A stretch of DNA of 46,276 nucleotides from Campylobacterota bacterium. GTDB lineage: Bacteria; Campylobacterota; Campylobacteria; Campylobacterales; Sulfurimonadaceae. This document shows positions 1 to 46,276 of the stretch, one piece after another (within the stretch, counting starts at the first letter, position 1; each line of letters opens with the position of its first letter). The notes under the pieces were generated by a model. The model searched no databases and was not told where the DNA came from. It saw only the letters and a list, made by a program, of their open reading frames with translations. The DNA lies in NCBI GenBank assembly GCA_023379705.1, contig JAMCPS010000010.1:1-46276 (forward strand). The letters are read 5' to 3'. A program made the translations under genes and the position numbers.

Positions 1-103
1 AGGTCAACGTTTTGAGATTGTCTCAAACCGTTCGACCTACTTAGTTTTCAATGATCGCAAACTCAATTCTTAAAACCTAAACTCTAGGTTCCAGCGTTTG
101 TGG
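1..103 (-). ncRNA. Transcribed leader leaving the window, probably of an rRNA operon
   Basis: This is the region downstream of the strong minus-strand promoter at 110-139. It has no open reading frame. It holds a long near-perfect hairpin (1-17 with 21-38) and, on the minus strand, an ATTGAAAACTAAGTAG-like stretch (about 39-54) that resembles conserved sequence near rRNA genes. The gene itself lies beyond the left edge, so the rRNA assignment is an inference from the promoter strength, its GC-rich discriminator and the untranslated leader. Confidence 0.5.
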
Positions 104-109
104 ACGGGA

Positions 110-139
110 ATTATAGGGGAAAAGATAGAAGATGTCAAG
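110..139 (-). promoter_or_regulatory. Perfect-consensus sigma70 promoter, rRNA type
   Basis: On the minus strand a perfect -35 TTGACA (134-139) is followed by an 18-base spacer and a perfect -10 TATAAT (110-115). The bases after the -10 are TCCCGTCC, a GC-rich discriminator as seen in stringently controlled rRNA promoters. The upstream bases (140-185) are AT-rich and could act as an UP element. It is the only promoter in the window with both hexamers perfect. It directs transcription out of the left end. Confidence 0.8.
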
Positions 140-188
140 AGGTTCTAGAAAATTTCCAAAAAAGTGGGGAAAATTCATTTTCTACTTA

Positions 189-818
189 TTAATTAACCGA
201 AACATACCCTGTTTCAGGGCTAACAGTTATAGTAGCATTTCCATCAGGATGAACTAAAGTAATATTGCAATCTACGGTCATAAGATTTGCATAAGGGCTT
301 ATTGCAGAATTACTTCTCGTATAAGGTCTTCCTAAATTATCAAAGCCTATACGATTAGAAGTAGGACCTGAAGCATTGCAGCCAGCACTAAATATCACAT
401 TTGTAATACCATACTTTTTAGAAATCAATAAATTATCCATATATTTAAAGGGTGGAATTGCTATATCCTTATCCGCTCCCTTCATTAATTGACGAGTAAG
501 CGGATCACGCGCGATTTCATTGTCGTTTTCATTAGTGTCTTTATTAAGATTACGATAAATAACATATATTTTACCTGGATTAGGAGCAGCATTTTCAAAT
601 TGTATTTGCCAACGCGTTTGCCACCATGTTGGATCATTGGGATTAAATATATCATCTACCATTGCTAAATGTTGCGTATAACGGATATGACTCGCAACTT
701 GTTCTGCTGCTGTTTGTAATGGATTGCCTCTAAAATTTGGCATCGCTAATACCGCTAATATACCTATCACAATAATAACAAAGACAAGTTCTAATAATGT
801 AAAAGCAAAATGTTTCAT
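189..818 (-). CDS. Type II/IV pseudopilin-like protein with prepilin N-methylation motif
   Basis: A 209-residue protein. The N-terminus is a class III prepilin signal: a short basic leader (MKHFA), then F-TLLELVFV with the conserved Glu at +5 of the mature protein and a hydrophobic helix of about 20 residues. Such proteins are cut and N-methylated by prepilin peptidase and packed into type IV pili or type II secretion pseudopili. The rest is a soluble domain with no motif I can name. Its cysteines (in a GCNASG segment and a DCNITL segment) could form a disulfide. The start was set at 816-818 because AGGTGA lies just upstream; an ATG three codons earlier has no such site. No other pilus gene is nearby. 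It is expressed from its own -10 at 853-858, after the acl terminator. Family is clear; exact role (minor pilin or pseudopilin) is not. Confidence 0.8.
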   Translation of the reverse strand: MKHFAFTLLELVFVIIVIGILAVLAMPNFRGNPLQTAAEQVASHIRYTQHLAMVDDIFNPNDPTWWQTRWQIQFENAAPNPGKIYVIYRNLNKDTNENDNEIARDPLTRQLMKGADKDIAIPPFKYMDNLLISKKYGITNVIFSAGCNASGPTSNRIGFDNLGRPYTRSNSAISPYANLMTVDCNITLVHPDGNATITVSPETGYVSVN

Positions 819-852
819 AAAAATCACCTGTAATTAATATCTATTAGCAGTG

Positions 853-858
853 ATTATA
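853..858 (-). promoter_or_regulatory. -10 element for the pseudopilin gene
   Basis: Minus-strand TATAAT, with a predicted start of transcription near 846 and a leader of about 28 bases to the ATG at 818. No convincing -35 is visible, which is common in this phylum. Confidence 0.5.
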
Positions 859-894
859 ACAAAAGAATAAGAAAAAAGAGGGAAGAAGGATGGA

Positions 895-912
895 TTTCCC
901 CTAGAGGGGAAA
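895..912 (-). terminator. Intrinsic terminator of the aclBA operon
   Basis: A perfect 7-bp inverted repeat TTTCCCC/GGGGAAA with a 4-base loop lies 6 bases after the aclA stop codon. In the minus direction it is followed by a pyrimidine-rich tract ending in a run of T (about 873-890). It separates aclBA from the pseudopilin gene. Confidence 0.75.
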
Positions 913-918
913 GAGAAA

Positions 919-2733
919 TTAAATTTCGTCTGCCATTTGTACATCGTAAAGGATATCATCCATTGGATGACGATACATTGGCATATCAAGACGTTTTTCA
1001 TCAAGCACGTGACCGATGAAACCGATTGTACGTCCAGCAATGAAGAATGCATTCAATGTTCCAGATGCGATAAACTCATTTATCTCTTGCTCAGAATAAC
1101 CAAGAGCACGCCACATATCAACCATCAAAATACCGATAGTTCCGTCAACGTTAAGGATCAGGTTCTCTTTTTTAGAGGTAGTCAATGCTTCAACCGTTCT
1201 TGCGTAGTCAAGAAGCGGAGTTGCAGGAAAGCACTCTTTCGCATAATCCATCAAACCTTTAACCCGAAGGTCAGGGTTTTTAAGTGATTTGATACGGTGA
1301 CCGATACCTGGAATTGGAATACCTAATTTTTTCATATGGTTTAGGAATTCTGCAGGATTCAATTTGTTGTCATCTGCATATTTGAAATGCTCTGCAGCAC
1401 CGTCAATCGCACCACCGAAACGTGGTCCTATAGTCAATAGACCAGTAACCAACGACTCAACAACCGATTTACCTGCACGTGCTGTTACTTTCGCGTTGTG
1501 TGCACCAGAAACGGCAGGACCGTGGTCAGCAACAGTTTTGATTACAGTTTCGATGAAATCTGTAGCCCATTTTGGATACTGTTTTTTGAACCAAAGAAGT
1601 GAAATAACATCACCGATACCTTTTCCAGTGCTTGGTAGTGCAACAGAAGAGATAGGGAAACCAGCGTATGTCGCTTCATCACCACGGTCATCAGAAATAG
1701 TACAGATGAACTCTTTTTTACGACGTACTTTTGGTACCATATTCATATCCGGTTCTGGGATATTTTTGATAACTCCGTCCGCTTTCAATTTACCATAAAC
1801 TTCGGCAATTTTAGTCGGAAGGTCATTGAATGTTGCAGGAACATAGATACCAGCATCCGCCATCGCTTTATTTTTTGCTTCAGCAGTCTCAGACGCAGCA
1901 TTTGCAGACGCACCAGCGTGACCGAACTGTACACCTGAATCGTAATATTTAGCGATTGTACCGATACACCATGCGATGATCGGCTTCGTGATTCTTCCAG
2001 ATTTAACGGCATCGATCACTTTGTACTCTTCTGTACCACCAACTTCACCGAGCAAAATCATGTATTTTACTTCCGGATTGTCTTGCATACGAAGAAGGTT
2101 GTCGATGAACACCGAACCAACGAAACGGTCACCACCGATCGCAACACCCTCAGCAATACCATCGGCATTGATAGCAATGATATTTGACAATTCATTGAAC
2201 AAACCTCCAGAACGTGTTACAAGTCCACAAGAACCTGCGCGGTGCAATTTAGAGTTAACAATGTTTTCAATTGTACCACCGACGTTTGCAATTTTGAATG
2301 CACCAGGAACGATACCACCAACCGTAGCTGGTCCGATAACGATTACGTTCTTATCACGTGCCGCTTGATTCATACGACGTGCAAGACGCTCAGGAATTCC
2401 TTCTGCCGTAATCATGATGGATTTAAAACCACCAATTTCCAATGCTTCCATGGTTACATCATACGCAGTACGCAATGATGCAAAGTTCAAAAGAACATCT
2501 GCTTGAGGCTGGTGTGCTTTTGCTTCCGCAGTATTTTTATAAAGCGGGACCATAACTTCATCCGGACCCCAGAAAAACTTTTCAAACTTATTGCTGCTCG
2601 TCGGGGCAACGATACCTGCTACCGAAGGTGTTTTACGCTTGATTGTGTAATCATAATCGAGCATACGCTGAATTGCGCTTGCATTGTTATTCCAAAAAAT
2701 AGCCTGTGTGTCTTTAGTAAATAGTTGTGCCAT
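919..2733 (-). CDS. aclA: ATP-citrate lyase, large (catalytic) subunit
   Basis: ATP-citrate lyase cleaves citrate with ATP and CoA to acetyl-CoA and oxaloacetate, the step that closes the reductive TCA cycle. The 604-residue length matches bacterial AclA (about 600-610). Residues 1-330 resemble a succinyl-CoA synthetase alpha-type CoA-binding and phosphohistidine region. The catalytic His is in the GHAGASA motif (H272). Residues about 340-604 form a citrate-synthase-like domain, with a GIGHR motif near 476-480 and an LNVDG motif near 527-531. It follows aclB by 9 bases in the same operon, with a terminator directly after it. The neighbouring catabolic and biosynthetic genes fit an autotroph using the rTCA cycle. 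The family assignment is secure; no key residue appears missing. Confidence 0.97.
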   Translation of the reverse strand: MAQLFTKDTQAIFWNNNASAIQRMLDYDYTIKRKTPSVAGIVAPTSSNKFEKFFWGPDEVMVPLYKNTAEAKAHQPQADVLLNFASLRTAYDVTMEALEIGGFKSIMITAEGIPERLARRMNQAARDKNVIVIGPATVGGIVPGAFKIANVGGTIENIVNSKLHRAGSCGLVTRSGGLFNELSNIIAINADGIAEGVAIGGDRFVGSVFIDNLLRMQDNPEVKYMILLGEVGGTEEYKVIDAVKSGRITKPIIAWCIGTIAKYYDSGVQFGHAGASANAASETAEAKNKAMADAGIYVPATFNDLPTKIAEVYGKLKADGVIKNIPEPDMNMVPKVRRKKEFICTISDDRGDEATYAGFPISSVALPSTGKGIGDVISLLWFKKQYPKWATDFIETVIKTVADHGPAVSGAHNAKVTARAGKSVVESLVTGLLTIGPRFGGAIDGAAEHFKYADDNKLNPAEFLNHMKKLGIPIPGIGHRIKSLKNPDLRVKGLMDYAKECFPATPLLDYARTVEALTTSKKENLILNVDGTIGILMVDMWRALGYSEQEINEFIASGTLNAFFIAGRTIGFIGHVLDEKRLDMPMYRHPMDDILYDVQMADEI

Positions 2734-2742
2734 CTTTTCTCC

Positions 2743-4080
2743 TTATGCCTCTACTGCCATGCGAACGATGTCAGTTACGTGTGTTTCAGGACCGTAAACA
2801 TCGATCCAAAGACCCATTCTATCAGCCGCTTCTTTAATATCTTTAAGACCTTTTTCATAGTTTGGACCACCACGGCGAACGTAGATCTTCATCCCAATTT
2901 CTTTCATTTTGTCTTGATATTCTTCGAATGCTTGAATGATACCTGTAAACGTTTTTGCAACATCCGTAAAGTTTGCAATCGCACCACCGATGATAAGGAT
3001 CTTTTCACGACCTTCTGCATCTTTTTTGCGTGTCATTAGATCAAGAAGCGTTTCAGCGTAGAACTTGGTTTCACCCGTTGTCGGACCACCAGAGTATTCT
3101 CCGTAGTTAGCCAAATCTTCAATACCTGCAAGGTCAGCAATCGTATCAGCATAAACAACTGACGCACCACCACCGGCAACCATTGTCCAGATACGAGCGT
3201 CTGGCTTAAGAAGTGTAAGTTTCAATGAGGCACCCGTTTTAGAGTCTGCATCTTCGATAGCAAGAACTTCCGGAGATTTCTCTTCCATACCAAATGAAGT
3301 CGGGTATTCAACATCACCCCATGCATTCGCCATCAAGAAGCCAGCAGTATCATCAAGTTTTGCAACCATGTCAAGCAATTCAATCTTCTTACCTTGCATA
3401 ACGAACGGGTTGATTTCAAGGTAAGCGAAGTTTAGTTCGCGGTATGCTTTGAAGAAGCCAATTGCGAATTCTGCAAATGCAGCCTTGTCTTTATCTGCAA
3501 CATCAGCAGGTATGTTAGCTTTGATTTTTGCAGCGATTTCATCTTCGCTCTCAGTGATTTTGAAAGAGACTTCAGTTACTTTCTCTTCCCATCCCTCTTC
3601 AACTTCCATTCCACCTTCAGCAGACATGTAAAGGACATCGTCATCACCGACAACAGTAGCAGAGATATAATACTCTTCAGCTTGTTCATGTGGAGTGAAT
3701 GGCTCAACGATAAAATGAGTCAAATAGTCAACCGAAGGATTGCCACTTGGAGTTTCACCGTCAAATGAGAAATATACTTCTTGTTTCTCTTTTGCTTTGC
3801 TATCGATCCAGTCAGCTGCTTTTACCAGTGAAACATCACCCGGTTTTTGATCCTTGAATAGTACAAGTCCGTTTTTACCACGCTTACCAAAAAGCATATC
3901 CGGTTTAGCAACCAGCTTTTTATCATTTAGCCATGCATGATCAATTGCAGCTTCTCTTAGTCCTGGTCCGTTTTTGACCATAACGGTTTCATATGCATAT
4001 GTAAAATTTGGAAAGTATTTATCCCAGTGCTTTGCCAAAATTGACTTCGCATCAAATTCACGAATCGCTTTTTGAGCCAT
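2743..4080 (-). CDS. aclB: ATP-citrate lyase, small (ATP-grasp) subunit
   Basis: A 445-residue protein of the succinyl-CoA synthetase beta / ATP-grasp family. It supplies the ATP- and citrate-binding part of ATP-citrate lyase and works with AclA. Visible marks are the N-terminal ATP-grasp region (GKRGKNGLV near residue 65), the acidic metal-binding stretch YLEINPFV, and the glycine-rich MVAGGGASVVYAD loop in the C-terminal ligase half. The order aclB then aclA, with a 9-base gap, is typical of Campylobacterota. The start is preceded by AGAAGGGG at a short distance. A strong extended -10 lies at 4112-4120. Confidence 0.96.
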   Translation of the reverse strand: MAQKAIREFDAKSILAKHWDKYFPNFTYAYETVMVKNGPGLREAAIDHAWLNDKKLVAKPDMLFGKRGKNGLVLFKDQKPGDVSLVKAADWIDSKAKEKQEVYFSFDGETPSGNPSVDYLTHFIVEPFTPHEQAEEYYISATVVGDDDVLYMSAEGGMEVEEGWEEKVTEVSFKITESEDEIAAKIKANIPADVADKDKAAFAEFAIGFFKAYRELNFAYLEINPFVMQGKKIELLDMVAKLDDTAGFLMANAWGDVEYPTSFGMEEKSPEVLAIEDADSKTGASLKLTLLKPDARIWTMVAGGGASVVYADTIADLAGIEDLANYGEYSGGPTTGETKFYAETLLDLMTRKKDAEGREKILIIGGAIANFTDVAKTFTGIIQAFEEYQDKMKEIGMKIYVRRGGPNYEKGLKDIKEAADRMGLWIDVYGPETHVTDIVRMAVEA

Positions 4081-4111
4081 TGCAACCCCTTCTGAAAATA
4101 TTTTGGTAGGA

Positions 4112-4120
4112 ATTATACCA
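4112..4120 (-). promoter_or_regulatory. Extended -10 promoter of aclBA
   Basis: Minus-strand TGGTATAAT: a perfect -10 with the TGn extension, about 32 bases before the aclB start. No good -35 is seen, as expected for extended -10 promoters. Confidence 0.65.
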
Positions 4121-4172
4121 TTACTAATCTATGGAATTGCTCATACAACTCAATTCTTATCGAAGATCAAAA

Positions 4173-5357
4173 CTAATTGTGTACTTTAGAAACATATGTA
4201 ATATAAATAGGAGTTTTATTGTAACTAATTGTAACTTTATTGGACTGTTTCATCGGGGATTGGCTTAACACAATCGTATTGCATTTTTCAATACCATAAA
4301 AACGTAACCTAAGTTGAATTTTCTCATCCTCCGTATGCACACACGTAATATTTTTTTCATGTAATTGCCCTGCCAATTCTTTGACAACGTGCATTGGATA
4401 TGAAAAATGATGAGTGGGATTTTTTAGAAAACGGTAAAAATACTGATTGAAAAAAACGGCTAATGTGTTTATCACTAAGATCGCAAGTGCTGTATAAAAT
4501 AAATACTGATAACGTTTTCGAAACTCCCTGAGACGTATCCGATAAGTATGAAAAAAGGTTTGTGCGGCCAGGGGAAGAATGAGCATCAAAAAAGGGGCAA
4601 ATGATTGAATTTCAACTCTTTGGCGAAATGACAATAGCAATGACATCCCAAAGGCAACCGTACCTATGAGCCACAATAAATCTCGTTCATTCGTAATAAA
4701 ACGGCGATACATCACATAAAAAAGGTACAAAAAAACGATCGGAGAAAAGATAGCGGCATAAATACCCAATGCGTCTAAAAAATGGCCATGAGGGGTGCCG
4801 CCAATATGAATTCCCGATCGAATTGACGCTATTATGCTCAATGCAGTTGCAAATAAAGCGATAGGATACTTTTTGATCATGACACCATAAAAAATGATGG
4901 CAAGGAAAAGAGGTAAAAATGAAGCATCTATCCATACATACAAGGGGAGTAAAGCGTAGGCATATGTCCCAAATCGTAAAAAAAGATAGACAAACAAAAA
5001 GGTGAGTGCTATTTTCAATCCAGCTGGATCTACAACAAGTGCAGCACTCGTAATACCGGGTAAAAGAACATAAACAAGCATCAGCCACAATCGATCGGTT
5101 TCTCTCGTCAAATAAAACCGGCTGATACCGTACAGCAGGAAAAAAGAGATGACATGCAATGCGATCATAGGAAAACGAAGCGCTAAATCATTATATGGAA
5201 AATTGTTTACAAAAAATTGAATGTAATGGTGTAAAAAATCGGTATCGGTATAAAGTATGGTTGCCTCATTATATCCGATAGAAAGACCGCTAATTTGAGC
5301 TAGCAGCAGTACCGTATGCAATACGATTAAAAGGAAAATAAGAAGCTTTATTCTCAT
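4173..5357 (-). CDS. Polytopic membrane protein, GT39/ArnT-like glycosyltransferase
   Basis: A 394-residue, very hydrophobic protein with about 9-11 predicted membrane segments and a short C-terminal soluble tail. The layout (first helix, a short acidic outer loop, then helices with an LVVDPAGL motif near residue 107) resembles the dolichyl-phosphate-mannose / ArnT family of lipid-linked sugar transferases. In that family the first loop carries an acidic Asp-Glu motif; here it reads NEAT, so only the Glu is kept. It overlaps the preceding glutamine-amidotransferase gene by 4 bases (ATGA type), so the two are co-translated. Donor and acceptor are unknown. It could instead be an unrelated polytopic protein; I am moderately confident of the family. 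Confidence 0.55.
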   Translation of the reverse strand: MRIKLLIFLLIVLHTVLLLAQISGLSIGYNEATILYTDTDFLHHYIQFFVNNFPYNDLALRFPMIALHVISFFLLYGISRFYLTRETDRLWLMLVYVLLPGITSAALVVDPAGLKIALTFLFVYLFLRFGTYAYALLPLYVWIDASFLPLFLAIIFYGVMIKKYPIALFATALSIIASIRSGIHIGGTPHGHFLDALGIYAAIFSPIVFLYLFYVMYRRFITNERDLLWLIGTVAFGMSLLLSFRQRVEIQSFAPFLMLILPLAAQTFFHTYRIRLREFRKRYQYLFYTALAILVINTLAVFFNQYFYRFLKNPTHHFSYPMHVVKELAGQLHEKNITCVHTEDEKIQLRLRFYGIEKCNTIVLSQSPMKQSNKVTISYNKTPIYITYVSKVHN

Positions 5358-5923
5358 AACTTCAGAAAATTATTAAGAATCTCATGCCCAAATTCACTCA
5401 TGATCGATTCAGGATGAAACTGCACCCCATATATCGGTTTTCCTTTGATTTCCAGTGCCATGATTTCATGATCATCTTGACTATATGCTGTTGGAACAAT
5501 AGCTGCTGGAAGATTTTCTTGTTCCACTATAAGAGAGTGGTAGCGTGTAGCCGTAAATATTTCAGGTAATTTATTAAAAATTGGCGTATTGCCCTCGCGT
5601 ACCATTTTGGAGGTTTTACCGTGCATCATTTTGTTTGCCCGTACGACATGCCCGCCAAAAGCTTGCGCAATACTCTGATGTCCCAAACAAATTCCAAGAA
5701 TCGGGATTTTGTCGGAAAAATAGCGAATCGCTTCGAGTGTTACACCTGCATCATCTGGCGTAGCAGGGCCTGGAGATATAATCAACTTTTCTGGGTTCAA
5801 TGCTGCAATTTCTTGAACACTCATTTCATCATTGCGAATAATTTTAAGATCAGCCCCCAACTCAAGGCAGTACTGAACAATGTTATAGGTGAAACTGTCA
5901 TAATTATCAATCATTACTATCAT
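5354..5923 (-). CDS. trpG/pabA: Anthranilate / aminodeoxychorismate synthase glutamine amidotransferase subunit
   Basis: A 189-residue class I glutamine amidotransferase that releases ammonia from glutamine for the chorismate-using partner subunit. The start MIVMIDNYDSFTYN is diagnostic of TrpG/PabA. The catalytic nucleophile is C79 in GICLGHQ, and H170 and E172 in FHPES complete the triad. The SPGPATP oxyanion motif is near residue 50. No trpE or pabB is adjacent, so tryptophan and folate roles cannot be separated. Many bacteria use one amphibolic subunit for both. It sits 12 bases after mqnE and overlaps the downstream membrane gene by 4 bases. Confidence 0.93.
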   Translation of the reverse strand: MIVMIDNYDSFTYNIVQYCLELGADLKIIRNDEMSVQEIAALNPEKLIISPGPATPDDAGVTLEAIRYFSDKIPILGICLGHQSIAQAFGGHVVRANKMMHGKTSKMVREGNTPIFNKLPEIFTATRYHSLIVEQENLPAAIVPTAYSQDDHEIMALEIKGKPIYGVQFHPESIMSEFGHEILNNFLKL

Positions 5924-5935
5924 AAACTTTTCCTC

Positions 5936-6997
5936 TTACCAGGCTTTTATCACATTATATAAACTGTCACGTTCAATGGGTATAAATCCACTGTTTTTTA
6001 TAAGACCAACATACTCATCCAATTGTACTCCATGAGCACTTTTTGCACCTGCTGCAGAATTGATCGACTCTTTCTCAATGGTTCCATCCAGGTCATTAGC
6101 TCCAAACTCCTGCGCAACAAGAGCCAAGTTTACTGTGGAAGTTACCCAATATGCTTTAAGATTAGGAACATTATCCAAGATGATACGGCTTATTGCCATG
6201 GTTTTGAGAATTTCATGTGCGGTAATAAATTCTTTGACGTTTAAAAAGTTATTTTCACTTTGATACACAAGCGGTATAAAACAGTTGAATCCGCCTGTAA
6301 TATCTTGAAGATCACGAATACGCATCATGTGATCTACTCGATGATGTCGATCTTCAACGTGACCGAACAGCATTGTAACATTCGATTTCATCCCTTTTTC
6401 ATGCCATTTTTTATGAATTTCAATCCACTGTTGCGAATTTACTTTTCCTTTACATATATAATCGCGTACCGTTTCATCAAAAATTTCCGCACCGCCACCC
6501 GGCATCGAATCTACCCCGTTTGTAATCATCAAATCCAAGATTTCATCGTAACTTTTGCCGTATTCTTCGGCTAGAAAATGAACTTCTGCCGCCGTGAGTG
6601 CTTTGATATGCAGCTGTGGATGTTTTTCTTTGATCTTGCGAAACACCTCAAGATACCATTCCAGTCCCGTATCAGGATTGTGCGCTGAAACGATGTGTAC
6701 TTCCGAAATACCGCGCGAAGCGATATCATCCGTAATGGCCAAAATCTCTTCATGACTCATCGTGTATGGTTTTGGGTTTTTACGACTCGCGCTGTAGGCG
6801 CAAAATTTACAGACATCTTTACAAATATTGGTGGGATTGATGTGGCGGTTAATATTGAAAAAGGTTTGTTTTCCGTGCAGTGCTTTGCGCCGCTCATCGG
6901 CGAGTTCCCCAAGGGTAAAGAGGTCGAGGTCATACAATGCCGTCGCTTCTTCCAGCGTCAAGCGTTCCTTACGTTTTACTTTCTCAATAATATCCAT
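5936..6997 (-). CDS. mqnE: Aminofutalosine synthase (radical SAM, menaquinone pathway)
   Basis: MqnE adds SAM-derived adenosyl to 3-[(1-carboxyvinyl)oxy]benzoate, giving 6-amino-6-deoxyfutalosine in the futalosine route to menaquinone, the standard quinone route in this phylum. The radical SAM cluster motif CxxxCxxC (ICKDVCKFC) and the preceding FNINRHINPTNIC segment match MqnE rather than MqnC. I place the start at the ATG at 6995-6997 (353 residues). An in-frame ATG 11 codons earlier (7028-7030) overlaps a perfect minus-strand TATAAT at 7029-7034, so it would lie at or before the start of transcription. Counting from that upstream ATG, the cluster cysteines are 70, 74 and 77. It is the first gene of a three-gene operon. 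Confidence 0.9.
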   Translation of the reverse strand: MDIIEKVKRKERLTLEEATALYDLDLFTLGELADERRKALHGKQTFFNINRHINPTNICKDVCKFCAYSASRKNPKPYTMSHEEILAITDDIASRGISEVHIVSAHNPDTGLEWYLEVFRKIKEKHPQLHIKALTAAEVHFLAEEYGKSYDEILDLMITNGVDSMPGGGAEIFDETVRDYICKGKVNSQQWIEIHKKWHEKGMKSNVTMLFGHVEDRHHRVDHMMRIRDLQDITGGFNCFIPLVYQSENNFLNVKEFITAHEILKTMAISRIILDNVPNLKAYWVTSTVNLALVAQEFGANDLDGTIEKESINSAAGAKSAHGVQLDEYVGLIKNSGFIPIERDSLYNVIKAW

Positions 6998-7028
6998 CTT
7001 AAAATCTTTGTCACTTAATTTTTGACGC

Positions 7029-7034
7029 ATTATA
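7029..7034 (-). promoter_or_regulatory. -10 element of the mqnE operon
   Basis: Minus-strand TATAAT overlapping the first possible mqnE ATG. It gives a transcription start near 7022, about 25 bases before the ATG at 6997. It argues for the shorter MqnE start. No clear -35. Confidence 0.5.
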
Positions 7035-7080
7035 GCGAAAGAAATACCGATGTTCTTACGCTAAATTGTGTTTTTAATGA

Positions 7081-8019
7081 TCAACAATCCAATAGAACGG
7101 TACAGTTTTTATTGGATTTTTTTGCACAAAAAAGAGCTTTGTCAGCACGATCCAAGATACTGTCAAATGTATCTCCCATTTGGTGTATTGTCACTCCCAC
7201 ACTGATCGTAACATAGACACTTTGTCCCGAATACAACAGCTTGCTATGCTCAATTTTTGCACGAAGTTTATCCGCTATTTCAAAAGCCTGCTTTTCATCA
7301 CAGCGACTTAAGACAACTGCGAATTCCTCTCCTCCATAACGGTAAATCTTATCTGCGGTACGAATAAGTGTTTTGATCGTTTGCGCAAGGAAATATAGTA
7401 TTTTATCCCCTGCCAGATGACCATGTTCATCATTAATATATTTAAAGTTGTCCACATCAATGATAATCAAAACCATTGATAATTTTTTACTCTGTCCCGC
7501 TTCGATTATGGATCCCATATCCTCCATAAACGATTTACGGTTTCCAACTTTGGTAAGAGGATCAATCGTCATCGAAGAGAGTGCTTCTTGAAGATCAGAT
7601 GTCAATTCATTGATCTTCGATTGTGCTTTGTCCAGTTCATCTGACATATTTTTATTCAGCTCGTTCAAACCTTCAATAAAAGCAACGTATTTCTCCACCG
7701 TATTAGCCGAAAGGTTATCAAGATATTCTTGCTGCGTTTGAGCCACTAAAGCAATATCCGTGTGTGCCTCAGTAAAAGAGATCACCGAACGTTTTGCAAT
7801 ATCAATATATTTAGTTTCGTCATCTTTTGAGGTGCTTATCGCTTTATGTTCTGAGTCTTGCTGATCTTTACGCAATTGTTCATCGGCTATCTCTAAAAAA
7901 AGTTTGTCAAAATATTTTTTGTAGTGTGCGGGATAGGGAGGAATTTTCATTGAACGGATCATTCCCATTACCTGATCATGAATATCAAAAACTCTTTTAT
8001 AAACAGTGTTATCAGTCAT
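7081..8019 (-). CDS. Cytosolic GGDEF diguanylate cyclase
   Basis: A 312-residue protein with no membrane segment. The N-terminal 140 residues hold a motif-poor helical region (an IPPYPAHYKKYF segment near 25, then predicted coiled coil about 105-150). The C-terminal 165 residues are a GGDEF domain with an intact active site GGEEF at 229-233 and an inhibitory RxxD site (RTAD, 220-223). It should therefore make c-di-GMP and be feedback-inhibited. The N-terminal region is probably a dimerisation or input module. It is monocistronic with its own extended -10 at 8060-8068, and is divergent from glnD. Confidence 0.88.
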   Translation of the reverse strand: MTDNTVYKRVFDIHDQVMGMIRSMKIPPYPAHYKKYFDKLFLEIADEQLRKDQQDSEHKAISTSKDDETKYIDIAKRSVISFTEAHTDIALVAQTQQEYLDNLSANTVEKYVAFIEGLNELNKNMSDELDKAQSKINELTSDLQEALSSMTIDPLTKVGNRKSFMEDMGSIIEAGQSKKLSMVLIIIDVDNFKYINDEHGHLAGDKILYFLAQTIKTLIRTADKIYRYGGEEFAVVLSRCDEKQAFEIADKLRAKIEHSKLLYSGQSVYVTISVGVTIHQMGDTFDSILDRADKALFCAKKSNKNCTVLLDC

Positions 8020-8059
8020 CTTCTCAATCCTCTACAATTGTGTTTATTATTCTAGCATC

Positions 8060-8068
8060 ATTATAGCA
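8060..8068 (-). promoter_or_regulatory. Extended -10 promoter of the cytosolic cyclase gene
   Basis: Minus-strand TGCTATAAT, about 40 bases before the start codon at 8019. The same TGCTATAAT nonamer occurs before fbaA and nth. Confidence 0.55.
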
Positions 8069-8118
8069 TCTGCTTATTTTTTATCCTCATTGTCCTCTGC
8101 AAAAAAAATATTTTGCGC

Positions 8119-8124
8119 TACAAT
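8119..8124 (+). promoter_or_regulatory. Likely -10 element of glnD-glmS
   Basis: TACAAT 19 bases before the glnD ATG, preceded by an A-rich run (8099-8108). It is one mismatch from consensus; no convincing -35. Confidence 0.4.
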
Positions 8125-8143
8125 TAAATAAAAAGTAGCCACC

Positions 8144-10651
8144 ATGAGTATTGCCGAAGATATTGAAGACCTCATCGAATCAAATGCAAGTGATTTTGAA
8201 ATTTCGAAGATTTTTAAAACATATACTAATGACTATAAAAGCTCTTTACCTGATGTTTTTGAGCGTAATCAAGGTAAAGACTTTTTAGTAACACACACTC
8301 GAACATTAGACACCATTATTACTTTAATGTACAAAACCGTATTGCGACGAATGTTTGGAAATTATCTTCCCATGCGCAGTAATATTCCCATTGCTCTTAT
8401 CGCTCTTGGAAGCTATGGACGAGAGCAGCTTTGTGTTCACAGCGATATCGATCTTATGATCGTCTATGAAAACGTTGCCGGCTATAACAATTCAGCCATC
8501 ATTGAAAAGTTTCTCTATCTTGCCTGGGATTCTGGACTCAAACTTGGACATCGTGTTCATCAGAGTAATGACTTACTAAAAGCCTCTCGTGAAGATATTA
8601 CGATAAAAACTGCTTTTATGGAGTCTCGTTTGATTGTTGGATCTCCATTTACCTGGAATGCTGTTCAAAATCGCCTGATTCAAATTCGCCATGACGACCC
8701 AAAAACATACGTTTTAGCAAAAATAGAGGAGGCAAATATACGCCGCGCAAAATATCCGTTTGCAATGCAACCCAATATCAAAGAAGGGGTTGGGGGGTTA
8801 CGTGATTCTCAATTGCTTTACTGGATTGCTAAAACAGTACACGGGGTGGGTACTCTCAAAGAACTTATCGGCATACTTTTTGATGAAGAACAATATCGAG
8901 AATATCGCATCGCTTTAGAACTGCTCTTCCGTGTTCGCAGTGCCTTGCATCTTCTTACAGGAAAACAACAAGATCAGCTGGTGCTTGAATACATGCCACG
9001 CATTTCAAGAATGCTCGGATTTACCGATGAACGCCGTTTAACAACCAAACTGCTCGAAGCGCAATGGCGTATCAATAATTTCACTCAAATTTATGTCAAA
9101 AAAATGGCCCGAATATATTTGGTTGATGAAACTCAGACAGCCAAATTGCGTACTTCACGTATACGCAAAGGCTTTTATGCCATGGAGAATACCCTGTATG
9201 CATCGTACAATTTGCCTACTCCAACCATCGATACCTTATTGGAAATTTTAATCAATCTAGAAGACAGAGAGTGGCAATTTGATTCAAGTGTTCTGTTTCA
9301 TTTTACCTACACCACTATCAAACATCCGCTCAAAGCAAAAACACATACTCTGATACGAAAACTCTTCGAACGCGATCATCTGTATGTCATTCTTAAACTT
9401 TTCTATGATGCAGGAATATTGCATCAACTCATTGGTGCTTTCAAAAAAGTATTGCATTTACCACAATTTGACGGCTATCATCACTATCCGGTTGATTTTC
9501 ACTCGATCAAATGCATTGAAGCGCTTGAATCAATTAATGATCCTTATGTTGAAAATCTCTATAAACCACTGAGTCTTTCCGATAAACTGCTCCTAAAAGC
9601 GGTCATATTGCTTCATGATACCGGTAAAGGACGTAAACAAGATCACAGTGAAGTTGGAACAAAACTCATCATTCCATTTGTACAAAGCCTGAAATTACCA
9701 GCTGCCCAAAACGAACGGGCAACATTACTGGTACGTCATCATGTCACCATGAGTAACGTCGCCTATCGGGAAAATATTTACAATGAAAAAACCCTCTATC
9801 AGTTTATGGCCAAAATAAAAACACCCGAAAATCTCAAACTCCTCTATATTCTCACCTATGCCGATATCAATGGAGTTGGGCCTGGTACCTATACGAGTTT
9901 TGGTGCCAATTTGCTTCATGAACTTTATGAAGCCTCTTTAGAAATCGCTTCCCAAAACGATCGGATCACCGATGCCGCCAAACGCCAGCAAAAAGAACGT
10001 AAACTTATCGCTGATCTTGATTTTTCTCTCCTTAACCGAAGTGAGCAAAAAAAAGTCCTCGCGATTGAATCCAATTTTTTCTTTTTTAAACATACACCCA
10101 GCGAAATCATCAATATTTCCAAAGAGGCGTTTGAATGTCAAAGTTTCACCTATGCGCTCAATATTGATGGAGGACTGATCATTCATATTTTCCGTAAAAT
10201 TCCCCTAAACTTAGGCTACCTCTTGGGCAAGCTGAGCTACCTTGATGTCGCTTCTATGGATATTTTTACCCTTTTTGATGGAATCAAATACTTTAAAATA
10301 GAGTTTTTACAACGTCCAAAAGAGGGGACGATGGAACAAATTGAACTCATCGTCGAAGATGCCTTTGACATGTCCAAAAAACTCGACCTTCCTAAACCTA
10401 TTATTAAACCCAAAGAAATTACACTGGATTGCGACCACTCAATACACTATGCGCAACTCAATCTAAACACAACCAATCAGCGCGGGCTGTTGGCCTATTT
10501 TGTGCAATTATTTGATGAAGCTAATATCAATATAGCCACAGCAAAAATTCATACCAATAAAAACACTACCCGTGACCACTTTTTAATCGAGAAACAAAAT
10601 AGAATGTGCGATAATGCACGTCAAATTATTGCCAAGTTGGTAGGAGAATAA
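8144..10651 (+). CDS. glnD: [Protein-PII] uridylyltransferase / uridylyl-removing enzyme
   Basis: GlnD senses glutamine and adds or removes UMP on PII proteins, controlling nitrogen assimilation. The 835-residue protein has the family domain order: nucleotidyltransferase with GSYGRE (89-94) and SDIDL (100-104) metal site, a helical GlnD_UR_UTase region, an HD domain with LHDTGKG (His490/Asp491 approx.) for UMP removal, and two C-terminal ACT-like regions (about 665-740 and 765-835) for glutamine sensing. It is shorter than the E. coli enzyme (about 890), as is usual in this phylum. Only 3 bases separate it from glmS, so both are probably in one operon linking glutamine sensing to a glutamine-consuming enzyme. 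Confidence 0.93.
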   Translation: MSIAEDIEDLIESNASDFEISKIFKTYTNDYKSSLPDVFERNQGKDFLVTHTRTLDTIITLMYKTVLRRMFGNYLPMRSNIPIALIALGSYGREQLCVHSDIDLMIVYENVAGYNNSAIIEKFLYLAWDSGLKLGHRVHQSNDLLKASREDITIKTAFMESRLIVGSPFTWNAVQNRLIQIRHDDPKTYVLAKIEEANIRRAKYPFAMQPNIKEGVGGLRDSQLLYWIAKTVHGVGTLKELIGILFDEEQYREYRIALELLFRVRSALHLLTGKQQDQLVLEYMPRISRMLGFTDERRLTTKLLEAQWRINNFTQIYVKKMARIYLVDETQTAKLRTSRIRKGFYAMENTLYASYNLPTPTIDTLLEILINLEDREWQFDSSVLFHFTYTTIKHPLKAKTHTLIRKLFERDHLYVILKLFYDAGILHQLIGAFKKVLHLPQFDGYHHYPVDFHSIKCIEALESINDPYVENLYKPLSLSDKLLLKAVILLHDTGKGRKQDHSEVGTKLIIPFVQSLKLPAAQNERATLLVRHHVTMSNVAYRENIYNEKTLYQFMAKIKTPENLKLLYILTYADINGVGPGTYTSFGANLLHELYEASLEIASQNDRITDAAKRQQKERKLIADLDFSLLNRSEQKKVLAIESNFFFFKHTPSEIINISKEAFECQSFTYALNIDGGLIIHIFRKIPLNLGYLLGKLSYLDVASMDIFTLFDGIKYFKIEFLQRPKEGTMEQIELIVEDAFDMSKKLDLPKPIIKPKEITLDCDHSIHYAQLNLNTTNQRGLLAYFVQLFDEANINIATAKIHTNKNTTRDHFLIEKQNRMCDNARQIIAKLVGE

Positions 10652-10654
10652 AAT

Positions 10655-12469
10655 ATGTGCGGAATCGTTGGATATGTCGGAAAAAAGCCCGTTAAACAAA
10701 TTTTGATTGACGGGCTTCGCGAGTTAGAATATCGCGGCTACGATTCTGCCGGTATCGCAGTATTGCAAAAACACCATTTTTCTCTTTTCAAAGCGGTTGG
10801 AAAACTGATCAATCTCGAAGAAAAAGCGCAAGGCTTTGAGACACAAGGTTTTTCCGTTGGCATAGGGCATACGCGCTGGGCCACCCATGGTAAACCAACA
10901 GAACTCAATGCGCATCCTCATGTTGGAAAGAACTCTTGTGTCGTGCACAACGGAATCATTGAAAACTACCAAGAACTTAAAACTATGCTAACAAGTCATG
11001 GCGTTAAATTTTTGAGTCAAACCGATACCGAAGTCATTGTCCATCTTTTTGAATTTCATCTCAAAACTGCCTCAACACCGTTTGAAGCATTTAGCAAAAC
11101 ACTGCATGAGCTCTCAGGTGCTTACGCCATATTATTAGTAAATGCTTCGGTTGACGATACTATTTATTTTGCCAAACACGGTTCACCGATGATTATCGGA
11201 CGCAATACGGAGGGAGAAACCCTTTTCGGTTCCTCTGATGCTGCCATGATTGGCAAATGCCATGAAGTAATCTATCTTGAAGATGGTCATTATGGATATG
11301 CATCAGCCGAGGGAATTGCACTTTTTGATGAAAAAAATCAATCTGTCAAACTCAATTTTACTCCCTTAAGTGAGAACAAGCTTTCTGCTCAGAAAGAAGG
11401 TTACCGCTTTTTCATGGAGAAAGAGATATATGAACAAACAACCGTCCTATCCGATACCTTACTAGGACGATTGAGAGATGATAGCATTAATTTTGAGGAA
11501 TTAGACCCTAAACTTTTTGATGGAATTAATGAGATCAAGCTCTGCGCATGCGGGACAAGCTACCATGCAGCCCTCAGTGCCAGCTATTTACTCGAGCGAC
11601 ATGCCAAAATTCGCACATCCGTTGAAATCGCAAGTGAATTTCGTTATCGAGAGCCATTCTTGACTCCCGATACACTCTTCCTTGTGATCAGCCAAAGCGG
11701 AGAGACCGCTGATACCTTGGAAAGTCTCAAAATGGCTAAAAAGTTCGGCTTAAAAACAATGGTTATTTGTAACGTGGACAATTCATCTATGGTTCGTTTG
11801 GCAGATGCGAGTATCCTCACTCGTGCCGGTATTGAAAAAGGGGTTGCATCAACCAAAGCTTTTGCCACCCAAGTATGTGTATTATGGATGTTGAGCTTGT
11901 TTTTAGCCACCAAACGCAAAACACTGGAAACTGCCGAGATCACGCGCCAAATTCGTCTTCTACGTACCCTTCCATCAACTGTAGCCGTGGACCCAGAATT
12001 ACACGAACAATTAAGTCGTCTGAGCAAACGCTATTTACATGGACATGGATTCTTCTTTATTGGACGTGATGTATTTTTCCCGCTTGCACTTGAGGGAGCA
12101 CTCAAACTCAAAGAAATCAGCTATCTTCATGCCGAAGGATACCCTAGCGGAGAGATGAAACATGGTCCTATTGCTCTCGCCGATCCTGAGCTTTTTACCA
12201 TCGCCCTGCTTCCACAACATAAACTTTATGAAAAGACCAAAAGTAACATCGAAGAACTAAGCGCACGTGACTCTACTATCTGTTCCATCAGTCCCTTGGA
12301 TTTTGACAAAGCAGATGATCATATTCGTACCAAGATCAGCGATGACTACATGTTAGAATTTTTTGAAATGATGGTTGTTTTACAACTCCTTTCAATGGAA
12401 ATTGCAATTCGTTTAGGTAATGATGTTGATATGCCGCGAAACCTTGCTAAAAGTGTTACTGTCGAGTAA
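10655..12469 (+). CDS. glmS: Glutamine-fructose-6-phosphate aminotransferase (isomerising)
   Basis: GlmS makes glucosamine-6-phosphate from fructose-6-phosphate and glutamine, the first step to UDP-GlcNAc for peptidoglycan and LPS. The 604-residue protein starts MCGIVGY, with Cys2 as the N-terminal nucleophile of the glutaminase domain (residues 1-215; GYDSAG and HTRWATHG motifs present). Two SIS sugar-isomerase domains follow (ACGTSYHA near 300, SQSGETADT near 350, EGALKLKEISY near 480), and the C-terminus ends in the typical PRNLAKSVTVE. It is complete and immediately downstream of glnD. No glmS ribozyme is visible. Confidence 0.97.
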   Translation: MCGIVGYVGKKPVKQILIDGLRELEYRGYDSAGIAVLQKHHFSLFKAVGKLINLEEKAQGFETQGFSVGIGHTRWATHGKPTELNAHPHVGKNSCVVHNGIIENYQELKTMLTSHGVKFLSQTDTEVIVHLFEFHLKTASTPFEAFSKTLHELSGAYAILLVNASVDDTIYFAKHGSPMIIGRNTEGETLFGSSDAAMIGKCHEVIYLEDGHYGYASAEGIALFDEKNQSVKLNFTPLSENKLSAQKEGYRFFMEKEIYEQTTVLSDTLLGRLRDDSINFEELDPKLFDGINEIKLCACGTSYHAALSASYLLERHAKIRTSVEIASEFRYREPFLTPDTLFLVISQSGETADTLESLKMAKKFGLKTMVICNVDNSSMVRLADASILTRAGIEKGVASTKAFATQVCVLWMLSLFLATKRKTLETAEITRQIRLLRTLPSTVAVDPELHEQLSRLSKRYLHGHGFFFIGRDVFFPLALEGALKLKEISYLHAEGYPSGEMKHGPIALADPELFTIALLPQHKLYEKTKSNIEELSARDSTICSISPLDFDKADDHIRTKISDDYMLEFFEMMVVLQLLSMEIAIRLGNDVDMPRNLAKSVTVE

Positions 12470-12579
12470 TACTTTTACAAAATATTGCTTTTTTAAAACA
12501 ATTTTAACCTCTATTTAGCTAACCTAATTTCTTTAGTTTAATTTTATTAAAATAAATCGTTAAAAGGAAATAATTACCT

Positions 12580-14421
12580 ATGAAAACCAATCATAAAATT
12601 CTTTTTATTGTTGCTCTAATGCTTATCGGACTTGCCATTGCCACCATCACAAACGTTGCACTCAACTTTCGTGAATACGGCTATAGCAATGCTATTGAAA
12701 AATCCAAAATGACCGCTGAAATCGTTCGAGACGGATTGACGGCACATATGGTCAATGAGGTAATGGATAAACGTCAGTTTTTTCTTTCTAATATTTCCGA
12801 CCTCAAGGATGTTCAATCACTATGGATTGTTAGATCAGACAACGTAATTGCGCAACATGGTATGGGAATACCAAATGAGCGTCCCAGAGATGCAATTGAT
12901 CGTAAAGTTCTTAAAGAAGGTATATCTGCCCAAAAAATAACCGAAGACTCTAAAAATGCAGTTTTACGTGTTACTATCCCCTATATAGCCTCTGCAAATG
13001 ACAATCCGAACTGTTTAAGTTGTCACAACGCACAAGAGGGAGAAGTATTAGGTGCCATAAGTATGGAATTCAATATTAACGATGTTCGTCAAACAGGCGC
13101 TATGACCATTGCTAAAATTTTTGGTATCAATCTTCTCTTTTTAATCGTTGCATTATGGGTCACCAATCATTATTTCAAACCTTACATCCATTTACTCGAA
13201 AATTTGCAGCAAGGGATAAAACGCGCTCGTAACGGGGACTTTACCTACCGTTTTAAAACAACACTCAAAGATGCCGGAAGTGAAGTAGCGGAACAAATGA
13301 ATACCCTCTTTGAAAAAATGGAAGAGACTTTTTCAGGAATTAGAGACAATCTTAGTACTTTTATGTCTCGTTCAAATATTTCTTGTTCTGATCCCCTTAA
13401 TTCGACTGGAATAATTATTAAAGAGCTCTCTGATGTTTATAAATTCAAAAAGACCATTGAACTTGACAGCAGCAAAGAAGCTATTTATGATCGATTTATT
13501 TACGTGCTTCAAGAAAGATTTCATTTCACCCATTTTGCATTGTATGAAGTAGAAAAAAAGAGTAAAGAACGTAAGCTTATTTACATTACGGATCATTCAA
13601 GTTTCTGTCTTCCAATTGTTGATCAAGATGCTATGGAGTGCCGTGCTTATCGTACCAATAGTGATATCTATTCAACTGATTTTCCTAATATATGCCAAAA
13701 TTGTTCTGTTGATCACAAAGAATATACGTGCATTCCTCTGAATATTAATGATGACTTGGCTCTTATTCTCTCGTATTCTGCAAAAAATACAACAACGATA
13801 GAAGCACTCAATCTCGTTTTGCCTAGTATTAAAAACTATTTTGAAGCAGCAAAAGCGGTTATTGAAAGCAGAACTCTCATGGACAAACTTCGTGATTCTT
13901 CACTGCGCGATGGAGCGACACATCTCTACAATCGCCGATTTTTAGAAGAATTTATTGATAAAACTACTGAGCAAGCATTACGTTCACACCTTACCTACTC
14001 AATCCTTATGATTGATATTGACTATTTTAAAATGGTGAATGATACTTATGGACATGATTCAGGCGATGTCGTCATCAAAACATTGGCCGAAATTTTACAA
14101 CAAAACGTCAGAAAATCAGATCTCCCAATCCGTTATGGCGGTGAAGAGTTCTTAGTCTTATTACACAATACAACATCAGAAGGAGCTCTTCAAGTTGCAC
14201 AAAAAATTCGTACTGTTTTTGCTGCTAAAAAATATCAATTTGGCAGTGATACCGTTGAAAAAACTTTGAGTATCGGAATTTCCCATTTTCCTAGCGATGC
14301 TGATTCAATCTGGAAAGTGATCAAATTCGCTGATCTTGCTCTTTATGAGGCGAAGCACACAGGGCGTAATCGTGTTATCGAATTCGAACCAAGACTCTTC
14401 ACCGGAGGAGATGCATTCTAA
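12580..14421 (+). CDS. Membrane diguanylate cyclase with periplasmic c-heme sensor domain
   Basis: A 613-residue sensor. Order: TM1 (about 8-30), a periplasmic domain with a CLSCH c-type heme motif (C145, C148, H149) followed by LGAISMEF, TM2 (about 182-202), a HAMP-like linker, a GAF-like cytosolic region with a four-cysteine motif (C354, C372, C375, C384), and a GGDEF domain with GGEEF (520-524) and an RxxD I-site (RKSD, 511-514). The periplasmic part resembles DUF3365 (Tll0287-like) heme sensor domains. Predicted role: redox or ligand sensing at heme coupled to c-di-GMP synthesis. It is convergent with a paralogue of the same architecture at 14568-16373. The start is preceded by AAAAGGA. 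Ligand unknown. Confidence 0.88.
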   Translation: MKTNHKILFIVALMLIGLAIATITNVALNFREYGYSNAIEKSKMTAEIVRDGLTAHMVNEVMDKRQFFLSNISDLKDVQSLWIVRSDNVIAQHGMGIPNERPRDAIDRKVLKEGISAQKITEDSKNAVLRVTIPYIASANDNPNCLSCHNAQEGEVLGAISMEFNINDVRQTGAMTIAKIFGINLLFLIVALWVTNHYFKPYIHLLENLQQGIKRARNGDFTYRFKTTLKDAGSEVAEQMNTLFEKMEETFSGIRDNLSTFMSRSNISCSDPLNSTGIIIKELSDVYKFKKTIELDSSKEAIYDRFIYVLQERFHFTHFALYEVEKKSKERKLIYITDHSSFCLPIVDQDAMECRAYRTNSDIYSTDFPNICQNCSVDHKEYTCIPLNINDDLALILSYSAKNTTTIEALNLVLPSIKNYFEAAKAVIESRTLMDKLRDSSLRDGATHLYNRRFLEEFIDKTTEQALRSHLTYSILMIDIDYFKMVNDTYGHDSGDVVIKTLAEILQQNVRKSDLPIRYGGEEFLVLLHNTTSEGALQVAQKIRTVFAAKKYQFGSDTVEKTLSIGISHFPSDADSIWKVIKFADLALYEAKHTGRNRVIEFEPRLFTGGDAF

Positions 14422-14567
14422 AACTATCCCACACTCCTTGGAGTGTATACTTCCCCTTAAACACTCCATAAAACTACATACATAATGCCTTTGTATATGT
14501 AATTCATATTATATTAATCCAAAGTAGTCTGAAGGTCTACAAGGAAACTAATTCCTTGATGTATCCA
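14422..14567. other. Intergenic region between convergent cyclase genes with two hairpins
   Basis: This 146-base stretch holds two perfect 7-bp inverted repeats: ACACTCC/GGAGTGT (14431-14446, 2-base loop) and CAAGGAA/TTCCTTG (14540-14558, 5-base loop). Neither is followed by a clear T run, so they are weak candidates for terminators of the plus and minus genes respectively. I see no gene here. Confidence 0.4.
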
Positions 14568-16373
14568 TTAATTTGATTCCAGCAGTCTTGTATGAAATTT
14601 AACGCTTCTATTCCCGCCCTCAAGCTTTGCTTCATTCATAGCCAAACGTGCATAGGCCAAACACTGTGCGATATCCTTGTGCTGTTGAGGAAAGATAGCC
14701 GTACCGATTCTCATCGTCTTGATAAAGCCGCTTGAGTGTGCTTTCAATTTTTTATTGGCAAAAAGAGAGCGTATTTTTTCTCCAACGTTATTGACGTGCA
14801 TCGGATCACAATCGTACAATAAAACCGCAAACTCATCCCCTGAAAGACGTGCAATAACATCGCTTTCACGTAATGAGTCCAACAGTGTTCGTCCAATAAT
14901 ACGAATCGTTTCATCTCCTACTTTTTCTCCATAGACATTATTAATCGTCGTAAAATCATCCACATTCAAAATCATAACACCATACGGGATTGCCGTACGC
15001 TTCGATTCCTTTACAATCATAAACATCCGCTCTAACAAAAAGTTCTTTGTATACAATCCACTTAAAGGATCAATACGTTGTAGTTTTTGTATATCCTCAC
15101 GCATTTGATGGTGTGCGATTTCTCCGCCTATTGCATGAAGGGTTTCATCCACAACATGAGTAGCTTCACGAACATTATTAAGCATACTTTTTTTATCACT
15201 TACCATGGACACAACCAAAGTAGATGCGCCATTAATAGCATAAGGGACACAAACATAATGCTCATTAGGAATGATCATCTTAGGACAGATGCCATCTGGC
15301 ATGGAGGAATCAACGGTCTCCCCAGTTCGCGCGGCTCTGCATCCGCTTTGCGCATCACACAATATCTCTTTCTTTTCATATACTATTTGAGTTTCTTGAG
15401 AAAGGGGATTATAGGTAATCAAATTAATATCATCTATTTTAAACCTATCCGAAAAATGGTGCGCAATGTGAACATATGCTTCGTGAGCATTCGCATCACG
15501 GTGAAGTGTATGTGTAAATCCAGCGATATCATTCAAACGTACACTTCCATCAATTATAGCGTCCAGTGGATCAGCAACCGCATCAATATGAATAATTCCT
15601 GATAAATTTTCTTTTATGGTTACTAAGGATGTTTGAAATTTTTCTATTAATGTATTTAATGCCTTGGCATCATGATCATCGCTGAGTTCGGGTGGAACTC
15701 GAGCTGTTAAATCTCCATTCTGTACCAAGCGCGCGCATTTGCCCATTGCCTCAAAGCGATCGAAATAGATAAGAACTTTTTTGTAGAGGAAATAAATCAT
15801 TCCGCCGAAAAGAACCATCAGTAATAAAGAACCTATAATAATATTACGATAGCTTAAAGCCTTTAAATCATTCGTCTTCATTTCAATCGAAATTACCCCA
15901 AGAGTATCACCTGATTTAACATCATGGCAGCTTAGGCAATCAAGTTTTCCATTAACCGTTGCTTTATACGGCATCGATAAACGTACCGTAGCATCTTCAA
16001 ATATACCTCCAGTGCTTTCAATAACCGTCTCACCACTCTCAAGAACTGATTTATCAATACCATCACGAGGATCCTCTGCGAAGGGGCCTTTTCCATATTG
16101 GTGGGATACTTTTGAAGAACGTACCAACCATAACTGTTTCATATTTTCTAAAGAAGTAACTTGATTAATAAAAGTATCACGCTGATCCATTGTTCCTGAA
16201 ACCATGTGCGCTGTAAGTCCGGCTTCAATAACTTTAGCCGTTGCTAAAGCCTGTGATTCAGCACTTTTGGCCGAAGCATTACGTAAATCAACAATGCTAT
16301 TGTAAAAAATTGCAACAAATAGAAGGAATAAGGAAGAGAACAAGAGGAAAGAAATTTTCGTTTTTAATTTCAT
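14568..16373 (-). CDS. Membrane GGDEF protein with periplasmic c-heme sensor domain (SGDEF variant)
   Basis: A 601-residue paralogue of the protein at 12580-14421, with the same order: TM1, periplasmic domain with CLSCH (C146, C149, H150), TM2, HAMP-like linker, GAF-like region with the Cys-rich motif (GCRAARTGE...GIC...YVCVP), and GGDEF domain. The active-site motif is SGDEF (511-515) instead of GGDEF, and the RxxD I-site (RESD, 502-505) is intact. SGDEF proteins can be active or act as c-di-GMP receptors, so catalysis is uncertain. Compared with the paralogue, one cysteine of the ICxxC pair is missing. Its ribosome-binding site sits inside a hairpin (16381-16401) directly before the ATG. 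Confidence 0.87.
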   Translation of the reverse strand: MKLKTKISFLLFSSLFLLFVAIFYNSIVDLRNASAKSAESQALATAKVIEAGLTAHMVSGTMDQRDTFINQVTSLENMKQLWLVRSSKVSHQYGKGPFAEDPRDGIDKSVLESGETVIESTGGIFEDATVRLSMPYKATVNGKLDCLSCHDVKSGDTLGVISIEMKTNDLKALSYRNIIIGSLLLMVLFGGMIYFLYKKVLIYFDRFEAMGKCARLVQNGDLTARVPPELSDDHDAKALNTLIEKFQTSLVTIKENLSGIIHIDAVADPLDAIIDGSVRLNDIAGFTHTLHRDANAHEAYVHIAHHFSDRFKIDDINLITYNPLSQETQIVYEKKEILCDAQSGCRAARTGETVDSSMPDGICPKMIIPNEHYVCVPYAINGASTLVVSMVSDKKSMLNNVREATHVVDETLHAIGGEIAHHQMREDIQKLQRIDPLSGLYTKNFLLERMFMIVKESKRTAIPYGVMILNVDDFTTINNVYGEKVGDETIRIIGRTLLDSLRESDVIARLSGDEFAVLLYDCDPMHVNNVGEKIRSLFANKKLKAHSSGFIKTMRIGTAIFPQQHKDIAQCLAYARLAMNEAKLEGGNRSVKFHTRLLESN

Positions 16374-16380
16374 AAATAAT

Positions 16381-16401
16381 TACCCTTCATAAAGAAGGGT
16401 A
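16381..16401 (-). promoter_or_regulatory. Hairpin sequestering the Shine-Dalgarno of the SGDEF gene
   Basis: A perfect 8-bp stem TACCCTTC/GAAGGGTA with a 5-base loop. In the minus direction the 3' arm contains GAAGGG, the only Shine-Dalgarno-like sequence before the ATG at 16373 (about 10 bases spacing). In RNA read through from mrp it would be base-paired. A minus-strand TATAAT at 16403-16408 would start a transcript inside the 5' arm, freeing the site. It might also serve as a terminator for mrp, but no T run follows. Confidence 0.5.
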
Positions 16402-16402
16402 G

Positions 16403-16408
16403 ATTATA
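16403..16408 (-). promoter_or_regulatory. -10 element of the SGDEF gene
   Basis: Minus-strand TATAAT about 30 bases before the ATG at 16373. Predicted start near 16396, within the 5' arm of the adjacent hairpin. No clear -35. Confidence 0.45.
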
Positions 16409-16438
16409 AACGTTTTAAAATAAATTTTGGGTAAAACC

Positions 16439-17617
16439 TTAGTGACACCCGCATCCAGTACCACAACTTTCGCCACTAGAAGCCACGGCTTCTTGCTTTG
16501 GAGCCGCTGCAGCAGTAGAACATGCAGATACACCCGGAGGAGTATTTGGTTGGATGGCTTGATTGTCAACGCCACCCTCTGCATTAATTTTTTCAATCGC
16601 TGCCCAAACATCTTCTGCCGCTTTCATGTAGCGTTTTGCTGTCTCAGATGTTGGTACACAATAAGTAATCGGTTTTCCGTCATCTCCACCCGTACGAACC
16701 GATGGCTCTATAGGTATTTGTGCCAAAATAGTCGTATCAAACTCTTTTGCCATCTCATCGGATGTCCCTTTGCCAAAAATGTCGTATTCTACACCCGTAT
16801 CCGGAGCAATAAATCCAGACATGTTCTCAACGATACCTGCAATTGGAATGTTTAATTTTTGGAACATATTCAAACTGCGGCGTGAATCGTCCAATGCTAC
16901 TTTTTGTGGTGTTGTAACCGTAATACCCAAAGTAACAGGAACACCTTGTGCCAATGTTAACTGTGCATCACCTGTACCCGGAGGCATATCGATGACCAAA
17001 CAATCCAAATCTGACCACATAATATCGCGCAAGAACTGCTCAATGGCTTTCATGATCATTGCACCACGCCAGATAAGCGCTTGTCCCTCTTCCATCAATG
17101 AGCCCATAGACATCATCTCAATGCCGTATACTTTAATAGGAAGAACTTTGTTCCCTACAACTTCGGGTTTCATTCCCTCAACACCTAACATTCTCGGGAT
17201 ATTTGGTCCATAGATGTCTGCATCCAAAAGGCCTACTTTTTTCCCTTGCATTGCAAGTGCGATAGCAAGATTTACCGATGTTGTTGATTTACCGACTCCG
17301 CCTTTACCAGAACTGACCATAATAAAGTTTTTAACTTGAGGGGCAAGGTTTTTACCCTTTGAAGAACTCTCTTTTGGCATTTTTGGTGCTTGAACATTAA
17401 TCACAACATCCGATGCACCCGCAGCCTTAAGCGCATCCGTGGCTTCCGTTGTGATTTGTTGAGCTACTTCCGCTGCACTTGAGGTAATATCAATGGTTAC
17501 ATTGACATTTTTACCATCGATTTTGATCTCTTTTACAAATCCAAATGCAACGATATCTTTTGTGAATCCTGGATAGGTTACTTTAGATAAAGCTGATTTT
17601 ACTATTTCTTCTGTCAT
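16439..17617 (-). CDS. mrp: Mrp/ApbC/Nbp35-family iron-sulfur carrier ATPase
   Basis: A 392-residue P-loop ATPase of the ParA/MinD group that binds and transfers [4Fe-4S] clusters. Residues 1-90 are an MIP18/DUF59-type domain. The deviant Walker A GKGGVGKSTTS is near 103-115, and the Mrp signature with DADIYGPNIPRM follows. In most family members ENMS-x-F is followed by a CPxC-type CxxC that holds the bridging cluster. Here the segment reads ENMSGFIAPDTG, so the CxxC is absent. Instead the protein ends in a Cys-rich tail ESCGTGCGCH. It lies 19 bases after thiC, in the same operon; ThiC is itself an Fe-S radical SAM enzyme, which fits a cluster-delivery role. Confidence 0.9.
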   Translation of the reverse strand: MTEEIVKSALSKVTYPGFTKDIVAFGFVKEIKIDGKNVNVTIDITSSAAEVAQQITTEATDALKAAGASDVVINVQAPKMPKESSSKGKNLAPQVKNFIMVSSGKGGVGKSTTSVNLAIALAMQGKKVGLLDADIYGPNIPRMLGVEGMKPEVVGNKVLPIKVYGIEMMSMGSLMEEGQALIWRGAMIMKAIEQFLRDIMWSDLDCLVIDMPPGTGDAQLTLAQGVPVTLGITVTTPQKVALDDSRRSLNMFQKLNIPIAGIVENMSGFIAPDTGVEYDIFGKGTSDEMAKEFDTTILAQIPIEPSVRTGGDDGKPITYCVPTSETAKRYMKAAEDVWAAIEKINAEGGVDNQAIQPNTPPGVSACSTAAAAPKQEAVASSGESCGTGCGCH

Positions 17618-17636
17618 TTTTATATCCTTAAAATAT

Positions 17637-19052
<1,416 letters not shown>

Positions 19053-19063
19053 TTATAAATAAT

Positions 19064-19122
19064 CCCCCCTAAAAGGGTCTTATCGGTTTCAATGTATATT
19101 AAAAATTTCAAGAACTTTTAGG
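19064..19122 (-). promoter_or_regulatory. Structured thiC leader with mutually exclusive pairings
   Basis: On the minus strand, CCTAAAAG (19115-19122) can pair with CTTTTAGG (19068-19075) across 39 bases. The second arm can alternatively fold on its own as a small CCCT/AGGG hairpin (about 19067-19077). Competing structures before a thiamine gene are suggestive of leader control, but I see no CTGAGA-type TPP aptamer. Confidence 0.3.
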
Positions 19123-19199
19123 AAAACTTTTTACCCGCATAACGATCTTGTTATCTTTGCAATTTTACATAAAGAAGATAAAAAAAAGCTTTTCGAGTG

Positions 19200-19205
19200 T
19201 ATAAT
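19200..19205 (+). promoter_or_regulatory. -10 element of the ispDF cluster
   Basis: TATAAT preceded directly by TG, 33 bases before the TTG start of ispDF. An A-rich run (19181-19188) lies in the spacer and -35 region. Confidence 0.5.
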
Positions 19206-19237
19206 TTCGTAACATTATGTAATAAATAGGATATAAA

Positions 19238-20359
19238 TTGTCTGATTTGACACTTATTCTTCTCGCTGCGGGTAACTCTAGTCGTTTCAAGATCCCCGTA
19301 AAAAAACAATGGCTACGAATTGGTCACGACCCGCTTTGGTTGTTTGTTACCAATCGTATCAGCAAAATGTTTACGTTTGCCAATATTATTGTCGTTGCTC
19401 ATCCTGAAGAACTCACTTTTATGCAGAAAATGTGTGATGTTACCATTGTAGAGGGAGGAGAGACGCGTCAACACTCTTTGCGCAATGCATTGGCGCACGT
19501 AAATACTCCCTATGTCCTTGTCAGTGATATAGCCAGAGCCTGCATTGATCCTGATCTAATAATGCGTCTCATCGATGCTAAAGAGTATGCGGACTGCATC
19601 GTACCGACGCTTGGTATTAACGACACGATTGTGTATGGAGATGAAACCATTACACGTGAGGCCATCAAACGAATTCAAACGCCTCAACTTTCGCGTACGG
19701 CTGTGCTGCGTGCGGCTCTTGATACACCGTTGGATTACACGGATGAAAGCAGTGCCATTGTTGCGCATGGGGGAACACGCCATTATGTGGAAGGTGATCT
19801 GCGTGCCGATAAAATCACTCGCATCAATGATCTTGCAGTACTAGAGTGCTTAGGTGCTCCATCGCCTATGAACTTTACAGGTAATGGGTTTGATGTCCAC
19901 CCTTTTGAAGATGGCAAACAGATGGTTTTAGGAGGCGTTGAAATTGAATCCCCTTATGGATTTAAAGCACACAGTGATGGCGATGTTGCCATTCATGCCC
20001 TTATCGATGCCCTTTTAGGTGCAGCATGTATGGGGGATATTGGGATGTTGTTCCCTGATACCGATGAAAACTACAAAAACATTGACTCAAAAGTATTATT
20101 GCAGCGATGCGTAGAAAAAATTCACCATTTCGGCTTTGTGATTGCACATGCAGACATCACTATCATCGCGCAAGTACCAAAAGTTAGCCCTTATAAAGAG
20201 CAAATGCGAAAAACACTCGCACCGCTGATGAACCTTAACCCAGCACGCTTAAACATAAAAGCGACCACAACAGAGCACCTAGGTTTCATTGGGCGTCAAG
20301 AAGGAGTGGGCGTCATTGCTACCGCTTCGTTACACTATTTTGATTGGATAAACGGATGA
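19238..20359 (+). CDS. ispDF: Bifunctional IspDF (MEP cytidylyltransferase / MEcPP synthase)
   Basis: A 373-residue fusion catalysing two steps of the non-mevalonate isoprenoid pathway. IspD half (about 1-205): LLAAGNSSRF nucleotide loop, KKQW, TRQHS, and a DIAR segment in place of the usual DAAR. IspF half (about 212-373): metal ligands D219 and H221 (FDVHPF) and H253, with AHSDGD and the TTTEHLGF motif near the C-terminus. The fusion is usual in Campylobacterota. The start is a TTG at 19238-19240 with TAGGA upstream. It is the first gene of a cluster (ispDF, atypical regulator, ATP-sulfurylase-like, pgpA) that I recall as conserved in Campylobacter (Cj1607-Cj1610); ispDF and the regulator are HP1020-HP1021 in H. 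pylori. The stop overlaps the next start (ATGA). Confidence 0.96.
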   Translation: MSDLTLILLAAGNSSRFKIPVKKQWLRIGHDPLWLFVTNRISKMFTFANIIVVAHPEELTFMQKMCDVTIVEGGETRQHSLRNALAHVNTPYVLVSDIARACIDPDLIMRLIDAKEYADCIVPTLGINDTIVYGDETITREAIKRIQTPQLSRTAVLRAALDTPLDYTDESSAIVAHGGTRHYVEGDLRADKITRINDLAVLECLGAPSPMNFTGNGFDVHPFEDGKQMVLGGVEIESPYGFKAHSDGDVAIHALIDALLGAACMGDIGMLFPDTDENYKNIDSKVLLQRCVEKIHHFGFVIAHADITIIAQVPKVSPYKEQMRKTLAPLMNLNPARLNIKATTTEHLGFIGRQEGVGVIATASLHYFDWING

Positions 20360-21243
20360 ATGTATTAATTGTAGAAAATGAGATCTATCTCGCACAAAGT
20401 ATTGCTTCAAAACTCAGCGACCTAAGTCACAACTGTGACATTAGCAGTTCAACCAAAGAAGCGCTAAAAGGAGTCCCTTATGATGTCGTTCTTCTCTCGA
20501 CGAATATCAGCGGACATGATATTTATCCCGTAATTGAAGCGTATAAAGATGCCGTTGTTATCTTAATGGTGTCATACGTCAGCAATGATACTGTTTCTAA
20601 GCCGCTCGCCGCGGGGGCAAAAGATTACATTCTTAAACCTTTCATGATCGAAGAACTGATTCGTAAAATTCAACATTTCCAGAATCACGAACGACTTCGC
20701 CGCCAAAACAAAACTCATGAACGCTATTTAGCCCACATGTTTAATGGCATTAAAATTGAGGAAGATTTTGATAAAACAGAACTTCCTGTAATGATTTGCA
20801 GCGGATACCAAAAATATGCCGATGCTTTTGCCTTTCGTTATGCTCAACACAAAAATAAAACGCTTCAATTTGTTTCATTAAGCTCAACTAAGGCTCTACA
20901 AGACATCATTTCATTGCCAATAAACAGTATCCTTTATCTTACTGATTTTCAAAACTTCAAAAAGAGTGACCATAAAACGCTATTTGAACTGTTAGAAAAA
21001 CGTCAATGCATCATTTCCAGTACCGACTACATTGATCATGCACCCTTTCGTATGATTGAAGTCAAGAGCGAAAATCATCTCTTTGATCAAGGTGAAATTT
21101 TGCCGATTGAAGAATACGTCAAATACATTATGCTTAATTTTCAAAACCGTTTTCCGGATACGGAACTTTCAAAAAAACTAGGAATTTCACGAAAAAGCTT
21201 GTGGGAGAAAAGAAAAAAATATGGCATCATTAAGAAAAAATAG
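20356..21243 (+). CDS. Atypical orphan response regulator, HP1021/Cj1608 type
   Basis: A 295-residue protein: N-terminal receiver-like domain (1-115), a middle region without clear motif, and a C-terminal Fis-like helix-turn-helix (about 260-295; ELSKKLGISRKSLWEKRKKYG). The phosphoacceptor position of the receiver is a Ser (VVLLSTN, S48) and the acidic pocket is VENE, while the conserved Lys (ILKPF, K94) is kept, so it is a pseudo-receiver. Position after ispDF and size match HP1021 of H. pylori, an Asp-less regulator reported to bind oriC and respond to redox state. Three cysteines (C27, one in VMICSG, one in RQCIIS) could serve redox sensing. The start uses the ATGA overlap with ispDF; a TTG four codons earlier is less likely. 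Confidence 0.85.
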   Translation: MNVLIVENEIYLAQSIASKLSDLSHNCDISSSTKEALKGVPYDVVLLSTNISGHDIYPVIEAYKDAVVILMVSYVSNDTVSKPLAAGAKDYILKPFMIEELIRKIQHFQNHERLRRQNKTHERYLAHMFNGIKIEEDFDKTELPVMICSGYQKYADAFAFRYAQHKNKTLQFVSLSSTKALQDIISLPINSILYLTDFQNFKKSDHKTLFELLEKRQCIISSTDYIDHAPFRMIEVKSENHLFDQGEILPIEEYVKYIMLNFQNRFPDTELSKKLGISRKSLWEKRKKYGIIKKK

Positions 21244-22411
21244 AGCTCTTTACATTGACCAAGAGGCATTCTCTGCTCTCGCATTGCTCAAATCAGGCAT
21301 GCTTGCACCCGTAACACAGCTAATGAATGAGCAGCAATGCATTCAAGTACTTGAAAAAGGTATGTTTAATGGAAGTACCTTTCCGTTTCCTCTCATTCTT
21401 TCTCCCAACGGTAAAACCAATGAGACGATTCTTTTAAGTACCAAAAAGGGGGAAATACTAGAGCTTGTATGCGATCAAGAAGTCGTAGGTGAAATTACCG
21501 TAGACGAAGTTTTTGCTATTGATCCCTTAAAACGTTTGCGTCAAATATACGGCACCGAAGATCTCTCTCATCCAGGTGTAAACTCCACTTACAAACGACT
21601 TGGAAAATACGCCATATCGGGCGATTATATTATAGATGTCACTTCCATCACTTCCATACGCCAAACGATAAAAAATGCGCAGGATCAAATAGCAGCCAAG
21701 CATACAACTGCCATATTTATGGCAGCAAATCCTTTGCACCGTGCACACGAGCGTCTTATTCGCCAAAGTTTAGAGCGTACGGATCTCATTGTTATCTTTT
21801 TACTCAAACCTTACAATTCTGCCAACTTAAGCTATGAACTTCGACATGATGTGCTTCAGTTCTTCATAAAAAACTATTTACCTTTCAGCCGAGTCATTGT
21901 TGTCCCTCTTGAAAATAGCTATATTTTTGCCGGAAGCAATGAAGTTATTTTGGATGCCATAGTAGCAAAAAACTACGGGTGTAACCGTCTTATGATTGGA
22001 CAAAATCATGCTGGAATTGGAATGTATTATGACCGAAATGCGAACAAGTCTGTTATTGATCGCATGAAAGGGATAGATATCGAAGTATCTATGTCCAGCG
22101 AATACGTTTACTGCAATATGTGTAAAACACTCGTTAGTATTCAAACTTGCCCTCACGGACATCATCACCACATTTCCTACCATTCCGAATCGATACTTGA
22201 ACTCATGAAACAAGGTTTACTTCCCCCTGCCGTATTGGTACGTAAAGAGATATCTTCACTGATAGTTTCCTCTTTGTATCCAAATCGATTTAAAAACTTA
22301 GCCAAACTCTATTACGATATTATGCCTGTTAATGGCCTCCTCGAAGAGCACAGCGAACGAGACTTTTACGTAGAGCTCATGAAGCTTTATCAAACCACTT
22401 CACTTACCTAA
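21221..22411 (+). CDS. ATP-sulfurylase-like protein with altered active-site motifs
   Basis: A 396-residue protein with the full fold of bacterial ATP sulfurylase: PUA-like N-terminus (1-150), HIGH-type catalytic domain and a zinc site (C298, C301, C310, and H312 or H314 in CPHGH). The motifs that bind sulfate and ATP are changed. The usual QTRNPxHxxH is MAANPLHRAH (167-176), keeping only NP and the two His. GRDHAG is GQNHAG (260-265). The SGTxxR segment is SESILEL. True sulfate adenylyltransferase activity is therefore doubtful. It overlaps the upstream regulator gene by 23 bases and precedes pgpA, the same order I recall for C. jejuni Cj1608-Cj1610, so it is probably an ancient conserved paralogue with another role. 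GGGAGA precedes the start. Confidence 0.8.
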   Translation: MASLRKNRALYIDQEAFSALALLKSGMLAPVTQLMNEQQCIQVLEKGMFNGSTFPFPLILSPNGKTNETILLSTKKGEILELVCDQEVVGEITVDEVFAIDPLKRLRQIYGTEDLSHPGVNSTYKRLGKYAISGDYIIDVTSITSIRQTIKNAQDQIAAKHTTAIFMAANPLHRAHERLIRQSLERTDLIVIFLLKPYNSANLSYELRHDVLQFFIKNYLPFSRVIVVPLENSYIFAGSNEVILDAIVAKNYGCNRLMIGQNHAGIGMYYDRNANKSVIDRMKGIDIEVSMSSEYVYCNMCKTLVSIQTCPHGHHHHISYHSESILELMKQGLLPPAVLVRKEISSLIVSSLYPNRFKNLAKLYYDIMPVNGLLEEHSERDFYVELMKLYQTTSLT

Positions 22412-22420
22412 GGCTTACTC

Positions 22421-22930
22421 ATGAAACTAGATTGGTTTTTTCTTACTCTCTTTTACAGCGGACACTCACCAAAAGCCCCCGGAACTATTGGTACACTCGT
22501 TTCCCTTCCTATAGGAATAGCTGTTTTGATTTTTTTAGGACCTCAAACCCTTTTTTTACTCACCTTGCTGATTACTCTTTTTGCTATTAAAAGCATTGAC
22601 CGCTATGAATTGCAAAGTGGTATACATGATAATCAAAGAATTGTTATCGATGAATTGGCAGGAATGTGGTTTGCCCTTTCCATTGCACCTGGTATTATGT
22701 TTACTTTAAGTGATCTAACCCTATGGGAAAATGGAATTGCCGTGCAAATAGCACTCAGCTTTATCTTCTTTCGCATTTACGACATCAAAAAACCCTCTAT
22801 AATAGGACGGATCGATCGTAATGTAAAAGGTGGATGGGGAGTGATGGGGGATGATATTGTGGCTGGCTTTGCAGCAGGTATCAGTGCTGCCCTTGTTTGG
22901 CAGGCTTTCATAAAAATATCGGCTTTTTAA
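22421..22930 (+). CDS. pgpA: Phosphatidylglycerophosphatase A
   Basis: PgpA removes phosphate from phosphatidylglycerophosphate to give phosphatidylglycerol at the inner membrane. The 169-residue protein has the family motifs SGHSPKAPGTIGTL near the N-terminus, VIDELAGMW (near 73) and DIKKPSIIGRID with GGWGVMGDDIVAG (about 125-148), which carry the metal-binding acidic residues. Four hydrophobic segments are visible. It follows the ATP-sulfurylase-like gene by 9 bases, and its 3' end overlaps the convergent cyclase gene by 4 bases. Confidence 0.93.
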   Translation: MKLDWFFLTLFYSGHSPKAPGTIGTLVSLPIGIAVLIFLGPQTLFLLTLLITLFAIKSIDRYELQSGIHDNQRIVIDELAGMWFALSIAPGIMFTLSDLTLWENGIAVQIALSFIFFRIYDIKKPSIIGRIDRNVKGGWGVMGDDIVAGFAAGISAALVWQAFIKISAF

Positions 22931-24741
22931 GCCACTATCCGATTTCTCCCACCTTTTTTAGCCGCATACAACTTCTCGTCGGCTCGATTAAATAAATCGT
23001 CCGCTTCTTCAACAGGATTAAACTCTGCCACACCAATGGAACAAGTTAATGACTTGATGGTTTCAAAACTATTAACCTCTATTCTCTGACGCAACGCTTC
23101 CGCCATCTTGATCGCTGAGGGCAACGGAGTATCCGGTAAAAGAATCATAAACTCTTCCCCTCCCCATCGCGCAACCACATCACTTTCACGAATTTGCTTG
23201 CGCAATAGCTCGCTGAGCGCTTTAAGAACTGCGTCCCCTATCAAATGTCCAAATCGATCATTGATCTGTTTAAAATGGTCAATGTCCAATAAAAGGACAG
23301 AAAGGGGTCTTTTGTATCGACGGGATACTGAAAGTGAATGTTCCAATATTTTGTCAAACTCAAATCGGTTAGTCACCTGCGTCAACCTATCCATCGTTGC
23401 TAATTCATTGAGCTCAGTTATATCACTAAATACAACAACATAACGGAGTTCCTTATCGTGTTCTATCCTCTTAACGGTCACGATGAAAGTTGATGCTTTG
23501 CCATCCACTGTCATCTTCACTTTATGTTCACGACCACTGTGTGCCATAATGTACTCTGTCCATCGCATCCCATCAATAACCGGTAACAAATAGCCATCCG
23601 ATTCTGTACTTTGAAATAAGTCACAAATACAATCATGATCTTTACTAAAATCTTCTAATGTGCGGTAATGGAAATACTCTAAAAAAGCATTGTTAACATA
23701 AACGATATTACGGTCATCCGTTACGATGATAATATTGGATTGTGAATTGAGTATGGTTTCAATGTACTCTTCTTGAAAACGGACTCTTTTCATAAATATT
23801 CGTGCAACCGATTCGTTAATTCCAAGAAAAAGGATAATTAAAACAGCCGTAATAAGCAAACTGCCCAAAATAGTACGTGATAGCTGATGATATCCGTCAG
23901 TTATATCATTGATACACAGAAATATCCCCATCTCTTTTCCATCATCCCCTTTTAAATGGATAGGGATAATTTCATAATGGTGATTTTCATAATTGATAAT
24001 TCTTTTTTCGTTATTTAAATTGTCCTTGCTATAGCGCTTAAGAATTCCATACAGTTCAGGCTCCATCTCTATAGGATGATATTGCCCAATGTGAAACTTA
24101 TACTCACTTCGAAGGGATGCAGCGGCAATACGTGATTCATGAAGTAAAAATAAGCTTTTTACGCCGGCAGTTTTTTCGATCTGTTTACTGATGTAGTCGA
24201 CATCCACTCCAAATTCAACCGCACCAATATAGCGTTTGTCATCAAAATAGGGGACAATAACCCGATACGCTACCCCGGCTATTCCCCCTTCAAAACCGCT
24301 ATGAATCTCTTTTGTCGTATGTACGCGCTGAACCAGTGGGCGCTTATCAGCAATATTATCACCGTATTTTTCTTTTTCATGTACACGTAAAATGGACATA
24401 CCACCCGGAGCGTGAAACTGCATAATCTTCAAATGGCTGTTCTCATCTTGCATCGTTTTATAACGATGCTGAATCAAACTATAGAGTTTTTCTCGATCTT
24501 GCGCTGAGAAAGCTTCCTTGAATCCAGAAATTAGAAGATTACCATATGCTCGATATTTATACGTATGTCCCAAATCATCAACAATAGAGCGGTAAACAGT
24601 TGTGATGTATTTAGCAGAAGTTTCAGCACGTACGGATGCGCTTTTTTCTTCTTCATAAATATAAAAACTGGTAAGTACAGCGGACGCGAATAGTACCAAC
24701 AACGCCATTAACAGCTGAAATCGCCATTTAAACTTCTGCAC
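22927..24741 (-). CDS. Cache-PAS-GGDEF transmembrane diguanylate cyclase
   Basis: A 604-residue sensor: TM1 (about 8-28), a large periplasmic double-Cache-like domain (about 30-280, with a VPYFDDKRYIGAVEFGVD segment typical of Cache), TM2 (about 287-307), a PAS domain (about 325-435), and a GGDEF domain with GGEEF (527-531) and an RxxD I-site (RESD, 518-521). It should make c-di-GMP in response to a small extracellular ligand. The GGDEF part differs from the heme-c pair, so it is a separate lineage. Monocistronic, overlapping the 3' end of pgpA by 4 bases in convergent orientation. Ligand unknown. Confidence 0.88.
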   Translation of the reverse strand: MQKFKWRFQLLMALLVLFASAVLTSFYIYEEEKSASVRAETSAKYITTVYRSIVDDLGHTYKYRAYGNLLISGFKEAFSAQDREKLYSLIQHRYKTMQDENSHLKIMQFHAPGGMSILRVHEKEKYGDNIADKRPLVQRVHTTKEIHSGFEGGIAGVAYRVIVPYFDDKRYIGAVEFGVDVDYISKQIEKTAGVKSLFLLHESRIAAASLRSEYKFHIGQYHPIEMEPELYGILKRYSKDNLNNEKRIINYENHHYEIIPIHLKGDDGKEMGIFLCINDITDGYHQLSRTILGSLLITAVLIILFLGINESVARIFMKRVRFQEEYIETILNSQSNIIIVTDDRNIVYVNNAFLEYFHYRTLEDFSKDHDCICDLFQSTESDGYLLPVIDGMRWTEYIMAHSGREHKVKMTVDGKASTFIVTVKRIEHDKELRYVVVFSDITELNELATMDRLTQVTNRFEFDKILEHSLSVSRRYKRPLSVLLLDIDHFKQINDRFGHLIGDAVLKALSELLRKQIRESDVVARWGGEEFMILLPDTPLPSAIKMAEALRQRIEVNSFETIKSLTCSIGVAEFNPVEEADDLFNRADEKLYAAKKGGRNRIVA

Positions 24742-24795
24742 CGCTGTAATCCTTTAATCAAAAGTTATAAATTTTGGCCAAATACCTTTTACTAA

Positions 24796-25287
24796 CTACA
24801 CCATCATCGGCTCATCTGTTGGTTCAATTTCTTCATAATCTTCAACAATTTGATCTAGTATTTTTTGTGTTTTTTTGATTTTAGCAATATTTTCATCAAA
24901 AATTGCTTTAGATGCTGGGAATGCTTCGCTAAGCTCAGTATAAATCAAAATACGTCCCCCAAAATGACGATTAAACTCATCAAATGCACCTCGTAAATAG
25001 GCTTTGCGGGTTGTATGTCGAAAAAGGGCCTGTAACATTCTTTTACGTTCTTTAATAGGAATTGATTCATCAATCGCTTCAGCAACTCGTTTAATGTCTA
25101 AACGTGACAAATAAACACCGCTGTGAAACGGCGAGAGGAGTTTATCCGTTAATTCATCCACAAAACCAGGGACCGGTTCATCATCAGGAGTACTTTCACC
25201 GGTTGCATCACAACCCTCAGTATCACATTTTTCACGTACAAATTGATCAAATTCTGCTTTTAAATCACTAAAATCTGCTTTATTCAT
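24796..25287 (-). CDS. Conserved-looking acidic protein of unknown function, last gene of the molybdoenzyme operon
   Basis: A 163-residue soluble, acidic protein that I do not recognise. It has no signal peptide or membrane segment. Near the N-terminus is a CDTEGC pair of cysteines (about 21-26), then a flexible acidic/proline stretch, a mainly helical core with basic helices (RLDIKRVAEAI, KERKRMLQALFRH) and a predicted coiled coil near the C-terminus (IAKIKKTQKILDQIVEDYEE). It overlaps the AroE-N-like gene by 8 bases, so it is translated with it and probably serves maturation or regulation of the molybdoenzyme. Confidence 0.75.
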   Translation of the reverse strand: MNKADFSDLKAEFDQFVREKCDTEGCDATGESTPDDEPVPGFVDELTDKLLSPFHSGVYLSRLDIKRVAEAIDESIPIKERKRMLQALFRHTTRKAYLRGAFDEFNRHFGGRILIYTELSEAFPASKAIFDENIAKIKKTQKILDQIVEDYEEIEPTDEPMMV

Positions 25288-25726
25288 TGCATTCTCCTGT
25301 TGTTAATTCATAAAAATAGTGTGTCATCGAATTAAGTGCGATGTCATCCTGAAACTCATCGCTTTGCGCAAACTTTTCCAAAGCATTTGGCATAATAAGC
25401 TCACCTATGAGTTTTCCATCCACAATGCGAATAAAATCGCAATATCCTGCCTCTTTCGCCATTGCAGAAGCATTATCCAGCAGCCCAAAAGCCTCTTCTT
25501 GATATTCCATCGAAATCACCGCACCGCTTAGTTTAGAGCCACGCATTTGAGAAATTGTAAACGTGACATCATCAGGACGTATGTTCATAGGAATCGCCAT
25601 TGCATTGACATTATTACCTTTAAACAACTTGTTTACAATTGCACAAAAACGACTGCTATGCGCTTCTTCCGCAATATAGCCATAAAGTGCTGTTTCCACT
25701 GTTATGGAATTGTCATCATTCATCAT
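25280..25726 (-). CDS. Stand-alone shikimate-dehydrogenase N-domain-like protein (non-catalytic)
   Basis: A 148-residue protein that reads like the substrate-binding N-terminal domain of AroE without the NADP domain. Points of match: LYGYI near 14, AHSSRF (22-27) at the place of HSxSP, SGAVISMEYQEEAF (67-80) at the place of GxNVTxPxKExxF, and IVDGKLIGE (101-109) at the place of the LxDGRLxGxN motif. The catalytic Lys (here Gln76) and the Asn/Asp shikimate ligands are absent, so it is not an enzyme of that pathway. It sits directly after the multi-cluster FeS gene (adjacent stop and start) in the molybdoenzyme operon. I infer an accessory role, such as binding a ligand or the apo-enzyme. The similarity is by eye only. 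Confidence 0.65.
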   Translation of the reverse strand: MMNDDNSITVETALYGYIAEEAHSSRFCAIVNKLFKGNNVNAMAIPMNIRPDDVTFTISQMRGSKLSGAVISMEYQEEAFGLLDNASAMAKEAGYCDFIRIVDGKLIGELIMPNALEKFAQSDEFQDDIALNSMTHYFYELTTGECNE

Positions 25727-26821
25727 TTATAACCCCCAAAGCTCACGCGCTTCTTCCTCTTCGAGGCGGCAGCGGCGGCAAATTTTTTCACCTGCAACGG
25801 AACTAAACAACCCATCGCATTCATTACAGCGGCGTACAGCGAATGTAGCCAAATTTTGAACACTGGGCACATACCACTCTTTTAGATTATATGATGTTGA
25901 AAGAGTGATCGCATTAGGTTCACATACATCATGACACAGATGGCATTTAACGCATAAAAAAGGGTCAAAGTCAATTTTTGAATTGCGCATGTCCGAAGTC
26001 AATGCCCCCGTTGGACACACCCGGTGACACATTTCACATGCGGTACACAGTTCCTCATCCAAAAGTTTTTGAGAGGTAAAAATGATTTTTTCACTTTCTA
26101 CCACATGAAACTCGCTAGGTATATCAAAACGCTTTAATGCGGTAAAAAAGAGCTTACGGCGATCGGTGATTTTTTTTGTACGTAATGCTTTTGTATCGGA
26201 ACTGTCAGTTGTATATTGTACAAATTCATCGGTTGTCCGCTGGATCTCTTTTTCAAAATCACTGCGTGCTTTGCCAATACCGCGTAAATGAAAGTTCTTG
26301 AAAAAGTCACGCCGATCTGATTTTTCTTCAGGCACCTTCATATCAATAAACGCAATATTTTTAGTTTGAATCTTGTAAGGTGATTCGATCGCTTCTAATA
26401 AATAATTAGAGTTTTCAACAGTATTCATCATAACAGATAAAATATTTTCTCCAATCTCACATTGTCCACAATGCCCTGTATCGAGGACAACTCCTTCTTT
26501 CATTTGAGCAAAAGCGATTAACTGTTCACTACTCAAAGCAGCGATACAAGGTACGTTTTTTTGACACGAAATAAGATTTTGTTCATCTGATACAAACGAA
26601 AAGAAAAAATCGGTAGCACTGAAATCATCGATTTTTAAGGCCTCCGTAGGACACACTGCAACACATCCGGCACATTCGACACATTGTGCCTGATTAATAG
26701 AGGGCAAACGTCCTGCAATGCTTATCGCCCCAGTCGGACAGATATCGGCACAATGGGTACAAATCGAATTGACACTCAGCGCTCTGACACATGAACTTGG
26801 AGAGAGTATTAAAAGACTCAT
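25727..26821 (-). CDS. Multi-cluster 4Fe-4S ferredoxin-like protein with zinc-ribbon-like tail
   Basis: A 364-residue cytosolic protein without signal peptide. It has two pairs of ferredoxin-type motifs: C21-C24-C28 with an incomplete first set and C47-C50-C53-C57 at the N-terminus, then C259-C262-C265-C269 and C290-C293-C296-C300. Between them is a segment with C86, C92 and a CGQC pair (C118, C121). The C-terminus carries CxxC-x12-CxxC (C332, C335, C348, C351), like a zinc ribbon or rubredoxin knuckle. Similar proteins accompany TorD-type chaperones in molybdoenzyme operons and are thought to help cluster or cofactor loading. It overlaps the chaperone gene by 4 bases. Confidence 0.82.
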   Translation of the reverse strand: MSLLILSPSSCVRALSVNSICTHCADICPTGAISIAGRLPSINQAQCVECAGCVAVCPTEALKIDDFSATDFFFSFVSDEQNLISCQKNVPCIAALSSEQLIAFAQMKEGVVLDTGHCGQCEIGENILSVMMNTVENSNYLLEAIESPYKIQTKNIAFIDMKVPEEKSDRRDFFKNFHLRGIGKARSDFEKEIQRTTDEFVQYTTDSSDTKALRTKKITDRRKLFFTALKRFDIPSEFHVVESEKIIFTSQKLLDEELCTACEMCHRVCPTGALTSDMRNSKIDFDPFLCVKCHLCHDVCEPNAITLSTSYNLKEWYVPSVQNLATFAVRRCNECDGLFSSVAGEKICRRCRLEEEEARELWGL

Positions 26822-27441
26822 GAAACTTTAGGTATACCCGCACTTAACATTTCATTGTCCGAGAGTATAAACTCTAGTGCCATTTCTGCTACATCATAAT
26901 ACAAAGGAGTACGTGATTCATATTTCATATTTATAAGATACATTGGTGCCCACTGCAGCAAATGGGTATTTAAAAATCGATGTTGCACAGATTGCAATTC
27001 TACAGCAGAGTCAGTATCACCCTCTTCTATCGCTTTTATTTGTGCTTGACACAAGTGGTGCATAAATTCAAGTTCAACACCAATATGATCCGAGGAAACA
27101 ACACGTGCAATGCCGTAATCTACAACAAAGTCATATGCACTGTACATATCGGTAACCGGGTTTGCGCCACCTGTCTCGATCATTTGATCTGCACGCGTAT
27201 AAAATGTTTCATAAGGGACTAAGTGTAACAATGAAAGATTCGTAAAATCAGGATTTAAATATTCTTCCAAAAGCTTTTGATTGGACATAGTGTTTCGCAA
27301 TTCCCACTCATTCCAATGGGGCAAAAATTCTAAAACCGTTTTATCATTTATAAGCGTATCCAAAATTTCAACGTCTAGCTCTTGAAGCAATATCCGAGAA
27401 AGAAGGGCATAAATATTACTGCGTGCGATGATTTCATCCAT
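26818..27441 (-). CDS. TorD/DmsD-family molybdoenzyme chaperone
   Basis: A 207-residue all-helical protein of the TorD family. These bind the Tat signal and the apo-form of Mo-bisPGD enzymes and hold them until the cofactor is inserted. The motif SSDHIGVELEFMHHL (about 118-132) corresponds to the family signature PDHxxxELEFM, and VPYETFYTR (about 76-84) to the upstream Y-x-x-F segment. It follows the catalytic subunit gene after 87 bases that hold a hairpin over the stop codon. It is the likely private chaperone of the protein encoded at 27529-30921. AAGG precedes the ATG. Confidence 0.85.
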   Translation of the reverse strand: MDEIIARSNIYALLSRILLQELDVEILDTLINDKTVLEFLPHWNEWELRNTMSNQKLLEEYLNPDFTNLSLLHLVPYETFYTRADQMIETGGANPVTDMYSAYDFVVDYGIARVVSSDHIGVELEFMHHLCQAQIKAIEEGDTDSAVELQSVQHRFLNTHLLQWAPMYLINMKYESRTPLYYDVAEMALEFILSDNEMLSAGIPKVS

Positions 27442-27520
27442 TAATCAGACCTTTAAATAGTGATGGGATTGTAGCTTATCTGACTGAAAAGTACATGAGA
27501 GAAGAAGTTTATAAAAAGGT

Positions 27521-27540
27521 ATCAAGTCCTAAGACTTGAT
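27521..27540 (-). terminator. Hairpin over the stop codon between catalytic subunit and chaperone genes
   Basis: A perfect 8-bp stem ATCAAGTC/GACTTGAT with a 4-base loop that contains the TAG stop (27529-27531). In the minus direction it is followed by ACCTTTTTAT, so it may act as a partial terminator or a 3'-end stabiliser. It separates the structural genes (BCA) from the maturation genes. Confidence 0.6.
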
Positions 27541-30500
27541 AGTAACATCGTATGCGGTTGGATCAAGAGTAACCCAAGGTCGCTTGATATGGCGAGGACG
27601 ACGAATGGTTGAGTTAGAATCCAATCCACGAGTCAACGTGTCTCTCCATGCTTGATACACTTTGAGGTTATTGTCATAATTTACAAATATATCACCAATC
27701 TTGTCACCCGGCTGAGCAGGCTCTAACATAACCTTATGGTGCCAACAGTGCATACCAGAAACAGGGTCCGGATGAGGAGCTGCAACGGCATTTTGCCATG
27801 AACCGCTCAAGCCATCCCACCAAACATTTTCAGAGTCGCGATTGTACTCAGCAAAACGCTCAGCCTTAAACCCTTTGATCCCCTCAACGTATTTGAGTTT
27901 ACCCACTTTTCCGTCCATCTGAATCTCAGCAACCGGAACACCAAAACTATTGATACCTGTAGTTCCGCTATAGTCATCAATTTTTGTCTGTGCTCCCGCT
28001 TTACCGATGTTTGCAGGTGATTCTTGTAGGAACTCTTTGTTAGTCAAATCACGTGGTGCAACTCCTGTTGCTACTTTACCATCGCTTACACCATTTGGGA
28101 TGGTTACATGATTGGTTAATTTCCAACGTCCACCATGGTGTGAACATGCCAATGTACCTGGCATAACACCTTCAGTAGGCACTGCCATCGCAACGAAATA
28201 TCCACTGTCTAAACCAGAAACCGTATCCACAATTTTGACACGCATTGCATCGCCGCGTTTAAATCCAAGGCGTTGTGCATCTTTGGTATAGATCCAAATC
28301 GGATCATGATTTTGACTAATCTCCATCAAGTGCTTAGAATTTGCAGAACGTGTATGAATGTTATACGGCAAACGGAATACCGTGTTGAGCGCAAATGAGT
28401 TTTCCTCTTTCATATACATGTGGTTAACATGTGATACGAGATGTATCATCTCTGCTTTCTCTTTATCATTACGCGGATAGAATGGCATTGAGTACTCTCT
28501 CCAATGCCAATCCGTAGCCCATTGGGTATAGAATTCAAGCTTTTTAGTAAGCGTTGCAAACCCTTCCATCTTTTTACCGTCAATCTCAATACCGATTTTG
28601 GTATCTTTACCTTTATGGTCTTTTGCAGTTATTACCCCGCCCGCACCGATACTCACAGAAGCCGCATCAAATTTATGCCCGTGAGAGATAATCTCTCCAT
28701 CTTCCATTTTTAGTTCACGTTCCATCGCATGGTAGATTTTATCTTCTTCCATCCATGCACCATGATCACGTAAATAGGCGTATACAGGGAACTCTTCTTT
28801 GATGTAACGCTCATCATTGGTTGCTGTCTCTTTGAGTTTTGGCAAATTATCACCAAATGCAGCATCATACCACTCAGCGATCGTAACCGGTTTACCTGGA
28901 TGACGCTTGGATTCCCACATTTTTTTGATGCCGAGACTTCCATCTGCATCTATGTAATTCACACATAAATCAAACCAAAATTCATTCTCTTCCCAAACTT
29001 CGCCAAGACCCGCCTTAACGTGTGCTTCAAGAGTTGCACGGTTTGGATTTTTAGCTTTCCAGCCTGATTTCTCTAACGCTACACGCAATACCGGCTGACG
29101 GAAAGAGGTCCATCGTGCTGGCATTGTAGCCTCAGAGTGCTGATCATGACGCTCACCTGCAAGTCCCACCGGAAGAACATAGTCCATGTACCAGTTTGTT
29201 TCTGACCATACAGGAGAAAGATTCATAGTAAGTTCCATCTTCGTTTCGTCTTTGAGGACTTCGATCCAACGGAAACCGTCCGGATTAATCCAGACAGGGT
29301 TATACATACGCGGAATGTAAACAGAAAGCTTACTCGGAACCGTTAAACCACGATCGTTCCATTTCTTTTGCCATGCGGTATCGGTAAGAAGATGCGGTAA
29401 TAAATACGACATTTCATACGTTGATAAAGGCCACTCAGGAGGCCATGTAAGTTCATTCCATACTTTAACCTTAGGAACATCCGCTCCTCCTGCACCCTGA
29501 CCCAATGTAGAGCTTCCACCCTTACCGGAAACAGAAATAACGTGCCAGTGGTGAAAGAAAGTACCGCCCTCTGTACCAATAGCGCCACGAAGACCAATAC
29601 AGAAATACGCTGAACGCCCACCCATCCATGCACCGCGGTTACCCGCAGCTGCGGCACGCCAAATGTACGTAGAAATTGCATCACCAGCCCAGATAAACAT
29701 TTCATAGAGCTTTTCCAATTTATAAGCAGGGACATGTGTTTCTTTAACAGCATAATCCAACGTATACGGAGCATACATATCTTTTAAAAGCTCCATGTAA
29801 CTGTCAAAACTCTTGTCAGCCGGCGCTTTAGTAATTTGACCTTTTGCAAGCATGAAATCAAGATGCTCTTGATCGTTCATCAGTGTTTCCCAATTGAACC
29901 ACTTTTTGACAAACTTTTTGTCTGTCATATTTTCCTGCAAAATACGATTGGCAAGATAGAGATAAATTACCGCTTCCGTACCCGGCCATGCAGCAATCCA
30001 AAGATCGGACATACCTGCAGAATTGGACATACGAGGGTCCATAACGACCATCTTGGCGCCTTTTTTACGCGCATCCGCAATAAAACTTGCTGATTGTTGG
30101 AAATAGTGTCCTGCATCTGCTGCATGAGAAGAATTCAAGAAAATCAATTTCGCATTTGCCCAGTCAGGACTCGTACGGTCATCATTAGCAGTCCAAATCG
30201 ACGGTGTACGTCCGTTTGATGAACAAATATTCGTATGGGAATTGTACGAATCAAGACCCATTGTTTCCCATACTTGTGGAACAAATCCATTTTCATTAGG
30301 ACGACCGACGTGATACATAACGGATTTACGAGAAAGTTCATCCCCTTTACGAAGAGTGTCTCCCATCTTCTTACCGATGGTAGTCATCGCTTCATCCCAT
30401 GTAGTACGAATCCATTTACCCTCACCACGTTTAGAACCCGGTGCGCGTTTCAATGGAAACGGAATACGGTCAGGATCGTACATTTGTGATTGGACCGCAT

Positions 30501-30921
30501 ATCCTTTGGCACAATTACGCCCACGAGAAGCTGGATGCAATGGATTACCCATGTATTTTTTAACGGTCAATGTTTTTTTGTCAATCCATGCTGTCAAACC
30601 ACAAGAAGCTTCACAGTTTGAACACGCAGTTGGAACAATCATATAATCATGAACGATAATACCATCTGGGTTTTCTTCACTTTGAACACCATGACGGTCA
30701 ATACCACCACGCTTCCAGTCATTTCCATCAAGCTCTTGAAAGCCTTCCCATTGATCCAATGGAGGGTAAAATGAAAGACTGTCCGGAGTATTTGTAAATT
30801 TACTTTTCTCAACAGAATCAGCAGCTGCATCGGTTGAAAATACGCCCTTAGCAATCGCAGCACCTGCAACTGTAAATGCGGCACCTTTTAAAAATGTTCT
30901 TCTACTTTCTAAATACATCAT
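27529..30921 (-). CDS. Tat-exported molybdopterin oxidoreductase, catalytic subunit (DMSO reductase family)
   Basis: An 1130-residue Mo-bisPGD enzyme of the complex iron-sulfur molybdoenzyme group. The twin-arginine signal is SRRTFLKG (R7, R8) followed by a hydrophobic stretch. The FS0 cluster motif is CxxCxxxC...C (C100, C103, C107, C137). The probable Mo ligand is C233 in NICSSNG, placing it with the Cys-ligated Psr/Phs/Ttr/Soe/Srd side, not the Asp-ligated nitrate reductases. It is longer than PsrA/PhsA (about 750-800) and closer to the large tetrathionate or selenate reductase-type enzymes. Gene order B-C-A matches ttrBCA and srdBCA as I recall them. The substrate is not assignable; a sulfur or selenium oxyanion is plausible. 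The second ATG (30918) is better spaced from GAGG than the first. Confidence 0.9.
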   Translation of the reverse strand: MMYLESRRTFLKGAAFTVAGAAIAKGVFSTDAAADSVEKSKFTNTPDSLSFYPPLDQWEGFQELDGNDWKRGGIDRHGVQSEENPDGIIVHDYMIVPTACSNCEASCGLTAWIDKKTLTVKKYMGNPLHPASRGRNCAKGYAVQSQMYDPDRIPFPLKRAPGSKRGEGKWIRTTWDEAMTTIGKKMGDTLRKGDELSRKSVMYHVGRPNENGFVPQVWETMGLDSYNSHTNICSSNGRTPSIWTANDDRTSPDWANAKLIFLNSSHAADAGHYFQQSASFIADARKKGAKMVVMDPRMSNSAGMSDLWIAAWPGTEAVIYLYLANRILQENMTDKKFVKKWFNWETLMNDQEHLDFMLAKGQITKAPADKSFDSYMELLKDMYAPYTLDYAVKETHVPAYKLEKLYEMFIWAGDAISTYIWRAAAAGNRGAWMGGRSAYFCIGLRGAIGTEGGTFFHHWHVISVSGKGGSSTLGQGAGGADVPKVKVWNELTWPPEWPLSTYEMSYLLPHLLTDTAWQKKWNDRGLTVPSKLSVYIPRMYNPVWINPDGFRWIEVLKDETKMELTMNLSPVWSETNWYMDYVLPVGLAGERHDQHSEATMPARWTSFRQPVLRVALEKSGWKAKNPNRATLEAHVKAGLGEVWEENEFWFDLCVNYIDADGSLGIKKMWESKRHPGKPVTIAEWYDAAFGDNLPKLKETATNDERYIKEEFPVYAYLRDHGAWMEEDKIYHAMERELKMEDGEIISHGHKFDAASVSIGAGGVITAKDHKGKDTKIGIEIDGKKMEGFATLTKKLEFYTQWATDWHWREYSMPFYPRNDKEKAEMIHLVSHVNHMYMKEENSFALNTVFRLPYNIHTRSANSKHLMEISQNHDPIWIYTKDAQRLGFKRGDAMRVKIVDTVSGLDSGYFVAMAVPTEGVMPGTLACSHHGGRWKLTNHVTIPNGVSDGKVATGVAPRDLTNKEFLQESPANIGKAGAQTKIDDYSGTTGINSFGVPVAEIQMDGKVGKLKYVEGIKGFKAERFAEYNRDSENVWWDGLSGSWQNAVAAPHPDPVSGMHCWHHKVMLEPAQPGDKIGDIFVNYDNNLKVYQAWRDTLTRGLDSNSTIRRPRHIKRPWVTLDPTAYDVTIKS

Positions 30922-30929
30922 TTACCTCT

Positions 30930-31829
30930 TTAGCTCATGTTTAACAATTGTGGGATAACTAGCCATACGTGTTTGGTAATCCACAATCCGACCAACGCAG
31001 ACACCGCAGCGATTTTCAACAAATAATACGATTTATCCATGATACTTTTGCATACCAATGCCATAGGAATCAAGAATGCAACAATTTGACCAAGCCAGAA
31101 CATAAACGTGTATTCTCCACCTTTTACAAACTCTAATGTTGCGATTACTTCTTCTGCTTTCATTGGTCCAAAGAATAGTTCCAGCATGTACATGATAAAT
31201 GCCGTAAGAGCACTAAATCCAAGGATTAGTGCTAGATCTTTTTTGATATCATCGCTAAATTTATTTCCGCCAACCAAAAGCATTGTTGCAGATCCTGCCA
31301 AGAAGGCGGCTAGCATCATTTGAATTGATTCTGTAGGCATTTGCCACAATTCACGTGCCGTAGATTGAGCCATCAACCCAGCCGTATACAACGTAACTGG
31401 AACGCCCAAGACAACCCCGTATCCTAGTAATTTGTCGTACATTGCTACGTCTTTTTTCATATAAAGGAAATACGCCATACCCAATATAATACCAACAAAA
31501 CCTGTAGCCAACCATGCACCGATTGTAATCATCGAGCTCATGTGCGGATGGAAAAAGATATGCCAGAATCGAAACATCTGATGCAAATCAATAACCGTAA
31601 AAAATAAGAACAGGTGAATAAATACAATTGATATTATCACTGATGGCAAACGGATAAATCCGGTTTGCTCAGGGTATTTTTTCAACAAATAAAAGGCAAC
31701 AAAAATGATACCGGTACCGATACTTTTTGCCCACATGTTCATGGTAATAATCCAACCCCATGCGATACCCGGCAATCCTACATCAAGGACTACAACCGCA
31801 TTGGTTGCCGCAATAAGTTCATGTGCCAT
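30930..31829 (-). CDS. NrfD/PsrC-type quinone-interacting membrane subunit
   Basis: A 299-residue protein with about eight predicted membrane segments. Family marks are the DLHQMFRFWHIFFHP segment (about 82-96), which resembles the D-x-x-x-x-x-RFW motif near the quinone site in PsrC, and the GGEYTFMFWLGQIVAF stretch near residue 235. It anchors the complex to the inner membrane and exchanges electrons with menaquinone, which fits mqnE in the same window. No heme ligand pattern of a cytochrome b type is evident. It overlaps the B-subunit gene by one base and is followed 8 bases later by the catalytic gene. Confidence 0.88.
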   Translation of the reverse strand: MAHELIAATNAVVVLDVGLPGIAWGWIITMNMWAKSIGTGIIFVAFYLLKKYPEQTGFIRLPSVIISIVFIHLFLFFTVIDLHQMFRFWHIFFHPHMSSMITIGAWLATGFVGIILGMAYFLYMKKDVAMYDKLLGYGVVLGVPVTLYTAGLMAQSTARELWQMPTESIQMMLAAFLAGSATMLLVGGNKFSDDIKKDLALILGFSALTAFIMYMLELFFGPMKAEEVIATLEFVKGGEYTFMFWLGQIVAFLIPMALVCKSIMDKSYYLLKIAAVSALVGLWITKHVWLVIPQLLNMS

Positions 31830-32467
31830 TAGTGGTGCCCTCCTACTGGAAGATGTGTAAGATTATTAAACAATGAATGTCCTTCAGCTCTGAATGATGC
31901 TAATGGATTAAGAGTAACGTTCCCGCCACCAACATAGTAATGGTGAGGATCCGTCCCTTTTTCCGGCTTGCGCACTTGAACGTTGCCTTGGTGCTCTTGA
32001 ATGTATTTGCTGATGTTTGACATTGGATCATCCAAATCACCAAAAATATTTGCTTCTACCGGACACGCAACAACACATGATGGCATCATAGCACTTGCAA
32101 TACGGTGTGCACAATAAGTACATTTATCAGCAGTTTGCGTAATAGGATCAATGTAAATTGCTCCGTATGGACATGCCATGATACAACCCGCACAACCAAT
32201 ACAACGCTCTTTGTCAATATTCACAATACCGTTTTCAATATAATGCAATGCACTAACCGGACAAATACGTTCACACGGTGCATTCGCACAATGATTACAA
32301 CGAAGAGGAGTAAAAGTTCGTTTTGTTTCTGGGAAACTTCCGACATCTACATATTTTACACGAAGACGCCATGTACTTAGAGGAACTTCGTTCTCTACTT
32401 TACATGCGATCTCACAGCCCTTACAGCCCATACAAAGGCGAAGGTCTACCAAGAACCCTAATTGCAT
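31829..32467 (-). CDS. Four-cluster 4Fe-4S electron transfer subunit (DmsB/PsrB/NrfC type)
   Basis: A 212-residue protein with four cysteine clusters: CMGCKGCEIAC (12-22), CNHCANAPCERIC, CIGCAGCIMAC and CTYCAHRI...CVVAC, the standard set for B subunits of molybdoenzymes. It carries electrons between the quinone-facing membrane subunit and the catalytic subunit. It has no signal peptide and is probably exported with the Tat-targeted catalytic partner. It is the first gene of the seven-gene operon, with a strong AAGGAGA before the ATG. The C-terminus ends in His-rich GGHH. Confidence 0.93.
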   Translation of the reverse strand: MQLGFLVDLRLCMGCKGCEIACKVENEVPLSTWRLRVKYVDVGSFPETKRTFTPLRCNHCANAPCERICPVSALHYIENGIVNIDKERCIGCAGCIMACPYGAIYIDPITQTADKCTYCAHRIASAMMPSCVVACPVEANIFGDLDDPMSNISKYIQEHQGNVQVRKPEKGTDPHHYYVGGGNVTLNPLASFRAEGHSLFNNLTHLPVGGHH

Positions 32468-32677
32468 TTATTCTCCTTAAATTCCTACTGCTTTCGCAAT
32501 AATAATTGTTTGACGTACTTATAGTAAGCGATACATGGCATTACTGTTGGCTGTATGTTATCTAAAAAAGATTAACTGAATCTAAATAAACAGCGAAGAT
32601 ATTGATAGTTATTTGATATTGCGCTCAAAGGTTACGAGAATGTTACTATTTTGGCTAAAAGCCCAAAAAAAAAGGCT
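32468..32677. other. Intergenic region between hisD and the molybdoenzyme operon
   Basis: 210 bases, AT-rich, without an open reading frame. It should hold the promoter for the molybdoenzyme operon on the minus strand; the best -10 candidate is TACTAT near 32520, with no clear -35. A 6-bp hairpin (58-63 with 74-79 of the 32600s) with nine A in its loop overlaps the hisD stop and may act as a weak terminator. Confidence 0.4.
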
Positions 32678-33970
32678 TTATTTATCTAAACGGCAGAGAA
32701 CAGATGCTTCATGGGCGCCTAATCCCTCAGTATTGGCGATCAATGCACATGCTTCACCAATTTCATTAATTGCTTGACGTGAAAAGGCAATAATAGAGGA
32801 TTTTTTCATAAAATGTTCAACACCGAGTGGTGAGTAAAATCGTGCCGTTCCTCCTGTCGGCAAGGTATGATTTGGCCCTGCCACATAATCACCAATCGCT
32901 TCTGGAGTATTGTGCCCCAAAAAGATGGCTCCTGCGTGTTTGATAGAAGCTAAAAGCTCAAAAGGATTATTGGTTGCGACCTCTAAGTGTTCAGGAGCAA
33001 TTTGATTCATCAATTTCACGGCTTCTTCCATCGATTCTGTGATGATGATTGCCGCACGCTCTTCAATCGATTTGCGTGCTATTTCTTCACGTGGAAGCTT
33101 TTTCAACCATAGTTCAATTTCAACCGCACAGGCATCTGCGAACTTATGCGAAGGGGTGATCAAAATCGAGCTTGCCATCTCATCATGTTCTGCTTGAGAG
33201 AGTAAATCAACCGCAATATGTTCAGGATTGGCGCTGTCATCGGCCAAAACCCCGATTTCACTGGGACCTGCGATCATATCGATATTCACTTCGCCAAACA
33301 CCATTTTTTTTGCCGTCGCCACAAAAATATTTCCCGGACCGGTAATAACGTCTACTTTGGGAATCGTTTGGGTTCCGTAGGCCATTGCAGCGATTGCACT
33401 CGCTCCCCCTACTTTAAAGACTTCACTCACGCCGCACAGATGACATGCTGCAAGCAATAAGGCATTTGGCTCATTATCCGGTGTTGGTGTACATACGATA
33501 ATTTGTTCCACTCCTGCGACCTGTGCCGGAATAACATTCATTAGCAAAGAGCTGGGATACGCGGCTTTTCCTCCTGGAATATAAAGCCCTGCACGATCAA
33601 CCGGTGTTACTTTCTGTCCTAAAATCGTCCCATTGGCTTCCGTATCAAACCAACTGTGCGGAAGTTGTTTCTCGTGATAACTGCGAATACGATCATACGC
33701 CAAATGCAGTGCTGCTTTTAATTTTGGTTCAAGTGCTTCATACGCGGCTTCCATGTCACCCGTGAGAATGCGTAAATCGGATCCACTTTTAGGTGCCCAG
33801 CGATCAAATTTTTCGATATGTGCTACAAGTGCGCTATCTTGATTGACACGGATGTCATCAATAAGCCCTTTGACAATAACAGACACGTGTTCCATGTCCA
33901 TTTTCCCACGATTCAATAAATCACTGAAAACGGTTTGAAAATTGGCATCGCTGCTTTGGATAATCGTCAT
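32678..33970 (-). CDS. hisD: Histidinol dehydrogenase
   Basis: HisD oxidises L-histidinol to L-histidine in two NAD-dependent steps, a cytosolic zinc enzyme. The 430-residue length is typical. Marks are PGGKAAYPSSLLMNVIPA (near 125), DVITGPGN (about 205), DMIAGPSEIGVLAD, LLSQAEHDE and GPNHTLPTGGTARFYSPL toward the C-terminus, which carry the catalytic and zinc-binding Glu/His/Asp residues. It is the third gene of an aroK - thioredoxin-like - hisD operon, 12 bases after the thioredoxin-like gene. No other his gene is in the window. Confidence 0.97.
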   Translation of the reverse strand: MTIIQSSDANFQTVFSDLLNRGKMDMEHVSVIVKGLIDDIRVNQDSALVAHIEKFDRWAPKSGSDLRILTGDMEAAYEALEPKLKAALHLAYDRIRSYHEKQLPHSWFDTEANGTILGQKVTPVDRAGLYIPGGKAAYPSSLLMNVIPAQVAGVEQIIVCTPTPDNEPNALLLAACHLCGVSEVFKVGGASAIAAMAYGTQTIPKVDVITGPGNIFVATAKKMVFGEVNIDMIAGPSEIGVLADDSANPEHIAVDLLSQAEHDEMASSILITPSHKFADACAVEIELWLKKLPREEIARKSIEERAAIIITESMEEAVKLMNQIAPEHLEVATNNPFELLASIKHAGAIFLGHNTPEAIGDYVAGPNHTLPTGGTARFYSPLGVEHFMKKSSIIAFSRQAINEIGEACALIANTEGLGAHEASVLCRLDK

Positions 33971-33982
33971 GTTTTCCCTTTC

Positions 33983-34402
33983 TTATTTTTTCGTAGATAT
34001 TTTTTTATACTCACCACTTACAATATCAAGTGCTTTGAGAAAGTTTGTTGTATCAACAGCTCCCATCAATGGCTCAAACAATGGTTCCCCATCACTTTTT
34101 AAAAACCAAGTCGCAGGTGTACCGCCAACATAAAGATCTTTTGGAAAAATAGGGTTTTGATCCACATAGACGATTGCCGCTACGTATTGCGAATTTAATT
34201 TTTGAATGACATTTGGATTGCTAAGGGCTGTTGATTCAAATTGAACACAAAAGTGACAATTGTGATTCGAGATTACAAACATTATCGGTTTGTTCAAAGC
34301 TTTGGATTGCTTCAAAGCACTCGCATAATCTTTTTCCCATTTAATGCCACCTGCAAATACACTGGAGAGTGTTATCAGTAGCAGAAAGATTATTTTTATC
34401 AT
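33983..34402 (-). CDS. Exported thioredoxin-fold protein
   Basis: A 139-residue protein with a signal peptide (about 1-17, cut after SVFA) and a thioredoxin fold. The redox motif is CHFC (C49, C52), and the cis-Pro loop is GGTPATWF (about 95-102). The family is the thioredoxin_7/SoxW-like group of periplasmic thiol proteins. Its partner is unknown. It overlaps aroK by 4 bases and precedes hisD by 12, though neither neighbour suggests a thiol role. Confidence 0.85.
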   Translation of the reverse strand: MIKIIFLLLITLSSVFAGGIKWEKDYASALKQSKALNKPIMFVISNHNCHFCVQFESTALSNPNVIQKLNSQYVAAIVYVDQNPIFPKDLYVGGTPATWFLKSDGEPLFEPLMGAVDTTNFLKALDIVSGEYKKISTKK

Positions 34403-34908
34403 TTTTTTACCTTTTTTAAAATTTCTCTTGCAATTTTATCGACATCTTTCTCACTCACATCGATGACTATATCAGCTACTTCTAAATACTTTAAAAGTCG
34501 CTCTTCATACAATGCTCGCGCTTTCTCAATGTCTTGAAACAAAGGACGTTTTTTAAGCTTTTTATTCGCATCTGGATGGGCCAAAATACGGTCATATATC
34601 GTTTGAAATGGAGCATTGAGTAAGACAATGGTTCCTACTTTCTTTATGGCAGGAACTTTAAAAAATCCACCACCCGTAGAGATGATGGTTCCCTCTACTT
34701 TCTTCTTAAGCCATCGTGCTGTTTTACGCTCCAAGTTGCGAAAGTATTCTTCACCTTCTTTTGCAAAAATTTCTTTGACCGAACGGTTTTCCATACTTTC
34801 AATGATATCATCCGTATCCAATGCCATCATAGCCGTTTGTTGAACCATTGCACGGGCAACAGAACCCTTGCCAACTCCCATAAAGCCGATTAATACAATA
34901 TTTTTCAT
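34399..34908 (-). CDS. aroK: Shikimate kinase
   Basis: AroK phosphorylates shikimate with ATP in aromatic amino acid synthesis. The 169-residue protein has a Walker A GFMGVGKGS (8-16; K14), the DTDD shikimate-binding acidic pair (near 31-34), FRNLERK (Arg contact near 58) and the STGGGFF segment (near 76-82). RPLF near the lid region fits the family. First gene of the operon with the thioredoxin-like gene and hisD. Its predicted promoter (-10 at 34926-34931) overlaps that of the divergent cupin gene. Confidence 0.94.
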   Translation of the reverse strand: MKNIVLIGFMGVGKGSVARAMVQQTAMMALDTDDIIESMENRSVKEIFAKEGEEYFRNLERKTARWLKKKVEGTIISTGGGFFKVPAIKKVGTIVLLNAPFQTIYDRILAHPDANKKLKKRPLFQDIEKARALYEERLLKYLEVADIVIDVSEKDVDKIAREILKKVKK

Positions 34909-34925
34909 GATTTAGGACACTTTAA

Positions 34926-34933
34926 ATTATAAT
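34926..34933. promoter_or_regulatory. Shared symmetric -10 for aroK (minus) and the cupin gene (plus)
   Basis: The palindrome ATTATAAT provides TATAAT on the plus strand (34928-34933) and on the minus strand (34926-34931). Starts would be near 34940 for the cupin gene and near 34919 for aroK. This matches the pattern of bidirectional bacterial promoters with a symmetric -10. Confidence 0.5.
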
Positions 34934-34970
34934 GATGCAATCATAACACGCATAAACTTAGGAGTGACTC

Positions 34971-35270
34971 GTGAATATTTATACCCTCCAAAACCCTAAG
35001 CCTGATTTTGAAAGCTTTACAACACTCTATCAAAATAAAAATATAAAAATCGAGGCTATACGATCACATCTCTTACAACCAGGAGAAACCTACAATCAAG
35101 AGCAGGATGAATGGGTTGTACTAATTCGTGGAAATGCACAAATGAAAGTAGCTGATAAAATTATCCAATTTAGCGAAGGAGACTCTCTTTTTCTCTCTAG
35201 ACATACAGTTCACCAAGTTTTATCAACATCACAAGATGCTCTTTGGTTAGGTGTATTTATTGATACTTAA
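34971..35270 (+). CDS. Small single-domain cupin protein
   Basis: A 99-residue protein with a double-stranded beta-helix (cupin) pattern: QPGETYNQEQDEWVVLIRGNAQMKV (about 37-61) and SEGDSLFLSRHTVHQV (about 66-81). Metal ligands by position would be from Q/E in motif 1 and H78 in motif 2; the usual HxH of motif 1 is replaced by NQEQ, so metal binding is uncertain. Start is GTG with TAGGAG upstream. It is divergent from aroK and may be a sugar- or small-molecule-binding protein. Function unknown. Confidence 0.75.
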   Translation: MNIYTLQNPKPDFESFTTLYQNKNIKIEAIRSHLLQPGETYNQEQDEWVVLIRGNAQMKVADKIIQFSEGDSLFLSRHTVHQVLSTSQDALWLGVFIDT

Positions 35271-35274
35271 AAAT

Positions 35275-36663
35275 TTACAGCGTAGTGTAATGATCACCGC
35301 ATCTCGGAGATGTCACTATTCCTTCCAATGTCTGTATTTTAACAGGAAGATTCATCGGGCGACGCATCGAAACAGGATCCACTTTGCTAACACTGAAGTG
35401 TAGGTGTGGAGCCGTCGTATATCCTGTATTACCAGAATAGGCGATTAACTGTCCTTTGGTAATTTTATCTCCGATTCTTACAGCCGTTCCCCCCTGTTTT
35501 AAGTGATAATAATTTCCCATCGTTCCATCATCATGTTCAATAACTACATAATTGGCATATGGACGATAGTAGGGACTTGGACCACCAAAAGTATTCGATA
35601 CTTCAACCCCCACAACAATACCACCACGTGCGGCATAGATAGGAGTTCCTATCGATAATGGAAAATCAACAGCATACGCAGAGAGCCCTTTGTGGGATGT
35701 GTCCCCATGATATCCTTGAGAGACACGAACGGTTGAACCTTTAGCAAAAGGCAGTCCATATACATACGCATCATTGTGTTTTACAAACGGTGATCCGCGT
35801 ACCCATCCGTAGGATGACTTGTAATTAATACTCTTTACAGTGTCAATACGGTTCAGCGCTAAAATCTTTTTTTTACTATACCCTGCCAACTCAATACTCA
35901 ATGGAAGATGAAGAGATGGTTTCAGATTCGAAATACTTTCAAAATCAAGTGTCAATGTAACCCTGTATGGATTTAAATTTTCTGCCTCAAACTCTATTGC
36001 ACCACTTGAAGCTGTTTCTGCTGTAATCATTACACTGTTACGTGAACCAATTTTTGCTGTTTTTCGAATTTGTTGTGCTTCAGAACGTTTTAAAATACGT
36101 AAATGTTCTTCATAAGCTTGTTCTTGTTCAAGAACAAATTGAATACTTTTTTTCTCTAGTATTTGTTCATTACACAATAAATCAAGACTTTTAATCGAAT
36201 TTTTCGGGAAATTTTTTTGATAATAGGTAATTGCATCAGCTCGAATGCGAGGTTGGTGTAAAGGTTCCAATCCTATGGAAGTTAAATGTTCAAATCTCTT
36301 GTTGTCTTCTGTTTGTATGGCATCACTGAGAGAAGTACGATACAATTGATAAATTGCCTCTTCTTGAGATGCTAACTCTCTTAAATCTTTGAGATAGGTT
36401 TTTAAAAGCTCTGGCTGCGGTTTGGAAAATTTTGACAACGCTTCGCCCATAGACAATGTCTCTTTCACTCCGCTGCAAAAATGTTCAATAATCTTTTTTT
36501 CAGAAGTATTTAGTACCTCAATGTCCAACTGACGTATTTTTTGTGCATTCCGTTCAAGAGGCTTTGCCAAGGAACAATAGGGCAGTTCATCTTGTCCATG
36601 CAGTAATAAAATAGCTGATAGGATCATCACTACGCTTTTTACCAATTCCATGCCCCTAGTCAT
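35275..36663 (-). CDS. Periplasmic M23 (LytM-type) metallopeptidase
   Basis: A 462-residue exported protein: a hydrophobic signal peptide (about residues 5-23 of the predicted protein), a long region of 270 residues with helices but no motif I know, and a C-terminal peptidase M23 domain. Zinc and catalytic residues are visible in HKGLSAYAVDF (about 321-331) and APHLHF (about 418-423), with the YYHL segment between. M23 enzymes cut peptide bridges in peptidoglycan. The active HxH is intact, so the enzyme is probably active rather than an EnvC-like activator. The start at 36663 has GAGA upstream; a second ATG at 36651 is possible. Predicted -10 at 36678-36683, divergent from fbaA. Confidence 0.85.
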   Translation of the reverse strand: MTRGMELVKSVVMILSAILLLHGQDELPYCSLAKPLERNAQKIRQLDIEVLNTSEKKIIEHFCSGVKETLSMGEALSKFSKPQPELLKTYLKDLRELASQEEAIYQLYRTSLSDAIQTEDNKRFEHLTSIGLEPLHQPRIRADAITYYQKNFPKNSIKSLDLLCNEQILEKKSIQFVLEQEQAYEEHLRILKRSEAQQIRKTAKIGSRNSVMITAETASSGAIEFEAENLNPYRVTLTLDFESISNLKPSLHLPLSIELAGYSKKKILALNRIDTVKSINYKSSYGWVRGSPFVKHNDAYVYGLPFAKGSTVRVSQGYHGDTSHKGLSAYAVDFPLSIGTPIYAARGGIVVGVEVSNTFGGPSPYYRPYANYVVIEHDDGTMGNYYHLKQGGTAVRIGDKITKGQLIAYSGNTGYTTAPHLHFSVSKVDPVSMRRPMNLPVKIQTLEGIVTSPRCGDHYTTL

Positions 36664-36677
36664 TTATTCTCTTTCAT

Positions 36678-36683
36678 ATTATA
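36678..36683 (-). promoter_or_regulatory. -10 element of the M23 peptidase gene
   Basis: Minus-strand TATAAT, giving a start near 36671 and a short leader of about 8-20 bases depending on which ATG is used. Confidence 0.45.
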
Positions 36684-36708
36684 GCTTATATAGAAATTTG
36701 GGGGTGAA

Positions 36709-36717
36709 TGCTATAAT
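36709..36717 (+). promoter_or_regulatory. Extended -10 promoter of fbaA
   Basis: TGCTATAAT 27 bases before the fbaA start codon, with a long T run and GGGG Shine-Dalgarno-like bases in between. Identical to the nonamer before nth (42756-42764). Confidence 0.6.
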
Positions 36718-36744
36718 ACTTCATATTTTTTTTTGGGGTAGTTC

Positions 36745-37824
36745 ATGTCCAAACGTATATTAGAAGTCATTAAGCCAGGTGTGGTATTCGGTAAAGATCT
36801 TAATACTTTATTTGCCATCGCAAAAGAAGAAGGATATGCCCTTCCAGCCGTAAATGTCGTCGGAACCGACTCTATCAATGCCGTACTTGAAGCCGCAAAA
36901 CTGGTTAACTCTCCCGTTGTTATCCAGTTTTCCAATGGTGGTGCGAGTTATTATGCAGGCAAAGGTCTTAGTAATGAAAACGAAAAAGCTGCCATTGTAG
37001 GCGCAATCAGCGGAGCAATACATGTTCATATGATGGCAGAAGCTTACGGAATTCCCGTCGTTCTTCATACCGATCATGCGGCACGCAATTTCTTGCCATG
37101 GATTGATGCCCTGCTGGATGCGGGTGAGAAACATTTTAAAGAACATGGCAAACCGTTGTTCAGCTCACACATGCTTGACCTCTCCGAAGAGAGTCTCGAA
37201 GAAAATGTAGCGACTTGTGTTGAATATCTAAAGCGTATGTCAAAAATCGGCATGACGCTCGAAATTGAACTGGGCGTTACAGGAGGAGAAGAAGACGGTG
37301 TAGACAATACTAATATTGACAACTCGCTTCTCTACACACAGCCTGAGGATGTTGCTTATGCGTATGAACAGCTTATAAAAGTCAGCGAAAGCTTCACCAT
37401 TGCAGCCTCTTTTGGAAATGTACACGGGGTTTATAAGCCGGGTAATGTTGTCTTAACCCCTAGTATTCTGGATAATTCACAACGCTATATACAAGAAAAA
37501 TTTCACACCACACCAAAACCTGTGAACTTTGTCTTCCACGGCGGATCAGGTTCAAGCCTCGAAGAGATCCGTGAAGCAATCAGCTACGGTGTCATCAAAA
37601 TGAACATCGATACCGATACCCAATGGGCAACATGGGAAGGGGTTAAAGATTATTATGAAAAATACAGAGATTACCTCCAAGGACAAATCGGAAATCCAGA
37701 GGGGGAAGAAAAACCGAATAAAAAATATTATGACCCAAGAAAATGGTTACGTGATGGACAAAAAACATTGGTTGAGCGTGTCAAAGTAGCGTTTAATGAT
37801 CTCAATGCAATTGATCGTAACTAA
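36745..37824 (+). CDS. fbaA: Fructose-bisphosphate aldolase, class II
   Basis: A zinc-dependent aldolase that interconverts fructose-1,6-bisphosphate and the triose phosphates; in an rTCA autotroph it runs mainly in the gluconeogenic direction. The 359-residue length fits the class IIA (E. coli FbaA) subgroup. Marks are ALPAVNVVGTD near 33, HTDHAA (zinc His, about 110), LEIELGVTGGEEDGVDN (about 172-188), ASFGNVHGVYKPGN and FVFHGGSGSS. Convergent with the PEB4-like gene, an adjacency I recall in both H. pylori (HP0175/HP0176) and C. jejuni (Cj0596/Cj0597). Confidence 0.97.
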   Translation: MSKRILEVIKPGVVFGKDLNTLFAIAKEEGYALPAVNVVGTDSINAVLEAAKLVNSPVVIQFSNGGASYYAGKGLSNENEKAAIVGAISGAIHVHMMAEAYGIPVVLHTDHAARNFLPWIDALLDAGEKHFKEHGKPLFSSHMLDLSEESLEENVATCVEYLKRMSKIGMTLEIELGVTGGEEDGVDNTNIDNSLLYTQPEDVAYAYEQLIKVSESFTIAASFGNVHGVYKPGNVVLTPSILDNSQRYIQEKFHTTPKPVNFVFHGGSGSSLEEIREAISYGVIKMNIDTDTQWATWEGVKDYYEKYRDYLQGQIGNPEGEEKPNKKYYDPRKWLRDGQKTLVERVKVAFNDLNAIDRN

Positions 37825-37836
37825 GAAAAAGAAAGC

Positions 37837-37852
37837 TTCCCCCAAAGGGGAA
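37837..37852 (-). terminator. Terminator between fbaA and the PPIase gene
   Basis: A 6-bp stem TTCCCC/GGGGAA with a 4-base loop. In the minus direction it is followed by GCTTTCTTTTTC, giving a T-rich tail, so it fits the PPIase gene best; on the plus strand the fbaA transcript would have only A-rich flanks. Confidence 0.55.
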
Positions 37853-37866
37853 AAATAGAAGATTAT

Positions 37867-38709
37867 TTATTTTGTATAAGTAATTTTTGCTTTTGCTTTT
37901 AGAGAGTTCATTTTCTTCTCCATTGCTGCTTTAAACTTATCCATTTTTAAACGTTGCTCAATAAAGTCTTCTACTTCCTTAAAACTCATTTTCTGTGCAG
38001 GCTTCTTATCTTCGAGATAAATCACATGATATCCAAATTGACTCTGAACAGGCTCAGCTGAAATCGTCCCCACTCTCATAGCAAAGACGGCATCGTTAAA
38101 TGAGGGGACCATCTGCCCGCGTGGAAAGTAACCTAGATCACCCCCTTTTGCAGCGCTGGGTCCAGTCGATTTTGATTTAGCCTGCGCGGTAAACTCAGTT
38201 TTTAGTTTTTCGCCACTAAGCCCCCTCATACTATGAATAACCGCTTCTGCATCTTCTTTTGTTTTCATCAAAATATGGCGTGCACGTACCTTTTCTTTAT
38301 CTACAAATTCGTCCGTATTGGTATCATAATACGATTTTACCTCTTTTGCATCTACACGGATCGCTTCAAACTGCTGCTGCTCCCAAACTTTTGCCGCAAG
38401 CTGCATTTTCATACGTTCCAATAACACGTGAAACTCTTGCTTATACTCTTTGGACTCCAATATGCCGCTTTTTTTAGCATCTTCAAAAACCAGTTGCTGC
38501 GCAACCATCCCTTCGATAATACGTTGACGTAGTTCATTTTGCTTATCTGCAGGAAGTGAATCAAATCGTCCTTGAGTTCCTTCCATCAATACTTTATTTA
38601 CTTCATCCGAAGTAATTGCATCCCCATTAACTGTTGCCAAGACTGCTGCACTCGCAACAGAACCGCTTAATAACACGCCTAATACCCAAATAGAAAACTG
38701 TCGTTTCAT
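37867..38709 (-). CDS. peb4: Periplasmic parvulin-type peptidyl-prolyl isomerase, PEB4/CBF2 type
   Basis: A 280-residue SurA-like chaperone. It has a signal peptide (about 1-21, ending SVASA), an N-terminal helical chaperone region with the VNGDAITSDEVN motif, a parvulin domain (about 135-235; ARHILMKTKEDAEAV, GGDLGYFPRGQMVPSFNDAVF, SQFGYHVIYLEDKK), and a C-terminal helix. In Campylobacter the orthologue PEB4 aids outer-membrane protein folding. The start was set at 38707-38709 because AAGGA lies 7 bases upstream and the signal peptide begins there; an ATG 9 codons earlier is unlikely. Neighbouring fbaA supports orthology. Confidence 0.88.
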   Translation of the reverse strand: MKRQFSIWVLGVLLSGSVASAAVLATVNGDAITSDEVNKVLMEGTQGRFDSLPADKQNELRQRIIEGMVAQQLVFEDAKKSGILESKEYKQEFHVLLERMKMQLAAKVWEQQQFEAIRVDAKEVKSYYDTNTDEFVDKEKVRARHILMKTKEDAEAVIHSMRGLSGEKLKTEFTAQAKSKSTGPSAAKGGDLGYFPRGQMVPSFNDAVFAMRVGTISAEPVQSQFGYHVIYLEDKKPAQKMSFKEVEDFIEQRLKMDKFKAAMEKKMNSLKAKAKITYTK

Positions 38710-38797
38710 TGTTGTCCTTATGTTATCTTTATTCAAGATTTTTCAATAGCCGAATTATATTACAAATAAAAGAATATCACGCACAAATTAATCAACA

Positions 38798-40711
38798 TTA
38801 AACACTTTTTATATGTTTACCGTCTTTGGCTATTTTTAAATAACGTTCTATGGTTTGTAAAAGAAAACTTTTATCAATCGGTTTAGCAAGGTGTGCATCC
38901 AATCCGGCACCAATTATTCTCTCTCTGTCTCCTATGAGGGCATGTGCTGTCAAAGCAATCACAGGAGTAAACCCTCGCTCATCACGCTTATCAATCTCTT
39001 TAATAAGACGATTTGCCGTCAAGCCATCCATAACCGGCATGTCAATATCCATAAGAACCAAATTAAATGGTTCTTTTAAATAGGCATCCACCGCTTTTTG
39101 ACCATTGTCAACTGCGGTGACTTTGAAATTTTGCTGTATTAAAATGGTTTCCAAGAGCCGTAAATTGATTAAATTGTCCTCTGCAACCAATATCTTAATA
39201 TCTTCTTGTCGCGGAATTGGCTGAACTTCTGCACTTTGGGAAACATATTCTTTTGGCATAGTATTCCACACTACCGCTACTGTTTTATGCAATGAACTTG
39301 GTAATATAGGCAAAGTTACCACGGATTTGACTACTTCGAGCAGATGATCTGCTTTTTCACCATAATTTAGTTCCAAGATAGGAACAATTTCTAATCCCGG
39401 ATAGGTATTTTTAATGGATTCAATTTGCGACTTAGAGATATGAGGAGTATCCATAAAAAGAATATTGGATTCCAACAAAACTTTATTGACCAAAGTAGTT
39501 ATCGACGTAATTTCAACATTGAACAGTTCCAAATATTTATTTAGTAACGCTGTTTGTGCGGAAGCTGGATCATGAGAATAAAGAGCTGCTTGCGTCCCTT
39601 CAACAAATTCAAAACTTCCTGCTTCACTAATTTGGTGTGTAATTCGAAACGAAAACCGAGACCCTGTCCCTTTTTCAGATGCCAACATAAGATGCGAATG
39701 CATCATGTTCACGTATTTATGGCTCAAACTTAGCCCTATTCCCAATCCATCTTTTCCATGACGCTGATTTTCCCATGCCGAAGCAAATGGGCGCAACAGT
39801 GTTTTGATATGCTCTGCATCAATTCCGATTCCTGTATCACTTACGGCATATTCAACTTCAACACTGCCATTATCTATTTTTACAATCATAATCTCAACAA
39901 GAACTTGTCCGCGTTCATTGGTAAATTTAATTGCATTTTGGATGAGATTTCGCAAAATAGTCAAAATTTTGTCCTGATCACCTATTATGCTTTTAGGAAA
40001 TCTCGGATCAATTAAAAACATCAATTGAATTTCTTTTGTTCGTGCCAAATCGCCGAACTGCATCGAAAAAGTTTCAAAGACTTCCAGTGGAGCAAAAGCT
40101 TCAAATGTAATATGAACACTCCCGCTCTCTACTTGCATAAGTTCGAGAAGATTCTCAATGTTACGCATCATCGATGAAGCACTTTTACTGACCATATCCA
40201 CATACTCTTGCTGCCATGAACTCAGAGGAGTTCCCATAAGTAAATCCGTAAATCCGATAATAGCATTCATAGGCGTTCGAAATTCATGCGACATATTCGT
40301 CAGAAACTTCTTTTTAAACTGGTCAAAATACCGTTCAGCCGCGCGTGCACGTTCAATGACGGAAGTATCGCGCAAAACAATCGCTACAATTGGTTCCTCT
40401 CCTAAAAGAATAACTTCGGAGAGTATTGCTACATCATATTCTTTTGCTTGAGCCGTTATTTTTCCACGATACTCACCCGATTGTGATAATAAGAAAGAGA
40501 GTTCTACCCCTTGTGGCTGCAACCATTCTTCTATAGAAGGAATTGCGACAACACGATCTTCTCCAAAAAGTGATAATAAAGATTTGTTACCGCCAAGAAT
40601 TTCACCTGAAAGATAGGTATATATAAAAGGGTCACTGTGCAAATTTGCACACGATGTTAACATCCCGACCGACGAAATAAACTTTTCTTTAAATAAATCT
40701 GTGTAATCCAT
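38798..40711 (-). CDS. Cytosolic hybrid histidine kinase
   Basis: A 637-residue protein with no membrane segment. Order: PAS-like domain (about 10-115), HisKA with NMSHEFRTPMN (phospho-His H142), HATPase with DTGIGID and GKDGLGIGLSLS boxes, a degenerate receiver-like domain (about 385-495, ending in LPILPSSL), and a C-terminal receiver (AEDNLIN, phospho-Asp D555 in LMDIDMPVMDG, and AKPIDKS). This is the BarA/ArcB-like hybrid layout, without an Hpt domain. It lies 11 bases downstream of a close paralogue, so the two are co-transcribed. Signal and target are unknown. Confidence 0.9.
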   Translation of the reverse strand: MDYTDLFKEKFISSVGMLTSCANLHSDPFIYTYLSGEILGGNKSLLSLFGEDRVVAIPSIEEWLQPQGVELSFLLSQSGEYRGKITAQAKEYDVAILSEVILLGEEPIVAIVLRDTSVIERARAAERYFDQFKKKFLTNMSHEFRTPMNAIIGFTDLLMGTPLSSWQQEYVDMVSKSASSMMRNIENLLELMQVESGSVHITFEAFAPLEVFETFSMQFGDLARTKEIQLMFLIDPRFPKSIIGDQDKILTILRNLIQNAIKFTNERGQVLVEIMIVKIDNGSVEVEYAVSDTGIGIDAEHIKTLLRPFASAWENQRHGKDGLGIGLSLSHKYVNMMHSHLMLASEKGTGSRFSFRITHQISEAGSFEFVEGTQAALYSHDPASAQTALLNKYLELFNVEITSITTLVNKVLLESNILFMDTPHISKSQIESIKNTYPGLEIVPILELNYGEKADHLLEVVKSVVTLPILPSSLHKTVAVVWNTMPKEYVSQSAEVQPIPRQEDIKILVAEDNLINLRLLETILIQQNFKVTAVDNGQKAVDAYLKEPFNLVLMDIDMPVMDGLTANRLIKEIDKRDERGFTPVIALTAHALIGDRERIIGAGLDAHLAKPIDKSFLLQTIERYLKIAKDGKHIKSV

Positions 40712-40722
40712 CCGTATCTATC

Positions 40723-42669
40723 CTATGCTGTTACTTGTAAATATTTATGCAAAATGTACTCAAGCTTTTCTCTCGTTAACGGTTTAGAGAGATAATCGTC
40801 AAGCCCTTTGTCAAGAATATATTCCCGATCACCCTCCATCGCCAAGGCTGTTAAAGCAATAATAGGCATTTTCCCCGCACGAGCGATCCCGTCTTGGGCT
40901 TTAATTTCTTGCGTTGCTAATATACCATCTTTTACAGGCATATCAATGTCCATAAAAACAATATCAAATTTCTGATTACGGCATGCTTCAACACCCTCTT
41001 CACCGTCCGATGCGGTGACTACGTTTAGTCCATACTCTTTTAACAGAAGCTTAATCAACCGCTGATTTATCAAGTTGTCTTCAACCACAAGTGCGTTTAT
41101 GCCACGCTGCAAATGAGGTACCATAGCCTCAGTTTGCTTTTCCAAATTTAGAACATCAATTAAATGCGTCAACAATGTTGTAGGTAAAATGGGTTTAGAA
41201 AGACCTGTATCAATAACGTGCATTGTACGTGCAAGAAGATGCTCATTTTGGTTCAACAATAAAATAGTTTTACACGTACGTTTTAGCATTGAAAGCTTCA
41301 AAATCCAATCACTTTTTTCTTGCGATGCAATGAAATAAACCATATCAATCGCATCAAAAATACCATCATCAATAAGGTGTGTTTTGGTTACACTGACGCC
41401 AAAACTTCGTAGATAGTTAGTCAGATGATTCGCATCATCCAAACGTTTTTCATCCAATAAAACAACTTTTGCCGTATGCGCATTTATCATCCGCATTGCT
41501 TGATCAGATGAACCATCCAGCGTAAAAGCAAAACTAAAATAAGAACCTTTTCCCTCTTCGCTAGTGATCTTTAGCTCTCCGCCCATCAAATTAATCAATC
41601 CATGAGACAAACTTAGACCTACACCCAATCGATTGTCGGCATGATCACCTGACACAAAAGGTCTTGTGATATAGCTAAGCTCACTTTTGTTAATCCCTTT
41701 TCCTGTATCCTTAACGCTAAATCCAATGTTACACGTTCCTGAAGTATTACGCTTAAGGAGTTTAACATCAATGGTTATACGTCCTTGAGGTGCGGTAAAT
41801 TTCAAAGCATTGTTATAAAGATTGCTCAATACTTGCTTGATTTTACGACTGTCTCCAATTAAATGCGTTGGAAGCTTCGGATCAATAAAAAAATGGACAG
41901 ACACCCCTTTTTCATCTCCCAAAGAAACAAATCCACGTGCCAGTTCTTCCATTTCCGTAATAATATTAAAATCAGATTGACTCATTGTCAATCGCCCTGT
42001 TTGCATTTGAGCCAAATCGAGCAAATTTTCAATATTAGACATTAAATTGCGTGCAGAACCCTGTACTGAATGGATGTATTCAAGCTGTGTTTCCGTTGGG
42101 GTCGTTTTTGAAAGGAGATCCACAAAACCTAATATTCCATTCATCGGCGTACGAAATTCATGTCCGATATTGGCCAAAAATTTTGTTTTCATATTTTCAA
42201 CTTGAACTACTTCATCTTGCAATGCAACAACTTTGCTGCGATCTTCTAATCGAAGCAGGTACAGTTCATTTGAACCTTGTTGCAAAAGCGTTGAAGTAGC
42301 CTGCATTGAATGACGGTTTCCTTTTGCATCGATAATTCCCAATCCATATCCATTGGGACAATGGGTACGGATGTAATCCAACCAGCTTTTATCATACTCT
42401 GTAAACACTTCTTCATCTTCGTCATTAAACAATTCACGGATACTTTCATACTTTGTTCGTAATTCTTCGATTGTTTTCACTTGGACTAATGCAAAAAAAG
42501 CTTTATTCGCTCCGATCCATCCATTCTTTTTATTAAAAAATAAAATGGCGCACGGATCTGTGTCCAAGATTTTATAGAAAAGCTCTTTGTCTATATTATA
42601 GTCTGCAGCTTCCATCGTACCGATGGACTTCCCGCCAACGAGATTGATAATCCATTTTTTGAACTCCAC
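40723..42669 (-). CDS. Cytosolic hybrid histidine kinase (paralogue)
   Basis: A 648-residue cytosolic kinase. Order: PAS domain (about 25-145), HisKA with NIGHEFRTPMN (H170; Gly replaces the usual Ser before His), HATPase (DTGKGIN, NRLGVGLSLS), a degenerate receiver (about 390-500, lacking the acceptor Asp, ending KPILPTTL) and a receiver with D574 (FMDIDMPVKDG). It shares architecture and spacing with the next gene, so the pair arose by duplication. Both may act on the same or on cross-talking output proteins. No Hpt or partner regulator is adjacent. Confidence 0.9.
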   Translation of the reverse strand: MEFKKWIINLVGGKSIGTMEAADYNIDKELFYKILDTDPCAILFFNKKNGWIGANKAFFALVQVKTIEELRTKYESIRELFNDEDEEVFTEYDKSWLDYIRTHCPNGYGLGIIDAKGNRHSMQATSTLLQQGSNELYLLRLEDRSKVVALQDEVVQVENMKTKFLANIGHEFRTPMNGILGFVDLLSKTTPTETQLEYIHSVQGSARNLMSNIENLLDLAQMQTGRLTMSQSDFNIITEMEELARGFVSLGDEKGVSVHFFIDPKLPTHLIGDSRKIKQVLSNLYNNALKFTAPQGRITIDVKLLKRNTSGTCNIGFSVKDTGKGINKSELSYITRPFVSGDHADNRLGVGLSLSHGLINLMGGELKITSEEGKGSYFSFAFTLDGSSDQAMRMINAHTAKVVLLDEKRLDDANHLTNYLRSFGVSVTKTHLIDDGIFDAIDMVYFIASQEKSDWILKLSMLKRTCKTILLLNQNEHLLARTMHVIDTGLSKPILPTTLLTHLIDVLNLEKQTEAMVPHLQRGINALVVEDNLINQRLIKLLLKEYGLNVVTASDGEEGVEACRNQKFDIVFMDIDMPVKDGILATQEIKAQDGIARAGKMPIIALTALAMEGDREYILDKGLDDYLSKPLTREKLEYILHKYLQVTA

Positions 42670-42755
42670 ACAATACCCCTACACTCAAGATCACACTCAT
42701 TAACATAAGTAATATATTGTAACACAAAAATTCCATATGACTGTTTATCCCTTAA

Positions 42756-42764
42756 TGCTATAAT
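42756..42764 (+). promoter_or_regulatory. Extended -10 promoter of nth
   Basis: TGCTATAAT 21 bases before the nth ATG, divergent from the hybrid kinase genes. It would give a transcript with a leader of about 13 bases. Confidence 0.55.
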
Positions 42765-42785
42765 TTGCAAAAATGAGTTTATCGA

Positions 42786-43433
42786 ATGAAGAAAGCAACG
42801 AAAAAAGAAACTGAAGCTATAAAGTCTGCTCTAGTGGCACGTTATGATGATGCCGTCACTGAACTCACCTATAGCAATGTTTATGAGCTGGTCATTGCAG
42901 TGGCTCTTTCCGCTCAATGCACTGATAAACGTGTCAATCTTATCACTCCAGCCTTGTTTAGTGCCTATCCTACACCTCATGCATTGGCACAAGCCAACTT
43001 ATCCGATGTAAAAACGCTTATTCAAAGCTGTTCTTTCTTTAATAACAAAGCAATCAATCTCATCGAAATGGCCAAACGTATCGTTAATGTCTATAGCGGA
43101 GAAGTCCCTTTGGATGAAAAAGAGCTCATAACACTTGCAGGAGTTGGGCAAAAAACAGCCCATGTCGTTTTGATCGAATACACCGGAGCCAATCTCATGG
43201 CCGTGGATACCCATGTATTTCGCGTCAGCCACCGATTAGGCTTGAGTGACGACCTCACCCCTGCCGCGACCGAAGCGACCCTTGTAAAAAAATTCAAAAC
43301 CAACCTGCATCAGCTTCATCAAGGGATGGTCCTCTTCGGGCGCTACATCTGTACAGCACGCAATCCCAAATGCGATGACGAATGTTTTTTAAAAGAGTAT
43401 TGTAAAACAAAGGAAAGTTTTAAACCCAGATGA
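42786..43433 (+). CDS. nth: Endonuclease III (base excision repair glycosylase/AP lyase)
   Basis: Nth removes oxidised pyrimidines and cuts the abasic strand. The 215-residue protein has the helix-hairpin-helix LAGVGQKTAH with catalytic Lys (K123) and the catalytic Asp (D141 in AVDTHVF), the SAQCTDKRVN segment, and the C-terminal 4Fe-4S loop. The cluster cysteines are C189, C196, C200 and C206, giving spacing 6-3-5 instead of the usual 6-2-5, so one residue is inserted in the loop. The frame is intact. Nth near peb4/fbaA also occurs in C. jejuni as I recall, but here two kinase genes lie between. Confidence 0.95.
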   Translation: MKKATKKETEAIKSALVARYDDAVTELTYSNVYELVIAVALSAQCTDKRVNLITPALFSAYPTPHALAQANLSDVKTLIQSCSFFNNKAINLIEMAKRIVNVYSGEVPLDEKELITLAGVGQKTAHVVLIEYTGANLMAVDTHVFRVSHRLGLSDDLTPAATEATLVKKFKTNLHQLHQGMVLFGRYICTARNPKCDDECFLKEYCKTKESFKPR

Positions 43434-43446
43434 GGTAGAATCGCTC

Positions 43447-43662
43447 ATGATTAAAAGTTTACTATTTTTTTTAACAATGCTGATTTTCACCGGATGTTTT
43501 AATGATCGGGGTATAAGCTTGCGCTACTATAACGACTGTGAAGAATATTATGACGCACAAGGCTACTATCATAAAAAGTGTGATCAAAACATCGTTGACT
43601 ACAGTGACGTTAAAAAAGCTTTAACCTCACCTGCTACGGCCGCTGATCCAAAGGTATGGTAG
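43447..43662 (+). CDS. Small lipoprotein of unknown function
   Basis: A 71-residue protein with a lipoprotein signal: basic N-terminus, hydrophobic stretch and lipobox IFTGC (Cys 17). The mature part (about 55 residues) is Tyr-rich (RYYNDCEEYYDAQGYYHKKCDQ) with two further cysteines that could form a disulfide. TGAGGT precedes the ATG. It follows nth by 13 bases and is likely co-transcribed. Function unknown. Confidence 0.75.
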   Translation: MIKSLLFFLTMLIFTGCFNDRGISLRYYNDCEEYYDAQGYYHKKCDQNIVDYSDVKKALTSPATAADPKVW

Positions 43663-43665
43663 GTT

Positions 43666-44382
43666 TTATTTACACGCGATAAAAGTTGCGAAATTGGCCC
43701 ATCTAAAAAGGACATCGCAACTTGAAAAACCGCTTTTTTTGGCCATCTCAATGTTTTCAGTCATCGTATAAGGGATGAGAACATTTTCGAGTGCTTCACG
43801 TTTCTGAACGATTTCATATTCACTGTACCCCTGCTCTTTCTTAAAGTCATAATAACAATCAATAAGCTGTTTATTCAGCGTTGCATTTTCACTCAGCACT
43901 TTTTCGCTGAAGATAAAAACACCCCCCTCTTCGAGAGAGTCGTATATTTTACTCAGCAATGTTTCTCTTACCATCGGGCGTATGAACTGCAAGGTGTAAT
44001 TGCAAACAATCACTTTCGTACGCCCAAAAGGATATTCCAAAATATCCCCTTCAACCAACGAAATTTTTGATCCAAACGCTTCTATTTTTTTATGGGCATG
44101 TTCAATCATCGCACTGGAGTTATCGATACCAATGAGTTCAATGCTCTCAGTCGATTTAAGCGCACGTTCAATCTCCAGAAGCAATGATGCCGTAGAACAT
44201 CCCAGATCAATAACGCGTCCGCCATTTTGCAATGCATTTATCGAAAATTGACGAGTGAGCTGTAACGATTCCTTGTAAAAAGGGACCGAGCGGCTGAGCA
44301 TATCATCAAATACGGCTGCGACATCAGCATCAAATTCAAATTGTTTTGAAATAGGTTTGGTAAAGTATGTGTCGGTCTTCAT
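43666..44382 (-). CDS. cmoA: Carboxy-S-adenosyl-L-methionine synthase
   Basis: CmoA makes carboxy-SAM from SAM and prephenate, used by CmoB to form cmo5U34 in tRNA wobble positions. The 238-residue protein has the family pattern FVFDEDVAxVFDDM-like start ([14 protein letters not shown]), SRSVPFY, the SAM motif VIDLGCSTA (about 57-65), and the LQFI and SEK segments. It is convergent with the lipoprotein gene (3-base gap). A minus-strand TACAAT lies only about 10 bases before the ATG with no Shine-Dalgarno sequence visible, so the mRNA may be almost leaderless. cmoB is not in the window. Confidence 0.92.
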
Positions 44383-44408
44383 GAGCAGTATTGTAGCGAA
44401 AAGAGTTG

Positions 44409-44458
44409 TTTTAAGAAAAGGTGGCGCGACGAAACACCTTAATGCACCTTTTCTAAAA
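44409..44458. terminator. Long inverted repeat between pyk and cmoA
   Basis: Arms TTTTAAGAAAAGGTG (44409-44423) and CACCTTTTCTAAAA (44445-44458) pair over 14 bp with one bulged base and a 21-base loop. A second AAGGTG in the loop on the minus strand offers an alternative pairing. It lies 31 bases after the pyk stop; a terminator of pyk is the simplest reading, although the downstream T run is short. Confidence 0.5.
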
Positions 44459-44489
44459 CGTTACATAACTAGCAAAATGCAGTCCATAT

Positions 44490-45986
44490 TTAAAAAAGAG
44501 TCGGTGCTATTTCTGTTACCTTTTTGGCTTTTGGCATCATATTTTTACTCTCTTCAAAAAAGGTAATTTCATGCTCTCTCAAAATACGAATAGTATTCGT
44601 TGTTCCCTTCACTCCCACAGGGTCTCCTGCTGTAAAGATGTATGTTTGTGTTTTATCTATTATTTTACGCGCAAGTCCACGCGCAATAATGTCAGCTAAC
44701 ATATCTTCAAGCTTCCCTTTTTTCGTTAAATATGCCGGTACTACTCCCCATACAATCGTCAATAAACGTGCAACACGCTCATCATGTGTAGCGGCATAAA
44801 TAGTCATCTCTGGACGATATCGTGCAAGCTTAATAGCAGACTGACCCGATGTGGTCATTGCAATAATCCCAGCAGCATGCAACGCATCTCCCAGTCGTAC
44901 TGCTGATTCGTTAACCGTATCCATAGGGTCATGATGTTTAAACTCTAAAAATTTATCAAACGGATAAATCTCTTCAATCGATTGTATGGTGTTCACCATT
45001 GTCTCAACGACCAATACAGGATTATGTCCAACCGCGGATTCTTCAGAAAGCATTACGGCATCTGTTCCATCCAGTACGGCATTGGCCACATCACTTATCT
45101 CAGCACGTGTGGCCGTCTCTTTTTCCGTCATGGACAGTAACATTTGTGTAGCGGTAATCACAGGTTTTGAGGATTCATTTGCTTTTCGAATCAACATTTT
45201 TTGAATCGTAGGAACACGATGGTAGGGAACTTCGATTCCCAAATCACCTCGCGCTACCATGATTCCATCTGAAGACTCTAAGATCTCATCAATATTTTCA
45301 ACTGCATCAAATTTTTCAATTTTTGCAAACAATTGAACCTCACCATTTAGTGAGGTGATGATTTTTCGAGCTTCAATCATATCCGCTGCATTTTGCACAA
45401 AAGAGATTGCCATAAAATCAACGCCATTTGCAACACCCCATGCCATGTCCAATCGGTCTTTGGGTGTTAGTACATCTATGCCTAATCGTGTATTAGGAAA
45501 ATTGACCCCTTTTTTGGAGCCAAGCCTACCTTGGTTTTCAATACTGATTCGAATAAACTCTTCACCACAGGAAATCACACTGGCCCGAATGTTCCCATCG
45601 TATAAATATATAGCATCTCCCACATTAAGCATTTTCAAGATTTCACCTTGATTTAAACAAGTTTGATAGTGATGCTCTCCTATCTTTTCCCCTTCAATCT
45701 CCTCATAATATAAATCTATTATGTCTTTAGGATGTAAATTAAACTCCTCTTTCAAGATTCCAATGCGAATTTTAGGACCGCTAATATCTTGTAAAACTCC
45801 TACAATAAGTCCAGTTTCACGCATTGCTTGACGGATATTTCCCAGTACTTGTGAATGATAGGCATGTGTTCCATGTGAAAAATTAAGACGAAAAACATTA
45901 ACACCAGCTCTAATCATTCCCGATAATGTTGCCACACTTTCCGAAGCCGGCCCCACTGTCGCTAAAATCTTTGTTCGTTTTTGCAT
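44490..45986 (-). CDS. pyk: Pyruvate kinase
   Basis: Pyk converts PEP and ADP to pyruvate and ATP. The 498-residue protein has the TIM-barrel motifs RTKILATVGPAS (start), RLNFSHGTH, FAKIEKFDAVEN (catalytic Lys), MVARGDLGIEVP and TATQMLLSM, then the C-terminal regulatory domain. It is about 25 residues longer at the C-terminus than most family members (end of fold near ILREHE). The start was set at 45984-45986, where GAGGAG lies upstream; an ATG 16 codons earlier has no ribosome site. It coexists here with rTCA carbon fixation, so flux direction must be controlled. Confidence 0.94.
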   Translation of the reverse strand: MQKRTKILATVGPASESVATLSGMIRAGVNVFRLNFSHGTHAYHSQVLGNIRQAMRETGLIVGVLQDISGPKIRIGILKEEFNLHPKDIIDLYYEEIEGEKIGEHHYQTCLNQGEILKMLNVGDAIYLYDGNIRASVISCGEEFIRISIENQGRLGSKKGVNFPNTRLGIDVLTPKDRLDMAWGVANGVDFMAISFVQNAADMIEARKIITSLNGEVQLFAKIEKFDAVENIDEILESSDGIMVARGDLGIEVPYHRVPTIQKMLIRKANESSKPVITATQMLLSMTEKETATRAEISDVANAVLDGTDAVMLSEESAVGHNPVLVVETMVNTIQSIEEIYPFDKFLEFKHHDPMDTVNESAVRLGDALHAAGIIAMTTSGQSAIKLARYRPEMTIYAATHDERVARLLTIVWGVVPAYLTKKGKLEDMLADIIARGLARKIIDKTQTYIFTAGDPVGVKGTTNTIRILREHEITFFEESKNMMPKAKKVTEIAPTLF

Positions 45987-46107
45987 ATACTCTCCTCTGA
46001 CACATATAGTATTTATTTTTGTAGATAGTAACACAATTAGATTACAATTTTTAGTTTTTTGTCGATATTACTCATGCCATCTCAGTGATTACAGAGGTGA
46101 ATTCGAC

Positions 46108-46113
46108 TACAAT
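46108..46113 (+). promoter_or_regulatory. Candidate -10 element for the rightmost gene
   Basis: TACAAT 36 bases before the ATG at 46150. No -35 recognised; low confidence. Confidence 0.3.
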
Positions 46114-46149
46114 CACAAACCTATTCATTAATTGGAAATCCCTTAGCCC

Positions 46150-46276
46150 ATGCAAAAACGAGCCATTGAAACTGATATCGTTTTAATTGACATCATCGAC
46201 TTTTCGCGTCTTGAAATGTCCAAGCAGCTTGAACTCATCACGTTTTTATCCCAAAGTTATAAAAAAATGATTCAAA
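46150..46276 (+). CDS. Start of a class III nucleotide-cyclase-like gene (cut by window end)
   Basis: The first 42 codons of a gene that runs off the right edge. The product begins MQKRAIETDIVLIDIIDFSRL, followed by SKQLELITFLSQSYKKMI. The D-x-x-DFSRL pattern resembles the metal-binding start of adenylate/guanylate cyclase catalytic domains. An in-frame TAG directly upstream (46144-46146) fixes the ATG as the only near start. No strong Shine-Dalgarno sequence is visible. The identity rests on a short segment. Confidence 0.5.
   Translation, partial: MQKRAIETDIVLIDIIDFSRLEMSKQLELITFLSQSYKKMIQ

Follow-up and report, generated by a model that had tools for sequence, protein, structure and literature searches.

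The 46,276-nucleotide stretch of DNA analysed here (the window) raises the question of what an incomplete relative of shikimate dehydrogenase (AroE) does in the operon of a molybdoenzyme. The gene concerned (25280..25726, minus strand) encodes a protein of 148 residues, which an earlier note on this DNA had described as an isolated, catalytically dead AroE N-domain. Its assignment draws on Pfam, genome match coordinates, an active-site alignment and dN/dS. Both the open reading frame and its N-domain match proved to be real: the Pfam Shikimate_dh_N profile is significant over residues 18-96 (the N-domain core, 25439-25675, minus strand), with an E-value of 7.2e-8 and a score of 33 bits (cut-off 27). 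NCBIfam AroE models cover residues 6-110 with E-values as good as 2.8e-8, far under their full-length cut-offs, and the top matches among solved structures are the AroE chains 2hk9 (4e-6) and 2hk7. No Rossmann (NADP) domain follows the N-domain in the 148-residue protein. A canonical AroE is encoded separately in the same genome, on another contig. An AlphaFold model built from 12 close sequences reached a pLDDT of 46 and was set aside as unusable.

The operon comprises seven genes, all on the minus strand, of which the AroE-like gene is the sixth. In order, they encode a PsrB/TtrB-like iron-sulfur electron-transfer subunit (31829..32467; NCBIfam TtrB 1.9e-59 and ArrB 8.2e-50, both below cut-off), an NrfD/PsrC-type membrane anchor subunit (30930..31829; Pfam NrfD 6e-15), a molybdopterin catalytic subunit of 1130 residues, termed MoA (27529..30921), a molybdoenzyme chaperone of the TorD/NarJ family (26818..27441; Pfam Nitrate_red_del 2.3e-15, with the NCBIfam type II DMSO reductase chaperone and TorD models matching below cut-off), the polyferredoxin Fd364 (25727..26821), the AroE-like protein and, last, the 163-residue protein X163 (24796..25287). 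Adjacent genes mostly abut or share a few bases; the AroE-like frame begins right after the stop codon of Fd364 and shares 8 nt with X163. The flush arrangement of Mo enzyme, TorD and iron-sulfur protein given in the earlier note therefore stands, except that its "FeS assembly-like protein" is a polyferredoxin, a candidate accessory. A terminator-like stem-loop lies between MoA and TorD (27520-27541, minus strand), although such sites are no commoner here than in shuffled sequence.

The loci closest to the window are those of Sulfuricurvum metagenome-assembled genomes, where the AroE-like protein is 68-93% identical, and the window thus belongs to a Sulfuricurvum-like genome. A sulfate adenylyltransferase-like gene and pgpA adjoin the operon (21221-22930), as these two genes also do in Sulfurovum mangrovi and in most of the Sulfuricurvum loci. 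In two other loci an insertion of about 3 kb follows X163 (L002:9929-13047 and L009:9938-12780), flanked in L002 by a partial X163 copy (12817-13047).

Examination of MoA places it, as judged from its sequence, among the Psr/Phs-like molybdoenzymes. It has the molybdopterin domains (Pfam), it matches the Thermus thiosulfate/polysulfide reductase best among solved structures (2vpw, 8.9e-35), and it is encoded together with NrfD and iron-sulfur subunits. One of its Cys residues, invariant in the 20 MoA sequences aligned, corresponds to the Mo-ligating Cys of the Thermus enzyme. Like the Psr/Phs enzymes in these respects, MoA nevertheless forms a distinct clade of 1090-1140 residues, well under all NCBIfam cut-offs. 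Clusters of psr genes have been described in Sulfurovum and Sulfurimonas (psrA1B1CDE is named in PMC10045233), and those of Sulfurovum were examined by transcriptomics (PMC10045233). The window protein carries the TAT motif SRRTFLK; SRRxFLK opens every complete MoA N-terminus, so that MoA is predicted to be TAT-exported and periplasmic; the Pfam and NCBIfam TAT profiles match sub-threshold. By inspection, TorD, Fd364, the AroE-like protein and X163 have no signal peptide.

Fd364 contains 4Fe-4S motifs (Pfam Fer4 models) and a C-terminal, zinc-ribbon-like CxxC...CxxC pair, and its alignment shows invariant Cys residues. Homologues occur in proteobacterial molybdoenzyme operons, namely those of Azoarcus, Cereibacter and Sulfitobacter, which supports the idea that Fd364 is a wider, putative molybdoenzyme accessory. 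In the Psr-type operon on plasmid pAZKH of Azoarcus sp. KH32C, a 231-residue HisA/HisF-like protein (L129:4812-5507; Pfam His_biosynth 3.6e-5, just over the cut-off) lies between TorD and the Fd364 homologue; possibly, another metabolic enzyme fold was recruited at the same position. X163 is conserved in alignment and has no Pfam family, and neither it nor the AroE-like protein has a listed Pfam match to TorD/NarJ profiles. Near a second, different molybdoenzyme, a short X163 paralogue adjoins the gene of an Mrp-like ATPase (L081:1402-1794 and L082:9099-9521). Within the material searched, all occurrences of the AroE-like protein and of X163 are in Campylobacterota. Outside this phylum, annotated plasmids and one peptide-pattern contig scan that reaches close relatives only yielded no AroE-like member, the plasmid search returning Sulfurovum and ordinary AroE paralogues; X163 was found on none of the annotated plasmids searched outside Sulfurovum.

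The extent of the AroE-like family was assessed with a profile of 12 sequences searched against 399 genomes of the order Campylobacterales. Matches at E <= 1e-3 occur in 121 genomes, many of the weakest being canonical AroE, and matches at 1e-10 or better in 104. The description as an isolated N-domain holds locally for the window protein and fails for the family as a whole: in most members from the window's own bacterial family outside Sulfuricurvum, and likewise in several further families, the chain has 220-280 residues, with a degenerate, Rossmann-like continuation. An alignment of 30 diverse members matches canonical AroE of the same order with 99.1% probability over 223 columns and retrieves AroE structures across nearly the whole chain (1nvt, 1.1e-26), and one full-length member matches an AroE model over residues 7-233 (1.4e-19). 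Because these longer relatives match AroE from end to end, the family is AroE-derived, with a full-length ancestral member that carried a degenerate Rossmann domain, and the N-domain-only form of Sulfuricurvum and some other groups is a secondary truncation. In a maximum-likelihood tree of the N-domain (102 columns, with weak inner forks), the family forms one clade (99/99), with canonical AroE apart (100/99), and no fewer than six switches between the full-length and the N-domain-only form are needed, which indicates that the Rossmann domain was lost several times. The proposal that the C-terminal helix of AroE was kept after excision of the Rossmann domain is unsupported for the Sulfuricurvum tail. 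For the short Sulfurovum-type form such retention is weakly suggested: when the comparison was with the tails of a single full-length group, 0-1 of 200 shuffles did as well in four of five related sequences, several comparisons having been tried.

In the tree the AroE-like clade lies nearer to proteobacterial shikimate dehydrogenase paralogues than to canonical AroE. These paralogues (Rhizobium, Azoarcus, Comamonadaceae and Caballeronia plasmids) are the nearest relatives found outside the order, at 36% identity. Unlike the AroE-like family, those on the plasmids keep the catalytic Lys, and their neighbours are genes of sugar, aromatic or amino-acid metabolism rather than molybdoenzymes.

The active site was examined in a joint alignment of 37 family members with 23 canonical AroE sequences. 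In the window protein, the catalytic Lys, K63 in the canonical AroE of the same genome, is replaced by Gln76 (codon 25499-25501, minus strand), as the earlier note had recognized together with the missing NADP domain, and the catalytic Asp (D99) by Met112. The HSxS motif had been placed at AHSS, which is out of register; in a gap-free register anchored on a shared Asn (N32 in the window protein, N21 in AroE), its first Ser is Ser25 and its second is Phe27. None of the 37 members retains the catalytic Lys or the second Ser of the carboxylate-binding SxS motif, and only seven retain Asp99 and one Asn84, whereas structural positions persist (Asn21 in 36/37, Gly95 in 29/37). Some of the substitutions are not random: Pro61 has become Glu in 30/37 members, Asn84 Asp in 26/37 and Lys63 Gln in 19/37. 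Newly conserved positions are Asn37-Ile38, Phe43 and Ser51, the last of which is also Ser in some of the proteobacterial paralogues. The NADP-binding Rossmann domain with its GAGG motif, absent from the window protein, is degenerate in the longer relatives. Since the catalytic residues are lost and several are replaced by other conserved ones, the family appears to be dead as a shikimate dehydrogenase, its pocket re-coded and not simply eroded. Full-length relatives thus share descent with AroE (Pfam PF08501 and PF01488) at the level of the fold over the whole chain, but they have lost its catalytic and substrate residues, and the canonical enzyme is kept elsewhere in the genome.

The gene is under strong purifying selection. 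In comparison with eight Sulfuricurvum loci, its dN/dS is 0.04-0.07 (values from the seven of eight in which dS is not saturated), similar to those of TorD, Fd364, X163 and MoA, and the reading as a decaying fragment is therefore rejected.

Among the sampled loci, many families of the order show the same gene arrangement from PsrB to X163, and X163 lies directly downstream (3') of the AroE-like gene in 91 of the 104 genomes. MoA (58-93% identity) was found in 131 of the 399 genomes and in 98 of the 104 that encode the AroE-like protein, and the proposed tie to a molybdoenzyme is thereby borne out, homologues occurring mainly in or with the MoA system. The six exceptions are all assemblies of at least 160 contigs. 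The co-occurrence has a Fisher p of 4e-56, a statistic that ignores phylogeny, and partly reflects shared ancestry. Physical linkage alone does not suffice to account for the pairing, because in 37 of the 98 genomes the two genes are on different contigs or far apart in the assembly. Conversely, 33 genomes contain MoA with no AroE-like match at 1e-10. Among those inspected, a very divergent short AroE-like frame often lies upstream of X163 (L071-L074, L077, L079 and L085), and in three loci (L075, L076 and L080) the gene has been lost from an otherwise retained operon; the protein is therefore not indispensable. In one family of genomes (f23) the AroE-like gene lies away from TorD and Fd364, with MoA, Fd364 and X163 elsewhere in the genome. 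In all four f23 genomes inspected (L047, L048, L064 and L065) it is directly downstream of dnaJ.

We consider it probable, at roughly 60%, that the AroE-derived pseudoenzyme is a dedicated cytoplasmic accessory factor for the Psr-like, TAT-exported molybdoenzyme, acting with TorD, Fd364 and X163 before export. Several findings together point in this direction: descent from AroE, catalytic loss, a Rossmann domain lost more than once, purifying selection, linkage within the operon, and co-occurrence with MoA even where unlinked. A relative of shikimate dehydrogenase that lost its catalytic residues would have been recruited as a helper in building or checking MoA. Because MoA has an export signal and the accessory proteins show none, the four-protein module would most likely act on the precursor in the cytoplasm, and for the same reason maturation fits better than sensing of the substrate. 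Its role is thus most likely maturation, or quality control, by loading cofactor or clusters or by holding the precursor. The AroE fold would now serve as a binding scaffold, and the re-coded pocket, in which Glu replaces Pro, Asp replaces Asn and Gln replaces Lys, may touch a new ligand or partner. As with the redox enzyme maturation proteins (REMPs) TorD and NarJ, the factor is encoded and co-inherited with its client, and it appears to have no signal peptide while the client is TAT-exported. Small cytoplasmic accessory genes likewise stand beside TorD and ferredoxin in the formate dehydrogenase operon with DUF3305 and DUF3306 (PMC4464133), and we found a comparable arrangement with TorD and ferredoxin in Sulfitobacter. 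As kin of the AroE-like protein or X163, DUF3305 and DUF3306 were rejected (hhalign probabilities under 1%). A bolder version, tentative and in our view unlikely, is that the old shikimate pocket was rebuilt to bind something specific: the molybdopterin cofactor, the TAT precursor, or a sulfur or iron-sulfur intermediate. This would define a new class of assembly factor made from a dead enzyme of central metabolism, with the Azoarcus HisA/HisF-like protein as a second independent case.

The re-coding of pocket positions to conserved residues, in a fold known for binding a metabolite, would also suit a ligand-responsive sensor, one that adjusts how much molybdoenzyme is made or how active it is upon binding a metabolite or sulfur compound. 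We regard this as unlikely, as the 148-residue protein has no DNA-binding or signalling domain in Pfam and it is tightly partnered with a chaperone and a ferredoxin, not with a regulator. It is more doubtful still that the protein belongs to a soluble electron-transfer complex in the cytoplasm, assembled around Fd364, of which it and X163 would be structural subunits. The order Fd364/AroE-like/X163 is very stable and Fd364 has several 4Fe-4S motifs, but MoA is predicted to be periplasmic, which would leave the module outside the working complex, and the AroE-like protein, which lacks any cofactor motif, is not always present. That the protein is an active enzyme whose remodelled pocket performs a new chemistry is quite improbable: conserved Glu, Asp and Gln do occupy former active-site positions, yet the family shares no invariant new catalytic motif, and its Rossmann domain is either degenerate or lacking. 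A decaying AroE paralogue carried as a functionless passenger, to which the repeated domain losses and occasional gene losses might point, can practically be dismissed given a dN/dS as low as that of its neighbours and the fact that the gene accompanies MoA even where the two are unlinked.

AroE paralogues are familiar, as are pseudoenzymes and molybdoenzyme chaperones. Searches of the open literature for shikimate dehydrogenase with pseudoenzymes or molybdoenzymes returned nothing relevant, and in the literature searched we found no description of an AroE pseudoenzyme that stays with a single molybdoenzyme across an order. Under the preferred reading as an accessory factor, a conserved family gains a concrete candidate role; its annotated member in Sulfurovum mangrovi is a "hypothetical protein". 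The family may also present, step by step, the passage from metabolic enzyme to assembly helper, from an enzyme-like full chain through a degenerate Rossmann domain and the N-domain alone to loss of the gene. For the Campylobacterota, the implication is that a sulfur-type molybdoenzyme may need a cytoplasmic module of four proteins for its assembly and not TorD alone.
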